From assembly GCF_004359215.1 (NCBI RefSeq), contig NC_090613.1, positions 2,538,356 through 2,602,355 on the forward strand: 64,000 nt of DNA. Direction: 5' to 3'. Below the pieces are notes generated by a model. That model searched no databases. It was not told the origin of the DNA and saw only the letters and a program-made list of their open reading frames with translations. A program made the translations under genes and the position numbers. Shown one piece after another: positions 1 through 64,000 of the stretch. The DNA is from Bremia lactucae (taxonomy: Eukaryota; Oomycota; Peronosporomycetes; Peronosporales; Peronosporaceae). Each line of letters begins with the position of its first letter. Within the stretch, counting starts at the first letter, position 1.

Positions 1-338
1 AGTACTTCGAGCCCGGTTTGAGCTCGATCTCATGTCGAGTGCCTTTATCCTTAGGCAGCCCACATGAAACTGTTTCAGGGAATACATCCCTAAATTCAAT
101 CAAATCCTTGTATAAAGGATTTGTCTTAAGTGACTCCCAGGATTGAGTAGTATACCTCTCAATCCGAGTCTTCACATCGAGGACACTTTTGTCCATCGAG
201 GAGCTGCTGAGCAACCGTCCGTTCTCTGAAAAAAAAATACCGCTGACCGAATATCGGCTATGTATTCGTCTTCTGTGACGAGTACGCAGATCTGATTGAT
301 CCTACCACTATGCAAATCTCTCAAGAACCGCTTGGGTT
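1..338 (-). pseudogene. A1 element: start of reverse transcriptase (partial, runs off left edge)
   Basis: Reading the minus strand from about 100 down to 1 gives the usual entry into a Ty3/gypsy reverse transcriptase: FPETVSCGLPKDKGTRHEIE followed by LKPGSKY. The catalytic YxDD block lies outside the window. From 330 to about 120 the frame holds the poorly conserved protease-RT spacer. It continues the same minus-strand element whose protease and gag lie at 807-2406. Seen directly: the RT-entry motif. Known: this block precedes RT in gypsy polyproteins. The window edge, not a biological break, ends the element here. Confidence 0.75.
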
Positions 339-1545
339 CTAGGGTTGGTAATGAGTTATCTCCGAAGTTAACTTCGGAGGTGCATACAGATCAAGAGTAG
401 AAGCGCCTACTCTTGATCCCTCATTAGCCAAGACATTTAATGTCTCGGTTTCTTTCTGGGATTTATCCACAGGCTGCCGAAGGATTAATCCCTCGGGATG
501 CTGAAGTCTAGTCACTTCAGCATTAACTATTTGGGGAGATTTCTCCTCAAGTACCTGAAAACTTATTCTCTTAACGTCTTCCGACTGTGATTGCGCTTTC
601 CCAGTCGGGTCCTCTACGGTCGACTCTCTACTCGACCTAGGATCATCGTGTTGTCCATTTTGGACAGCCGATATCTTCCTTAAATGTCGCCTGCTAGGAG
701 TACATTCATGTCTCAACCCACTAGACTTCTTCGAGTGGTGGACCTTCGGCGCTGCCTGTGCATTAGCACAACCGCCGGCAGCTGACTCCACAGGGTGATT
801 TTGTAATCAGACTGTGATCTTGTGCAGTTGTAGTAACGATCGTACCACAAGTGAGGCCATCGCACTCACTCGTAGCACACATGTACACGCTTGTGGACGC
901 TCCAAGACGTTCAGATGACCATCTGATGAACAAGTGGCAGGCATCTTTAAAGACCGATGCTGCCAGCTGATTCTTGGCTCAAATTTTCTAAGCCAAGGTA
1001 AACCTAGGATGACATCAAATTTGTCATCCAAATCCAGTACGATGAAATTATCATCGTACTGTAAATCTTTTAACGTGTAGTGAAATTTCACTACGCGTCT
1101 CATAACTGTTATCGATGTGTCTGTTCGCTAGACGCACCGTCATCCTTGTTGGAGGGATGTCGCGCTCAACATATTTGAGCCTACGACCCTCTAGTGACTG
1201 GCGAAGAATAAAATTATTTGACGCTCCGCAGTCCACTAGGGCTCTAAGTGACAAATCATTTGTCACTTTTAACTTCAAGGTGATGAAGGATACCTCATCA
1301 CCAGGTGTAGAGACACATAATGATTGTGTGTCTGGAGCAACTGTATTCAAGAGATTTGCAAATTCCCTTGAGGTTGCTGGATCAGTAGGGCGTTGCGCCC
1401 CTACTGACCCCGACCGTTTTTTGGCGGTCCACCTCGCTGTTGCAATTTCGCATTTTGTCCCACCCGCGACCGTTGCCCTATTTAGCATTCGGTACAAAAT
1501 TACGTTCAGTATCTTTTGGTACCGGGCGTGGGGCACTACACCCAT
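339..1545 (-). pseudogene. A1 element: aspartic protease and protease-RT linker
   Basis: The minus frame 1545-1051 carries the retropepsin active site as VDCGASNNF, near residue 108. The frame shifts near 1100 and continues at 1103-807 with FDVILGLPWLRKFEP, the conserved block at the end of gypsy proteases. Next comes a 150-codon Ser/Glu-rich linker (791-339) that shows no domain. The protease would cleave the Gag-Pol polyprotein inside the particle. The catalytic Asp is intact, unlike in D1 (33456-33764). The copy is broken by at least one frameshift between the two protease blocks. Plus-strand frames over this stretch look like shadows. Confidence 0.75.
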
Positions 1546-2406
1546 GAGCGTAGTGTCCTAATTTTTGGCAGCGATGGCATTTCTGCAATCGCTTATTGAT
1601 CGAGAAGCGAGGTCTTTTGCTTTCGACGTAAGAGAGGTCCATGGGTTCTGGACCTCCCAGCTCGTGTCGTCTTGGGGGACGATACGATGACGAACTAGCT
1701 TGAGCCTGTCTCAAGCTAAAGTCCTCCTGTTCCGCGACGGATATTGCTTCTTCAAGCGTATCCAGTTCCAAGCGGAACAGGTGGATCTTTACGAAACCAT
1801 CCGTAAGACCTTGCATGAACACCGTAATCAACGTGTGATCATGAACGGGGTTGTTTGTGATACAACTCGCTAAGATTCGTACGTGCTGGGCATAAGCGTG
1901 AACATTATGCTGCCTTGCTTGAATTTCAGAAGCTCTGAACGAGCTCTGAACTCGGCCCTAGGCGGTTCAAACGTCGGTTTGAGCCGGGCTTTATAAAGCC
2001 TCTAGTGACCCAAAGACATATGGGTCGCGCAACTTAAGGCCCAATGCCGAAGGTTTGGCACGACCTGCCAAATTTGATTGAGCGAATGTGACTAGCATTT
2101 GCACATCGACGATGTGACGTGCCTTTTATGGCATCGGCCAGCTCGACAAACCATCTCAAGAGGAAGTCTTCTTCGACTCCCCAATTACTTAGAGATATCA
2201 ATCTTTAGAGTTTCGGGACGACGCGTATGTGTCATCCCAGGTACAGGGGTCTGTACCTCCTGTTGTAACCTCAACAGTTCTGCCTGTTGAGAGCCTTGGT
2301 AATTCAGCAAGGCTACCTTCTCCTTCACCTCGTCAAGTTCATGTAGTATGAACTTGGCGATGGCTGAATCGAGGGTATCTCTGTTTAAACCGGACAGCAT
2401 GGCCAA
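1478..2406 (-). pseudogene. A1 element: Gag with CCHC zinc knuckle
   Basis: Two open pieces (2406-2185 and 1831-1478) are joined by a frame-shifted stretch that still reads as capsid. The first piece is alpha-helical, with a Leu/Gln-rich heptad-like segment. The second contains VFMQGLTDGFVKIHLFR and AISVAEQEDFSLRQA, then the zinc knuckle CHRCQKLGHYAHGC (CX2CX4HX4C). Gag packages element RNA. The same Gag type occurs in D2 (18895-19760) and D1 (33765-34920), so the A and D families share a Gag lineage. It starts about 170 bases inside the 5' LTR, as expected. The frameshifts make this copy non-functional. Confidence 0.8.
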
Positions 2407-2561
2407 TATGGCATCGCTCCCTACGGTCGAACTCGTTCGTTCGACCGCACTCCTTTCTATGTCATTTAGAAAGGAGTAGCTATCACGCGAAACCTGATGC
2501 GTATTTCCATTATCATCAAAATGTCCATGTTAGATTATCGAACTGTGGTCCTTGGACGGAC

Positions 2562-2576
2562 TACAAAGTGCTACCA
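2562..2576 (-). other. Primer binding site of A1
   Basis: Immediately inside the 5' LTR the minus strand reads TGGTAGCACTTTG, two bases after the LTR end CCCGTTACA. A TGG start complementary to a tRNA CCA tail, at this position, is the standard minus-strand primer site. The first eight bases would fit an initiator-Met-like acceptor stem; that tRNA identity is inference. Confidence 0.6.
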
Positions 2577-2578
2577 GG

Positions 2579-3019
2579 TGTAACGGGGTACTACGACTTG
2601 TGCTGTTTCAGTACAAGTCCACTTCGCACTGCTTCAGTTGCGAGTGGTGCCTTACGTTATTCACGTACACTAGTACGTGCAGAGGAAGACTTCTTTTTGA
2701 GACAACTTCCTTAAAGAGGGTTAGATAAAAACTGTATTAATATAATTAAGTTTCTCTTCTTTCTACCTGTTAATGCTAACTTAATTATAAACTAATACTA
2801 AACATGCAATTAAAAACATATCTGCCTTTCTCTCTTTGTTTACGTTTACAGCTGATTAGTCTGCGGGATAAATAGATATAACGGCTTATACCTGTTTGGA
2901 TAAGATTTCCGAGCATTACTATATAAAGTTATATTCTCCAAAATGTTATCTACCTTTTAGATAATATATTAATTAACAACCTTATGTGTTAACTTCATGT
3001 AACGATACACCCCGTAACA
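2579..3019 (-). repeat. LTR-A, 5' LTR of element A1
   Basis: A 441-bp long terminal repeat. On the minus strand it starts TGTTACGGGG and ends CCCCGTTACA, giving short terminal inverted repeats. Related copies are 8378-8820 (same orientation, next to the gap) and 14322-14732 (opposite orientation). Position and polarity fit a 5' LTR: primer binding site and Gag follow on the minus strand. It should hold the element's promoter and polyadenylation signals. TATA-like AT-rich stretches are present, but I could not fix a start site. Confidence 0.75.
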
Positions 3020-4872
3020 ATTACACTTAAAGTCCTAATTATGAGCATTCATCGTGAACAGCATGGCAACAGTTTATGAACCTCGTATGCAATCACAAGC
3101 TTTCGTCTCTATTTGTCAAAAAATTGCAGTTAATTAGCTTCGATTTATAGAATTTTGACCTAGCTGATGCTCCGACAAGACCGCAAATAGATTTTCGTTG
3201 AAGGTATTATACACAACTTCAAATCAATATGCACTACACTATAAAAGAAGCAACTTAAAATAATGCCTGGAAAATGCTCCGGCCATGCCACAATACTTTA
3301 ACAGCTTCCATCAGGGCAATGCAGCAAATGACCAGCGGACTTACTGTGGCAAGTACCGGTGCAGATATAGGCATTACAAATGAAGACAAGTATGGCAACC
3401 TCTAGACAGGTGGTAAAGCCAACGCAGCCGCGTAGCAATAGCTCATATAAAATTAAAACGGTATTTATTGGAGGCGAACAATGCAAATGGCCGATTTCTC
3501 TCATCACTGTTGCGGTCGAAGGCATCGGATCGCTAACTGCCTCACAAGAATCCGCGAGTATGTGGAGCAGCATAGATCGCAGCGAGTAAATATCGTGAAA
3601 GTTATTACATCTTTGGTGATTTTATTGTCTCGGTAGGAGGCAGTATTTAAATGCGCTTGGTCGGGTCGGGGTAACGCAATCTCGGGCAAGCTCCAAGATT
3701 ATTTGCGGAACTACAAACGATTTCTCGGTACGAGCATCCAGCAGACAACAGCTATCAAATCTGGCGACATTGTGATGTCAATGCAGACTTCACGAAAGAA
3801 AATTCTACTTTCCTTGGTATGTGACAATTCGAAGTTTTTTGTGCATCGTGTAAAATAAGGAATCGGAGCCAGGACGTTCGAAAGCGACGGCTGCTTCGCG
3901 AAAGATGGGTCTTGGGTGGCTAGGTTTCATGTAGGCATATACTATTCAAGTTTTGTATGACGCCCAACAAAGTGGACGAGACTATCGTGATAAGCTGATT
4001 GGGATGGTAAAGGGTCTATTTGGCCCCTTCGACTTGGTCAAACCCATGGCAGTCTCGACGCGGGCATTGTCAAAAATAGCTTGGTATGTGTATAGACATT
4101 ACGTCACTTAAACAGCGGGAGGTGTGTGATGGATGCTCACTTGGCAAGAAAACACGAGATAGTTTCACCATTTAGCCACTGAGCCCTGCAAAGCAGCTGC
4201 TGGAATTCATTTACTAAGATGTGTGTGGCCTCAAGAAAATTTCATAGCTGAGTGGAAAGCACTGCTTTGTCACGTGCAACCAGGATATTGTGCAAAAGAC
4301 ACACCAGCAACACCCAAGTTGAAAGTTGCTGAAGGATAAACGGGATTAAGGTGGAGCATGCGCACTGCATGATAGGGCACGCATGAATGTCAAAGGCGTA
4401 CTGGGGAGACGCAGTCATGACTGCTATCCTCCTCCACATTTGTTGACCCACATGTTCAGTCAGCCATTACAATTTACCGCACTAAGGTCGATGCTTCGAA
4501 TGTACGCTGCCGTTTAATCTGCTATTTAAATCATCAGAAAGCCTATCAATCCGAAAAGCTCGAGAATTGTCGAGCCGAGACGCTCAATTTATAAAGAACG
4601 TTTCTTGCAACTGAATACGCTACTATGTCAACAAGTCTCTGCGTTGAAGACGAATAGGCGATAAATCAAGAGTCACACCAAGACGAGAAGGAACTTATCG
4701 AGATGAAAACAAATTTCTGGCAGAAAGAAATACGTTAGCGGGCGTAGTCGCTGGAGAAAGCAACGATAACATCAAGTCCAAGCGGTCCGCGTCGTGAAAG
4801 AGCCATTCAGGCCTTGGCTAGATGTCAGCATTAGCTTAAGAAAATACGACCTTTAAAACGGCTAGCGTCATG
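3020..4872 (+). pseudogene. Ty1/copia retroelement relic (left copy)
   Basis: The stretch has no long frame, but near 4083-4240 the plus strand reads VCDGCSLGKKTRDSF, then a stop, then KQLLEFIY and, after another stop, DVCGLKK. This is the GAG-pre-integrase to integrase junction of Ty1/copia elements (a C-x2-C knuckle, GK-x-TR-x-x-F, then LE-x-IH-x-DVCG). Weaker upstream similarity (RDKLIGMVKGLF, about 3995) fits the same domain. No copia LTR or reverse transcriptase is visible. The ORFs at 3298-3589 on either strand look like chance frames. An old copy full of stops, repeated at 8821-10673. Confidence 0.6.
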
Positions 4873-4880
4873 TGTAACGG

Positions 4881-5162
4881 TGTAGCGGAGCTACCTCACT
4901 CCTAAAGTCAGAGGAAGACTTCCAGACTCAGAGAGTCACTTAGTTCTATTGAACTAATGAGTTTAACAACTCACGGAGTCGTACAAGCTATTAAAGCTTA
5001 AGGAATCCTGGTTCAAGGGATTCAGGGGCTCGTAGAACTAAGTGGAAACTAGTGCCTAAGAGGATATACCTTAGAAAGGCTTCTATCTCTTACAGATCAA
5101 TGCGCAAGCCTTAGAAAGGCACTTAACGCTTTAAGATCAAAAGAAGAACTGCACTTTATTTA
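4881..5162 (-). repeat. LTR-B fragment, truncated 3' LTR of B1 (left copy)
   Basis: It matches the complete LTR-B at 13839-14321 from the end TGTAGCGGAGC (plus-strand reading) up to CTTTATTTA, then changes abruptly into integrase sequence of the same element. About 200 bases of the 5' side of this LTR are therefore missing, together with most of the integrase. The five bases before it (4876-4880) are AACGG, the left target-site duplication. Its full context is at 10682-10963. Confidence 0.75.
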
Positions 5163-6205
5163 ATTTCTTTTCTCTACCGAGATGACCACCAATGACAGTG
5201 TCGTGTGCTTCATAGAGGATTCGGTATTTCAATTCTCATCATGAGGAACAACGACTCGCGGAGGTCCGCGATGTCTGTGCAATAAAGCAACATGTTGTAA
5301 TCGATATAAAATCGATGTAACCTTGCACGCAAACGTGCCGGTAATTTAATACCTGAATCCAAGTTCTTTAAAGCTCGTAGCAGAGCTACACACTGTTTAT
5401 CCTTGGCGTAAGCCGAACGGATTAATGCAGGAATAGGTGACGAGATAGTCGTTAAATGAGAAAGCTCATAATCCGGCCTGGGTGATAACGCATCGGCCAA
5501 AGCATTTTGCTTTCCGGGTTTATACTTCACCTCGAAGTAGTATTCCGCAAGAAAGGATAGCCATCGGACCATTCTCTTTGAGAGATGGGGCGATTTAGTC
5601 GCCGTGCGTAATGACGCGTGATCTGTATAAATCACAAACGGCTTAGAGCCGAGCAGATGAACTCTAAATTTGACGAGAGCATACTCCATAGCAAGTAACT
5701 CTTTGTCATGAACTGGGTAGTTCTTTACCGCAGCTTTAAGCTGTCTAGACTTGAACGCAATAACGCGTTTATGCTCATCGACATCTGTTTGTAACAGAGC
5801 ACTGCCAATGGCAAAATCTGATCCATCACAGACGACACTGAAAGGCCAGTTTGGGTTCGGCATGGCCAAAATCGGGGCATGGATAAGAAAGACTACTCTT
5901 GACTGCTCGAAAAGCATTATTTTCGGTGCTAGTCCAGCACCATTCTGTTTCCTTTTTAAGAAGACTAGATAATGGCCTAGCCATTTCAGCGTAATTTTCC
6001 CTATATTTGTGTTAATAATTGGCGAGACCCAACCACTTACGCAAATCCTTAAGTTTTTTGGAACCGGCCAATCTACTATGGCTTTTACCTTAGCGGGATC
6101 CGCTCTAAGGCCTCGCTTTCCAATGAAGCATCCTAAAATAGGAATTTCGTCTGCGCCAAAATTGCATTTAGATGCATTGCAAACAGTTTGTTTGTGCGCG
6201 TGCAC
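5163..6205 (-). pseudogene. B1 element: RNase H and integrase start (left copy)
   Basis: The open frame 6205-5210 (331 codons) covers the end of RT and RNase H. FSVVCDGSDFAIGSALLQ, HDKELLAMEYAL and FVIYTDHASLRT supply the D-E-D residues, and YKPGKQNALADALSPRPDYE closes the domain. Past the frame's last stop, ILYEAHDTVIGGHLGREK starts the integrase zinc-binding domain, but the sequence then passes directly into LTR-B at 5162, so the integrase catalytic core is absent. The element cannot integrate on its own. Identical to 10964-12006. Confidence 0.8.
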
Positions 6206-6833
6206 TCGAGCACTGCTCGCAAATGGTGTAAATGATTTTCCATATCCGATCGACCCTGCTCCGCACGACTATGGACAAAAATGTCATCGAAATAAGTATG
6301 TGCATAACCTCGATGAGGCCGAAACGGTTGCGTCACTAGACGATTAAATGTTGCCGGGGCGTTGGAAAGCCCTTGTGGCATAACCAGCCACTCCCATAAC
6401 ATGCCGCTTGGGGTGCTAACCGCTGTAAGCGGGATATCGCTAGCTCGCATGATCAATTAATAGTTACCATCGAGTAAGTACAATGCACTGTAAATTGTAC
6501 ATCCCACCATATTATTTTGAAGAACATCCTTTCTAGGAATAAGGGTTTGAGCTGGTATAGTGACAGCATTAAGCTTATTATAAGCATGTACAATGCGCCG
6601 TTTACCATTTGGCTTTTTGACACAAAATGTCGGTGTCGAATGAGGAGATTTGCTCTCTCGTACCATTCCAGCCTCGTGCTTAGCACGGAAGAAATCATCA
6701 ATGACGTCACACTGCTCCCTTGGTCTAGGCCAGTGTTTTGTGACACAGTATTTGGTTCCCGGAACCAAGTCAATTTCATGACGAACACCTCTATTCGGAA
6801 GTAACACATATGGTGGATTATTTCATACCACAT
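6133..6833 (-). pseudogene. B1 element: reverse transcriptase (left copy)
   Basis: Two minus frames make up the RT: 6807-6457 (HEIDLVPGTKYCVTKHWPRP, VIDDFFRAKHEAGMVRESKS, KPNGKRRIVHAYNKLN) and 6456-6133 (STPSGMLWEWLVMPQGLSNA, then the catalytic box TYFDDIFVHSRAE). They are separated by a stop or frame change at 6456, just after DGNY, the expected DLxDGYxQ region. The polymerase aspartates are intact. A 126-codon frame at 6833-6453 overlaps in another register and is a shadow. Confidence 0.8.
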
Positions 6834-7391
6834 CTTGGAATTTCTTGATTAAGGAATAAATTGGATCCGTAGTATCCTTAAGGATCGATGACCCACTCCG
6901 CGCACTAAGTGCATTTTTTGTGTCATCCAGGACAGCTTCGTCTAGAAGTGACGATGAGTTTAACTCAACCATAGGTCGAATGACCACCAGTCTAGATAAG
7001 TCACCAGCTTTTAAGGCTCGACTGCACTCATCAATAGACATTTCGTCTAGCTCTAAAAGAGCATATAACGAAGGGATTGCCGCAAGGCTAACTCCCCCCT
7101 CAATGTTACCGATTACGCCATTTACAAGCGTATGTACTTGCTCACTCGTATCACTTTGGGAGGGTATACACGCTTCGTGTCCATCCTGTCTAAAAGTGGA
7201 GACAATACGCCTCTTAGAGGCCGGGACATTCACGTCCCCGGGTTTTCCAGCCTGTATTGGTTCTATACAAGACATGGTGTCTAATTTGACATCCGACAAG
7301 GAGTTAGGTAACTCAACTTCCTTATCCAGCGAACGTTTACGTGTCGCTTCACGTGCATTAGGAGGGTTTGACCCAAAATGCCCTGGCGAAC
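6823..7391 (-). pseudogene. B1 element: protease-RT linker (left copy, cut by gap)
   Basis: An open minus frame of at least 158 codons ends near 6823. It is rich in Ser, Asp and Leu and includes [20 protein letters not shown] and [20 protein letters not shown]. The same blocks occur in B2 (42578-42823), so they are conserved in the B-family linker between protease and RT. No domain is recognised. The N run at 7392 cuts its upstream part; the intact version is 12624-13511. Confidence 0.65.
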
Positions 7392-8343
7392 NNNNNNNNN
7401 NNNNNNNNNNNNNNNNNNNNNNNNNNNNNNNNNNNNNNNNNNNNNNNNNNNNNNNNNNNNNNNNNNNNNNNNNNNNNNNNNNNNNNNNNNNNNNNNNNNN
7501 NNNNNNNNNNNNNNNNNNNNNNNNNNNNNNNNNNNNNNNNNNNNNNNNNNNNNNNNNNNNNNNNNNNNNNNNNNNNNNNNNNNNNNNNNNNNNNNNNNNN
7601 NNNNNNNNNNNNNNNNNNNNNNNNNNNNNNNNNNNNNNNNNNNNNNNNNNNNNNNNNNNNNNNNNNNNNNNNNNNNNNNNNNNNNNNNNNNNNNNNNNNN
7701 NNNNNNNNNNNNNNNNNNNNNNNNNNNNNNNNNNNNNNNNNNNNNNNNNNNNNNNNNNNNNNNNNNNNNNNNNNNNNNNNNNNNNNNNNNNNNNNNNNNN
7801 NNNNNNNNNNNNNNNNNNNNNNNNNNNNNNNNNNNNNNNNNNNNNNNNNNNNNNNNNNNNNNNNNNNNNNNNNNNNNNNNNNNNNNNNNNNNNNNNNNNN
7901 NNNNNNNNNNNNNNNNNNNNNNNNNNNNNNNNNNNNNNNNNNNNNNNNNNNNNNNNNNNNNNNNNNNNNNNNNNNNNNNNNNNNNNNNNNNNNNNNNNNN
8001 NNNNNNNNNNNNNNNNNNNNNNNNNNNNNNNNNNNNNNNNNNNNNNNNNNNNNNNNNNNNNNNNNNNNNNNNNNNNNNNNNNNNNNNNNNNNNNNNNNNN
8101 NNNNNNNNNNNNNNNNNNNNNNNNNNNNNNNNNNNNNNNNNNNNNNNNNNNNNNNNNNNNNNNNNNNNNNNNNNNNNNNNNNNNNNNNNNNNNNNNNNNN
8201 NNNNNNNNNNNNNNNNNNNNNNNNNNNNNNNNNNNNNNNNNNNNNNNNNNNNNNNNNNNNNNNNNNNNNNNNNNNNNNNNNNNNNNNNNNNNNNNNNNNN
8301 NNNNNNNNNNNNNNNNNNNNNNNNNNNNNNNNNNNNNNNNNNN
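7392..8343. other. Assembly gap (952 N)
   Basis: An uninterrupted run of N. Frames that cross it on the plus strand are artefacts. Because both flanks belong to the same 4.85-kb sequence, the true gap may be absent or negative. Confidence 0.98.
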
Positions 8344-8377
8344 GTGGTCCTTGGACGGACTACAAAGTGCTACCAGG

Positions 8378-8820
8378 TGTAACGGGGTACTACTGACTTG
8401 TGCTGCTTCAGTACAAGTCCACTTCGCACTGCTTCAGTTGCGAGTGGTGCCTTACGTTATTTCACGTACACTAGTACGTGCAGAGGAAGACTTCTTTTTG
8501 AGACAACTTCCTTAAAGAGGGTTAGATAAAAACTGTATTAATATAATTAAGTTTCTCTTCTTTCTACCTGTTAATGCTAACTTAATTATAAACTAATACT
8601 AAACATGCAATTAAAAACATATCTGCCTTTCTCTCTTTGTTTACGTTTACAGCTGATTAGTCTGCGGGATAAATAGATATAACGGCTTATACCTGTTTGG
8701 ATAAGATTTCCGAGCATTACTATATAAAGTTATATTCTCCAAAATGTTATCTACCTTTTAGATAATATATTAATTAACAACCTTATGTGTTAACTTCATG
8801 TAACGATACACCCCGTAACA
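8378..8820 (-). repeat. LTR-A (right copy)
   Basis: It is the 443-bp counterpart of 2579-3019, with two extra bases from the 1-base indels near 8393 and 8461. Only 34 bases of element A1 (the primer-site region) precede it before the gap. On the minus strand it runs TGTTACGGGG to CCCGTTACA. Confidence 0.75.
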
Positions 8821-10673
8821 ATTACACTTAAAGTCCTAATTATGAGCATTCATCGTGAACAGCATGGCAACAGTTTATGAACCTCGTATGCAATCACAAG
8901 CTTTCGTCTCTATTTGTCAAAAAATTGCAGTTAATTAGCTTCGATTTATAGAATTTTGACCTAGCTGATGCTCCGACAAGACCGCAAATAGATTTTCGTT
9001 GAAGGTATTATACACAACTTCAAATCAATATGCACTACACTATAAAAGAAGCAACTTAAAATAATGCCTGGAAAATGCTCCGGCCATGCCACAATACTTT
9101 AACAGCTTCCATCAGGGCAATGCAGCAAATGACCAGCGGACTTACTGTGGCAAGTACCGGTGCAGATATAGGCATTACAAATGAAGACAAGTATGGCAAC
9201 CTCTAGACAGGTGGTAAAGCCAACGCAGCCGCGTAGCAATAGCTCATATAAAATTAAAACGGTATTTATTGGAGGCGAACAATGCAAATGGCCGATTTCT
9301 CTCATCACTGTTGCGGTCGAAGGCATCGGATCGCTAACTGCCTCACAAGAATCCGCGAGTATGTGGAGCAGCATAGATCGCAGCGAGTAAATATCGTGAA
9401 AGTTATTACATCTTTGGTGATTTTATTGTCTCGGTAGGAGGCAGTATTTAAATGCGCTTGGTCGGGTCGGGGTAACGCAATCTCGGGCAAGCTCCAAGAT
9501 TATTTGCGGAACTACAAACGATTTCTCGGTACGAGCATCCAGCAGACAACAGCTATCAAATCTGGCGACATTGTGATGTCAATGCAGACTTCACGAAAGA
9601 AAATTCTACTTTCCTTGGTATGTGACAATTCGAAGTTTTTTGTGCATCGTGTAAAATAAGGAATCGGAGCCAGGACGTTCGAAAGCGACGGCTGCTTCGC
9701 GAAAGATGGGTCTTGGGTGGCTAGGTTTCATGTAGGCATATACTATTCAAGTTTTGTATGACGCCCAACAAAGTGGACGAGACTATCGTGATAAGCTGAT
9801 TGGGATGGTAAAGGGTCTATTTGGCCCCTTCGACTTGGTCAAACCCATGGCAGTCTCGACGCGGGCATTGTCAAAAATAGCTTGGTATGTGTATAGACAT
9901 TACGTCACTTAAACAGCGGGAGGTGTGTGATGGATGCTCACTTGGCAAGAAAACACGAGATAGTTTCACCATTTAGCCACTGAGCCCTGCAAAGCAGCTG
10001 CTGGAATTCATTTACTAAGATGTGTGTGGCCTCAAGAAAATTTCATAGCTGAGTGGAAAGCACTGCTTTGTCACGTGCAACCAGGATATTGTGCAAAAGA
10101 CACACCAGCAACACCCAAGTTGAAAGTTGCTGAAGGATAAACGGGATTAAGGTGGAGCATGCGCACTGCATGATAGGGCACGCATGAATGTCAAAGGCGT
10201 ACTGGGGAGACGCAGTCATGACTGCTATCCTCCTCCACATTTGTTGACCCACATGTTCAGTCAGCCATTACAATTTACCGCACTAAGGTCGATGCTTCGA
10301 ATGTACGCTGCCATTTAATCTGCTATTTAAATCATCAGAAAGCCTATCAATCCGAAAAGCTCGAGAATTGTCGAGCCGAGACGCTCAATTTATAAAGAAC
10401 GTTTCTTGCAACTGAATACGCTACTATGTCAACAAGTCTCTGCGTTGAAGACGAATAGGCGATAAATCAAGAGTCACACCAAGACGAGAAGGAACTTATC
10501 GAGATGAAAACAAATTTCTGGCAGAAAGAAATACGTTAGCGGGCGTAGTCGCTGGAGAAAGCAACGATAACATCAAGTCCAAGCGGTCCGCGTCGTGAAA
10601 GAGCCATTCAGGCCTTGGCTAGATGTCAGCATTAGCTTAAGAAAATACGACCTTTAAAACGGCTAGCGTCATG
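8821..10673 (+). pseudogene. Ty1/copia retroelement relic (right copy)
   Basis: Same sequence as 3020-4872, with one difference seen (A at 10312 for G at 4511). The copia signature VCDGCSLGKKTRDSF lies near 9894-9938. In this copy both neighbours are LTR-A copies in opposite orientation (8378-8820 and the interrupted one starting at 10674), so the relic sits between two inverted gypsy LTRs. Confidence 0.6.
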
Positions 10674-10681
10674 TGTAACGG

Positions 10682-10963
10682 TGTAGCGGAGCTACCTCAC
10701 TCCTAAAGTCAGAGGAAGACTTCCAGACTCAGAGAGTCACTTAGTTCTATTGAACTAATGAGTTTAACAACTCACGGAGTCGTACAAGCTATTAAAGCTT
10801 AAGGAATCCTGGTTCAAGGGATTCAGGGGCTCGTAGAACTAAGTGGAAACTAGTGCCTAAGAGGATATACCTTAGAAAGGCTTCTATCTCTTACAGATCA
10901 ATGCGCAAGCCTTAGAAAGGCACTTAACGCTTTAAGATCAAAAGAAGAACTGCACTTTATTTA
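10682..10963 (-). repeat. LTR-B fragment, truncated 3' LTR of B1
   Basis: Left terminus of element B1, preceded by the target-site copy AACGG at 10677-10681. It keeps the last 282 bases of LTR-B and lacks the first part. The junction at 10963 fuses the LTR interior to the integrase start. Together with the complete LTR at 13839-14321 it delimits a 3640-bp internally deleted element. Confidence 0.8.
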
Positions 10964-12006
10964 ATTTCTTTTCTCTACCGAGATGACCACCAATGACAGT
11001 GTCGTGTGCTTCATAGAGGATTCGGTATTTCAATTCTCATCATGAGGAACAACGACTCGCGGAGGTCCGCGATGTCTGTGCAATAAAGCAACATGTTGTA
11101 ATCGATATAAAATCGATGTAACCTTGCACGCAAACGTGCCGGTAATTTAATACCTGAATCCAAGTTCTTTAAAGCTCGTAGCAGAGCTACACACTGTTTA
11201 TCCTTGGCGTAAGCCGAACGGATTAATGCAGGAATAGGTGACGAGATAGTCGTTAAATGAGAAAGCTCATAATCCGGCCTGGGTGATAACGCATCGGCCA
11301 AAGCATTTTGCTTTCCGGGTTTATACTTCACCTCGAAGTAGTATTCCGCAAGAAAGGATAGCCATCGGACCATTCTCTTTGAGAGATGGGGCGATTTAGT
11401 CGCCGTGCGTAATGACGCGTGATCTGTATAAATCACAAACGGCTTAGAGCCGAGCAGATGAACTCTAAATTTGACGAGAGCATACTCCATAGCAAGTAAC
11501 TCTTTGTCATGAACTGGGTAGTTCTTTACCGCAGCTTTAAGCTGTCTAGACTTGAACGCAATAACGCGTTTATGCTCATCGACATCTGTTTGTAACAGAG
11601 CACTGCCAATGGCAAAATCTGATCCATCACAGACGACACTGAAAGGCCAGTTTGGGTTCGGCATGGCCAAAATCGGGGCATGGATAAGAAAGACTACTCT
11701 TGACTGCTCGAAAAGCATTATTTTCGGTGCTAGTCCAGCACCATTCTGTTTCCTTTTTAAGAAGACTAGATAATGGCCTAGCCATTTCAGCGTAATTTTC
11801 CCTATATTTGTGTTAATAATTGGCGAGACCCAACCACTTACGCAAATCCTTAAGTTTTTTGGAACCGGCCAATCTACTATGGCTTTTACCTTAGCGGGAT
11901 CCGCTCTAAGGCCTCGCTTTCCAATGAAGCATCCTAAAATAGGAATTTCGTCTGCGCCAAAATTGCATTTAGATGCATTGCAAACAGTTTGTTTGTGCGC
12001 GTGCAC
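10964..12006 (-). pseudogene. B1 element: RNase H and integrase start
   Basis: Right-copy equivalent of 5163-6205. It holds a 331-codon open frame (12006-11011) with RNase H D-E-D residues in VVCDGSDFAIGS, VHDKELLAMEYAL and VIYTDHASLRT, followed past its stop by the first integrase zinc-binding residues (HLGREK). The integrase core and C-terminal domains are deleted, with the breakpoint inside the 3' LTR. RT to RNase H is one of the best-preserved coding stretches in the window. This fits relatively recent loss of function, but no age was calculated. Confidence 0.8.
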
Positions 12007-12634
12007 TCGAGCACTGCTCGCAAATGGTGTAAATGATTTTCCATATCCGATCGACCCTGCTCCGCACGACTATGGACAAAAATGTCATCGAAATAAGTAT
12101 GTGCATAACCTCGATGAGGCCGAAACGGTTGCGTCACTAGACGATTAAATGTTGCCGGGGCGTTGGAAAGCCCTTGTGGCATAACCAGCCACTCCCATAA
12201 CATGCCGCTTGGGGTGCTAACCGCTGTAAGCGGGATATCGCTAGCTCGCATGATCAATTAATAGTTACCATCGAGTAAGTACAATGCACTGTAAATTGTA
12301 CATCCCACCATATTATTTTGAAGAACATCCTTTCTAGGAATAAGGGTTTGAGCTGGTATAGTGACAGCATTAAGCTTATTATAAGCATGTACAATGCGCC
12401 GTTTACCATTTGGCTTTTTGACACAAAATGTCGGTGTCGAATGAGGAGATTTGCTCTCTCGTACCATTCCAGCCTCGTGCTTAGCACGGAAGAAATCATC
12501 AATGACGTCACACTGCTCCCTTGGTCTAGGCCAGTGTTTTGTGACACAGTATTTGGTTCCCGGAACCAAGTCAATTTCATGACGAACACCTCTATTCGGA
12601 AGTAACACATATGGTGGATTATTTCATACCACAT
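11934..12634 (-). pseudogene. B1 element: reverse transcriptase
   Basis: Frames 12608-12258 and 12257-11934 together give RT from HEIDLVPGTKYCVTKHWPRP to the polymerase box YFDDIFVHS and on to the thumb. A single break at 12257/12258 interrupts the DGNY block. The palm-domain aspartates and the STPSGMLWEWLVMPQGLSNA block are present. RT copies element RNA into DNA inside the particle. The upstream neighbour is the long linker 12624-13511; the downstream neighbour is RNase H in the same polyprotein. Confidence 0.82.
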
Positions 12635-13511
12635 CTTGGAATTTCTTGATTAAGGAATAAATTGGATCCGTAGTATCCTTAAGGATCGATGACCCACTCC
12701 GCGCACTAAGTGCATTTTTTGTGTCATCCAGGACAGCTTCGTCTAGAAGTGACGATGAGTTTAACTCAACCATAGGTCGAATGACCACCAGTCTAGATAA
12801 GTCACCAGCTTTTAAGGCTCGACTGCACTCATCAATAGACATTTCGTCTAGCTCTAAAAGAGCATATAACGAAGGGATTGCCGCAAGGCTAACTCCCCCC
12901 TCAATGTTACCGATTACGCCATTTACAAGCGTATGTACTTGCTCACTCGTATCACTTTGGGAGGGTATACACGCTTCGTGTCCATCCTGTCTAAAAGTGG
13001 AGACAATACGCCTCTTAGAGGCCGGGACATTCACGTCCCCGGGTTTTCCAACCTGTATTGGTTCTATACAAGACATGGTGTCTAATTTGACATCCGACAA
13101 GTAGTTAGGTAACTCAACTTCCTTATCCAGCGAACGTTTACGTGTCGCTTCACGTGCATTAGGAGAGTTTGACCCGAAATGCCCTGGCGAACTGCCAATA
13201 GCGTCACTATTGACACTCAGTATGGTGCCACCTCGGCCGACCACACTCGGTGGACTAAGACGTGCCACTCCACGTATCTCAGGGATATTGCACCCTTGAT
13301 GATTCGGCCTTAGGCCAACAATGCTTTCAGCATTTAGTGAATCGTTATTATAACGAGTGTCACTCGATGGAGAATGTGCCGTTCCACTTATTTCTGCTGA
13401 GTCGGGATAAGAATTAATGTTTTTAACATTAATTTTAGAGTTTATTAACTCAGACATGCCAATGTCTAAAACACTGACAGACTCATTCAATGATCCGCGC
13501 CAATAGCGCAT
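12624..13511 (-). CDS. B1 element: long protease-RT linker frame (295 codons)
   Basis: One of the longest uninterrupted frames in the window. It starts after the protease tail with [20 protein letters not shown], runs through a Ser/Pro/Asn-rich stretch, and ends with [14 protein letters not shown] just before RT. B2 has the same start block (SVSVLDVGMSKLINSN, about 41965) and the same central blocks. Conserved linkers here are normal parts of gypsy Pol. No domain or catalytic motif is visible. The methionine at 13511 is simply the first in the frame; translation would come from upstream Gag-Pol. Confidence 0.6.
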
Positions 13512-13838
13512 TGTTGCCTAGCAAAGGTGGGTTCATGACTCTCCAAAACTTTGCTAGGAACATTGCGCGTGGCGCCTAAGGTCTTAGGCCTCCAATCGAT
13601 CCATAGCTCATGGTGTTCTAACCAGGCCATACCAAGGATGAGATCATATCTCGAATCCACATCAAGGAACCTCTGGTCCCTGGGAGATAATAAATTTCAC
13701 GTGCTCAAGCCCGAATAAGGTTTTGAGCTTGTCATAAGCGGCGCGTTGCGCTTCTAATAATTCTGGAACCTCTTCCATTTTCGTGACAAATTAGTCTTGT
13801 AAAGACTCAGGCGTAGATTGACTACGAGTGCTTCCAGG
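13512..13838 (-). pseudogene. B1 element: Gag start fused to protease tail by internal deletion
   Basis: Minus strand from 13778: MEEVPELLEAQRAAYDKLKT, a plausible Gag start just inside the primer site. It is followed after about 30 codons by RYDLILGMAWLEHHELWIDW, the protease C-terminal block (about 13650-13590). The whole Gag body, its zinc knuckle and the protease active site are missing, although B2 still shows them (41261-41377 and about 41563). The primer site, minus TGGAAGCACTCGTAG at about 13822-13836, lies next to the LTR end. The element was therefore non-autonomous even before the integrase deletion, if the Gag loss came first. Confidence 0.65.
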
Positions 13839-14321
13839 TCTAGCGGAGCTACCTCGCTCCTAAAGTCAGAGGAAGACTTTCAGACTCAGAGAGTCACTTA
13901 GTTCTATTGAACTAATGAGTTTAACAACTCACGGAGTCGTACAAGCTATTAAAGCTTAAGGAATCCTGGTTCAAGGGAATCAGGGGCTCGTAGAACCAAG
14001 TGGCAACTAGTGCCCAAGAGGATATACCTTAGAAAGGCTTCTATCTCTTACAGATCAATGCGCAAGCCTTAGAAAGGCACTTAACGCTTTAAGATCAAAA
14101 GAAGAACTGCACTTTATTTATTATTTAAATCTAAAGCCTTACCCTAGCTAAATAAAAATAGATTTTGGCCGCCAGATATAAATCTGGCGGCGACCACATT
14201 TATTACCCATGATAAATGGGATTTAAGTAACTCACTATTTTAAAATTAGATACAAGGGTATCTACCCATAAAGTAAATGTACCACAATAACGGTTCTCCA
14301 ACCGATGTGTGTTCCATTACA
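13839..14321 (-). repeat. LTR-B, complete 5' LTR of B1
   Basis: A 483-bp LTR. The minus-strand reading starts TGTAATGGAACAC and ends GCTCCGCTAGA (TACA in sister copies). It is flanked on its outer side by AACGG (14322-14326), which matches AACGG at 10677-10681 beyond the other LTR. Other copies: the fragments at 4881-5162 and 10682-10963, and a diverged copy at 46104-46580. It has many short near-palindromic blocks, including a GCCGCCAGAT-type dyad around 14168-14190. Confidence 0.8.
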
Positions 14322-14734
14322 AACGGGGTGTATCGTTACATGAAATTAATACTTACAGGTTGTTAAATAATATATTATCTAAAAGGTAGGGAATATTCGG
14401 AAAGCTTATCCATTGGTAGATATAGGCCATCATATCTACTTTTTCTGCGGTCCAGTCAGCACTGGATGCGCGCAAAGAGAGAAAGACAGATAAGGCTCTA
14501 CTGCATGTTTTGTATTAGTTTATAATTAAGTTAGTATTTAATAGATTGAAATAAAAGAACTTAATTATATTAAATACAGTTTTCTTTTAACCCTCTTTAA
14601 AGCAAGTCATTTAAAAAGAGTCTTCCTCTGCACGTACTAGTGTACGTGAAGTGACGTGAGGCACCACTCGCACTAAAGCAGTGCGAAGTGGACTTGTACT
14701 GAAGCAGTACAAGTCGGCAGTGCCTCGTTACATC

Positions 14735-14989
14735 ATGGATCGTTTGGAGAATGTCGACTATGATCAAGTTGGCTCTGAAATTCAGCGACACAAACAAGTG
14801 GAAGATGGCTGTGTCGCGTAACAGCAGATCGAACACATGGCACAGCCGACGGACATGTCAACGGCGATAACCGGACTTCGTGTGCAAGATCAATTGGTTA
14901 CCGTTTGGGTTAAAGTAGTCTCCTTAGATTTAAAAATCGACGACTACATGCTCAAGAGGGTCGTCGTTTATCGCATGAGATCACTGTTA
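14735..14989 (+). pseudogene. Unrecognised coding relic next to LTR-A
   Basis: Starting two bases after the LTR end, the frame reads 28 codons to a stop, then EHMAQPTDMSTAITGLRVQD and about 40 more codons to TAG at about 14987. The segment VTVWVKVVSLDLKIDDYMLK has the hydrophobic alternation of a beta-rich domain such as a retropepsin flank, but no DTG/DSG is present. I do not recognise it. It could be the internal region of another retroelement. The interval 14990-15103 holds nothing I can identify. Confidence 0.3.
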
Positions 14990-15103
14990 TAGGTGACAAT
15001 ACATGTGATTATCATGTGATGACGTGCGATAGCCGGATTTCACGAGCTATAATATTTTCTAGCCATGAAAAGACGATTGCGAGACTGACAATATGACTAA
15101 GAG

Positions 15104-15623
15104 TGTAACGGCTAAAGTTTCCCTAAACCCCGTTAAGTACACTTGGTGTACTTAATTACTTAAATAAAGTAGTTAGACCCACCACTCGGGTGTGGTTCAC
15201 ATTTGTGATCAACTCTTGTGTATGTGACGCACATAGGTGCATTCACATTAGGAGGAATGACGGCTAGCGTCATCCGTTACGCAAGGTATCTAGAAAGATA
15301 GCTCGCAATTCTTAATAGTGTTATCTACAGATATGACATTTGGATTGGTAAAAATAGGTATTTATATTTATTTATATATTTTTTACGATTAAATATAATT
15401 CAGTCTGAAAATTACTTCTACTTAGTAAGTGCGCACGCGGTGCCGGATTACCGCTCCCGTGACGACACTTTACTAGAGTACTTAGTGCGTTGGGTGAGGT
15501 CGCTAAGGCGCCCACCACAACTAACTCACTGCACGCAAGAGAAGACGGTCTAACGGCTTCCTCACTGTGCTAGGGTGTGTGTCTAAGTAGAGTGTGGCCG
15601 CATTAAGACATGCCCGCCTACCC
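15104..15623 (+). repeat. LTR-C, 5' LTR of element C3
   Basis: It starts TGTAACGGCTAAAG and ends just before the TTGGTAGCAC primer site. It shares its body with LTR-C copies at 19803-20340, 35850-36391, 45351-45788 and 45843-46866. Landmarks in order: GTACACTTGGTGTAC dyad, the ATGACGG-CTAGCGTCAT dyad near 15257-15273, an AT-rich block at 15355-15405, then a GC-richer 3' half. Orientation is fixed by the Gag that follows and by a polypurine tract beside the opposite LTR of the family. The exact 3' terminus is uncertain by about 10 bases. Confidence 0.75.
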
Positions 15624-15642
15624 TTGGTAGCACTTGAAATCC
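15624..15642 (+). other. Primer binding site of C3
   Basis: TTGGTAGCACTTGAAATCC follows the LTR. The core TGGTAGCAC is the same as in A1 (2562-2576) and C4 (20341), which supports both the LTR end and the plus orientation of C3. Confidence 0.6.
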
Positions 15643-15678
15643 TTCAGACGACCCGCATCTCTGCGAGTGTACGTGAGG

Positions 15679-16790
15679 ATGAGCCTCAACATCGATTGGG
15701 CTCATTTTCCCTACCTCTCCGAACATCATCGGGAGGTGTCAGGTCACATGGCGCAGGGACTTTGTGGACAAGCCCTGACCAGGCTCTTGGGCAGTCCTCC
15801 TACGAAACATGGTGCTCAGTTCGAGCAGTTTGAGGAATTCGTGCTCGGACAGCGAAAAGCCGCGTCCGAGGCACAGAGCCATGCTGCGGCGGCGACCGTC
15901 ACTCAGACTCAGGATGAGCTGAGGCTACGCAGGCTCGGAGCGAGCCTCTTAACTGGACTGTAGAGATGCCATTCGGATGGACCCGCCCAAGTTCGCTGGA
16001 ACTGCAGCGCTATACAGGCTACGATATTGTCATGCGTGACTTGCATTGCTACACAATCTGTGAGCGTCGACACAATTACATACAACAATCCGGTGTGGCA
16101 AGGAGTCCACCGCGAAATGTCTCGGATATTGCGCGCAAGAAATTTTGGCGAGCACAGATATCCCTGAACAACAACAACAACAATAGGGCAATAACTTATA
16201 CTGGCGTGCTCAAACGAACGTTACGGACTCGGAGCAATGCGGTGTCGCGCAGCTCATCGAGGACGACAGCCGGATGGTATCGTACGCTCTTTCGCACCTG
16301 CGCGGTAAGGCTTCAGAGTGGGCTTACTCGGCGCTAATGGCGGACGTTAAGGCGTTCCCCACATGGGCGATCTTTAAGACAAGATTCGCACCATGTACCA
16401 GCCGCCGAACAACGAAGTGTTGCTTCAGGCGCGCTTCTTTCGAGCGCGACAACGAAGTGATCTCTGCAAGAATTTGTGAAGGAGATGCGCTCGCAGTCGG
16501 CGTCCATTACCGTAGGTCCGATTCCAGAGCACATTGAGGTGCCCACATTTATGAACGGACAACGGCATGGGCCATCGCGACAGGCCCTTTTCAGAAAGGT
16601 GCAGTCGACGATGGAAGAGGCAATCCAAATTGCCTTGGTTGAGGAGCAATCCTACAACAGTGCCTCGGTGACAGCTTGGTATAAGCCGTCGGCCGAGAGG
16701 TCAGATGTCCCATGGGTTGGGCAATGCAGACGTTGTCTGCTATTAATGCGTCAGCGGCCATGTGATGGCTCGCTGCTATGACAGGGTCCC
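15679..16790 (+). pseudogene. C3 element: Gag, interrupted
   Basis: ATG at 15679 starts MSLNIDWAHFPYLSEHHREV and stays open to 15963, with EFVLGQRKAASEAQSHAAAA in a helical region. The capsid then continues in other frames: SYALSHLRGKASEWAYSALM (about 16277) and ALFRKVQSTMEEAIQIALVE (about 16586). Compared with C4, about 200 bases (roughly 16013-16215) are inserted after the GTAA block, including a CAA-repeat run near 16170-16187. The zinc knuckle, intact in C4 (CGKRGHMITRC), is degraded here. The gene packages element RNA in family members; this copy is dead. Confidence 0.75.
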
Positions 16791-17981
16791 TGCTGGGGCA
16801 TAGATGCCCAGCAAGAGGACTCCCTTCCCAAAGGGCGATGGCAACAACCAGCGTGCGAGACGCATGAGTTCTGTACCGACCGCTGGGGGGTCGGTAAATG
16901 CAGGAGCGCAGTAGGGGCAGGATGTCCTACTGACGCGGACTCTGAAGCTACCCCAAAGTTCAGAGTTTTCGAACAAATGAGTAGCATGGTCCCTGAGGTC
17001 TCGAAATTTCGGACCTCAACCCTGCAGGTCTATAGCGCTCAAGTACGAGGCTATAGCCAGGTGATGACCCTCCATGAGAATTCGAGTGCATCACAAATTT
17101 GAAAAGCTCGCGGCTCTAAAACAGAGACCGACGGTGTTTAAGTCGCTTTGTCAGGGTGGCAAGCGAGAAGAGGCGAACGTTCGTTAGCGATCGGCGCGCT
17201 CGTAAAGCCTGAGGGAGTTCAGGTAGAATTCGTCTTCGGCTTTAGTGACTTCTCTTGTCTAGAGAAGTTCACAGTGCCAGGTATGGAGAGCCCGTATGAC
17301 CTCATCCCAGGCATACCAAGGTTGGCAAAACACCAACTATGGATAGACTACAGTTGCGAGCTCTACGCAGGACACAGGAAAGGTTGTGCGCCTGCGTGAA
17401 GCGTATGCAACTGATGCCGTATCGAGCAAAGTTAAGGAAGCGTTGATGGAATGTCAAACGTCACCAAGTCCTGCCCAGCTCGTAGAGACTGGCGTAGTGA
17501 AAAAAGATGATGACAAGTAGTCATGCGTCCAATTGTCCTGCACAGAGACAAGAGCCTGTGGCAGTAGATAGCGAGCTGACAAGAAGTCAAGCCTCGCATG
17601 CACCGGCACAGTGCCTAGACCCTGGTGCGGTTGGAATGGGTGCGTTAGCCAGGAATGCAACTGCACCCGCGTCCCAGTCAAAGGTTGTGGTGACTTGAAA
17701 AACGAAAAACCGACAGATTAGGACGATCAAAGGCACGTCAAAAAAGTGAATTTTGGATTAGTTCCTTTTTAAGAGGACGGGCCTTCGAACGAGGTGTTCG
17801 AGGCCGTCAAAGACGAAATTGCGGAGGCATCCTCAGTTGATATGCTCCGGCAAGTCTTTAAATCTGATGAGGAGATAGTAAATCTTTACGAGATATCGTG
17901 GGATCTGTTTCTTGCTGAATAAGAGGAAGGACAGATCCACTAAATAGTCACACCAGTTTCAGAAGAGGACTTAATGGACTG
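16791..17981 (+). pseudogene. C3 element: protease and linker
   Basis: The plus strand retains protease-region blocks shared with C4: a stretch at 17030-17100 with VMTLHEN, KREEANVR (about 17163), SLAIGALVKPEGVQVEFVFG, ESPYDLIPGIPRLAKHQLWI and a Ser/Ala-rich linker. The catalytic D-S/T-G cannot be found in any frame, so it is either lost or in an unaligned stretch near 17000. The DLIPGIPRLAKH block equals the protease tail of the other families. The linker up to 17980 includes the segment AEASSVDMLRQVFKSDEEIV, also found as a detached fragment at 56520-56600. Confidence 0.65.
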
Positions 17982-18893
17982 TTGCTCGTCATCCACAATG
18001 GACGAGAGCGTCATAAAAACGAAAAAAAACTGTTCGCTGCTCAAATATGGGATGCCTTGGAGGACAGCCCGTTTAATGAAATTCTGTGGAAACATCGTGA
18101 TGTTTTTCCAGAAGAAGTTCCGAGCCACCTACCAGTAGATAAATGCATCGGGAACGAACTGGACCTCGACCTGGCACTAAGTATTGTGTGACCAGGCAAT
18201 AGCCGTTGCCAAAAGAGCAAGTCGATTTTATCGATGATTTCTTCGACAAACAAGCCAAGGCGGGACAAATGCGTGAGAGAAAATCGCCTCACTGCAGCAC
18301 GACCTTTTGGTCGCGTAAAAAAAGGCACAGGTGGATAGCTGAACACGGCGGCCATACCGGTGCAGACGCCAATCCCGCGGAAATATGTTCTCTTGAACTC
18401 CACGGGAAAGTCAACTATCGTTTCCGCGTTGAATTTAAGATGGCTACTATCAGGTTCTCATGAGAGAGTCCGATGTAGCCAAAACAGCTGTTAGCACCCA
18501 CATTGGTATGCTTTGGGAGTGGCGTGTGATGCCCCAAGGTTTAAAAAAACACCAGCGACATTGAACCGAGTGGTGGCTCACGTGATGTGTCAGCACCGTG
18601 TCTACGCACCCCATTACTTTGACGATGTATTCGTGCGTAGTAGGGCCGAGGACAGGCTGACCGAATAGAGTCGCACAAGCGCCATCTCGACGCTGTGTTG
18701 TAGAATTTGGGTGACTCCCAATCGTACGTCAACTTGCAAAAGTGCGTCATTGGGTCCCCGAGATACATGTGCTGGGCTGCATCGTAGGTACGAGTAGACC
18801 CAGACAAGGAAAAATCGGTAAAGGAATGGCCAATTCCACGACATGTGATGCATTTGCGCCAATTCCTAGGGCTCGCTAATCATTTGCATAAAT
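17982..18893 (+). pseudogene. C3 element: reverse transcriptase, cut by inversion breakpoint
   Basis: Pieces in order: WKHRDVFPEEVPSHLPVDKC (about 18087), QVDFIDDFFDKQAKAGQMRE (about 18215), MRESDVAKTAVSTHIGMLWE with WRVMPQG (about 18460-18540), and the catalytic box, whose DNA at 18610-18640 reads HYFDDVFVRS. Frameshifts separate them. The sequence ends in the RT-RNase H connection at TTGCATAAATA and continues at 50513 on the minus strand, where the matching RNase H lies. The break at 18893/18894 is described under the inversion. Confidence 0.78.
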
Positions 18894-18894
18894 A

Positions 18895-19760
18895 CTGACC
18901 CCGATTGTTTTTTTACGATCCGCCTCGCCGTTGCAAAATCGCAACGGCGTCGGATCCGCACCTTTGCTGTTCTTAGCGAGAGGTCGGTCTTTTCGCTCAG
19001 TGTTTTTAGGCACTGGCCGTGGGGCACTAGACTCATAGGCGTAGTCGCCCGTCTCTGGGCAACGATAACCTTTTTGTAACCGTTTGTAAAAACTTGAAGA
19101 TCGAGGTTTCACGCTCTCTACATACGAGAATTCCATGGGTTCTGGATCTCCATTTTCTGGGCGCATCGGTGGACGACATGCACCATAGTAAACGAAATCC
19201 TGTTTCAGGCTGAAGTCCTCCTGATCCGCTATAGCGATCGCTTGGTCGAGCGACTCTAATTCTAGCCGGAACAGGTGGGTCTAAACAGGTCCGTCTGCTA
19301 GACTTTTGATAAACACAGTTTCCTGTGTTTGTTCATCAATTGAATGACTCACGATACAACTGACCTGGTATCGTGTATGTTGGGCATCAGCGTGAATGTC
19401 ACGCTTGCCCTGCTTCAAATCCAACAGCTGTTCGAGCCCTGAGATCGGCGCGTGGTGGCTCAAATGTTTGTCTGAGCCGGATCTTAAAGACCTCATACGA
19501 TCCAAAGGCTAATGTGTCGTGAAGCTTGAGCCCCTAGGCCCAAGATTTGGCACGCTGCTAAGTCGGACATGTCAAATTTCACTTTAGTCGCATCATCACT
19601 GATACGGCGAGCTTCTATGGTGTCGTCTAACACGACGAACCATCTCAAAAGGGAGTCGCCTTTGACTGCCTTAAGCTTAGAAATCTCGGTCTTTAATAGC
19701 TTTCGGGTCGACGCAAAAGCCTCAGCAGTTCAAACTTGTGAGCTGGATTAAGCCAACTTT
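18895..19760 (-). pseudogene. D2 element: Gag (5' half, displaced by inversion)
   Basis: Minus frames 19505-19281 and 19166-18876 carry QGKRDIHADAQHTRYQVSCI, VFIKSLADGPV and PEPMEFSYVESVKPRSSSFY, matching the D1 Gag almost block for block. The zinc knuckle is damaged: only GYRCPETGDYAYES remains where CX2CX4HX4C is expected. The 5' end of Gag and the 5' LTR are missing beyond 19760, where LTR-C sequence begins. Its continuation (protease onward) is at 50514 on the plus strand. Confidence 0.75.
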
Positions 19761-19802
19761 AGCCCGTTACACACATAGTGCTTTACAACTAATCACTTTA
19801 CA
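19748..19802. repeat. Short inverted LTR-C tip beside C4
   Basis: GCCAACTTTAGCCCGTTACA (about 19750-19769) is the reverse complement of the LTR-C start, separated by about 33 bases from the intact start TGTAACGAGCTAAAGTTGCC of the C4 LTR. Together they form an imperfect 20-bp inverted repeat. It may be the stub of an older LTR-C into or beside which C4 inserted. Confidence 0.5.
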
Positions 19803-20340
19803 TGTAACGAGCTAAAGTTGCCCTATGTTTCACAATCCTCGTTAAGTACACATTATGAATTTCAGGGGATGGTCAATTACTTGAGTGAAGTAATTAGACC
19901 CACTACTTGGGTGTGGGTCATATTGTTACTCACCCTTGTGTAGGTTCATATTGTTATCCACCCTTGTGTATGTGATGCACATAGATTCATTCACATTTGA
20001 AGGGGTGACGCCTAGCGTCATCCAAGATACGAGGTATTTATAATAATACGCTCGGAGCTGGAATTTAGGTTTGGTTAAAATTGGTATTATATTTAATGCG
20101 ATTAAATATAAAGCAGTCTGAAAACTATTTTCTACTTAGTAAGTGCGCACGAGGAGTCGGAAAACCGCTCCCGTGACGACACTTCACTAGAGTACTTAGT
20201 GCGTTGGGTGAGGTCGCTAAGGCGCATACCACAACTACTACCTCACTGTACGCAAGAGATGACGGTCTAACCGCTTCCTCGCTGTGCTAGGGTGTGTGTC
20301 GAAGTAGAGCGTGGCCGCATTAAGACATGCCCGCTTACCC
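19803..20340 (+). repeat. LTR-C, 5' LTR of element C4
   Basis: A 538-bp LTR from TGTAACGAGCTAAAG to the base before TTGGTAGCAC. It has the family landmarks: the TGACGCCTAGCGTCA dyad near 20005-20019, the AT-rich middle and the CCGCTCCCGTGACGACACTT block near 20166. This copy has a local tandem duplication of about 28 bases (GGTTCATATTGTTATCCACC type) around 19920-19975 that the other copies lack. Confidence 0.75.
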
Positions 20341-20383
20341 TTGGTAGCACTTCACGACCTGCATCTCTGAGCCTGTCAGTGAC

Positions 20384-21481
20384 AATGAGCCTCCATCTCG
20401 ATTGGGCTCGTTTCCACCACCTATCCGAACATCATCGGGAGGTGACAGAGCACTTGGCGCAAAGCTTTGTGAACAAGCCCTGGCCAGGCTCTTGGGCAAT
20501 CCTTCTGAGCAACATGTTGCTCAGTTGGAGCAGTTTGAGGCATTCATGCTCGGACAGCGAAGGGTCGCGTCTGAGGCAAAAAGCCATGTGGTGGAAGAGT
20601 CTGTCACTCAGACTCAGGATGAGCTTAGGCAAGAGCAGGCTTGGAGCGAGGCTCTCAACAGGACTGTTTAGATGCTCTCCAACCGGCCGCATCAGCCGAG
20701 GCCCATTCGGATGGACCCGCCCAAGTTCGACGGAACTGCAGCGCACACGATTTTACACTGGCAATTAGCCGTGGAGCAATGCGGTGTGACGCGGCTCATC
20801 GATGACGCCACTCGAATGGTGTCTTATGCTATGTCCCATTTGCGCGGTAAGGCCTCCGAGTGGGCTTACTCGTCGCTTATGGTAGACGGAAAGGCTTTCC
20901 CTACATGGGCAATCTTTAAGGAAAACATTCGCTTCCTTGTACCAGCCGCTAAACAACGAGGTCTTGCTTCAGGTGCGCTTCTTCGGGGCGCGAAAGGCGA
21001 AGCGATCCCTGCAAGAGTATATGCAGGAGATGCGCTCGCCTTCGGCATCCATTACCGGAGGTCCGACTCCGGGGTACATTAATGTGTCCACGTTTATGAA
21101 CGGACCACGCCACGGTCAATCGATACATGCCCTTTTCAGAAAGGTGCCGTCGACGATGGTAAGGCAATCCAAATTGCCTCACTTAAGGAGCAATCTTTCA
21201 ACAGAGCCTCGGTGACAGCTTGGTATAAGCCTTCAGCCGAGAGGTCTGAGCCCACTCCCACGGAGTTGGGCAATGCAGACGTTGAAGGTTTTAAATGCGG
21301 CAAGCGCGGCCATATGATTACTCGCTGCTATGAGTCGCTGCTAGTGCGAAGACGCCCAGAAAGGAGACTCCCTTCCCAAACTGCGATAGCAAGACCCAGC
21401 GTGCAAGACGAATGCGTTCTGCATCGACCACCGAGGGGGCGGGAAATGCAGGAGCGCGGTATGGGCGAGATGCCCTACTGA
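20384..21481 (+). pseudogene. C4 element: Gag with CCHC zinc knuckle
   Basis: ATG at 20384 starts MSLHLDWARFHHLSEHHREV, 43 bases after the primer site, and shifts frame near 20450 into EQALARLLGNPSEQHVAQLE. Capsid core: DPPKFDGTAAHTILHWQLAV and SYAMSHLRGKASEWAYSSLM (20672-20900). The C-terminal part includes AWYKPSAERSEPTPTELGNA and the intact knuckle KCGKRGHMITRC (CX2CX4HX4C) near 21294-21331. This Gag has little in common with the A/D Gag, so C is a separate lineage. There are at least three frame breaks. Confidence 0.8.
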
Positions 21482-22780
21482 CGCGGACTCTGAAGCTACC
21501 CCAAAGTTCAGAGTTTTCGAACAAATGAGTAGCATGGTCCCTGAGGTCTCGAAATTTCGGACCTCAACCCTGCAGGTCTATAGCGCTCAAGTACGAGGCT
21601 ATAGCCAGGTGATGACCCTCCATGTGAATCCGAGTGCATCACAAATTTGAAAAGCTCGCGGCTCTAAAACAGAGACCGACGGTGTTTAAGTCGCTTTGCC
21701 AGGATGGCAAGCGAGAAGAGGCGACCGTTCGTTAGCGATCGGCGCGCTCGTAAAGTCTGAGGGAGTTCAGGTAGAACTCCCCTTCAGCTTTAGTGACTTA
21801 TCTTGTAAAGAGAAGTTCACAGTGCTAGGTATGGAGAGTCCGTATGACCTCATCCTTGGCATGCTATGGTTGGCAAAACACAAACAATGGATAGACTGGC
21901 GTGCACGAACATTTGCGAACTAAACTCAGGACACCGAAGACGATGTGCTCCTGCGAGAGCCATATGTAACTGATGTCGTGTCGGATGCAGTTGAGGGTGC
22001 GCTGACGAGATGTCAAACGTCACCAGGTCCTCCCCAGAGCCTAAAGCCTGGTGAAGTAGAAAGTGTACCGACATGAAGTCAGGTGATACAAAGTCCTACC
22101 CAGTTCGGAGAGACTGGTGTAGTAAAAAGGACGATGACAAGTAGTCATGCGTTCGAATGTATTGCACAGAGCCGAAAGTCTGTGGCAGTTGATGGGAATC
22201 TGACAGGAAGTTAAGCGTCGCATGCACCGGCAGTGCCTAGACCCTGGTGCGGTTGGAAGGGGTGCGTTAGCCAGGAGAGCTACGGCACCCGCTCCCCGTC
22301 AAACGTCGTGGTTACTTGGAGAACGAGTACTCGACAGATAGGACGATTAAAGGCACGTCAAAACAAGTGACCTTTGGATTGGTACTGACAAAAGAGGATG
22401 TGCCTTCGAACGAGGTGTCCGAGGCCGTCGAAGAAAAATAACAGAGGCTTTCTGAGTGGAGGTGCTCCAGCAAGTCTTAAAATCTGCTGAGGAGATAGTA
22501 AAAACCCCGGAGGTGGAGTGAGATCTGTTATTTGCCGAATTAAAGGAAGGAAAGATCCACGAAATAGTCACACCAGTTCAATAAGATAAATTGGTGGACT
22601 GGAGCTCGTCGTTCACAAAAGAGAAGAGCGTCCTAGAAACGGACAAAAAGATATGGATCGCTGCTCAAAGTTGGGATGCCTTGAGAGACAGTCCGTTTCT
22701 TGCAGCTCTGTGGGAAATATCGTGATGTGTTCCCAGAAGAATTGCCGAGCCATTTGCCAGCAGATAGGGCATCGGGCACA
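21482..22780 (+). pseudogene. C4 element: protease and protease-RT linker
   Basis: It reads through VMTLHVNPSASQI (about 21610), ARRGDRSLAIGALVKSEGVQ and ESPYDLILGMLWLAKHKQWI with the ending DWRARTF (21696-21923); the last is the protease C-terminal block. As in C3 the expected catalytic DSG/DTG is not seen. The linker to 22780 has many stops but keeps RT-proximal words such as KGRKDP and HTSS. The cluster of minus frames over 22347-23058 is opposite this coding DNA and looks like shadow. Confidence 0.65.
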
Positions 22781-23560
22781 ACATTGCGTTGGAAGCTGGC
22801 ACTAAGTATTGTGTGACCAGGCATGGCCGTTGTCGAATGAACAAGTCGATTCTATCGATGATTTCTTCGACAAACGAGCCAAGGCGAGACATGTGCGTGA
22901 GAGCAAATTGCCTCACTGCAGCGCGACCTTTTGGGGGCGTAAAGCCACCGGTGGATGGCCCGTGACTCATGCTTGCAATAAGCTGAACACGGCGACCATA
23001 CCGGCGCAAACGCCAATCTCGCGGAAAGATGTTCTCTTGAACTCCATGGGAAAGTCACCTACCTTTTCCGCGTTTGATTTGAAAGATGACTACTATCAGT
23101 TACTCATGAGAGAGTCCGATGTAGCCAAAAACAGCTTTAAGCACCCAAAGCGGTATGCTTTGGGAGTGGCGTGTGATGCCCCAAGGTTTAAAAAAACACC
23201 AGCGACATTCAACCGAGTGGTGGCTCACGTGATGTGTCAGTACCGTGCCTACGCACCCCATTACTTTGACGATGTATTCGTGCATAGTAGGGCCGAGGAT
23301 GGGCTGACCGAATAGAGTCGCACAATCGCCATCTCGACGCTGTGTTGTAGATTTTGAGTGGCTCCCAATCGTACGTCAACTTGCAAAAGTGCGTCATTGG
23401 TCCCCGAGAAACATGTGCTGGGCTGCATCGTAGGTACGAGGAGACCCAGACAAGGAAAAATCGGTAGAGGAATGGCCAAGCCCACGGAATGGGAAGGATT
23501 TGAGCCAATTCCTAAGGCCCGGTAGTTACTTGCATAACTATAGAAAGAATTATGCCATAC
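22781..23560 (+). pseudogene. C4 element: reverse transcriptase
   Basis: The frame 22809-23315 gives SNEQVDSIDDFFDKRAKARH, HACNKLNTATIPAQTPISRK, FSAFDLKDDYYQLLMRESDV and the polymerase box HYFDDVFVHSRAEDG, with all palm aspartates. A short frame slip garbles the PSGMxWEWxxMPQGL block (about 23150-23190). Past a stop at about 23315 the thumb and connection continue to TTGCATAACTATAG (about 23531-23544), the point at which C3 was broken. It is the best RT of the C family here. Confidence 0.8.
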
Positions 23561-24060
23561 GAACTAAACCATTGTCTGACCTCCTTAAAAAGGACGAAGA
23601 ATTGGTGTGATTAAAAGGACAAGAATATGCATTCACATCAGTGAAGCAATTTCTTGTAGAGGCACCGCTCTTGGCATTGCCAAACGCGGATAAGCCCTTT
23701 AGCGTTGTCTGCGATGCAAGCAATTTTGCAATCGTCAGCGCGCTCATGCAGAAGGGTGACGACGGCGTTAACCCTGTCTTCTCCTTTCTGTCCCGGCTAT
23801 TAAAAGCCGCGGAACTGAATTACCCTGTGCATGACAAAGAGCTACTTTCAATAAAGTATGCTCTTGTCAAGTTTCGAGTGCACTTAATGAGCTCCAAACC
23901 ATTTGTAATTTATACGGATCAAGCATCGTTGCGGACCGCTATACACTCATTGCACCTCTCACCTAGAATGGCAAGATGGTTTACATTCTTCGCTAAAATT
24001 TAATTTCTAAGTTGAATACGAGCCGGGTAAGTCGAATGTCTTGGCTGACGCTTAATCGCG
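23561..24060 (+). pseudogene. C4 element: RNase H
   Basis: Frame 23641-24003: FSVVCDASNFAIVSALMQKG (first D), YPVHDKELLSIKYALVKFRV (E) and FVIYTDQASLRTAIHS (second D), ending near a degraded YEPGKSNVLADA (24016-24050). RNase H removes the RNA strand after copying. The acidic residues are intact, with D-Q replacing the usual D-H. It connects RT (upstream) and integrase (downstream) of the same polyprotein. Confidence 0.8.
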
Positions 24061-24126
24061 CAACCAGACTTCGAGATAAGACACCAGGAAAGTGTGCCTC
24101 GTGCTTAAGCACAATCTGAGCCGTTA

Positions 24127-25486
24127 AAGATGGCAACCATTAAGGCCCACCACGTAACGAGCTCGATAGCCTCTGGAATAAAAGAGAGCCACAGTCAGGA
24201 CGAATATTGTCACCTGCTGTTTGTTCACTTCGGTGGACGAAAGATTACCCTTCTGTCGCAACTGAAAGCTAAGCTAAATCGCTTTAGCTGCAGCGGTGGC
24301 CTGTTATGGCACCAGCTGTAACCTAGTGATCCCTTGAGAATCTATGTGCCTCATGCCACAGATCTCCGATGCAGCCAAAGCGGCAGTAAGCACTTTAAGC
24401 GGTATCTTTGGGAGAAGCTTGTGATCTATGTGCCTCATGACACAGATCTCAAGCTGATGATCCTACTCGAGCTTCATGATGCGCCATCAAATGGGCATCT
24501 AGGCCGTAAGAAGACATTTTTAAAAGTGTCAGAGAAATTTTGGGGGCCACACCTAATTTTCGCTCTTGTAACCGGTGTCACCGGTATTAGCGCGTCAAGC
24601 CTGCACCGGCCACCAATGCGCAACTGAAGCCGGTACCGATTCCAACGGATTGTTGGAAGTCGGTCAGTCTGGAGTTCGTGTTTCGCATTCCGGTCAACCG
24701 CAAAGGTCGGACGGTGCTCGTCATCTTTGTAGCCAGACTGAGTAAAATGGTGCATCTAGCACCATGCAAAACATCGATCACAGGCAAGGAGGCAGCTCTC
24801 ATGTTCCTGGAACATGTATAACGACTACACGGGATGCCCGAGTCCATAGATCGGACCGGGATCCACGTTTTCCGTCTGGTTTTTGGCGACATGTGTTCGA
24901 GCCACTAGGTAGCAAGCTCCACATGTCGACCAGAGATCATTTCCAGACCGATGGCCAAACAGAACTTACCAATCGGGTCGTGGTGGATGTCTTACGCACG
25001 ATAGCAGCTCCCAAAAAATAGAGCAAGCAATTGCCCTTTGTGGAGTTCGCTATAAATAACAGTGTCCACGTCAGTACGGGTGATAAACCGTTTTAGATAA
25101 ACGGACTGTGCCATCCTCGGACGCCAGTCTCGTTTGTGCGCTGCCCGAGTCTTGGAGGGCCCCTCACTACGCTCGAACCGAAAGAGGGACATAGTTTCGT
25201 CAATATGACGATGATCCGTGAGGGTATCATCTCAAAGACAGAAACTTGCCCCTGCCGGTTTGGCAGCGGTCAGTATGGAGTCACGGCAAGAATGCGTGCG
25301 CTTCAAAATAAAAATGATGTTGTGTTAATGACAACTACGTCCTATGAGCGACCTCTCGGTGGTGTAATAGGCGAGTTAGTTACAGGAAGCGTGGGCGAGG
25401 CTCAACGCTTTATGTATGAGCGATTAGCCATAACACGAAAAATCCGTGACGCGATGGTCTTCGCCAGAAGGATCCAATCCCTATGA
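24127..25486 (+). pseudogene. C4 element: integrase, with an internal RT-derived insertion
   Basis: Zinc domain: LLELHDAPSNGHLGRKKTFL (about 24465), with the later Cys pair lost. Core: RKGRTVLV and [11 protein letters not shown] (D1 region), RDPRFPSGFWRHVFEPLGSK (D2) and TDGQTELTNRVVVDVLRTIA (E), then the C-terminal region to 25486. Between 24369 and 24423 lies sequence copied from RT (the SDVAK to LWEW region), flanked by duplicate copies of ATCTATGTGCCTCATG. The chromodomain, aORF1 and 3' LTR are absent: C4 stops near 25486 in the KIRDAMVFA block. Confidence 0.75.
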
Positions 25487-26162
25487 TGTCTCTAACATTT
25501 CTACTGGCATCATCGAAGGAAGTGCTCGTGGAGGACATGAAGAAAAAATTGGATGTAGGACAGATCGATGCTAAGTGTGCGATGTACGGCAGGTATTTGC
25601 GGAGGGAACAATGTCGTCCCGTGTCGCTCGACGGCTCTGCCGAAGAACGCAAACGCAAACGCATTCAACCCTTACGGCTGTCGAGATTGCGAGTCTGCTA
25701 GGCTTGTATGAGCAAGATTTTGTGAAGCATCACGAAAGCATCTGGACTTAGTTGGCGAAAGCCATCTCGCATCAACTCTTGACAATCAAGTGGGCTTTCA
25801 AGAAGATTAATCGACGTCCTGCAAGCCAGCACATGTGGGTTCAGGCCCCGGTGGACCAACATCGTGCAGCAGGAGGGTCTGCACAATGAAATCAAGCGAC
25901 TATCACCCAAAAATTGAATTTTGCTCATTTTATCTTTAACCCAGCAAATATTTCGACAGAAGATACTGCCGAATGAGCGCCGGTATCCGGAGACATGCGA
26001 CCGTACCTTCTACCAAGCCAACAATGACCTCCCGTTCGTCACCCGAATAGTCGAGCATTTGATGTTGCCCATCCGAAGCTACCTTTGCTGCTCGCTAGAA
26101 GTCGAGAACGTGCTTAAAGCGGAGAAATATTGCGCTTTTTTGATAGTCCTATACAACCATAG
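25487..26162 (+). other. Unrecognised region after truncated C4
   Basis: Plus frame 25483-25701 encodes a short Lys/Arg-rich peptide (LVEDMKKKLDVGQIDAKCAM). Another plus frame has TAVEIASLLGLYEQDFVKHH (about 25670) and, after a stop, AKAISHQLLTIKWAFKKINR. These look coding-like but match no family I know. A minus frame at 25928-25698 is antisense to it. It could be remnant host or DNA-transposon sequence into which C4 was inserted or rearranged. Confidence 0.25.
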
Positions 26163-26618
26163 GTGGAAACATTATTGGTCCTAAAATTGGAGATCCCGGG
26201 TCGTAAAAGTCAGCAGACGAACTACGAAGCGGTAACGAAGTCAATTTTGAAGTCGGCAGAGCTCGCACGCAATAATTTGTCGGACCTACATCACATGTTG
26301 AGTCAAACAAAAACAATCAGTTACGACCAAGTGACTGAGTCCATTCAATTTTTTACCCGGAAAGCCGCAGTGCGCCATCAAGCGGTGAGAGTGCCATATT
26401 TTGGCAAAGTTTATTGTCCTCACAATGAGAGCAAGAATCGTTTTGGCAGCTCCACCTTGGTTTCATGGGCAGGCGTGAGGGTAATTGGTAGAGCACACTG
26501 TTCGGCTTCACAGCCTTACCAGATATACAGACATAGGCCGCCTAACAGCCTATTTGAAAGAAAAAAAACGACGGAGGTCGAAATGGAGGACATGATTTGT
26601 AGATTATCGACCAGCTAA
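26163..26618 (+). CDS. Hypothetical 151-codon frame
   Basis: An open plus frame beginning METLLVLKLEIPGRKSQQTN. The first 75 residues look protein-like (helical, charged: VTKSILKSAELARNNLSDLH). The second half includes a tRNA-like DNA stretch near 26483-26520 and low-confidence sequence. No domain is recognised. It precedes the zinc-knuckle fragment at 26640-26799, so both may derive from one decayed element. It may be a chance frame. Confidence 0.25.
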   Translation: METLLVLKLEIPGRKSQQTNYEAVTKSILKSAELARNNLSDLHHMLSQTKTISYDQVTESIQFFTRKAAVRHQAVRVPYFGKVYCPHNESKNRFGSSTLVSWAGVRVIGRAHCSASQPYQIYRHRPPNSLFERKKTTEVEMEDMICRLSTS

Positions 26619-26639
26619 AAAGCTGTTGTTTAAGCTTGG

Positions 26640-26799
26640 TAGATGCCCTGCTTGTTTGGATGGGGTGGTGCCACTGCTGTGGTTTGCGGCGACAATTATC
26701 GTTAAGGACCCAAATGGCGGCTCCCGTTTGCAATGTCCGCAATGTGGTAATGTTGGACACACGATCGCGCGTTGCAGTTTCATCAAAGACCATTTGTGA
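26640..26799 (+). pseudogene. CCHC zinc-knuckle fragment
   Basis: A plus frame reads VKDPNGGSRLQCPQCGNVGH followed by TIARCSFIKDHL and a stop; CPQCGNVGHTIARC is a perfect CX2CX4HX4C knuckle. Such knuckles occur in retroelement Gag and in cellular nucleic-acid-binding proteins. The neighbouring words match neither the C nor the A/D Gag, so this is a different source. The interval 26800-27044 shows no gene; it ends at the D1 LTR. Confidence 0.45.
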
Positions 26800-27044
26800 G
26801 ACCCGAGAGTATTGTGGTGACAGAAGATGTTAGTTGCAAGCTCAACGACCTTGCCAAACGGTGCTCAAAGGCTGCGGAGGTTTAGACGATGGCTATCAAA
26901 CGACTGAGAAGGCGGCAGCTCAGGCAGCGGTACCACCAGCACAGCCTGTGAACCTTACTTAGTCTTCGCTGAGATATTCACAGGCCGTGGATCGGTAACC
27001 AGCAGCAAGCCGCGAGCGAACTTACTGGCTAAGTGCGTCCCCAT

Positions 27045-27563
27045 TGGAACGGGGGACCTTTCACTAGTACTAATAAGTACTAGTTAGCCTTACACTGATT
27101 ACAGTGTAGGTGAGGTATCTCGAAGCTTCACGTAAACAAGGGTGCAGAGGAAAATTTCTCATGAAGCTAAGAGGTCTCAGCTTTAAGAGTCTAGATTAAT
27201 GCTTAGAATAGGGTAGAAGTAAAATTCTATTAATGAATGAAGTTCCTACATAACGATCTTTCATCTACTACGGACTTTATTATATTAATAACAAACTATG
27301 TATGGCGCCTCCATGCGCACCGCGCAATTGTGTCTTATAACGATTGGCGGGGTTGATTTAAACTTAGACCAACCAATCAATAGAACTAATGTCTTATTGC
27401 ATCAAAATATTACCAGATTTGGTAAGATTGGAACTATTAAGTCAAATTAATCAATAATTATAGTTATTTGTACTTCTTTTTTGCTTATTTACATTCATAG
27501 AACATAATACTAATTATTACTCTTTTAGGAAATAATACTTATGTAACAGGACACCCCGTTACA
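27045..27563 (-). repeat. LTR-D, 3' LTR of element D1
   Basis: A 519-bp copy of the LTR at 34982-35483. On the minus strand it begins TGTAACGGGGTGTCC and ends GGTCCCCCGTTCCA (a decayed TGTAACGG end). The copies at 58623-58933 and 60651-61009 belong to the same family. The outer flank (CCCAT) does not match the other flank (TTGGC), so I see no target duplication. The two D1 LTRs differ at many positions by eye, so the insertion is not recent. Confidence 0.75.
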
Positions 27564-27580
27564 TCACCCCTCTTAACCAA
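27564..27580 (-). promoter_or_regulatory. Polypurine tract of D1
   Basis: The minus strand reads GGTTAAGAGGGGTGA immediately before the LTR start TGTAACGGGG. Comparable tracts precede LTR starts at 46867-46882 (C3, TTAAAGGAGGGTGGG), about 54999-55011 (D2, GGAAAGAGGGTGA) and 61010-61025 (D4). This fixes the 3' end, and hence minus polarity, of D1. Confidence 0.6.
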
Positions 27581-27721
27581 CCGTGACCATAGTGACTGAT
27601 TTGGGGTGACAGGGAATACTAATATGTCGTTCCCTTCAAATTTTGCATTTTAGGTTTTTTAATCAAAAAATCCAAATTTGTCGCGTCACTGATTTTTGTT
27701 CAGAAATTAATTCATTTGCGC

Positions 27722-29610
27722 ATGACGGCTAATAAGTCCGTTCGCGTCGCCCATGAGGCCGCAAAGCTGGCAGCTGCACTGATCCGTGCAGCTGCTGGTG
27801 ATGCAAATACTTCAGTAGACGCTAAAGCGTCTACTCTTGGGAATACGTCACCTCCTACTCTAATTAGAGGTGACTGGAATATGTCATCTGCTGGTGCCAT
27901 TGCAGGTGACAGTGACAAGTCACCGGCTTCACCAGTTGTAGGTGACTGGAATATGTCATCTGCTACACCAATTCTAGGTAACTGGAATATGTCATCTGTT
28001 ACTGCCATTGCAGGTGACGTTGACAAGTCACCGGCTACAGCAATTGTACGTGACGGGTCCAAGTCACCGACATCGCCCAACTCAGTGGTACCGTAAAGGC
28101 CGCCGGATCACTTGGGGCCGAGCTCGTTAAAATCTTTGGGTTCTAACGTAACAACTAAAGCGGTGTTGACGAGGTTGTTCGACGTGTTGGACCTCTTTGG
28201 GGGGTGTCGTCGGATGATGACTTCATGAGGATGATCACTCTGGTGAAGTGAGTATGCGTCTCTAGGAACTCAGTTGTCGCAAAGTAAGAGTGCTGGTGCT
28301 GGTGCTAGTTTGCATCACCTGGAAAGGAGTGATTCTAGGGATCGCTTCAAGGGCCAAGTTCACATTAACGATAACATGAGCCAACAGGAGAGAGATCGGA
28401 AGACATTGCGACTCGCTCCCGTAAAAAAGCCTTGGTTGCCCTCTAAAGGTAACCTAGCTCGTTGGTTTGTTATGACCAACGACCGATACCATATTCCGTT
28501 ATTCAACTCAACCAGGCTTCACAAGCCTGGTGAGGATGAAACGGAATTCTTCTTCGATGCCTTTTTCCGACATCGGTGGCAAAGGATGTAAAACCTTTGT
28601 TCGAAGCTTGTACAACATTTGTCCAGAATGTGCAAAGCATAGGGCGCGAGGCCTGGTACGACAAGCTCGATGTTTTCCGTAAACGGATCGAAAAAAGGAG
28701 CGTTGTTGTCGGTGCACGCTATAAGTTGCACCGTTTGTCTAGAGAGGCATGGATACCTTGCCTCCCATTGGGGGACTCATTGCCATGCTGTTTTAAGGGT
28801 GTAGATCATACCCCTAAGAAGTTATGTTCCCTTAAAGATCATCCCTTTAAGATCCTGTTGATGAACGCTCATCTCTTACGAATGCATCAAGGAATTGACA
28901 ACCTCCAATCCTTTAACGAGCGCGGAAGGCTTTCGTTCTGTGATGAACCCTCTGTCGAGGAGGATGGGTCTCGTCGTACTGTCGAAGCCCGAAACGTTCA
29001 CCATCAGTTGGGAACGAGATTCCCAACTATCATGCGATGGTGGATACCCTCGCCAACGAACCAGATAACTCGTTCGAATCCCCTTTGCCTCGCGGTGGTT
29101 CCAGAGGCGTTCATCAAGAAAACACTCGAATCCGTCAATGGATGTGGAGGGGGAGAAAAAATCGGGTTCGCCTCGTTTGACGAACCCGAATCAAGATCAT
29201 GATTTGGATCACATCCTTCACTATTTGAGGGAGGACATTGATCACGAGCAGTTCCGTCTCCGCGAGTTAGCGGTAACGGTTGATAATGTTTCTCGTCACC
29301 AGTTGAAAATTGTGCGCAATTTGCGATTGATCAACTGGCGAACGAAAGGACACAGCAGTCCCTTCCAAACGAGCTGGTGACATCGATAAACATTAACACG
29401 CATTAATATTATAGTCGTCCGAAGATCTCTTCCTTGATGGAAAACGTGGATCGTCTGGTTCATGAGAATCAGACTCTGTCCCGAGACCATTTGGCTTTCG
29501 CTAGGGGTCAGTTGGCCTTGACGCATGCCCTAGACCGTTCTAGTTTAATCCGGAATCGGAAGAAGCCTCGTACGGATGGTACGAGCGGAGACGCCCAACA
29601 TAAAACGTAG
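27722..29610 (+). pseudogene. aORF2 of D1: antisense ORF between pol and 3' LTR
   Basis: Runs opposite to D1 pol. It starts at ATG 27722 (MTANKSVRVAHEAAKLAAAL) and continues with repeats of the type GDWNMSSATPI / GDSDKSPASPV, an acidic-polar part, NDRYHIPLFNSTRLHKPGED (about 28473), REAWYDKLDVFRKRIEKRSV (about 28650), SFCDEPSVEEDGSRRTVEAR and a heptad-like C-terminus (about 29430-29540). The end TAG is at 29610. D4 (61155-62840) and D2 (54869-53645, minus) carry the same blocks in the same order. Function unknown. The copy has several frame breaks. No known domain is recognised. Confidence 0.6.
28985..29110 (-). pseudogene. D1 element: Pol chromodomain, antisense to aORF2
   Basis: The minus strand reads YLVRWRGYPPSHDSWESRSQ followed by LMVNVSGF. 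The pattern VRWxGY-x-x-x-xDSWEP is the chromodomain of chromovirus-type Ty3/gypsy Pol, which directs integration to chromatin. It is preceded by NHREAKGIR, as in D2 (53614). It lies wholly inside the aORF2 interval on the other strand. The Trp and Tyr cage-type residues are visible. Confidence 0.65.
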
Positions 29611-29833
29611 CGCGCGTACGCATACTACAGGCAGCACGATCCTGTACGCATTGCTTTGGCGATGTAATACACTTAGGGCCGACATGCCTGGGCAGTAATT
29701 TATTACTGCCTACATTCGTCACTACACGTTTTGGTAGGGTTGCGATAGACAGTAGGACTAGGTCGATAATATGAAATGCAAGAATGTTTGCTCTTCCATT
29801 TGTGTCAGAGTTTCGTTTCTGTCGAACCACCAC
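29540..29833 (-). pseudogene. D1 element: integrase C-terminal domain
   Basis: The 97-codon frame RQKRNSDTNGRANILAFHII ... VLLSIATLPKRVVTNVGSNK ... ATFYVGRLRSYHPYEASS is the SH3-like DNA-binding end of a gypsy integrase (HPxFYVGRLKxY motif). Its stop-proximal end overlaps the last codons of aORF2 on the opposite strand. Upstream (29834-30160) is a spacer of poor quality that also occurs in D4 (63189-63365). Confidence 0.65.
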
Positions 29834-30157
29834 ATCATCGATGGAATCCTGACAAAACGGACCACTGCCATCTAGCCAGCAGGAAATCCCCTGCTGACTC
29901 GGTTAAAATTTTATTTTCAGTGCGACTGGTTCGCACTGCGAAGATGTAAATCTTCTCCCTAGTTAGAGCATTATTGCTCTCACAAGTATCACTATTTTTG
30001 ATGCTGGGTCTTAAGCATCGTTATTAGAGTCAGCAATTGCATTTTTTCCACTTCAATGTTGATTAAATTAACATTGGTATCCTTCGCATGACCTAAGTTC
30101 TAATGCGTGTTGGGCAAGAGCTAAAAGATTCTTTGCTCGAGCGGGTCCCTCTCACCA

Positions 30158-31042
30158 TTGAATAAGATTAACTCTCAAGCAAGGTGGGTATACGTGAATG
30201 GCGTAAGCCGATCACGAAAACTGTGTATTCTTTGTCGAAGCATGCATGTCGAATTCTACCATCGGCTTGAACCTGATCCAACTATTAAAAGATTCCACGT
30301 ATCCGCGAAGTATCTCTTCGAGAATACGTATTACCCGCTCCGTCTGACCATCTGTTCATGGATGATCGGAAGTTGACATTTTCAACTGTGTTTGAAGTGA
30401 TTTGAACTCAGTTTGCCAAAATATCGCCGAGAATCTAGGGTCTCGATTTCAGACCAGTACGCGGAGAAAATCGTATCATCAAAGACACGAGCACAGCCTT
30501 TGGATGTGATCGACTCCGGTACTGCAGCAAGATTTACCATTCTGCTGAAACGATCAACAAAAACAAGAATACCAAGTATTCTTATGATCGTCGTCAAAAA
30601 TCCAATGACAAAGTCCATGATTACGGACTGCCAATACTGTGTTGGAACTGGTAGAAGTGTAACGGAGCACGAGCTGAAGCACTGGGCTTTACCCGTTGAC
30701 AACTCCACAGGCACGTATGTACCTGCGGACGAACTCATACTGGCGTGGCGAGTAGAAGTCACGACTTATCGTGAAATAAGTCTTCTCATGTACGCGATGA
30801 CCACTTATTCGTGCATCGTGGCAAATCATTATGGGTGGGGATGATGACACGAAGTGTGTCGCCAGCAATAGCAAGAAGATGCAGTTAACCATTGCGTGTA
30901 GTGTACCGATCTTTTGAGGATCGATACAATTCATATAAGGGTTGCTGGGATGAATTGCTACGGTAATCAACCAACCGTTTAAGAGCCTTTTCTTCTTGAT
31001 AAGCTCTTCTAACGTCGTCGAGTAATATTGACGACGGAACAA
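30158..31042 (-). pseudogene. D1 element: integrase zinc domain and catalytic core
   Basis: Frame 31042-30689 holds ICHDARISGHRVHEKTYFTI and PRQYEFVRRYIRACGV, the H-H-C part of the zinc domain; the final Cys is lost after GV. Frame 30762-30382 carries SVIMDFVIGF (first catalytic D) and VFVDRFSRMVNLAAVPESIT. The second D (SDRDPRF) is out of frame near 30460. The plus frame at 30413-30844 is its shadow. Multiple stops. Confidence 0.7.
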
Positions 31043-31139
31043 TTATTGTTGCAGCAGTGACTTTATGCTTACTGCTGATTGTTGCAACAATGGCCTCCTA
31101 CTCACTGTTCATTCGCGTAACCGGGTCAAAATCGAATCT

Positions 31140-31840
31140 ACGCGAAAGGCATCAGTGACGACTTTAAGTCGTCCTGGTTTATAAAAACTCCACGAAGAAA
31201 TCATACTTCGCGAAGAAAGACAATTATCTCTCTACTCTTCGCGAGAGGTGTGGACTGTTTACGGCCGTGCGTAAAGCCGCATGGTCCGTATATACAATTA
31301 ACGGTCTACCCCCCAAGGCATAGACCGCTAAACTTAGCGAGTACATATTTCATGGCAAGGAGTTCCTTGTCATGCACTAAATTGTTGCGTTTAGCTGGTT
31401 CAAGCTGACGCGATTGTTAACATACGACGCGCTCTACGCCGTCTTTGTCAAATGCATTGACACACAGCCGATTGCAAAATCGCTGCGTCATAGACCCTAT
31501 GAAATGGTCTGTCTTGGTCCGCAATCGCCAGGATTGGCGATTGCATTAAGCTTTGCCGGATGCCCTCCAAGGAACGCTGACAATCCGCGTTCCATGACCA
31601 CTTTACACTTTTCTTTAGTAAAAACAAAGATGTACTGTCATTTCGGCGTAATTGCACGAGTACTTGCGCAGGAACGCCGCTAAGCCGAGGAACTTTCGAA
31701 GTCCCTTTACGTTGACTTGCACAGGCCAATCGGTGATCGCCTTGATCTTTTCCGGATCCTGGCGTACCCCCAGTTCACCCACGATGTACCCAAGAAGTGG
31801 TATTTTCGCTTGCAGCGAATATGCACTTCTTGAGATATGC
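31140..31840 (-). pseudogene. D1 element: RNase H and RT thumb
   Basis: Frames 31842-31615 (IPLLGYIVGELGVRQDPEKI, KAITDWPVQVNVKGLRKFLG) and 31729-31448 (CQRSLEGIRQSLMQSPILAI, ADQDRPFHRVYDAAI) give the RT thumb and the start of RNase H; here the first acidic block reads VYDAAI. The rest (31140-31400) keeps only fragments such as HDKELLAMKYVLAKF read from 31378 down. Heavily mutated. Confidence 0.65.
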
Positions 31841-32490
31841 ATTCAACTTGGGCTTACGCATAAGTGTAAGAACCTTTTGGAAGTGGGTACGATATACTTC
31901 GACCTTCGGCTTTCCGTTCATGGCTCTGCTATGAGCGAAGACATCATTAAAAAAACTCGGCGCGAAATCCCGCACCGAACTTAGCAGATTGGTCACACAT
32001 CTGTTAAATGTCGCAGGGGCATCACTAAGTCCCTGTGGCATGACTAGCCGCTCCCATGGCATACCGCTTGGGGTGCTTATTGCTGTGAACGGGATATCTT
32101 GTACACGTATAAGCATCTGATAAAATACATCCATCAGATTCATTGACGAAAAGATAGTACTTTTTGACGTAACATCAATGCTTACGTATCAACGTTTGAG
32201 CCGGTACCGTTGCAACGTTCAATTTATTGAATGCATGCACAGTCCGCCATCATCCTAATGTTTTCGCACCCAAAAAGGTCGGAGAGCTATGTGTGGGGAG
32301 TTGATTTCATCACATGGTCCGCTGCTGAGCGAGTGGCAAAGAATTTGTCGATCGCCAATACTTGTTCACGAGGCAATTGCCACTGCTTCATGACACAGTA
32401 TTTTCTACCTGGGATCAGGTCGATTTCGTGCCGAGTGTCTTTGTCCTTAGGCAACTCGCACGGTACTGATTCAGGGTACACATCCTTAAC
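31775..32490 (-). pseudogene. D1 element: reverse transcriptase with mutated catalytic box
   Basis: Frame 32481-32287 starts RT (DTRHEIDLIPGRKYCVMKQW, VLAIDKFFATRSAADHV). Frame 32143-31775 has NLMDVFYQMLIRVQDIPFTA, STPSGMPWERLVMPQGLSDA and then FFNDVFAHSRA. The YxDD box is therefore FFND: the first catalytic Asp of the pair is Asn. D2 and D4 retain YFDD at the same site. This copy could not polymerise even without its frame breaks. Confidence 0.75.
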
Positions 32491-33455
32491 TTCTATTATA
32501 TGTTTATATATAGGTTTTGTCTTTAAAGCCTCCTAGGATTGGATCGTAAAACGTTCATCCGAGTCTTCTCATCTATGACATTTTCGTCCATCGATGAGCT
32601 GCTGAGAACCCGCTCGTTCTCAGGAAATACTATTGCCGATCGAATATCGGCCACGTAGTTGTCATATGTGACAAGTACTGCTTGACTTTGCCACTACGCA
32701 GATCACGCAAGAACCGTTTCGGTTCAAGCGTTGGGAATTGAGCTCTCTTCGAAGTTAACTCCAAAGGCGTTATTAGATCAAGTGTAAAACGCCCACACTT
32801 AATCCATTGTTTACTTAGTCATTGATTCTCTCATTTCTTTTCTTTGGAAAATATAATTAAAGGTTCCTGGGAACCTTCAACCACAGATTTCCGGGGGACT
32901 TTATTCCCACAGAAATTATTTAGGGAGTATTCTTCCCAACTGCCTCTAGCTGTGTCTTCGCTACCACAGCGAAATCCTCTACGATCGACTCTCTAGTTTA
33001 TCTAGGACATCGTACTGTCTCTTATAGACGGGCGTTCTTAACTTTCTTGGATGTTGATTTTCAAGCAAGCATCCTTGTTTAGTACCACTCATTTAACTCG
33101 GTGGTCGAACTTCGACGCTGCCTGCGCTTGTGCACCGCCGTCGGGATCTAACTCCACAATGTGTTGGGTATTTACACTGAGGTCTTGTGCAGTCATGCTA
33201 ACGCCCAATTCACAAGTGAGGCCATCACACTCACTCGTAGGACATTCGCACGCATGTGGACGCTCCAAGACGTTCATCAGATGGCCCTCCGTTGAACGAG
33301 AGACAGGCATCGGCTCGGCTTGATGCTGCCAATTTATTCATGGCTCGTACTTTCTAAGCCATGGTTATCCAAGGATAATATCAATTTGTCATCCAAATCT
33401 AGTACAATGAAATCATCATCGTACTGTTTACCCTTTAATGTGTTTTAGATACAAA
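32491..33455 (-). pseudogene. D1 element: protease tail and linker
   Basis: Minus 33310-33089 corresponds to the A1 frame at 807-1103 and its neighbour (HLMNVLERPHACECP matches HLNVLERPQACTCV), so the A and D families also share this linker. At 33360-33430 the DLDDKFD-type protease tail is visible in broken form. The remainder to 32491 has short linker words and no domain. The plus frame at 33051-33323 is opposite. Confidence 0.55.
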
Positions 33456-33764
33456 TTACACGTTTTTTATTGTTACAGATCTCCTGTTGGTAGACGCACC
33501 GTTATCCTCGTAAAGAGGCATACCGCGCTCGATAATTTTGAGATTGCGATCTTCTAGCGATTGGCGTCTAATAAAATTGTTCGACGCCCCACAACCGACG
33601 AGTGACTTAAGATGGCAACTTATTTGACACTTTAATTTCCGGGTGATGAGGTTAACCTCATTCCCAGGGGCAGTTACACCCAATGTTTGTAGGTGAGGAG
33701 CAACTTTCGTGAAAAGACCTTCAAAATTCTTTTGACGTTGCTGGATTAGTAGGGCGCTCCGCAC
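33456..33764 (-). pseudogene. D1 element: aspartic protease with lost catalytic Asp
   Basis: A 102-codon frame with FTKVAPHLQTLGVTAPGNEV, then LVGCGASNNFIRRQSLE at about residue 56. A1 has VDCGASNNF at the same site, so the catalytic Asp is Gly here. The rest of the N-terminal protease half is well preserved, which suggests loss of constraint after insertion. Confidence 0.7.
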
Positions 33765-34920
33765 CTACTGACCCGAACCGTTTTTTGACGATCCGCCTCG
33801 CCTTGCAAAATTGCATCGGCGTCGGATCCGCGTCCTCCGCTGTTCTTTGCGAGAGGTCGGTCTTTCGCACAGTATTTTTAGGCACTGGCCCTGGGGCACT
33901 ACAGGCACAGACATAGTGGCCCGTCTTTTGGCAATGATAAATTTTTTGTAACTGTTGTGACTTGAAGAGCGAGGTTTCTTGCTCTCTACATACGAGAGTT
34001 CCATGGGTTCTGGATCTCCATTTTCTTGTCGTCTCAGTGGACGATATGCACCCGAGTGATCGAAAGCCTGTTTCAGGCTGAAGTCCTCCTGTTCGGCTAT
34101 AGAGATCGCTTGGTCGAGCGACTCTAATTTTAGCCGGAACAGGTGGGTCTTAACAGGTCCGTCTGCAAGACCTTTGATAAACACAGTTTCCTGTGTGTTT
34201 TTATCAATTGGATGACTCACGATACAACTGACCAGGTATCGTGTATGTTGGGCATAAGCGTGTATGTCACGCTTGCCCTGCTTCAATTCCAAAATCTCAG
34301 TCCGAGCCCTGAATTTGGCACGTGGCGGCTTAGGTTTGTGTGAACCGGATCTTAAAGACCTCGTACGACCCCCAAAAATGGGTCGTGAAGCTTGGGCCCT
34401 AAGGCCCAAGATTTGGCACTTCCGGCTTAGTCGGACATGCCATATTTCACTTTCTTCACATGACCACCAATACAGCGAGCTTCTATCGCGTCGTCTAATT
34501 CGACAAACCATGTCAAAATGGAGTCGCCATCGACTGACTTTAACGTAGAGATTTCGATCTTTAAACTTTCGTGTCGACGTGGAAACGTCGGCCGGCTAGC
34601 AGCATTTACATGCTGCTGTCTCAATAATTCCAAGTGTTGCACCCTGTTCTTTCAACACCTCCGCGTGTTGAGAGCCTTGCTGGTGTAGCAAGGCTACTTT
34701 CTCTCATGCCCGTCGAGTTCCTGTTCTATGAACTCGGCTGTGACCGCATATTGTTCATTTCTGCCCTGAGTGTACAGCATGGCGCCAACGGCTGGCTCGT
34801 CTATGCCCGAGCCCATTCGTTTGATCGCTCTCTAGTCAAGGTCACTCAAATGGGTAAACCTGTCACGCATGGCGTGATAGCCTTCTTGAGGGGTTGGAAA
34901 GCTTCTTCCTTCTTCATTTA
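33765..34920 (-). pseudogene. D1 element: Gag
   Basis: The 248-codon frame 34511-33765 carries the capsid blocks AKFRARTEILELKQGKRDIH, YAQHTRYLVSCIVSHPIDKN, TVFIKGLADGPVKTHLFRLK, SIAEQEDFSLKQAFDHSGAY and PEPMELSYVESKKPRSSS, then frame-shifts in the zinc knuckle, where only HCQKTGHY-type residues remain in another frame. The upstream frame 34642-34427 adds RHESLKIEISTLKSVDGDSI and WFVELDDAIEARCI. The start is probably near 34917 (MKKEE). This is the most complete A/D-type Gag here. Confidence 0.75.
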
Positions 34921-34960
34921 ACATGTCCATGTTGAATGGAACGTCCTTAGGTCATTGAAT

Positions 34961-34979
34961 GGACTACGAAGTGGTACCA
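34961..34979 (-). other. Primer binding site of D1
   Basis: The minus strand reads TGGTACCACTTCGTAGTCC two bases inside the LTR end CCCGTTACA. It differs from the A and C sites (TGGTAGCAC) by one base in the first nine. Confidence 0.6.
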
Positions 34980-34981
34980 GC

Positions 34982-35483
34982 TGTAACGGGTCACCTTTTC
35001 ACTATTACTGATCAGTACTAGTTAAACTTACGCTGGTTACAGTGTAGGTTAGGTGCCTCGAAACTACACGTACACATAGGTTCAAAGCTTTCTTATGAAG
35101 CTAAGGGTCTTTGGCTTAAAGGTCTAGACTAAGGCTTTAGAATAGAGAAAGTAAAACTGTATTGACATATTTAGACCTACCTACGATAATCTATCGACTA
35201 CTGAACCTATAATATTAATAGCTTACTACGTATAGCGCCAACTTGCGCACCTTACAATCGTGTCTTTTAAAGATTGGCGAGGTTGATGTAGATTTAAATC
35301 AACCAATCATAGAGTAAATGTATTATTGAATCAATATCACCAAATTTGATAATATTGGAACTATCAAGTCAAAATTATTAAAGATAATAATTTTGTACTT
35401 CATTATTTATTTCCTCTCATAGAAAATTATATTTATTGTCCCTCTTATAGGAAAGAAAACTTATGTGTCGGAACCCCGTTACA
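34982..35483 (-). repeat. LTR-D, 5' LTR of element D1
   Basis: A 502-bp LTR. The minus strand starts TGTAACGGGGTTCCG and ends GTGACCCGTTACA. Primer site and Gag follow on the minus strand. With the copy at 27045-27563 it brackets an 8.4-kb element containing all gypsy domains plus aORF2. The outer flank 35484-35849 has no gene; its first 30 bases faintly resemble the copia LLHFDICGP region seen at 55860-55895. Confidence 0.8.
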
Positions 35484-35849
35484 TTGGCTGTTTGCACTTT
35501 GATATGTTCCGATGTATTTAATCGAGCAAGAAATTACCAGATAAAAACCTCAAGTAGCATTTTTGCATGTGTCCAATCCTGCACACTTAGCAGGTCAAGC
35601 TTACTTATTATTCAGTAATTTGACTTGCCAATTGACTTCCACACAAAGTGTGGCTTAAAAATGACCACCAAACACGCAACTATTGAGTCGCAACGATAAT
35701 ATTTGGGACATACTCGTAATGACAAAAAGCAATATACCAAGCAATAATCACCTCTAGCCATTAAAGCATCGGTTCATCAGCTACACAATAGATTTGTTAG
35801 GTGCACCGATTGAATTGGTGCATATGAAAACATTATTTACGATCGATTA

Positions 35850-36391
35850 TGTAACGGGTACAGTTCGATGTTATTTCGTCAATTGCGCCACGCTCTTCTT
35901 AAGCACACGCCTTACCACAGCGAGGAAGCGGTTTGACCGTCTTCTCTCACGTGCAGTGAGCTAGTTGGTGGGCGCCGAAGCGACCTCACCCAACGAACTA
36001 AAAGCTTTGGTTGACGTGACGTCACAGGAGCGGTACTCCGGCTCCACGTGCGCACTTACGAACTAGGAGTAGTTTTCAGACAGATTTGTATTTAATCGTA
36101 TAAAATATCAATACCTATTTTAACCAATCCAAAATTCCATCTCTGTAGATATGCACTTTATTTATTGCGAGCGTAATATTCTATATACTTAGAATCTTGG
36201 ATAACGCTAGACGTCATCCCTTCCAATATGAATGCACAAATGTGCATAACATACACAAGGGTGGGTAACAATGTGAACCACACCCAATTGGTGGTCTAAT
36301 TACTTTACTTAAGCAATTGACCATCCCCTTAAGTACACAAAGTATACTTAACGGGGATTGTGTAACATAGATTAACTTTAGCCCGTTAACC
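35850..36391 (-). repeat. LTR-C, 3' LTR of element C6
   Basis: Reverse complement of the C3 and C4 LTRs. On the minus strand it runs from about TTAACGGGCTAAAG to ACCCGTTACA at 35850. The polypurine-like tract TTAAGGGAGGATGG lies beside its start on the right (36391-36404), showing that the C6 internal region is to the right and that pol is on the minus strand. The dyad near 36208-36222 is mutated (AACGCTAGACGTCATCC). Confidence 0.7.
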
Positions 36392-36519
36392 ATCCTCCCT
36401 TAAGAACGACTTAACATTTTGCAAATTCGTCAAAGAGGAGCGAGGAACAGCGAGCTGCTTTAGGCGCCGCTTTAGTTATCTCAGTCACTCTAGCAACCTG
36501 TGCATGCACGGCGCGAGAC

Positions 36520-37450
36520 ATGCCACCTTAAAGGTGCAAAACTGGTAGGTCGTCTACAAAGACACCCCTCAACTACGCAAGAAGAGCACGCGCCGCATTA
36601 ACACGGCACCGGCGCCTGGTGCCTCAGTGGAAACGCCGACAGCTACTGATGCTGCTGTTGCACTTTTAAGTGGGCTGAATGATATATTGCACTTTCACAG
36701 TGAAGATGTAGATCCGTCGCTCATTGTTGAGTACAATGAGTCGACATCGCTGCCATCACCTGCTATACCATTTGAGACATAGCGGAGAGGCCTAAGCTGG
36801 TGCACCTTTTCATAGGCAGTCACCAAACCGGGCACGTCAATACGTAGGGTACGATCGGTTCCCAAGAGTCGAAATTCTTCGGGTATTCCCTCCAGTGGAC
36901 GAGGATTTGATATTTTAGCCTCGAGGAGCGGCGGTCAAGCAACCCTCCAACAAGGAAACATTTGATTCCCACCCGCAACCATCAGTGCTTGATAGGAGTG
37001 GCGATTTTACCTACCTAATAGCGGCTGTCTTACCCGCGTCCGTTCAGTCGCTGGCGTTAAGCTGAACAACGCTTTGGGGATCTCGAGTGTCAAGTCTTGC
37101 GACTGACCTCGGATCTTCAGGATGTCCGCGCAAAGGATCGTCCGGGTTATGAACGCCTAAAACTTCGTTTTGACATATTGGAAAAGAGATGTTGAAGGAC
37201 CCGCATTACGCGCGTGGTATCCCTCGCTCTCCGAGCCGCCGTTCATGTGAAAAGAGAAGGTTGGAGGCAAGTCTTTCGCTTTCCTCATCTCCCTCATATG
37301 TTTGACACTCGACCCAGAGTCGGCGTCACCATCTGACTCCTTACACTGATGGGGATATGTGAACTCATTTGGGTCTACATACCGTTTGGGAAGACCCACG
37401 TTTAAAACGGGGTGCGTCTTCATTCTTCATATACAGGGGAAGGGAGGGCC
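36520..37450 (+). pseudogene. aORF1 of C6: antisense ORF, partly deleted
   Basis: ATG at 36520 (MPP, then a stop where C3 has KRC) is followed by TKTPLNY and, in the next frame, TRRINTAPAPGASVETPTAT and SEDVDPSLIVEYNESTSLPS. After about 36778 some 1 kb found in C3 is missing. The distal part is still recognisable as MLKDPHYARGIPRSPSRRSC and RRHHLTPYTDG (37188-37350). Against C3, the stretch 36655-36760 differs mostly at third codon positions. Function unknown. Confidence 0.55.
36780..37000 (-). pseudogene. C6 element: Pol chromodomain remnant
   Basis: The minus strand has RIDVPGLVTAYEKVHQLRPL, the C-terminal helix region of the chromodomain, preceded by RLLEAKISNPRPLEG-type decayed sequence. 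It corresponds to 47864-48064 in C3. It overlaps the aORF1 interval on the other strand. Confidence 0.5.
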
Positions 37451-37892
37451 TATAATTTAGGTCTATAACCTCTTTCACCACCGAAAACGGCTCGATGAAA
37501 GGTTGCAATAATTTCGTAAGAGTACAGAAATTGCATTTTTAGGTAGAGTAGCACTTAATAGTACCATATCCCCAACACTAAAGCGTTCAATGTTTTTGCG
37601 ACTCTTTTGGCCAGCATGTTCATTTAGTTTATCCTGCGCTTGCCATCGCGTCACGGACTTATCGTATGAAGGCTAATTTCTCATCCGCAAAGGATTGAGC
37701 TTCGCTCACGCTTCCTGCATCCAACTCGCCTATGTCACCACCGAGAGGTCGGTCATAGGACGTGATTGTCATCAACAAAACATCATTTTTATTTTGGAGC
37801 ACAGGCATTCTTTGCCGTGACTCCATACTGACCGCTGCCAAACCGGCAGGGGCAAGTTCCTGTCTTTGAGATGATACCCTCACGGGTCATCG
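37157..37892 (-). pseudogene. C6 element: integrase C-terminal domain and tail
   Basis: Frame 37423-37157 begins MKTHPVLNVGLPKRYVDPNE (HPxxxVGxxKRYVDP, the integrase C-terminal box) and continues into a Ser/Glu-rich tail. The sequence 37660-37890 holds PLGGDIGELDAGSVSEAQSF and NKNDVLLMTITSYDRP, which are conserved in C3 and C4 between the catalytic core and the C-terminal box. The region from 37430 to 37660 is degraded. Confidence 0.65.
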
Positions 37893-38734
37893 TCATATTG
37901 ACGAAACTATGTCCCTCTTTCGTATCGAGCGTAGTGAGGGGCCTTCCTCCCCACTAGGATACGGGTAGCGCACAAACGAGACTGGCGTCCGAGGATGGCA
38001 CAGTCCGTTTATATGAAACGGTGTCTCACCCGTACTGGCGTGGACATTGATATTTATAGCGAACTTCACAAAAGACAATTGTTTGCTTCATTCTTTGGGG
38101 GGGGGCTATCGTGCGTAATACATCCGCCACGACCCGATTGGCACGTTCTGTTTGGCCATCGATCTGGAGATGATCTGCGGTTGACATGCGGAGCTTGCAA
38201 CCTAGCAGCTCAAACACATGACGCCAAAAACTGGACGTAAACGTGGATCCCGGTCCGATACTATGAGCTCGGGCATCCGTGTAGTCGGTACATATGATCC
38301 AGAAACAAGAGAGCTGCCTCCTTGCCTGTGAACGATATTTTACATGGTGCTAAATGCACCATTTTGCTCAGTTTGTCTACCAAGATGACGAGCACCGTCT
38401 GACCCTTGTGGTCGACCGGAATGCCAAACATGAAGTCCAGACTAACCGACTTCCAGCAATCCGTTGGAATCGGTAGTGGCTTCAATGGCGCACTGCTAAA
38501 CGGTGCTTTACGCGCTGACACGGTTTGCACGAACGAATATAGTTGGCCACCCATCAATATAGGTGTGGCCACCAAAAAAGCCTCTGACACTCGTAAGCAT
38601 GTCTTTTCACGGCCTAGATACCCACTCGATGGTGCAACGTGGAGCTTGTGAAGTATTCTCAACTTGAGACCTGTTTCATGAGGGACATAAGTTTTCAAGG
38701 GATCACAATAACAGCTGGTACCATAACAGGTCAT
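37893..38734 (-). pseudogene. C6 element: integrase catalytic region
   Basis: Frame 38734-38261 gives LHKLHVAPSSGYLGREKTCL (zinc domain; the Cys pair is missing), SVSLDFMFGIPVDHKGQTVL (first catalytic D) and [20 protein letters not shown]. Frame 38217-38026 gives the E block [10 protein letters not shown] in a mutated form ([20 protein letters not shown]). Frame 38078-37893 gives [20 protein letters not shown]. Catalytic positions D and E are visible, and the middle D lies in a broken stretch near 38250. Confidence 0.7.
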
Positions 38735-38979
38735 CGCTGTAGCTAAAGCGACTTAGTTAAGCCTTCGGGTGCGACGAAAGGGAGACCTTTAGTTTACCTA
38801 AGTGATCCAACAGCAGACAACAATGTTTTTTTCTGACTGTTGCTCTCCACCGTCACGAGGTAGGCCTTCATGGCTGCCGACGTTGACGACTCAACATGAG
38901 CCTAAGCACGAGTCACACTTTCTTGGTGTCTTTCCTCGAAGTCTGGTCTGCGCGATAATGCGTCAGCCAAGACATTCGA

Positions 38980-39460
38980 CTTACTCGGCTTGTATTCAAC
39001 TTGAAATTAAATTCAGAGAAGAATGTTAGCCATCATGCCATTCGAGGCGAGAGTTGCGGTGAGTTTATTGCGCTCAGCATTGATGCGTGATCCGTAAACC
39101 AACAAATGGTTTGGTGTCCAATAGGTGCACTCGAACTCATACAAGAGTTTACTTTATTCAAAGAAGCTCCTTTTTCATGCACAGGATGATTCAGTTCTGC
39201 GGCTTTTAAATGCCAGGACTGAAGAAATGACACGGTCAACGCCGTCGTCATCCTTCTGCATGAGCGCGCATCCGATTGCAAAACAATTGCTTGCATCATC
39301 GCAGACAACGCTAAAGGGCTAATCCGCGTCTGGCAATGCCAATACTGGAGCCTCTGCAAGAGATTGCTTCACTTAGGTGAACGCATCTTCTTATTCTTTT
39401 AACCAAAATCCATTCTGCGTCCTTTTAAAAAGGTCAGACAATAATTAAATCTGCTCAGCA
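38980..39460 (-). pseudogene. C6 element: RNase H
   Basis: Frame 39359-39033 and neighbours carry blocks equal to C4 RNase H: LALSAMMQAIVL (decayed first D block), LKAAELNHPVHEK (E block altered) and FTDHASMLSAINSPQLSPRM (second D). It is more decayed than the C3 or C4 copies. At 38980-39030 the strand reads the VEYKPSKSNVLADALSR type end. Confidence 0.65.
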
Positions 39461-40377
39461 TAATTTTTGCTATATTTATGCAAGTAATTAGCGAGCCTTA
39501 GGAATTGGCTCAAATCCTTTACATGCCTTGGGATTGGCCATTCCTTTATGATTTTACCTTGTCTGGACCTGCTCGTACACCATGTGTACGTACGATGCAA
39601 CCCAGCACATGTATCTCGGGGACCCAATGACGCACTTTTGCAAGTTGACGTTCGATTGGGAGTCACCCAAAGTCTTCAACACAGCGTCGAGATGGCGCTT
39701 GTGCGACTCTAATCGGTCAGCCCGTCCTCGGCCCTACTATGCACGAATACATCGTCAAAGTAATGGGGTGTGTAGGCACGGTGCTGACACATCACGTGAG
39801 CCACCACTTGGTTGAATGTCGCTGGTGTTTTTTTTTAAACCTTGGGGCATCACACGCTACTCTCAAAGCATACCGCTTGGGGTGCTTACAGCTGTTTTGG
39901 CTACATCGGACTGTCTCATGAGTAACTGATAGTAGTCATCTTTTAAATCAAACGCGGAAAAGGTAGGTGACTTTCCCATGGAGTTCAACAGTACATATTT
40001 CCGCGAGATTGGCGTTTGCGCCGGTATGGTCGCCGTGTTCAGCTTATTGCAAGCATGATCACGGGTCATCCACCTGTGGCTTTACGCCCCCAAAAGGTCG
40101 CGCTGCAGTGAGGCGATTTGCTCTCACGCACATGTCCCGCCTTGGCTCCTTTGTCGAAGAAATCATCGATAGAATCGACTTGTTCATTCGACAACGGCCA
40201 TGCCTTGTCACACAATACTTAGTGCCAGCTTCCAACGGAATTTCGTGCCCGATGCCCTATCTGCTGGCAAATGGCTCGGCAATTCTTCTGGGAACACATC
40301 ACGATATTTTCCACAGAACTGCAAGAAACGGACTGTCTCTCAAGGCATCCCAACTTTGAAAAGCGATCCGTATCTTT
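39461..40377 (-). pseudogene. C6 element: reverse transcriptase
   Basis: Minus frame 40069-39863 holds CNKLNTATIPAQTPISRKYV, SAFDLKDDYYQLLMRQSDVA and STPSGML. The DNA at 39740-39775 still encodes HYFDDVFVHS on the minus strand. The 5' part (40110-40280) has IDDFFDKGAKAGHVRESKSP-type residues. The opposing plus frames are shadows. The catalytic aspartates look intact in DNA, but the frame is broken. Confidence 0.72.
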
Positions 40378-40916
40378 TTGTCCGTTTCTAGGACGCTCTT
40401 GTCTTTTGTGAACGACGAGCTCCAGTCCACCAAGTTATCTTATGGAACTGGTGTGACTATTTCGAGGATCTTTCCTTCCTTTAATTCGGCAAATAACAGA
40501 TCTCACGCCACCTCCGGGGTTTTTACTATCTCCTCAGCAAATTTTAAGACTTGCTGGAGCACCTCCACTCAGAATGCCTCTGTTATTTTTTCTTCGACGG
40601 CCTCGGACACCTCGTTCGAAGGCACATCCTCTTTTGTCAGTACCAGTCCAAAGGTCACTTGTTTTGACGTGCCTTTAATCGTCCTAATCTGTCGGGTACT
40701 CGTTCTCCAAGTAACCACGACCTTTGACGGGGAAGCAGGTGCCGTTGCTTTCCCGGCTAACGCACCACTTCCAACCGCACCAGGGTCTTGGCTATTTCTA
40801 CACTTGGTGATAGAGCTTGTGAGCGGGCAGTCACATGTAGCACGTCTATAGATGATGCATTTTCCACTTGGGATTCGCTTTATAGGCAATTGATTTTTTG
40901 CATATTTTTGCACCAC
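40378..40916 (-). pseudogene. C6 element: linker upstream of RT (5' truncated)
   Basis: Minus frame 40916-40569: CRNSQDPGAVGSGALAGKAT, VVVTWRTSTRQIRTIKGTSK and LVLTKEDVPSNEVSEAVEEK. These match the C3 and C4 linkers (17600-17860 and 22240-22440). Upstream of about 40810 the match to C stops. No C6 protease, Gag or 5' LTR is present; B2 sequence begins by 40978. Confidence 0.65.
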
Positions 40917-40977
40917 CTGATCAGGCTATCTGCACGCGATCGCAATTCTTAGCTGCTCGTAAGGGTAAAAAGACCCT

Positions 40978-41260
40978 ATGGAGATATGTCTAGGATTTAA
41001 AAACTCTTATTGCCGCTATGAATTAAAACCTAATGCAAGACGTTATTTGAGTAACCGTCTTTGTAAAGGGTCTCAAACTGGGCGTTGCCCGGACGGAATC
41101 GTACCGATCCCATGCCATGGCGTTAAATGCGGAGTTAGACCTGACGTCCTCTCGCGTAAGTACGCCGGAATACCGTATAAAGTCTTTGAGAACATCGGAT
41201 TCGTCTAATAAACCGGAACCCGTGTAATTAAGCCTCGCTGAGGAAGGAGAGCTTTAAGCT
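40978..41260 (+). pseudogene. B2 element: probable Gag fragment
   Basis: A 76-codon frame (MEICLGFKNSYCRYELKPNA ...) stops at 41208, 52 bases before the B2 zinc knuckle. Position and polarity suggest B-family Gag, but I have no intact B Gag here for comparison (B1 lost it by deletion), so this call rests on context. Confidence 0.35.
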
Positions 41261-41377
41261 ATGAAACATCACAGACACATCCGGAGATGCTTTATGTGCG
41301 GGAGTACTAAGCACTTGCACCCGGCTTGTCCGTTGTGCAACTCGCACAAAGCTCGAAAGAGCAATAACCTCACCTGA
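41261..41377 (+). pseudogene. B2 element: Gag zinc knuckle (38-codon frame)
   Basis: ATG 41261 to TGA 41377. The segment RCFMCGSTKHLHPACPLCN contains CX2CX4HX4C. It lies just upstream of the B2 protease, as expected for the nucleocapsid end of Gag. The second position after the knuckle has an extra CPLC pair. It supplies the nucleocapsid part missing from B1. Confidence 0.6.
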
Positions 41378-42048
41378 TATCAGAAATCTGGTATAGTGCG
41401 AGAAAATGCCGATACCCAGTAGGGCGGAGCGCCCTACTGGAAAAAAGTTAAGCTCTGTGGAACCTCAAAGAGCTCTTTGCTAAATTACACATGGGGAGTG
41501 ATTACAAGCTCGGCTTGTAAGTCACAAGAGCGACTGTTAAGGACTTCGATAAGCTATAGTCAATTTTATTGACTCAGGAGCATCTTGCAATTATGCTCGA
41601 CGTCCAATCCTTGGAGAATCTGCGATATGCTGAGGCGATTAAAGTGCATGAAGGATATTCAATCACAGTTAGCTAAGCGGCTAAAAGTCGTATTACCGTA
41701 CCTAAAGCTTCTCTGAACTTCGATACCAAATTTCTGGACTTTGACAGTATGGAACGCTGTCTTGTCCTTGAACTAGATTCGATATATGATCTCATCTTTG
41801 GTATGGCTTGGCTTGAACGCCATGGGCCATGGATTGATTGGAGGTCTAAGACCTTAGGCGCCACGCGCAATGTTCCTAGCGAAGTTTTGGAGAGTCATGA
41901 CCCCCCCCCTTATGCAAGGCAACAAAAGCGTCATTGGCGTCAGCCTCTGACAGAATCTGTCAGTGTGTTAGACGTTGGAATGTCTAAATTAATTAACTCC
42001 AATGTTGAAAACAATATTCGTGAGCGCAGATCATTAGTTTTTGGTTAA
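41378..42048 (+). pseudogene. B2 element: aspartic protease
   Basis: At about 41560-41625 the frame reads FIDSGASCNYARRPILGESA, a retropepsin active site with the DSGA motif intact. It then breaks, and at 41749-42048 continues ELDSIYDLIFGMAWLERHGP / WIDWRSKTLGATRNVPSEVL and SVSVLDVGMSKLINSN, which match B1 (13511-13690). The run CCCCCCCC near 41902 may be an error-prone homopolymer. Confidence 0.7.
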
Positions 42049-42828
42049 TCGGCACTTACTCCGTTAAGTAATATTTGCTGTGATAACGAGTCACTGAATG
42101 CTGAAAGCATTGTGGGCCTAGAGCCGAATCAGCAAGGGTGTGAATTTTCAGTTGCACGTGGAGTGGCACTTTAAGTCCACCGAGTAAAGTCGGCCGAGAT
42201 GACATGTACTGCTGGCAAAATGCCAAACGTTCTGGGCTAAGCCCGCTATATGCACATAACTGACGTGTCAAGGTTTACCGGATGACGAGTCGAGTTACGT
42301 AACTCCTCATCGGATGTTGGATTGAGCATCGGCTCTCGTCATGAGCAAGCTAAGCTTGTGGAACCTGTGAAACTTAAAAACATAAACGTTTCGGCCTCTA
42401 TGATGTGTGTTGTCTCGACATCGGGACGGCAGAGCCAAAATTCGGATACGGCGCTACGCTACGCGCCTACCATGTCACACATCGTGAGCAGCTATATACA
42501 CTTTTTAATAGTGAGACTATGGTGATAAAAGCCTTGAGGCTATCTCGTCGTTACACGCTCTTCTAGAACAAGATGAAATGTCTGTCGACAATTTTTGCCG
42601 GGCCTTAAAAATTGGTGACTTATTTGAGATGTTGGTCATTCGACCAGACACTGAGTTAAACTCATCGTCGCTTTTAGATGAAGCTGTCCTTGATGATACA
42701 AAGGCGGTACTTAGTGCGCGAAGTGGATCATCGTCCTTAAAAGATCGTACATATCCATTATTTTTCTTTGTTAAGGAAAATCAAGACGTAGTGTCTCAAA
42801 ATCCACCGTCTGTTACCTTCTGATAGAA
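42049..42828 (+). pseudogene. B2 element: protease-RT linker
   Basis: The conserved B-family blocks appear as [20 protein letters not shown] and [20 protein letters not shown] (42578-42823), matching B1 12624-12860. Upstream, 42049-42570 holds decayed linker with stops. The DNA around 42100-42330 has many short inverted blocks, also seen in B1 (13200-13400), for example around the TGAAAGCATTGTGGGCC region. Confidence 0.6.
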
Positions 42829-43580
42829 GTGTACGTCATGAAATTGACTAGGTTCCTGCAACTAATTATTGTGTTACGCGACAGTGGTCTTTACCAAAGG
42901 AACATTGTGACGTCTTTTGACGACTTCTTCCGTGCTAAGCACGGGCTTAATGGTACGCAAGCACACATCTCCCGCTACCGACGTTATGATTCAAAAAGCC
43001 AAATGGTAAATGGCGCATTGTACATGCTTGTAATAAGATTAATGCGGCTATCACACCAGCGCAGACATCCATTCCTATTAAGGACATTATTTAGAACAAT
43101 ATGGTGGGATGCACAATCTACAACGTGCTCAACTTAGTCGATGGTCATTATTAGCTGCTTATGCGAGCTGGTGACATCCCCCCCGCTTCGAGCGGTTAGC
43201 ACTTCAAGCGGCAAGCTATGGGACTGGTTGCTAATGCCACAAGTGACGGAACTAATCTGTCCTCATCGAGGTTATGCTAGACTTACTATTTCATTTATAG
43301 CATTCATATTAATCGTCGACTGGCTAATCATGACAGCCTCTGAATCAGTAACACCATGATTTTTGAGCAAGAGAAGTAGCAGCTTTGCGAAGTCAAAGCG
43401 TAATTTTCGTTCTAAACGAACGTCAACCGCATCGACAAATTCGCTTAGAGACCACATATTTGTAAGGAGACAGGCCAGTTGTAATTATCTAGCAAACGAT
43501 TTCTTGTTTTCGAAATTCGACTCGTTCGGATACTTAGCTATCGGAATTTCCCTCATAGAGGACACAGAGGCACCACGTGC
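42829..43580 (+). pseudogene. B2 element: reverse transcriptase, truncated
   Basis: In mixed frames: HEIDxVP-type start (about 42838), VTSFDDFFRAKHGLNGTQAH, SKSQMVNGALYMLVIRLMRL (the shifted KPNGKRRIVHAYNKLN block), STSSGKLWDWLLMPQ and HRGYARLTISF, where TYFDD should be. Little is recognisable after 43280. RNase H and integrase are absent, so B2 is 3' truncated. No B2 LTR is visible. Confidence 0.6.
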
Positions 43581-43645
43581 TTGATCGGGGAGTTGCGCTG
43601 AATACTGGCGTTTTGTCATAATCACGGGGGTAAGGTATCGCTCAT

Positions 43646-44110
43646 TTAGGGCAGCTCGAGCTCCCCCGGCGTAGCCGCCGTGGGTCCAGGAGCCCAGGCA
43701 TACAGCTCACGGCCCGCAACCTCTTGGAGGCGCTCCTCAAGTGAATCGATATTCACTATGAGCTTTGCTTTCGCAAAGGCCGCCGATGGACGACGAACTT
43801 GCTCCTCCGTGAGGATAGCTTGCTCTTGCTCTTCATCGAGCGAGTTTGTTGTTAGGTTGGCTTTCAGGCCCGGTGTTCTGCGTAATGCAGTCAAAGCATC
43901 CGCAACACCGCGCTTGGGAACGAATTGGGAGCCTGACGAGGCTCGTTTTCACGCCGATGCGCGCTAGCTTTGGGCTCCTCACCCTCTTCATCAGATGGGG
44001 TGTGACTATCATAGTCCAAGATCTTCTCTCTTCAAGGAAGGAGGCAATGGTCGATGACCCACGTCTGGATGTCATAAGGCAAAATGCCGTGATGTCAGCT
44101 GTTCGTATCC
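43646..44110 (-). pseudogene. Unrecognised GC-rich coding-like fragment
   Basis: Minus frame 43894-43646: RRTPGLKANLTTNSLDEEQE, QAILTEEQVRRPSAAFAKAK and LQEVAGRELYAWAPGPTAAT. Upstream in a neighbouring frame (about 44030-43920) is YDSHTPSDEEGEEPKASAHR. Composition (GC-rich, Glu/Ala-rich, no gypsy words) differs from the flanking retroelements and looks like host coding sequence broken by one frameshift near 43900. I do not recognise a family. Confidence 0.35.
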
Positions 44111-45350
44111 AATTTCAAAGAGGAAATGTACGCAAATGTCGACACTCGGTTTCAACAGTCTGATGAAGGAATAAGTATTTCTCTCACTAAGGAGCTAGGT
44201 AGCCCCGCGACAACAATAGAGCTATGTATTGCAGAGGGATGACCCAAACAGACGAAAAGTAGGAAGAGTACAATAATACATGCAAAATAGGGACTCATTC
44301 GCTTGATAAGACAAGTGTGTTAGAATACCGGAACAGCTGAATGTATCTAAAGCGGATAAGGCATTATCATGCACATCGGTGGACGAAGTCATAAAGTTAA
44401 CCATCGCATTTAATGGACTTTTAGTAGCGGGTGCAAATAGGCCGACTTATAATGTTGTTAAAACGCATAAGCTAGTTTAATTATTCATCGCTATCGGGAG
44501 TGAGTCACTAAACGACAGGAGTTCCTTAATTACATGAAGGACTAACCATTGCGTGTGTGATGATGTCATGAACTATAAGTCAAAAGTGATATCCAAACAG
44601 CGTCCAAAGTCTTCCCGAAAATCATTGCGACGGATGCTGATGCTATCGATCTAAGCAGCAGCAAACGCAGACTCTGACCTACCACGTATGTAATTTTGTG
44701 TTTGACATTACGAAGCACATGAAACTGTAACTCGAGCGTCTCTCTCCCTTGAGTCGGAACGCTTCGTTTTCTTGCCTTCACTGATTGCGATTGCCCACCA
44801 GAGGGCTTGTTCGCTCCACTAGCAAATTGTGGTGCGGAGTGCTTGAAAATGGAAAGGTTGCTTGAGCACTAGTTGGCAAAATGCAATGTGAGTTTAATTA
44901 CGTCCTTAGCTGCAAATTCTTTTTCTGTTTTCAAGCTTCTAAAACTCTCTTCAGGACACTCTCAAAACTTGTTGAATCTCCTCGAAGCTTTTGTCATGCC
45001 TATTTCACTATCATGTTCTCCCCTAATCGTTGCAATTTACATTGACCTCATCGCCTGTGCGCTTTAGAATCTTACAGGTATATCACAGCTAGCCCAGACG
45101 TCTTTTGTCAATACTTTCACCCGACGCAATAGCTGTTCCTCCTTCTACCCCAATATTGGTGGTAAAGTTTCTACCTGCGCAGCTATGATCGGCTTGGTTT
45201 GATGTCCGTTAGCTTTATTAAGTCGGACAGTATTACAGCACCACTTCGCAGCCTTCCACATTTTACGTACAAAGTGGTATTAAATGTCGATAACTCTTGG
45301 TCTGCTTATGAAAGCTTGAAGATTTCGGCCAACAAGAGAGAATATTAATT
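44111..45350. other. No recognisable gene
   Basis: Short frames only. On the minus strand at about 45290-45160, KMWKAAKWCCNTVRLNKANG has the feel of a zinc-finger start. The minus frame 44781-44566 (KARKRSVPTQGRETLELQFH) has moderate complexity. These could be remnants of a DNA transposon, but I see no terminal repeats and no catalytic motif. Confidence 0.3.
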
Positions 45351-45788
45351 GTTTGTATCTAAAGTTTCCCTAATATTACACAGTCCCTGTGAAGTACACT
45401 TGGTGTACTTAAGGGGATGGTCAATTACTTGATTAAAGTAATTAGACCCATCTCTCGGTAATGGTTCACATTTGTGACCAACCCTTGTGTATGTGATCCA
45501 CATAGGTGCAGGGATGACGCCTAGCGTCATCTTTTACGCGAGATATCTAGAAAGATACGCTCGCGTTACATAGTAGTTTATCTACAGAGATGAAAATTTT
45601 GATAGGTAAGAATAGGTATTTATATTTTTTACGATTCAATATAAATCCGTCTGAAAACTACTTTCTATTTAGTAAGTGTAAGTGCTCACGAGGAGCCGGA
45701 TTACCGCTCCCGTGACGACACTTTACTAGAGCACTTAGTGTGTTGGGTGAGGTCGCTAAGGTGCCCACCACAACTACCTCACTGCACA
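45351..45788 (+). repeat. LTR-C copy, left arm of an LTR palindrome
   Basis: Plus-orientation LTR-C from the decayed start TGTTTGTATCTAAAG to CTCACTGCAC, lacking the last about 80 bases of the family consensus. It carries the dyad TGACGCCTAGCGTCA (about 45514-45528). It faces the 3' LTR of C3 head-on across a 54-base spacer (45789-45842) containing two direct copies of an AAGCG(A/G)TTA-ACCGTC segment. Confidence 0.7.
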
Positions 45789-45842
45789 GCGAGGAAGCGA
45801 TTACACCGTCATCGAGAAAGCGGTTAGACCGTCTTTTCTTGC

Positions 45843-46866
45843 GTGCAGTGAGGTAGTTGTGGTGGGCGCCTTAGCGACCTCACCCATCGCACTAAGTAAT
45901 CTACTTAAGTGTCGTCACGGGAGCGGTAATCCGGCTCCTCGTGCGCACTTACTAAGTAGGAAGTAGTTTTCAGACTGATTTATATTTAATCGTATGAAAG
46001 ATAAACACCTATTTACCAATCAAAAATGTCATCTCTGTAGATAACACTATTGTGTAACGCGAGCGTATCTTTCTAGGAACCTCGCGTAACGGATGACGCT
46101 GGATGAAGTGGGGCACAGTTCGGCTGGTAAACTGTCAATGTGGTACAATCCACATTATGGGTCAAATAACCTTATAATATCTAAATAGGGAATACCTCTA
46201 AAAACCCATTTATTGTGTGTAATACGAGTGGTTGCTACCAAATAGAGATCTGGTGGCCGAAATCTATTTTAAAGGTAATAAGTGTAAGATTGTACATTGA
46301 AAAAAATATAGTCTAGCTTTCTTTTGATCATGAAGTGTCCAGTGCCATCCTAAGGCTTGCGCTGCGACCGATGAGAGTAATTAGCGTTCCTAATGTATAA
46401 ACTCTCAGGCACTGGTTGCCACTTGGTTCTACGAACCACTGAGTCTCTTGAACTAAAATTCATTAAGCTCAACAAGTTTGTACACCTCACTGAGTTGTTA
46501 TACTTATAAGTTTATAGAACTAAGTGACTCTTTAAGCCTTAAATCTTCCTAGACTTTAGGAGCGAGGTAGATCCGCTACAGGTATGAGCTAAAATCCAAA
46601 GGCACATATTTTTGACCAATAGTTGCGGTGTGATTTTACGAAGCGTAGCTTATACGACTCTTTAAGTCGTTTCTTTAGTCCCGAGAATCTAAGTTCTAGG
46701 CGTCATCCCTCCCTATTCGAATGCACCTATGTGCATCACATACCAAGGGTTAGTCACAAATGTGAACCATACCCGAGTGGTGGGTTTAATTATTGTATGT
46801 AAGTAGTTGACCAACCGCTTAATTACCCCAAGTGTACTTAACGGGGACTGTGTAACATTAGGGCAA
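45843..46866 (-). repeat. LTR-C, 3' LTR of element C3 (right arm), interrupted
   Basis: Minus-orientation LTR-C. It occupies 46866-46696 and 46100-45843; between them lies an insertion holding LTR-B. The polypurine tract TTAAAGGAGGGTGGG is directly to the right (46867-46882), so this LTR ends the C3 3' half at 47011-50511. Re-inverting 18895-50511 places it in the same orientation as the 15104-15623 LTR, as required for one element. Confidence 0.75.
46104..46580 (+). repeat. Diverged solo LTR-B inside LTR-C
   Basis: Plus-orientation counterpart of 13839-14321, from about TGAAGTGGGGCAC to GATCCGCTACA. Shared words include TGGTACA, AACCCATTTAT, GGTGGCCGAAATCTATTTTA and TCTTTTGATC. It is clearly older than the B1 LTRs. 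About 115 bases (46581-46695) lie between its end and the resumption of LTR-C and match neither family. No clean target duplication is visible. Confidence 0.65.
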
Positions 46867-47010
46867 CTTTAGCCCGTTACACCCACCCTCCTTTAAGAAC
46901 ATATTTACATTTTAAATTTGTCAAAGAGGAGGGAGGACTTCGAGCTGCTTAACGCGCCGCCAGTTCTCTCTGTCACTCTAGCGACCTGTGTTACATACAC
47001 GGCCCCAAAG

Positions 47011-48506
47011 ATGCCACCTAAAAGATGTCACGTTGGTGGGTTGTCTGCGAAGACACCTCTCAACTTCGAGCAAAGTGCACGCGCCGCGTTAACACGCCGA
47101 CAGCTACTGCTGCTGTCGCGTTAACGAGGCTAAAGGATCCATCCCACTTTGACAGTGAGGATGTTGATCCGTCGCTCATTGTCGACTACAATGAGTCGAC
47201 ACCGTTCCGGTCACCTCATAATAGTAGTGATGCGGACAACGAGCTCATGAGGAAGGATGATGGCGCATTATTGCCCATCCAAACTTCTCTCATGGGTCAC
47301 AACATGGAGACAGCAACATTTACGAATGCTGTCTCGTCGTCTGCGCTGGATAGCACAGCGACCATTAATGAGAGCGCTGCCCATAAAGGCGCAGCTGCTT
47401 CTCCGTTAAGTAAAACCACAACGCCTTATGCTCAGACCATTATCCATAATGGTTCTGACCTAGAGAATTCCGAGCCTAAAGCTCCGCCGACGACATGTGA
47501 ATGTGCTCAGTCGGTGTCACAAGCCAGTCGTTTTGAGCGTGGCTATCTGACGGGTGGCATATCACGATGCGCCTCCATCTGAATGGCCTCGTTTAAACGG
47601 ACCAAAGCGTCGCTCCTAGAGCGCGCTATGCTAGACGCACATATATATTATGACATCTTAAAATCATGGAGGTTCAAGGAAAATCGCTTGGGCGAATTTT
47701 CGATCTCGGTCTTGTTGCGTTCAAATGAAATGCCCGACCAACACGATGCGGAATTCATGCGCCGCATTCATCCGCAATCCGATGCGAAAAACATCGGTCG
47801 CAGCGAGTTAATTTTGACCGCTTGCGTATGAAAGAAATCATGGGTGGTACTGTAACCCCTGTTTCATCTCACAACGCTGCTTCTGCTAGTCCATTTAAAC
47901 TTGCGAAGAAGCCTCAGCTGGTGCTCCGTTTCAAAGGCAGCCACCAAGCCGGGCACGTTAATACGTAGGATATCGATCTGATCCCAAGAGTCAAAACTCT
48001 TCGGGTGATCTCTCCATTGGACGAGGATCTGATACCTTTGCCTCGCGGAGCGGTGGGCGAGCAACCTTAAAACTAGGAAGCGTTGTTTCCCACCCGCATC
48101 TATCAGTGCAGGGGGAGCCCGATAGGAGTGGCGATCTCGCCGATCTACTCGCGGCTGCCTTACCTTCGTCCTATCAGTCGCATGCGCTAAGCGCTACTGA
48201 ATGACGTATTGTAATCTCGAGGGTCAATTCTCGCGATTAACCTCGGATCTTTGTGATGACCGAGCTAAAACTCGTCACGGTTATGAAAGCCTGAAGACTC
48301 GTCACGGTTATGAAAGCCTGAAGACTCGCTTGGACCTTTTTGAGCAGATGATGCTGAGGGATCCGCGTTACTCGCGTGATGTCCCTTGCCCTCCGAGTCC
48401 TGTTCGTGGTGGGAGGAGTCGGTCGGCTGATAGTTTTTCGCCTTCTCCGTCCCCCTCACCCGAACGACGCTCGACCCACAGTTGGCGTCACCATCGATCT
48501 CCTTAA
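47011..48506 (+). pseudogene. aORF1 of C3: antisense ORF between pol and 3' LTR
   Basis: Opposite to C3 pol. MPPKRCHVGGLSAKTPLNFE starts at 47011. After a frame shift, TATAAVALTRLKDPSHFDSE and DVDPSLIVDYNESTPFRS run open to 47582, then ERAMLDAHIYYDILKSWRFK, then RVNFDRLRMKEIMGGT (about 47808). Past the chromodomain overlap come FSRLTSDLCDDRAKTRHGYE (charged, coiled-coil-like), MMLRDPRYSRDVPCPPSPVR and an SR-like tail SADSFSPSPSPSPERRSTHS, ending at TAA about 48506. C5 and C6 share these blocks, with many synonymous differences (for example CGG/CGA, CTG/TTA, ACT/ACC near 48223). Function unknown. Confidence 0.6.
47864..48120 (-). pseudogene. C3 element: Pol chromodomain, antisense to aORF1
   Basis: Minus frame: ERLLAHRSARQRYQILVQWR, DHPKSFDSWDQIDILRINVP and GLVAAFETEHQLRLLRKFKW, preceded by PPALIDAGGKQRFLV (about 48110). 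VQWRxHPxSxDSWxxxxxL matches chromodomains of chromovirus Pol, which tether integration complexes to chromatin. The frame ends at 47864. The DNA is shared with aORF1 on the other strand. Confidence 0.7.
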
Positions 48507-48741
48507 TCGGATGGGGGTATGCGAATTTATTTGTGTCTACATACCGTTTCAGACGACCAACGTAAAATACGGGGTACGTCTAGGTAGCACAATAATTGCA
48601 TTCTTAGGTAGGGTAGCAGTACTTAATAGTACGTTTTCACCCACACTAAAGTGTTCAGTATTTTTGCGACCATTTCGGTCCGCATATTTGTTTCTTATTC
48701 TGTGCGCTTGCCATCGCGTCATGGAATTTTCGTGTTATGGC
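48507..48741 (-). pseudogene. C3 element: integrase C-terminal box
   Basis: Mixed minus frames read FYVGRLKRYVD-type residues near 48530-48570 and NILNTLVWVKTYY-type sequence near 48650, equivalent to 37380-37560 in C6 and 59930-60170 in C5. It links the catalytic integrase (48742 onward) to the Ser-rich tail that is antisense to the aORF1 C-terminus. Confidence 0.5.
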
Positions 48742-49662
48742 TTATCGCTCATCCACAAAGCGTTTAGCCTCCCTCACGCTTTTAGCATCAAACTCGCCAA
48801 TGACACCACCGAGAGGTCGGTCATAAGATGTAGTTTTATTGACCACTGCTAAACTGGCTGGGTCACTAGGGCAAGTTTCTGTCTTTGCGATGATACCCTC
48901 ATGGGTCATCGTCATATTAACGAAACTATGTCCCTCTTTCGCACCGAGCATAGTGAGGGCCCCTCCTCCATAACTAAGACCCGGGCTGCGCACAAACGAG
49001 ACTGGCGTCCGAGGATGGCGCAGTCCGTTAATATAAAACGAGGTCTTACCCGTACTGGCGTGGACACTGTTATTTATAGCGAGCTCCACAAAGGGCAATT
49101 TCTTCCACTCTTTGGGAGTTGCCATAGTGCGTAAGACATCCGCCACGAACCGATTGGCACATTCTGTTTGGTCATTGGTCTGGGGATAATCTGCAGTCGA
49201 CATGTGGAGCTTGCTACCTAGCAGCTCAAACACATGTCGCCAAAACACAGACGTAAAACGTGGATCCCGGTCCGATACTATGGACTCGGGCATCCCGTGG
49301 AGTCGGTATACATGGTCTAGGAACAAGAGAGCTACCTCCTTGTCTGTCATCGATGTTTTACATAATACTGAATGCACCATTTTGCTCAGGCTGTTTACAA
49401 TGACAACGAGCCCTGTCCGACCCTTATGGTCGGGCGACATGCCAAACATGAAGTCCAGACTTACTGACTTCCAACGGTGGATCGGAATCGGTAGCGGCTT
49501 CAGTGGTGAATAACTGGACGGTGCAGGCTTAATGCGCTGACACTGTTCGCAAGAGCGAATATAGGTGGCCACCCATCTATATAGGTGGGGCCACCAAAAT
49601 TGCTGACACTCGTAAGCATGCCTTTTCATGTACCAGATGCCCATTAGATGGCGCATCATCAT
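48742..49662 (-). CDS. C3 element: integrase (306-codon open frame)
   Basis: The longest informative frame of the C family. Zinc domain: HLMGIWYMKRHAYECQQFWW and TYIRSCEQCQRIKPAPSSYS, with H...H...CxxC. Core: SVSLDFMFGMSPDHKGRTGL (D), [20 protein letters not shown] (D) and TNDQTECANRFVADVLRTMA (E), so the D-D-E triad is complete. Then NNSVHASTGKTSFYINGLRH and the conserved spacer with PLGGVIGEFDAKSVREAKRF. It inserts element DNA into the genome. Relative to the family, the DGQTER box reads NDQTEC. Its RT partner is at 17982-18893, across the inversion. Confidence 0.8.
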   Translation of the reverse strand: MMMRHLMGIWYMKRHAYECQQFWWPHLYRWVATYIRSCEQCQRIKPAPSSYSPLKPLPIPIHRWKSVSLDFMFGMSPDHKGRTGLVVIVNSLSKMVHSVLCKTSMTDKEVALLFLDHVYRLHGMPESIVSDRDPRFTSVFWRHVFELLGSKLHMSTADYPQTNDQTECANRFVADVLRTMATPKEWKKLPFVELAINNSVHASTGKTSFYINGLRHPRTPVSFVRSPGLSYGGGALTMLGAKEGHSFVNMTMTHEGIIAKTETCPSDPASLAVVNKTTSYDRPLGGVIGEFDAKSVREAKRFVDER

Positions 49663-50511
49663 GGAGCTCGTGAAGGATCATCAGCTTGAGATCTGTGTCA
49701 TGAGGCACATAGATTCTCAAGGGATCACAAGGTAACAGCTGGTGCCATAATAGGCCATCGCTGTAGCTAAAGCAATTTAGCTTAGCTTTCAGGTGCGACG
49801 GAAGGGTTACCTTTCCTCCACCGAAGTGATCAAACAGCGCGACAATATTCGTCCTGACTGTAGCTCTCTTTTATTTCAGAGGCTATCGAGCTCGTTACTG
49901 GTGGGCCTTAACGGTTGCCATCTTTACCGGCTCAGATTGTGCTTTAGCACTCGACAACCTTTCCTGGTGTCTTATCTCGAAGTCTGGTTGCGCGATTAAG
50001 CGTCAGCCAAGACATTCGACTTACCCGGCTCGTATTCAACTTAGAAATTAAATTTTAGCGAAGAATGTAAACCAACTTGCCATTCTAGGTGAGAGGTGCA
50101 GTGAGTTTATTGCGGTCCGCAATGATGCTTGATCCGTTTAAACCACAAATGGTTCGGTGCCCAATAAGCGCACTCAAAACTTATAAAGTGCATACTTTAT
50201 TGAAAGTAGCTCCTTATCATGAACAGGGTAATTCATGTCCGCGGTTTTTAAAAGCCGGGACAGATAAGAGAAGATACGGTCAACGCCGTCGTCATCCTTC
50301 TGCATGAGCGCGCTGCCGATTGCAAAATTGCTTGCATCGCAGACAACGCCAAAGGGCTTATCCGTGTCTGGCAATGCCAAGACCGGTGCCTCTATAATAA
50401 ATCGCTTCACGGATGCAAATACATCTTCTTGTCCTTTTAATCACACCAATTCTTCGTCCTTTGTAAGGAGGTCAGACAAGGGCTTAGTTCGCTCAGCATG
50501 ATTCTTGCTAT
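49663..50511 (-). pseudogene. C3 element: RNase H (continuation of 17982-18893)
   Basis: Frame 50410-50174: MKRFIIEAPVLALPDTDKPF, GVVCDASNFAIGSALMQKDD and YPVHDKELLSIKYALYKF. It carries the first D and the E; the second D block (FVVxTDQAS) lies near 50130 in another frame. At its upstream end, 50511-50440 reads the RT-RNase H connection that continues C3 RT from 18893. Between 49663 and 50050 is decayed spacer and the start of the integrase zinc domain. Confidence 0.75.
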
Positions 50512-50513
50512 AG

Positions 50514-51189
50514 GTGCGGAGCGCCCTACTGATACAGCAACGTCAAAAGAATTTGCAGGTCTTTTGACAAAAGTTGCTCCTCACACTCAAACATTGTGTG
50601 TAACTGCCCCAGGGGATGGATGAGGTTAACCTCATCACCCTGAAAATAAAATTTTCAAATAAGCTACCACTTAAGTCCCTAGTCGATTTTGGGGAGTACA
50701 GCTAGAGGCAGTTGGGAAAATACTTGCCAGATAATACTTGAGGGAATAAGCCCCCAAGAATCTGTTGGAATAAGTCACCGGAAACCTGCGGTCAAAGGTT
50801 CCCAGGTACCTTTGGAAATAAGTTTTAAAGATGAAATTGAGACAATAAATGTCTCAGTAAATAATGGATCAAGTGTAGGCGCTTATACACTTGATCTGAT
50901 AGCTCCTCCGAAGCTAACTTCGGAGATAACTCAATTGCCAACGCTTGAACCGAAACGGTCTGCGTTGTGGCAAAGTCAAGCAGATCTGCGTAATGGCAAA
51001 GATAAGTAGATCTGCGTACTTGTCACAGATGACAACGACGTGGCCAAAATTCGGTCGGCAAAAGCATTTTTTGAGAACGAACGGGTTCTAAACAGCTCAT
51101 CGATAGACGAAAGTGTAATACTCGATTGAACGTTTTACGTCCCAACCTTGGGAGTCTTTGAAGACAAATCCTTTATATAAAGATTTGAT
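50514..51189 (+). pseudogene. D2 element: protease start and linker (3' half, displaced by inversion)
   Basis: It begins GGTGCGGAGCGCCCTACTGA, continuing the Gag end at 18895. The stretch 50560-50690 corresponds to D1 33600-33740 (FAGLLTKVAPHTQTLCVTAP), then jumps from LKSLVDFG (the protease Asp region) straight into linker at 50695 (YSxRQLGKYLPDNTxGNKPP type). The protease core is thus deleted. The linker frame 50689-51009 carries LDLIAPPKLTSEITQLPTLE, equal to A1 (about 350-390). Confidence 0.65.
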
Positions 51190-51788
51190 CGAATTTAAAG
51201 ACGTATTCCCTGAGTCCATACCGTGCGAGTTACTGTGTCATGAAGCAGTGGCCATTGCCTTCTGAACAAGTATCAGCGATCCACAAATTCGTTGCCAATC
51301 GCTTAGCAGCGGGCCATGAGACGAAATCAACTCCCCACACATAGCTCTCTGACCTTTTTGGGTGCGAAAACATTAGGATGATGGCGGACTGTGCATGCAT
51401 TCAATAAATGAACGTTGCAGCGGTACCGGCTCAAACGTTGATACGTAAGCATTGATGGTACGTCAAAGAGTACTATCTTTTCGTCAATGAATCTGATGGA
51501 TGTATTTTATCAGATGCTTATACGTGTACAAGATATCCCGTTCACAGCAGTAAGCGCCCCATGCGGTATGCCATGGGAGCGTCTAGTCATGCCACAGGGG
51601 CTTAGTAATGCCCTGCGACATTTAGCAGATGTGTAACCAATCTGTTGAGATCGGTGCGGGATTTCGCACCGAGTTATTTCGATGATGTCCTTCGCCCATA
51701 GCAGAGCAATCAACGGAAAGTCGAGGGTTGAAGTACATCGTGCCCCACGTCTAAAAGGTTCTTACACTTAGGCGTAAGCACAAGTTGT
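51190..51788 (+). pseudogene. D2 element: reverse transcriptase
   Basis: Plus strand, mixed frames: FKDVFPESIPCELL-type entry (about 51200), MKQWPLPSEQVSAIHKFVAN (51240-51300), MNLMDVFYQMLIRVQDIPFT (about 51487), MPWERLVMPQGLSNA and SYFDDVL (about 51672). The YFDD box is intact, followed by a frame change. An 80-100 base stretch around the KPNGKRRMV block is abridged (51330-51420). The minus frame 51713-51510 is a shadow. Confidence 0.7.
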
Positions 51789-52470
51789 ATGCGAATTTCA
51801 AGAAGTGTATATTCCCGGCGACGAAATACCACGGAAAACAGGGATCCAGAAACGATCAATGCGGTCACCAATTGGCCTGTGTCAGTCGACCAAAAGGGAC
51901 TTAGAAAGTTCCTCGGTTTAGCGGCAAACCTGCACAAGTACTCACGCAGTTTTACCGAAATGAAAGTACATCTTTCTTCTTTGTTGAAAATTGTAAAGTG
52001 GTCATAGAACGCCGATTGTCAGCGTTCCTTCGAGGGTAATCAAGCAAAGCTTGATGCAATCGCCAATCCTGGCGATTGCTGACCAATACCGACCTTTTCA
52101 TGTAGTCTGTGAAGCCAGCGATTTCGCAATCGGATGTGCGTCAATGCAATATGACACAGACGGCGCAGAGCGCGTCGTCTGATATCAATTGCGTCAGCTT
52201 TAATCAGCTATACGCAACTATCCAGTGCATGACAAGGAACTCCTTGCCATAAAATATGCACTGGCTAAGTTTAGGGCTATCTCTTGGGAGAGACCGTTCA
52301 TTGCTTATACGGACCATGCGTCTTTACGCACGGCCGCAATAGTCCGCATCTCGCGGAGTATGACTTCTTCGTGGAGTATAAATCAGGACGACTTAACGTC
52401 GTCGCTGATATATTTTTTGCGCCAACCCGATTTTGCGCCGGCTAGGCAAGTCAACAGTTAGCATAAAGCC
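51789..52470 (+). pseudogene. D2 element: RT thumb and RNase H
   Basis: Frame 51789-52007 gives ETINAVTNWPVSVDQKGLRK and FLGLAANLHKYSRSFTEMKV. At 52060-52160, ILAIADQYRPFHVVCEASDF is legible across frames. Frame 52225-52461 gives HDKELLAIKYALAKFRAISW and ERPFIAYTDHASLRTAA. RNase H E and D positions are present; the frame shifts after the last block. Confidence 0.7.
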
Positions 52471-53420
52471 ACTGTTGCAACAATAAGTGATCCGTCGTCA
52501 ACATAACTTGACGACGTTGGAAGAACTTATCAAGAAGATAAGGCTCTTAAAGGGTTGATAGATTACCTTAGAAATCCATCCCAACAATCTTAAAAGGATC
52601 GTCGAAATTGTATAGATCCTCGAAAGATCATACACTACACGCAATGGTTAACTTTATTACAAAGCCATTGCTGGCGACACACCTCGTGTCGTCATCCTCA
52701 CCCATATTCATTTGCCACGATGCATCAATAAGTGGTCATCGTGGACGTGAGAAGACCAATATCACGATAAGTCGCGACTTCTACTGGCCGCGCCAGTATG
52801 AGTTCGTCCGCAAGTACATACGTGCTTGCGGAGTTTGTCAACGGGCGAAGCCCAGTTCTTTATCCCGTGCTACGGGTGAAGCCCAGTTCTTCATCCCGTG
52901 CTACGGGTGAAGCCAAGTGCTTCATCCCGTTCTCCAACTTCACATGCACGTATGTACCTGCGGACGAACTCATAATGGCGTGGCCAGTGGAAGTCACGAC
53001 TTATCGTGATCACGTACACGATGACGATTTATTGTTGCACCATTTTCATGGACTTTTTTTTCGGATTTCCAGACGACGAACATAAGAACAATGGTATTTT
53101 TGTTTTGGTTGATCGTTTAAGCAAGATGGTACATCTTGCTGCAATACCGGAGTCGATCACCGCCAAAGGTAGTGCTCGTGTCGTTGTTGACATGATATTT
53201 CGACTCCATGGGTGGTCTCAGATCGAGACCCTAGATTCAAGGCGGAATAGCCAAATGGGATTTGGCAAACTGTGTTCAAATAATTTAGAATACAGTTGAG
53301 AATATCATCTTGATCATCCTGAAACTAATGGTCAGACGGAGCGAGCAAACCGCATACTCGATGAGATATTTCGCGAGTACGTTCACTCTTTTACGAGTAC
53401 AAGTCACGAGTAACATTATC
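52471..53420 (+). pseudogene. D2 element: integrase
   Basis: Frame 52608-52910 carries the complete zinc domain: HDASISGHRGREKTNITISR, DFYWPRQYEFVRKYIRACGV and CQRAKP (H-H-C-C). A 31-bp triplication follows. Then [50 protein letters not shown], an out-of-frame SDRDPRFKAE (53217-53246) and [20 protein letters not shown] (about 53328). D, D and E can all be located, but two frame breaks intervene. The integrase C-terminal domain is missing between about 53420 and the chromodomain. Confidence 0.72.
52843..52935 (+). repeat. 31-bp tandem repeat, three copies, in D2 integrase
   Basis: The unit GGGTGAAGCCCAGTTCTTCA plus TCCCGTGCTAC occurs at 52843, 52874 and 52905 with small changes (C/T at position 4 and a G/C variant in the third). 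D1 has a single unit at the corresponding place. Because 31 is not a multiple of three, the expansion itself breaks the integrase frame after the zinc domain. Confidence 0.85.
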
Positions 53421-53559
53421 CGCCGTCACCGCTAAATCGTGGCGACAAGATCGATCGTGATCAAAATTATTCTTCATATAATAAGGATTTGATCCAAATC
53501 ACGATGTTAATTCGGGTTCGTCATCGTCAAACGAGGCGAACCCGTTTTTTCCTCCACCT

Positions 53560-53826
53560 CCACATCCATTAAGGAATTCGAGTGGTGACAAGCGTTTTCC
53601 TGTTGAAAGCTTCTTGAACCATCGCGAGGTAAAGGGGGTTCGAATTAATCGCCTCGTTCGTTGGCGAGGGTATTCACCCTCGCAAGATAGGTGGGAACGT
53701 CGTTCCGAACTGATGTTGGACGTTCCGGGTCACGTCTTGCAGTACGACGAGACCCATCCTCCTCGACAGAAGGTTCTTCGGAGAACGAGCGCTTCCCGCG
53801 CTCGTAAAAGGTCTGGAGGTTCTTAA
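53560..53826 (+). pseudogene. D2 element: Pol chromodomain, antisense to aORF2
   Basis: Frame 53614-53826: MNHREVKGVRINRLVRWRGY, SPSQDRWERRSELMLDVPGH and VLQYDETHPPRQKVLRRTSA, ending at TAA 53826. VRWRGYxxxxDxWE and the DVPGxVxxYDExHP tail define the domain. It terminates Pol. The same DNA is read on the minus strand as aORF2 (53965-53645). Confidence 0.72.
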
Positions 53827-54869
53827 TCCCTTGACGCAAGAGATGAGCGTCCATAAATGAGAATCTTTGCGGGAATATGCTTTCGTAGGCACCCTTTAAA
53901 TAGTATGGGCAGGAGTCCCCCCACGAGAGGCACGAATTGCCGGTCTCTCTAGACAAACGGTGCAACTTGTAGCGTGCACCGACTACAGTCGTTTCTCGAA
54001 CCGTTCAAGGAAAGCATCTAGCTTGTCAAGCCAGACCTCACGGCCTATGTTTTGCACATTCTGTACAAATGCTGTCCAAGCTTGAACAAAGTTTTCATAT
54101 GCTTTGCCCGTTAAGTAGAGTATTACCAATGCCAGATAAAGGCATCGATGAAAAATTTCATCTCATCCTCACCGGGCTTGTGAAGCCTCGATGAGTCGAA
54201 AAACGGAATATGATATCGATCGTTGGTCATACCAGATCAACGAATTAGGTAATCCTTAGAGGGCAACCAAGGCCTCTTTTCAGGAGCGTGTCGCAAGCTA
54301 ATGCGGTCCCCCTCCTGTTCACTCAAGTTAACGTAAACGCTAACATGGCTCTCGGAGCGATCCTTTAAATCACTCCTTTCCTGGCGATGCAAATTGTCAC
54401 CACTAGCAGCATTCTTCCAATCGCGATCACTTAGTTCCTGGTGACGCATACTAACGTCACCAGATTGATCATCACCCACGAACTCATCATAAGATAACTA
54501 CCACCAAAAGGTCCGACGAGTCGAACAACCTCGTCATCACCTCTCGTGTTGTCACGTTAGAACCCAAAGGTTTAACGGACTCGGCCCCGGGTGATCCGGC
54601 GGCCTTTCCAGTAGACACAGAGTCAGCGATGCCGGTGACTTGGACCAGTCACCTACAATTGGTGTAGCAGGTGACTTGTGACCGTCACCTGCAATGTCAT
54701 CAACAGATGACATGTTCGAGTAACCTTCAGGAGTAGGTGGTGACGTTTTCCCCGCAGTAGACGCATTAGCGTCTACTGAAACATTTGCATTATTGACAGC
54801 TGCACTGATCCGTGCAGCTGCCAGCTTTGTGGCCTCACGGGCCACGCGCACAGACTTATTAGTCGTCAT
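53645..54869 (-). pseudogene. aORF2 of D2: antisense ORF between pol and 3' LTR
   Basis: Minus strand from ATG 54869: MTTNKSVRVAREATKLAAAR, VSVDANASTAGKTSPPTPEG and GDGHKSPATPIVGDWSKSPA (to 54552). Then SGDVSMRHQELSDRDWKNAA, HLHRQERSDLKDRSESHVSV-type blocks and PEKRPWLPSKDYLIR (54479-54237). Then decayed NDRYHIPFFDSSRLHKPGED (about 54210), and MHRLSRETGNSCLSWGDSCP with GKRSFSEEPSVEEDGSRRTA (53965-53645). Same order as D1 and D4. Breaks occur at several points. Function unknown; rich in Ser/Asp and mostly hydrophilic. Confidence 0.6.
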
Positions 54870-54998
54870 CTTGATTTTGATTAAAACGAATTAATGAAAC
54901 TAAAAACGGTATTTTGATTTGAACCAATAATACGAACATTACAGGGAATGACATAATAGTATTTCCTGTCACACTACTCAGGCACTATAGTGACTGTT

Positions 54999-55052
54999 GG
55001 AAAGAGGGTGATGTAACGGGGTGCCCCGTTACATTGATGCAATAAGACATTA
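54999..55052 (+). repeat. Polypurine tract and remnant of D2 3' LTR-D
   Basis: GGAAAGAGGGTGA is followed at 55012 by TGTAACGGGGTGCCCCGTTA (LTR-D start), then by TTGATGCAATAAGACATTAG, which in full LTR-D lies about 150 bases further in. The LTR is thus reduced to two pieces of about 20 bases. It closes D2 on the right. Confidence 0.6.
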
Positions 55053-55118
55053 GCAGTATTGCCTTACGTACACTTTGTGTACGTAAGGGGACTGTGTAAC
55101 ATAAGGGCAACTTTAGCC
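55053..55118 (-). repeat. LTR-C end fragment
   Basis: CTTACGTACACTTTGTGTAC with GGGGACTGTGTAACATAAGG and GCAACTTTAGCCC is the terminal 60 bases of LTR-C in minus orientation, lacking the final GTTACA. It sits directly against the D2 LTR remnant. The AT-rich stretch 55119-55480 after it has no recognisable coding content, although a 130-codon plus frame crosses it. Confidence 0.6.
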
Positions 55119-55488
55119 CTAAATGAAAATAAAATCATGTTAAGTTTAAAAAATAAAAATAGTTTAAATTTTAAAATAAACGATGTTTCAATTTTTTCGA
55201 ATAAAAAACAGAATTTTTATAATTTGAAGACGTACCGCCGATTGATGTATCAATTCATGCAAATGCTAAAAATAATAATGAACACGGTTTTGTCTACAGG
55301 ATTCCAGTTCACGAACGCTTCTTTGCGGGAGGCAAGACCCTTGTCAAACATTTGCAAAAATAACCATCGTGTCCACTTAAAATATGATGGAAGGCACGTC
55401 GTGATTTCGCGATGGGTTGCACTACTTCTTGAGAGTGTCATGCTGTGCTAACGATCATGCTACCTGATTCTTAACACAGCTAATAAAA

Positions 55489-55897
55489 AAGCAGAGGTAA
55501 CTGGTCGACTCGGGCGCGACGCAGCACATGACTTTCTCGAAAGAGATTATGAAAATTAAGGCTATTTCTCCGGTGGACGTTCATTTTCTCCGGTGGACGT
55601 TCATCTAGTGAGATCATGCAAAGCTTCAGGGGCATTTCTGCGGTTAATGTTCATCTCGCAGATAGAACTCTCATTAATCTAGGATGAATAATTAAAGCTT
55701 TGAATAAATTGCCTTTAATTATTTTTACCCTTTTTCTTAAACGTAATTTTTTAACAGAGATTAAAAAAATAGTATCCCCAATTTGTCCACACATAGTGAT
55801 GTGGCGAATAACGGTCGAGGCAAATCAATTTTGTTCGCTTGCGTCATACGCTTCATTTGAGCTGCTTCACTTTGATATCTGCGGCCCGATGGAGCAA

Positions 55898-55900
<3 letters not shown>
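55489..55900 (+). pseudogene. Ty1/copia relic: protease and integrase start
   Basis: LVDSGATQHMTFSKEIMKIK (about 55500-55565) is the copia-type protease motif (DSGAxxHMT). FELLHFDICGPMEQ (about 55857-55898) is the LExxHxDxxGPM block at the start of copia integrase. Between them several hundred expected bases are missing, and a 20-bp segment (TTCTCCGGTGGACGTTCAT) is tandemly duplicated at 55568-55607. Distinct from the relic at 3020-4872. Confidence 0.65.
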
Positions 55901-56118
<218 letters not shown>

Positions 56119-56444
56119 CTTACAGCACAAGACTATCCAACTTTACTATCAAATCTTTTTTTCAATAAGCTTGTCTAGCACAAGCGATTTGTATCTTCGT
56201 CGCACGACTCTGAGTCACATTTCATAAGCGGACGTTTGCTAAACCCACACCAATACACGATAAGAATACTGAGTAAAAACACGATTTGCGCACGCATATT
56301 ACCTCATCGGATCTGTGTTAGCCCTAGCGTAGGTGCGCATCTGAAAGCGCACGTACAATTCATGCATCTTGCTTTTCATCACTAAAAACAACATAGATAC
56401 GTTCTGAGCTCAACAGGCTGCAGAGACACCAACAAAGTGATTCA
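56119..56444. other. No recognisable gene
   Basis: It lies immediately upstream (minus sense) of the kinase fragment and might hold earlier exons or introns; a short YVVF block near 56390 is weakly kinase-like. There are no long frames and no repeat words from families A-D. Confidence 0.3.
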
Positions 56445-57110
56445 ATGCCGATGGGAATTTATATAGGCAAAATTAGTATAGAATTTAAACAGGCAAAATT
56501 AGTATCCCATGGCATTTCCGAGAGATTTACTATCTCCTCGGCAGATTTAAAGACTTGCCGAAGCACCTCAACTGAGGATGCCTCCGCAATTTCGTCCAAA
56601 ATCCACACTATAGACTCCCACACCCAAGGGTACGGCAGACTTGCCAGTGGCGCAGCAGCATGCGCCGAGGGCTTAACAAGGAGAGCGTAAAATAACTCGT
56701 TCGAACCCCCTTTGCCTCACGGTAGTTCAAGAAAATTCGCAAGCAGTGTACCTGCGGCTGAACTCATACCGGCGTGGCCAGTATTTGTCGCGAGCTATCG
56801 TGAAATAATTCTTCTATCGTCCATTCAAGACAATGATGAGGCATGTAAGAGCGACAGATTTTGCTTCAAATCTTTGAAATCTAAACTCTAATTATCGCAT
56901 TGTCTAGCTCTCTATAAGCTACGCTTCTATATTGCCATGTAGCTCTCGACCACTGCTGATGATTCTGTCGAATGAAATCCGTCATGTGCGAAGACATCAT
57001 CTCTGTTGTCTCAGAGTGAGCTTACTCGACGCTCATGGCGGACGGTAAGGCGTCCTCTTCACATGCGATCTGCAAAACAAAGATTCGCGCCATAAGTACA
57101 CGATGAATCT
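56445..57110. repeat. Mosaic of short C- and D-family fragments
   Basis: 56520-56600 is C-family linker (minus; matches 17821-17880). 56693-56735 matches aORF2 (plus; 29065-29105). 56752-56815 matches the D integrase zinc domain (minus; 30718-30785). 57010-57075 matches C-family Gag (plus; AYSxLMADGKAF). The pieces are 40-110 bases long, in unrelated order and polarity. Confidence 0.55.
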
Positions 57111-57115
57111 AAACT

Positions 57116-57640
57116 TCAACCTGCGATTATGATTTGGTGTAGAGTCGCATAGGAGTCTTGTGTGGGCTCGACGTCGTACTTTATCTCCATGTCGCTCGTG
57201 TTGCTATCACTGGCCGTATCAGAGCCAGTGCATATAAACACTGAGCGAAAAGACCGACCTCTCGCTAGGAGCAGCGGATTACGCGAATCCGACGTCCTAA
57301 TCGGGCCTGCGCGATAGGGCATCAGCAACAACGTACAGTCGTTCTGGTTTATACTCCACCGTCAAAACGCGCACTCTCTCTGAGTCCCTTGTCTTCCTCG
57401 CTTGCCTTGAATTACTTGCGTACTTGCTTGGATGTCGCGCATACGTCACATAAGACGTTCTTTTAGGTGTCCTGCGTAGAGTTCGCAACTGTGCGTGTAC
57501 GCCAGTCTAACGCAATTACGCGTGCCAGTCCGTCATCGTCTGTTTGCAACAGAGTACTGCCTATGGTAAAATCAGGTGCGTCACTGACGACACAGAATGG
57601 TGTCTTAGCACCCCAGGGAGCAGCGAGCACTCACTTGAGT
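57116..57640 (-). pseudogene. RNase H fragment of a further Ty3/gypsy family
   Basis: Minus strand: FCVVSDAPDFTIGSTLLQTD followed by DDGLARVIALD (about 57610-57490), then after a damaged middle VLTVEYKPERLYVVADALSR with RPD (about 57370-57300) and a Ser/Asp-rich tail to 57116. The first D (VVSDAxDF) and the closing ADALSRRPD block are clear; the E and second D blocks are missing. Wording differs from the A-D RNase H versions, so this is probably a fifth lineage. Confidence 0.55.
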
Positions 57641-57970
57641 GACCACAAACGGAACGCGGTCGGTCGAATGAGTTTTATTTATTTAGGGTTTACTTCAAAC
57701 ATGTTAAATAATATACCATTTATTTTACTATATCTCTCATTTATATTATAAAAAGTATTAATTTGTGTACCCCATATTTATAATTATATAAAAATCATAA
57801 ACCAACTAAATATTTAACAAATTTATAAAAAAATCCAAACATATCCCAAAACACCCTTTCACTCCAATAAGCAGATTTATAAATTCCTATCATTGAATTT
57901 ATGGGTTGTAATTCGTTTAATGATATTTTAATTTTTAACCTGCTATTAAAACGTTTACTTAATAAATTAT
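57641..57970. other. AT-rich non-coding stretch
   Basis: Strongly AT-rich, with short frames only; no match to any LTR here. I see no terminal repeat. The following 57971-58213 likewise has no identifiable content. Confidence 0.4.
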
Positions 57971-58213
57971 CGACGATTTGAAAAGAGTGTGGCTAATGTG
58001 ACGATTTACCCTTTTGCAACTTTACAGCTCTGTTGTGTAATAATTGGATTGGCGTGTGTAGAATCTCGCAAAGCGATAAGAATGGACTTTTGTACGCAGC
58101 GACGATGAATATCCTCCTTCCCGACAGCAATAGAAAAATTAGCCTATAAGTGTCCTTCACTCATATCAGTTAACAGGTCTTCCTTCGGCAAGATAGTGAG
58201 CCTGACAGTAAAT

Positions 58214-58495
58214 TTAACACGCGACGAATGCCGTCATCATTGCGAAACTAGTGGGAAGATCTCGGAGATGCCCCAAGCGTCGTGAACCTATTTTTCCTCC
58301 CCCTCCACATCCAGTGACGAATTCGAATGTGAGAAGCGTTCTCTTGTTGAAAGCTTTTCTAACCATTGTGAGGCAAACGAGGTTCTGACGAATTATCTCG
58401 TTCGTTGGCGAGGATGTCCACCCTCGCAGGACAGTCAAGAACCTCGTGCCCAACTGATGCTGTACATTCCGGGCCTCGTTCGTTGTTAAAAGTTG
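58214..58495 (+). pseudogene. D3 element: Pol chromodomain, with aORF2 fragment on the minus strand
   Basis: Plus strand about 58355-58490: NHCEANEVLTNYLVRWRGCP followed by PSQDSQEPRAQLMLYIPGLV. The minus frame 58453-58214 reads MGTRFLTVLRGWTSSPTNEI and FNKRTLLTFEFVTGCGGGGK, matching the aORF2 blocks around 29010-29150. Both strands keep their open reading in the shared stretch. Chromodomain Tyr is Cys (RWRGC) and SWE is SQE here. The rest of the element is missing. Confidence 0.6.
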
Positions 58496-58622
58496 CGGAC
58501 TCGGATAGATAATTTTGATTCATATTGACTTCGTCGTGCGCGGATGGAAGTTGTCCTCTATTCGCACACGACGCGATTACGCATCATGTATGAGTCCCAC
58601 GATGCACGATGCTTTCTTAAGT

Positions 58623-58933
58623 CTAAATCAACCACGCCAATCATTAAAAGACACGATTGGCGGTGCGCAACGAGGCGCCATTGGTAGTCAGTTATTAAAT
58701 AATAAGTTTAGTAGTAGATAGAAGATCATTACGTAGGAACTAAATATATAAATACAGTTTTTCTTTTTCTCTATTCTAAAGCCTAATCCTAGACCTCAAA
58801 GCTAAAGACCCATAGCTTCATAAGAAACCTTCCCCTGTACCTTTGTGTACGTTGAGTTTCGAGGCACCTTACCTTCACTGAAACCAGTGTAAGGTTAACT
58901 AGTACTGGTCAGTACTAGTCAAAGGCGCCCCTT
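58623..58933 (+). repeat. LTR-D fragment, 3' LTR of D3
   Basis: Plus orientation. It starts within the LTR at AAATCAACCACGCCAATC and runs to the LTR end CCCCTTTACA. It includes the GATTGGCGGTGCGCAACGAG block (about 58655) and the AGTACTGGTCAGTACTAGT region (about 58903). The first part of the LTR and aORF2 were deleted between the chromodomain and here. 58934-59048 holds nothing identifiable. Confidence 0.65.
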
Positions 58934-59048
58934 TACAGTGGTTGTCGCAGCCAAAGATCCAAAATTCCCAGTCTAGCATTCGTGGCAGCGTCAACGAATT
59001 GTTGCAGCTTCTAACATTTTTTTTAGAACGTACTTCAGTCTGTTATGT

Positions 59049-59960
59049 ATGTTGTGCAAAGCGTCAAAGATGGCTACTCTAGATGCACATAACTGTTATG
59101 ACATCTATAGTTTGTGGAAGGCTCAGGGGAAATTGCTTGGTCTTGTTTCCCCGATCTCGGTCGTGTTGCATTCAAATGAATCAACTGACAAATACGAAGC
59201 GGAATTCAGCCACATTTCAATGTGGCGAAACTCGGTCGCAAAGAATTAACTTCGCTCGCTTGCGTGTGAAACAAATCATGGGCGGTACTTTACCCCCTGT
59301 ACCTACTCATCTCGCCGCTCTTGCTAGTTTATACGGAACTAGCGGGGCGAAAGCTGGTGCTCCGTCTCATAAGCCCGGTACGTCGACGCGCAGCGCGTCG
59401 ACCGGTTCCCAAGACTAAAAACGCTTTGGTCATCCTCTCCACTGGACGAGGATTTGATGTTTCTGCTGCATGGAGCGGTGGGCAACCAACCTTTCAACAA
59501 GGAAGCGTTGGTTCCCAGCAGCATCCATCAGTGCAGGTGGCGCCCGATAGGGGGCGATTTCAATCACCTTCTCGCGACAGCCTATCCCGCATCTGTTCAG
59601 TCGCAGGCGCTACGCGCTGCTGAACGACGGATACGGGATATCGAAAGTTATATCTCTCGGCTGACTTCGGATCTTCACGATGTCCACGCGAAGGATCGCC
59701 AGGGTTGTCAAAGGCTGAAACTTCGGCTGGACTTCTTGTAAAAGTTGATGGTAAGGGATCCGCGTTATGCGCATGATTTTTCTCGCTCTCCATGTCCGTA
59801 TCGTGGTGGAGGAGCCATTCGGCTGACAGTTTTTCACCATCCCCGTCTCCCTCACCAGATCAACGCTCAACTCACAGTCGGCGTCACCATAGGTCTCCTC
59901 AAACGGAGATGGGAATCTGTGACCTCATTTGGGTCTACATACCGTTTCAGACGACCCACG
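59049..59960 (+). pseudogene. aORF1 of C5: antisense ORF fragment
   Basis: MATLDAHNCYDIYSLWKAQG (about 59070), then INFARLRVKQIMGGTLPPVP and THLAALASLYGTSG (about 59243-59342), open to TAA 59418. Then, in further frames, ERRIRDIESYISRLTSDLHD with VHAKDRQG (about 59622-59705), VRDPRYAHD and SADSFSPSPSPSPDQRSTHS / RRHHRSPQTEMGI (about 59820-59915). Compared with C3 (47640-48506) the codon differences are largely synonymous (AAT/AAC, TTT/TTC, GGT/GGC, CGG/CGA). N-terminal part missing. Function unknown. Confidence 0.55.
59339..59540 (-). pseudogene. C5 element: Pol chromodomain remnant
   Basis: The minus strand encodes QILVQWRG, SWEPVDALRVDVPGL and YETEHQLSPR across two frames; about ten bases are lost between DVPGL and YETE compared with C3. 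It sits antisense to the aORF1 segment 59243-59418 and just beyond it. Confidence 0.5.
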
Positions 59961-60590
59961 TAAAATACGGGGTGCGTCTCCATATACGGGGAAGGGTGAG
60001 CTTATAATTTAGATCTCCAACCTCTTTTACCACCGTAAAGGGCCCAATGAAACACGGCAACAACTTCGTAGTACCTCCAGGAAGTACAAAATTGCATTTT
60101 TAGGTAGGGCAGCAGTACCAAATAGTACGTTTTCACCCAATCTAAAGCGTTCATTATTTTTGCGACCATTTTGGTCCGCATATTTTTTTGTTTATCCTGT
60201 GCGCTTGCCATCGCGTCATGGACTTTTCGTGTGATGGCTAATCGCTCATCCACAAAGCGTTGAGCCTCACTCAAGCTTTAAGCATCAAACTCGCCTATGA
60301 TACCGCCAACAGGTCGGTCATAGGACGTAGTTTTGTTGACCACTGCTAAATTGGCAGGTTCACTAGAGCAAGTTTCTGTCTTTGCGATGATACCCTCACG
60401 GGTCATCGTCATATTGACGAGACTATGTCCCTCCTTCGCACCGAGCGTTGTAAGGGGCCCTCCCTACTAAGACCCGGGCTGCGCACCAACGAGACTGGTG
60501 TCCGAGAATGGCGCAGTCCGTTTTTTATAAAACGATGTATCACCCTAATGGCGTGGACACTTTTATTTATAGCGAACTTCAGGAAAATTA
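59930..60590 (-). pseudogene. C5 element: integrase C-terminal region
   Basis: The minus strand reads HPVFYVGRLKRYVDP-type residues near 59930-59990, WALYGGKRGWRSKL and LGENVLFGTAALPKNAIL near 60010-60150, FVDERLAITRKVHDAMASAQ (about 60270-60210) and the spacer with VGGIIGEFDA near 60290-60320. At about 60540-60580 the NNSVHAS-type block ends the match. The catalytic core is missing; the left flank of D4 follows. Confidence 0.6.
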
Positions 60591-60596
60591 CAGGAA

Positions 60597-60658
60597 AGCC
60601 TTAAAACTAACCTTTGGTAGCTAAGACTACTTCGCTACCAAAGGTTAGTTCTAAGGCT
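60597..60658. repeat. Near-perfect 25-bp inverted repeat (hairpin)
   Basis: Arms 60597-60621 and 60634-60658 pair at 24 of 25 positions around a 12-base loop. The left arm begins AGCCTTAAAACTAACC and the right arm begins GCTACCAAAGGTTAG. The right arm runs into the truncated LTR-D of D4, so the hairpin marks the junction between C5 and D4. Confidence 0.85.
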
Positions 60659-61009
60659 TTTAGGATAGAGAAAATATATAACTGTATTAATATATTAAGC
60701 TCGTACGTAACGATCTTCTATGCACTACTGACTCTATTATATTTATCATAAACGATATATGGAGCCTCCTTGCGCACCGCACAATCGTGTCTTGTGACGA
60801 TTGGAGGGATTTATTTTATACTTTAATCAATCAATCAATAGAAGAAATGTCTTATTGCATCAATATTACTAGATTTAGTAATTTTGGAACTACCAAGTCA
60901 AATAATTTCTAAAGATGACTATTTGTACTTCTTTGCTTACTTCCTTTATAGTACATATATTTATTGTTACTTTTTAGGAGATATTACTTATGTCATGAGA
61001 AATCCTTTA
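60651..61009 (-). repeat. LTR-D, 3' LTR of D4 (truncated)
   Basis: It matches D1 LTR-D from CTAAGGCTTTTAGGATAGAG onward to the LTR start, here GGATTTCTCATGAC on the minus strand after TGTAAA. About 150 bases of the outer (3') end are missing at the hairpin. The tract TTGACTAAGGGGGGA is adjacent on the right as polypurine tract, so D4 pol is on the minus strand. Confidence 0.7.
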
Positions 61010-61154
61010 CATCCCCCCTTAGTCAACGGTCACTGTAGTGACTGATGTGGGGTGACAGGGAATACTATTATGTCTTTCCCTGTAATTTTGCATTATTGGT
61101 TTTAATTAAAAATTTCAACTTCCACGCATTGTTGTATTTTGTTCAGAAACCAGT

Positions 61155-62840
61155 ATGCCAATAAATAAGTCTGCGCGTAGCCGGTGGGGCCGCAAAGCTA
61201 GCAGCCGCACGGATCAGTGCAACTTTTGTGATGCACAAGTTTCAGTAGACGCTAATGCGTCTGCTGGGGGGAATAAGTCACCTCCATCTCCCATTGGACG
61301 TGACAGAAATATGTCATCTGCTACTGCCATTGCAGGTGACGGTGACAAGTCTTTTGCTGCACAATTGTAGGTGACTGGTCTTAGTCATCGTCTTAGTGAC
61401 TACTGTAAAGGCTGCCGGATCATCCGTGGCCGATTCCAGTAAACGTTTGGGTTCTAACGTGACAACCAGAGAGGTGATGACGAGGTTGTTCGACTCGTCG
61501 GACCTTTTTGTTGGGGAGTCATCTGATGATGACTCTATGGGCGACGAATTTTCTGGTGACGTTAGTATGCGTCACCAGGAACAAAGTAATCGTAAAGGGA
61601 ACAATTGTGCTGGTTGTGCCAATTTGCATCACCAGGAAACGAGTGATTATAAGGATCGCTCCGAGAGCCATGTTAGCGTTACCGCTGACTTGAGTCAACA
61701 GGAGAGGGGCAGCAATACGTTGCGGCACGCTCCCGAAAAAAAGCCTTAGTTGCCCTCTGAGGTTAACCTAACTCGTCGGTCTGGTATGACTAACGATCGA
61801 TATCATATTTCGTTGTCCAACTCATCCAGGCTTCACAAGCCTGGTGAGGATGAAACACAATTCCTCATCGAAGCCTTTTTCCGGCATCGGTGGTACACTT
61901 ATAAGCGGGCAAAGGATGTCAAACCTTTGTTCCAAACTTAAGCAGCATTTTTACAGAATGTGCAAAGCATAGGCTGCCAGATCTTGCTTGACAAACCGGA
62001 TGCTTTCCGTAAACGGTTCGAAAAATGAACCGTAGTCGGTGCACGCTATAAGTTGCACCGTTTGTCTAGAGAGGCAGATATACCTTGCCTTTTGTGGCGG
62101 GACCCATGTCTATGCTGTTATGAGGGCCCAGGTCATGCCCCAAAGGAAGCGTATTCCCTTGAAGGTCCTCATTGGAGGATGCACATCTCTTGTGAGATGC
62201 GCGTAGAGATTGATAACCTGCAACTATTTTGCAAGCGCGAGAAGCTCTCGTTCTCCGATGAACCCTCTATCGAGGAGGATAGATTTCGTCGTACTGTTCG
62301 AACGAGACCCAGACGCGCAACATGAGTTAGTAACGATGTTCCCAACTACCATTCGAGGGTGGATACCCTCGCCAACGAACGAAGTAATACATTCGAGCCC
62401 CTTACCTCGCGGTGGCTCGAGAGGCGTTCAGCAAGAAAACGCTTCTCACCACTCGAAACCGTCAATGGACGAGGAGGGGAAGAAAAAATCGGGTTCGCCT
62501 CGTTTGACGAACCCGAATCAACTTCTTGATTCGGATCAACCCTTGACTATTTGGTAGAGGACCTTGATCACAAGCGATCCCGCCGCCGCGAGTTAACGAT
62601 GACGGTCGACAATGTTTATCGTGACCAGTTGAGAAATTGTGCGCAATTTGTTACTGATCAACTGGCGGACGAAAGGACACTTCAGTCTATTCAAAACGAG
62701 CTGGTGACAGCTCGACATAAGATCTCTTCGTTAGAGGAAAGGGTAGATCGTCTGGTTCATGAGAACTAGACCCTGTCCCGAGACTATCAATCTTTAGCTC
62801 GCGACCATCAGGCTTTGGCCAGACGCCGTTCCGAGGTCTA
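61155..62840 (+). pseudogene. aORF2 of D4: antisense ORF between pol and 3' LTR
   Basis: MPINKSARSRWGRKASSRTD (61155), VSVDANASAGGNKSPPSPIG, MSSATAIAGDGDKS; GSNVTTREVMTRLFDSSDLF and GESSDDDSMGDEFSGDVSMR open to 61749; NDRYHISLSNSSRLHKPGED and FLIEAFFRHRW (61790-61900); MHRLSREADIPCLLWRDPCL to SDEPSIEEDRFRRTVRTRP (62053-62325); KKSGSPRLTNPN; then DNVYRDQLRNCAQFVTDQLA and ARHKISSLEERVDRLVHEN (62551-62769), a likely coiled coil. It is the clearest of the three aORF2 copies. Several frame breaks. No known domain. Confidence 0.6.
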
Positions 62841-62863
62841 AGGCGTCTGCCAAAGCCTGATGG
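62805..62863. repeat. 22-23-bp inverted repeat at the aORF2 / pol overlap
   Basis: Arms 62805-62827 (starting CCATCAGGCTTTGGCC) and 62842-62863 pair completely apart from one unpaired base, with a loop of about 14 bases. It lies at the end of aORF2, opposite the integrase C-terminal coding. D1 shows no such hairpin at the matching place, so it arose in this copy. Confidence 0.8.
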
Positions 62864-63188
62864 CCGGAATCAGAAGCCTCGTACTGATAGTAGGATGCGT
62901 AAGCATCCCACGAGGTAGCTCGATCGTGTATGCATTGCCTTGGTGGCGCAGTACACAGAACGGGCCCATATACTTGCTCAGTAATTAATTACTGCCCACA
63001 GTCTTCACTACCTGTTTTGGTAGGTTTACCGTACACAGTAGGACTAGGTCGTTAACATTATATAAAAGAATGTTGGCTCTCCCATTTTTGTCAGAGCTCC
63101 GTTTCTGTCGGTCCACCGCATCAGCGATAAAATACTGTACGAAAAAGACTATTGCTTCTCTAGCAAGCAGGAAATCACCGGCTGGCAT
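62864..63188 (-). pseudogene. D4 element: integrase C-terminal domain
   Basis: Frame 63188-62985: FFVQYFIADAVDRQKRSSDK, NGRANILLYNVNDLVLLCTV and NLPKQVVKTVGSN, followed in another frame by SYYQYEASDSG-type residues (about 62905-62870). It equals D1 29540-29833. Upstream, 63189-63365 is the family spacer; the integrase core, zinc domain and most of RNase H are deleted between it and 63366. Confidence 0.65.
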
Positions 63189-63365
63189 GGTTTTATTTTT
63201 GTTTCAGTACAACCGGTTCGCACTGCGAAGATGTCAATCTCCTCGCTGTGAGAGCATAATTGTTCTCACTAGTATCATCGCTTTTGATGCTGAGCCTTTC
63301 AGCATTGTTAATAAATTCAGCAATGGCATTTTCGTCCTTACTGACTTTGTCCACTTCAATTTTAA

Positions 63366-64000
63366 TTAAATCAGCATTGTTAATCGTATTGCATTCATAG
63401 CCGATGGCGAAATCGCTGCGTTACAGACCACATGGAATGGTCTGTCTTGATCTGCAATTGCCAAGATGGGTAATTGCATCAAGTTTTGCTTGATACCTTC
63501 AAAGGAACGCTGACAATCAGCGTTCCATAACCATTTCTCGTCTTTTTTCAAGAGACGAGAGAGATGAACTGTCATATCGGCATAATTGCGTGAGTACTTG
63601 TGCAAGTACGCCGCTAGCCCAAGAAACTTTCTAAGCCCCTTGACATCGACTGGAACTGGCCAGTCGGTAATTGCATTAATCTTTTCGGAATCAGGGCGCA
63701 CGCCGTGTTTTCCGACGATGCACCCAAGAAGTGGTATTCCGCTTGCAGCAAATACACCCTTCTTCAAATTTGCGTACAACTTATGCTTTTATATAAGTGT
63801 AAGACCTGACGAACGTGAATTTATGAACTTCCACGTCCGTGTTCATGTCCATAGCCCGGCTATGGACGAATACATCGTCAAAATAACTCGATGCGAATTC
63901 GCGCACCGGTCTCAACAGATTCGTCACGCATCTGTTGAATGTCGCAGGGGCGTTACTAAGCTCCTGGGGCATTACTAGCCATTCCCAGAGCATCCCACTG
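63366..64000 (-). pseudogene. D4 element: reverse transcriptase and RNase H start (runs off right edge)
   Basis: Frame 63993-63781: MLWEWLVMPQELSNAPATFN, RCVTNLLRPVREFASSYFDD and VFVHSRAMD, so the YFDD box is intact. Frame 63779-63366: GIPLLGCIVGKHGVRPDSEK, INAITDWPVPVDVKGLRKFL, SRNYADMTVHLSRLLKKDEK and ADQDRPFHVVCNAAISPSAM, where the RNase H first Asp is Asn. These are among the least damaged D-family pol frames in the window. The 5' remainder lies beyond 64000. Confidence 0.78.

What the first reader, a model, noticed from the sequence alone, without database searches (positions are those of the whole stretch)
47011..48506. Conserved ORF on the strand opposite pol in the C family (aORF1)
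Between the pol stop and the 3' LTR the opposite strand carries an open-frame series with a hydrophilic N-terminus, a charged coiled-coil-like part and an SR-rich tail. It recurs in C6 (36520-37450) and C5 (59049-59960). In aligned codons the differences are mainly synonymous on this strand, for example TCT/TCG CGG/CGA CTG/TTA ACT/ACC in the RLTSDL block and GTC/GTT GCG/GCA GAG/GAA GTT/GTA around SEDVDPSLIV. The family's Gag lies elsewhere, beside the primer site (C4, 20384-21481), so aORF1 is an extra gene. Antisense additional ORFs are known from some plant Ty3/gypsy lineages; I know of none described in oomycetes.
Basis: partly seen in the sequence, partly recalled or inferred. Interest (0 to 1): 0.85.

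Follow-up and report, generated by a model that had tools for sequence, protein, structure and literature searches.

The report
Antisense gene overlapping retrotransposon pol
A jumping gene of downy-mildew-type oomycetes carries an extra protein gene written backwards on the other DNA strand, partly on top of its own integration gene; such backward genes were known from some plant and fungal jumping genes, and this one shows signs of having been kept by selection.

Summary
The core observation holds; two details do not. The window copy (47011-48506, +) is a decayed remnant, but the same genome has many copies, one (L028) with an uninterrupted 493-codon frame. Outside pol, 27 DNA-selected copies have 0.41 stops per 100 codons in this frame against 3.98-8.36 in the other five, and shared variants are enriched for synonymous changes. 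Relatives occur in Peronospora species and metagenomes. Corrections: pol continues through a linker and chromodomain, so the last ~185 aORF codons lie opposite pol; and differences between window copies are not mainly synonymous. The overlap is conserved in P. effusa; there the linker is better conserved as aORF, the chromodomain better as pol. The product (~490 aa) has a basic start, acidic disordered part, conserved block, long helix (probably coiled coil) and basic tail; no Pfam or fold match. Most likely it is a nuclear accessory regulator made from an antisense transcript starting near the 3' LTR; transcription, location and function are inferred. It is a new variant of a known kind (Grande, RIRE2, Retand, Boty); seven literature searches listed no oomycete case.

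The parts
47011..48506 (+). aORF1, decayed copy (start codon, shifted pieces, S/R-rich end); antisense to pol
   Evidence: tblastn/blastn with the intact 493-codon frame of L028; pieces
47906..49239 (-). 3' end of pol: end of integrase core, SH3/GPY-F domain, linker, chromodomain
   Evidence: tblastn of the L013 pol end; Pfam SH3_Tf2-1 9.6e-16 and Chromo 6.7e-07 on L013 pol
47906..48506 (.). antisense overlap of aORF (+) with pol linker plus chromodomain (-); pol codon position 3 faces aORF position 2, pol position 2 faces aORF position 3, position 1 faces position 1
   Evidence: phase worked out from L013 coordinates and supported by the phase scores
48742..49677 (-). longest open pol piece (integrase zinc-binding and core)
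46882..47010 (+). aORF leader between 3' LTR and start codon; on the - strand its LTR end holds a purine-rich stretch (about 46882-46894), probably the polypurine tract
   Evidence: read from the sequence; the leader is open upstream of the start codon in L028
46696..46883 (-). 3' LTR, part next to the internal region
   Evidence: blastn with the LTR of L028, 84%
45838..46100 (-). 3' LTR, distal part, separated from the former by about 595 nt
   Evidence: blastn with the LTR of L028, 85%
36520..37342 (+). aORF1 remnant in copy C6
35873..36388 (-). LTR of copy C6
59067..59899 (+). aORF1 remnant in copy C5
20384..21481 (+). gag-like region of copy C4, sense to pol; no Pfam match to the pieces scanned
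   Evidence: a match to this region occurs with pol and aORF in L060

Best explanation
SHOWN: the region is a dead copy of a protein-coding accessory gene of a chromodomain-bearing Ty3/Gypsy-type LTR retrotransposon of oomycetes (host not named to me; inferred from its Peronospora and Phytophthora relatives). In the intact copy L028 the gene has 493 codons, starts about 130 nt from the inner edge of the 3' LTR on the strand opposite pol, runs about 308 codons through pol-free DNA and then about 185 codons opposite pol's chromodomain and linker. INFERRED: antisense transcription starting in or beside the 3' LTR makes its mRNA. The protein has a conserved basic start that reads like a nuclear localisation signal, a conserved and probably helical block, a long helix that probably forms a coiled coil, and a basic, mostly serine/arginine-rich tail. 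It goes to the nucleus as a dimer and regulates the element (transcription, RNA export or choice of chromatin), a role like that proposed for the plant antisense aORFs and for HBZ. My likelihoods: selected protein gene 0.93; overlap with pol a fixed feature of the family 0.9; antisense LTR-proximal transcription 0.75; nuclear regulator rather than structural or replication protein 0.5.
For: Intact frame in L028. Stops: outside pol 1.26 per copy in the aORF frame against 12.04-25.36 in the other five frames (47 copies); in 27 DNA-selected copies 0.41 per 100 codons against 3.98-8.36, and in the overlap 0.53 (aORF) and 0.87 (pol) against 3.47-6.32. ATG at the start in 49 of 55 copies. Variants shared by 4 or more of 64 copies against private ones, aORF frame: outside pol N/S 107/58 against 511/150, p=0.0013; overlap 70/37 against 319/103, p=0.037; at shared>=8 overlap 18/21, p=0.0002; the pol frame is not significant in these. 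Relatives: 35 proteins, the 11 named ones all Peronospora. Overlap conserved: P. effusa aORF P0008 and pol P0045 could be encoded by one antisense DNA in the same phase, score 92.0 against a maximum of 15.5 in 150 shuffles; linker alone 65.7 against 12.5 in 100. Traded constraint, G000 against P. effusa: linker zone aORF 77 of 123 identical and pol 56 of 136; chromodomain zone pol 39 of 60 and aORF 28 of 60. Protein character.
Against: No RNA or protein evidence could be sought. In the first 18 DNA-selected copies the test outside pol was not significant (25/9 against 260/77, p=0.67); with 27 copies p=0.0008 at shared>=3, 0.033 at >=4, 0.45 at >=6. In 47 copies position counts outside pol were not uneven at shared>=2 (p=0.19). 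In the chromodomain zone alone neither frame is significant (aORF p=0.55, pol p=0.21). A minus-strand frame whose third position falls on that of the aORF gives the same wobble signal (p=0.0009 outside pol); only its 14.6 stops per copy exclude it. In the 27-copy set at shared>=3 the pol frame too is significant in the overlap (p=0.023). For P0004 and P0002 with P0037 the linker alone does not beat shuffles (15.8 against 17.7; 13.3 against 16.0); P0009 with P0040 barely exceeds them (14.0 against 12.8). The test does not use a tree. The nuclear role rests on sequence character; there is no domain or fold match and no localisation predictor was run.
Confidence: 0.6

Rival explanations
1. The open frame is a by-product of pol: antisense frames of constrained coding DNA can stay open without being used.
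For: About 185 of 493 codons lie opposite pol.
Against: About 308 codons lie outside pol and are just as free of stops (0.41 per 100 codons). In the overlap the variants shared by 8 or more copies fall 5/11/23 on aORF positions 1/2/3; position 3 is pol position 2, the opposite of what pol alone would give. Between this genome and P. effusa the linker zone is better conserved as aORF than as pol.
Confidence: 0.03
2. The antisense transcript acts as RNA (for instance dsRNA feeding small-RNA silencing, or promoter interference) and the protein is incidental.
For: Small RNAs of both strands map along Gypsy elements in Phytophthora infestans (PMC3522703, passages); the review of plant aORFs keeps this option open (PMC7264820).
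Against: Frame-specific lack of stops and synonymous bias, and 41-64% protein identity in the five relatives that cover the whole query, point to selection on the protein. An added RNA role is not excluded.
Confidence: 0.08
3. The product is a structural or replication factor of the element (particle, chaperone, integrase partner), not a nuclear regulator.
For: A long helix and basic ends would also suit a nucleic-acid chaperone or assembly factor.
Against: The element has its own gag-like region in sense; expression from the opposite strand would separate the product from Gag-Pol in time and amount (inference).
Confidence: 0.25
4. A captured host gene or a nested foreign element that now lies inside the family.
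For: Signs of the overlapping aORF in only 10 of the 120 pol relatives tested.
Against: No Pfam family; the 103 matches are 67-100% identical where given, as copies of one family would be. No search was aimed at a host homologue and only 98 of 5960 candidates were scored, so capture of the first ~308 codons is not excluded. The fixed codon phase against pol suits growth in place for the 3' part.
Confidence: 0.15

Closest known systems
Antisense aORFs (aORF-3R) of plant Ty3/Gypsy elements: maize Grande gene23, rice RIRE2, Silene Retand ORF4, PvRetro13 (review PMC7264820, parts 1 and 2 of 3 read)
   Same: Antisense to gag-pol, on the 3' side of pol, conserved among copies, no clear relatives outside elements; nuclear location reported for the Grande product.
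   Different: Oomycete host; chromodomain element; about 185 codons overlap pol; no TRP28 (PF04195) match. The parts read do not mention overlap with pol.
Boty brtn antisense gene of Botrytis cinerea (Zhao et al. 2011; seen only as cited in PMC7264820 and PMC8365987)
   Same: Antisense extra gene in an LTR retrotransposon of a filamentous plant pathogen.
   Different: Fungal; its sequence was not compared here.
Retand TRP28 proteins (PMC11963269, abstract and passages)
   Same: [quoted passage not shown] proposed DNA binding and regulatory role.
   Different: Non-chromovirus lineage; PF04195 did not appear for six aORF proteins at E<=1 or for L028 at E<=5. In that paper's text 'overlap' does not occur.
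HBZ of HTLV-1 (antisense and nuclear: passage of PMC11963269; LTR promoter and leucine zipper recalled)
   Same: Antisense gene of a retroelement near the 3' LTR; nuclear protein with a C-terminal coiled coil.
   Different: No bZIP match here and no homology; a works-like comparison only.
Chronos oomycete Ty3/Gypsy elements (PMC5348765, section 5 and passages)
   Same: Oomycete elements with a chromodomain at the 3' end of pol.
   Different: Chronos has a second, archaeal-type RNase H; none was recognised here, though the copies looked at are broken. 'Antisense' and 'opposite' do not occur in that paper's text.

Membership tests
LTR retrotransposon antisense aORF (aORF-3R) | Opposite strand to gag and pol, on the 3' side of pol before the 3' LTR | tested here: met
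   L060: 5' LTR, gag-like region, pol, aORF antisense, 3' LTR fragment; it partly overlaps pol
LTR retrotransposon antisense aORF (aORF-3R) | Coding frame conserved as protein | tested here: met
   stops and shared variants in 47, 55 and 64 copies; relatives in other species
LTR retrotransposon antisense aORF (aORF-3R) | Present in most copies of the family | not tested
   copies were found by their aORF, so the share of all copies that carry it is unknown
LTR retrotransposon antisense aORF (aORF-3R) | Antisense transcript | not testable with these tools
   no RNA data
Retand TRP28 protein (PF04195) | TRP28 domain | tested here: not met
   no match for six proteins at E<=1 or L028 at E<=5; weak matches above about 0.1 are mostly dropped by the filters
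Chronos | Second, archaeal-type RNase H | tested here: inconclusive
   about 145 codons between RT_RNaseH and the integrase zinc domain in C4, read by eye in three broken frames; no such domain recognised
Chromovirus-type Ty3/Gypsy | Chromodomain after the integrase SH3/GPY-F domain | tested here: met
   L013 pol; P0037, P0045
Chromovirus-type Ty3/Gypsy | RT phylogeny within chromoviruses | not tested
   no tree was built
SR protein family | RRM domain plus RS domain | tested here: not met
   1-7 RS/SR dipeptides in tails of 32-44 aa; no RRM
HBZ-like bZIP | bZIP domain | tested here: not met
   no Pfam bZIP match

The most novel reading that the evidence does not exclude
An accessory gene of an LTR retrotransposon whose long-helix and S/R-tail half grew by overprinting pol's linker and chromodomain, in the antisense phase in which each protein's second codon position faces the other's third, so that two proteins share one DNA with traded constraint. 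It would give oomycete elements a nuclear antisense regulator that arose independently of plant aORFs and of retroviral HBZ.
Probability: 0.35. Interest if true: 0.8.

Novelty: new variant of a known kind. Interest (0 to 1): 0.62.

Why it matters
Antisense genes at the 3' end of LTR retrotransposons are known from plants and a fungus, but their function is unknown. A further case in oomycetes points to a repeated solution. The overlap with pol gives a natural test: within one DNA stretch the linker looks conserved mainly for the aORF and the chromodomain mainly for pol. Many copies, an intact frame and relatives in Peronospora species make transcription, location and effect on the element directly testable. 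The named relatives found here are listed only as unnamed or uncharacterised proteins.

Tried and rejected
By-product of pol: rejected because about 308 codons lie outside pol and because of the codon-position pattern in the overlap. Chronos membership: not supported, inconclusive. Divergent subfamilies: searches with P0008, P0004 and P0009 listed largely the same places; eight places fetched from those lists proved the same subfamily (84.5-92.8% to L028). An initiator-like motif in the aORF leader (TCACTCTAG exact in 29 of 43 copies) is no better conserved than its surroundings and is not claimed. Overlap test: P0009 with P0040, and the linker alone for P0004 and P0002 with P0037, not supported. 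The DNA behind the relatives in other species was out of reach of the tools I used.

Full report
1. What is in the window. On the + strand 47011-48506 lies an interrupted coding series in several pieces and more than one frame. It is the decayed copy of a frame that is whole elsewhere in the same genome: locus L028 has 493 codons from MPPKRG to a stop without interruption. Pol lies on the - strand (integrase piece 48742-49677), so the series is antisense. More diverged copies lie at 36520-37342 (C6) and 59067-59899 (C5), same strand.

2. Correction of the anatomy. In L013 the pol frame stays open through an SH3_Tf2-1 domain (9.6e-16), a linker of about 145 aa and a chromodomain (6.7e-07). The same protein matches the window down to 47906. 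The aORF, which ends at 48506, is therefore antisense to about 600 nt of pol. From the L013 coordinates position 1 of one codon faces position 1 of the other, pol position 3 faces aORF position 2 and pol position 2 faces aORF position 3. The inner edge of the 3' LTR is at about 46881, with a purine-rich stretch beside it on the - strand (read), about 130 nt from the aORF start codon. In copy L060 a 5' LTR, a gag-like region, pol, the aORF and a 3' LTR fragment occur in one element, part of which is withheld.

3. Is it a gene? The genome search scored 98 of 5960 candidates for the protein and 40 of 2610 for the DNA. From the 50 fetched loci, 47 copies were aligned after three duplicate places were dropped; eight more made 55 and nine more 64. 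Outside pol the aORF frame has 1.26 stops per copy against 12.04-25.36 in the other five frames; 16 of 47 copies have none there. Copies found by protein likeness favour open frames, so the count was repeated on the 27 copies whose loci came from the DNA search with the window copy (two places of that search are left out because the same places had entered through the protein search): 0.41 stops per 100 codons against 3.98-8.36. In the overlap both the aORF (0.53) and pol (0.87) are open, the other four frames are not (3.47-6.32). Lesions rise with private changes (55 copies: Spearman 0.43 for stops, 0.37 for frameshifts); 4 of 55 copies (L022, L028, L029, L035) show no stop or frameshift in the aligned part, only L028 over the whole length. 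Some copies with few private changes carry stops (L024 three; L011 and L012 two each, but these two are neighbours that resemble one another, which lowers their private count).

4. Selection. Private variants mostly arise after insertion and should be neutral; variants shared by several copies mostly arose while the element was alive. In 64 copies, outside pol, the aORF frame shows N/S 107/58 among variants shared by 4 or more against 511/150 private (p=0.0013); the pol-side frame there shows nothing (126/43 against 528/144, p=0.26). In the overlap the aORF frame gives 70/37 against 319/103 (p=0.037), and 18/21 at shared>=8 (p=0.0002); the pol frame is not significant (p=0.17 and 0.56). The run on 55 copies agrees (outside pol p=0.0003, overlap p=0.012); there the linker part of the overlap carries the signal (aORF at shared>=8 10/17 against 205/71, p=0.0002), while the chromodomain part shows none in either frame (aORF p=0.55, pol p=0.21). 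Position counts in 47 copies are even for private variants; outside pol they are not uneven at shared>=2 (p=0.19) but are at >=4 (p=0.012) and >=8 (p=0.013). Against: in the first 18 DNA-selected copies the part outside pol gave p=0.67; with 27 it gave p=0.0008 at shared>=3, 0.033 at >=4 and 0.45 at >=6. A minus-strand frame with the same wobble column gives the same signal and is excluded only by its stops. In the overlap at shared>=3 the pol frame also reaches p=0.023 in the 27-copy set. The private/shared division is a proxy and takes no account of the tree. In the window, target against L028 differs 35/16/46 by codon position outside pol, C6 27/39/49 and C5 40/37/49 in the overlap; non-synonymous single-change codons outnumber synonymous ones in each comparison.

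5. Other species. 35 proteins match the aORF profile; 11 are named: 9 Peronospora effusa, 1 P. farinosa, 1 P. matthiolae; 24 are metagenomic without a name. The five that cover the whole first query are 41-64% identical to it. The search reaches only proteins that share short words, so absence elsewhere is weak evidence. P0008 (P. effusa, 481 aa) and P0004 (480 aa) each stand for 19 sequences.

6. Is the overlap conserved? I asked whether the C-terminal half of an aORF protein and the end of a pol protein could be encoded by one antisense DNA, in each of three phases. The control pair from this genome scores 188.5 in the observed phase and 12.6 and 8.8 in the others. P. effusa P0008 with P0045 scores 92.0 against a maximum of 15.5 in 150 shuffles; without the last 65 pol residues (linker alone) 65.7 against 12.5 in 100. 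P0015 with P0045 scores 78.2 (maximum 15.8) and P0007 with P0045 89.0 (maximum 13.0), 30 shuffles each. P0004 and P0002 with P0037 score 27.5 and 30.7 (maxima 15.3 and 17.2), but their linkers alone do not beat shuffles (15.8 against 17.7; 13.3 against 16.0). P0009 with P0040 is not supported (14.0 against 12.8). Of 716 pol relatives 120 were listed; 10 of these 120 score above 35 with one of three aORFs and the next is 21.3 (ends of 320 residues, no shuffles, and some proteins lack the linker or chromodomain). So the other listed pols, Phytophthora ones included, give no clear sign of this aORF. Between this genome and P. effusa the linker zone is identical at 77 of 123 as aORF and 56 of 136 as pol, the chromodomain zone at 39 of 60 as pol and 28 of 60 as aORF; the sequences come from different copies, some perhaps decayed. 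Long linkers (64-215 aa) also occur in the eight of ten pols that give no such sign, so the linker need not owe its existence to the aORF.

7. The protein. In five full-length versions: basic start (net +5 to +9 in the first 30 residues), acidic stretch (net -8 to -12 in residues 31-110), and a basic tail of 32-44 residues with 1 to 7 RS/SR dipeptides, S/R-rich in L028, P0002 and P0008, poorly so in P0004 and P0007. A block around residues 150-290 holds the invariant columns of the 14- and 15-sequence alignments; in the 35-sequence alignment, which has many fragments, no column is invariant. AlphaFold2 gives helices in that block with moderate (P0004) or low (P0008) confidence, and one helix of 69 residues whose last 40-50 reach pLDDT above 90 in both; that it forms a coiled coil is inference. 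No Pfam family passes its cut-off and no fold matches. That the basic start is a nuclear localisation signal is my reading; no call tested it.

8. How it most likely works. Shown: a selected protein gene, antisense, overlapping pol. Inferred: an antisense transcript from the 3' LTR side and a nuclear, probably dimeric protein that regulates the element. The analogy to Grande gene23 and HBZ concerns way of working, not kinship.

9. Known or new. [quoted passage not shown] PMC11963269, abstract and passages; PMC8365987, passages). Seven searches (lists of 10-15 shown of up to 98 papers in five of them) showed no title or abstract start on such a gene in oomycetes. The oomycete element survey PMC5348765 (section 5 and passages) describes chromodomain elements without the word antisense. 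Subscription journals were not searched. The new points are the host group and the conserved overlap with the pol linker and chromodomain.

Noticed in passing
window 45359-46100: Two LTR-C pieces lie head to head (arms 45678-45787 and 45843-45952, 93% complementary) next to the target copy.
   Followed up: no
window 7392-8343: A run of N, which explains the open frames in several directions listed there.
   Followed up: yes
L021 3560-3801: A second piece of the pol end, repeated 901 nt further on, 94.6% identical.
   Followed up: no
L060 5339-5893 and 6068-6622: Two LTR copies in a row on the 5' side of the element.
   Followed up: no
window 53569-53757 and 28984-30391: Further chromodomain- and integrase-like pieces at lower identity to this pol, probably other families.
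   Followed up: no
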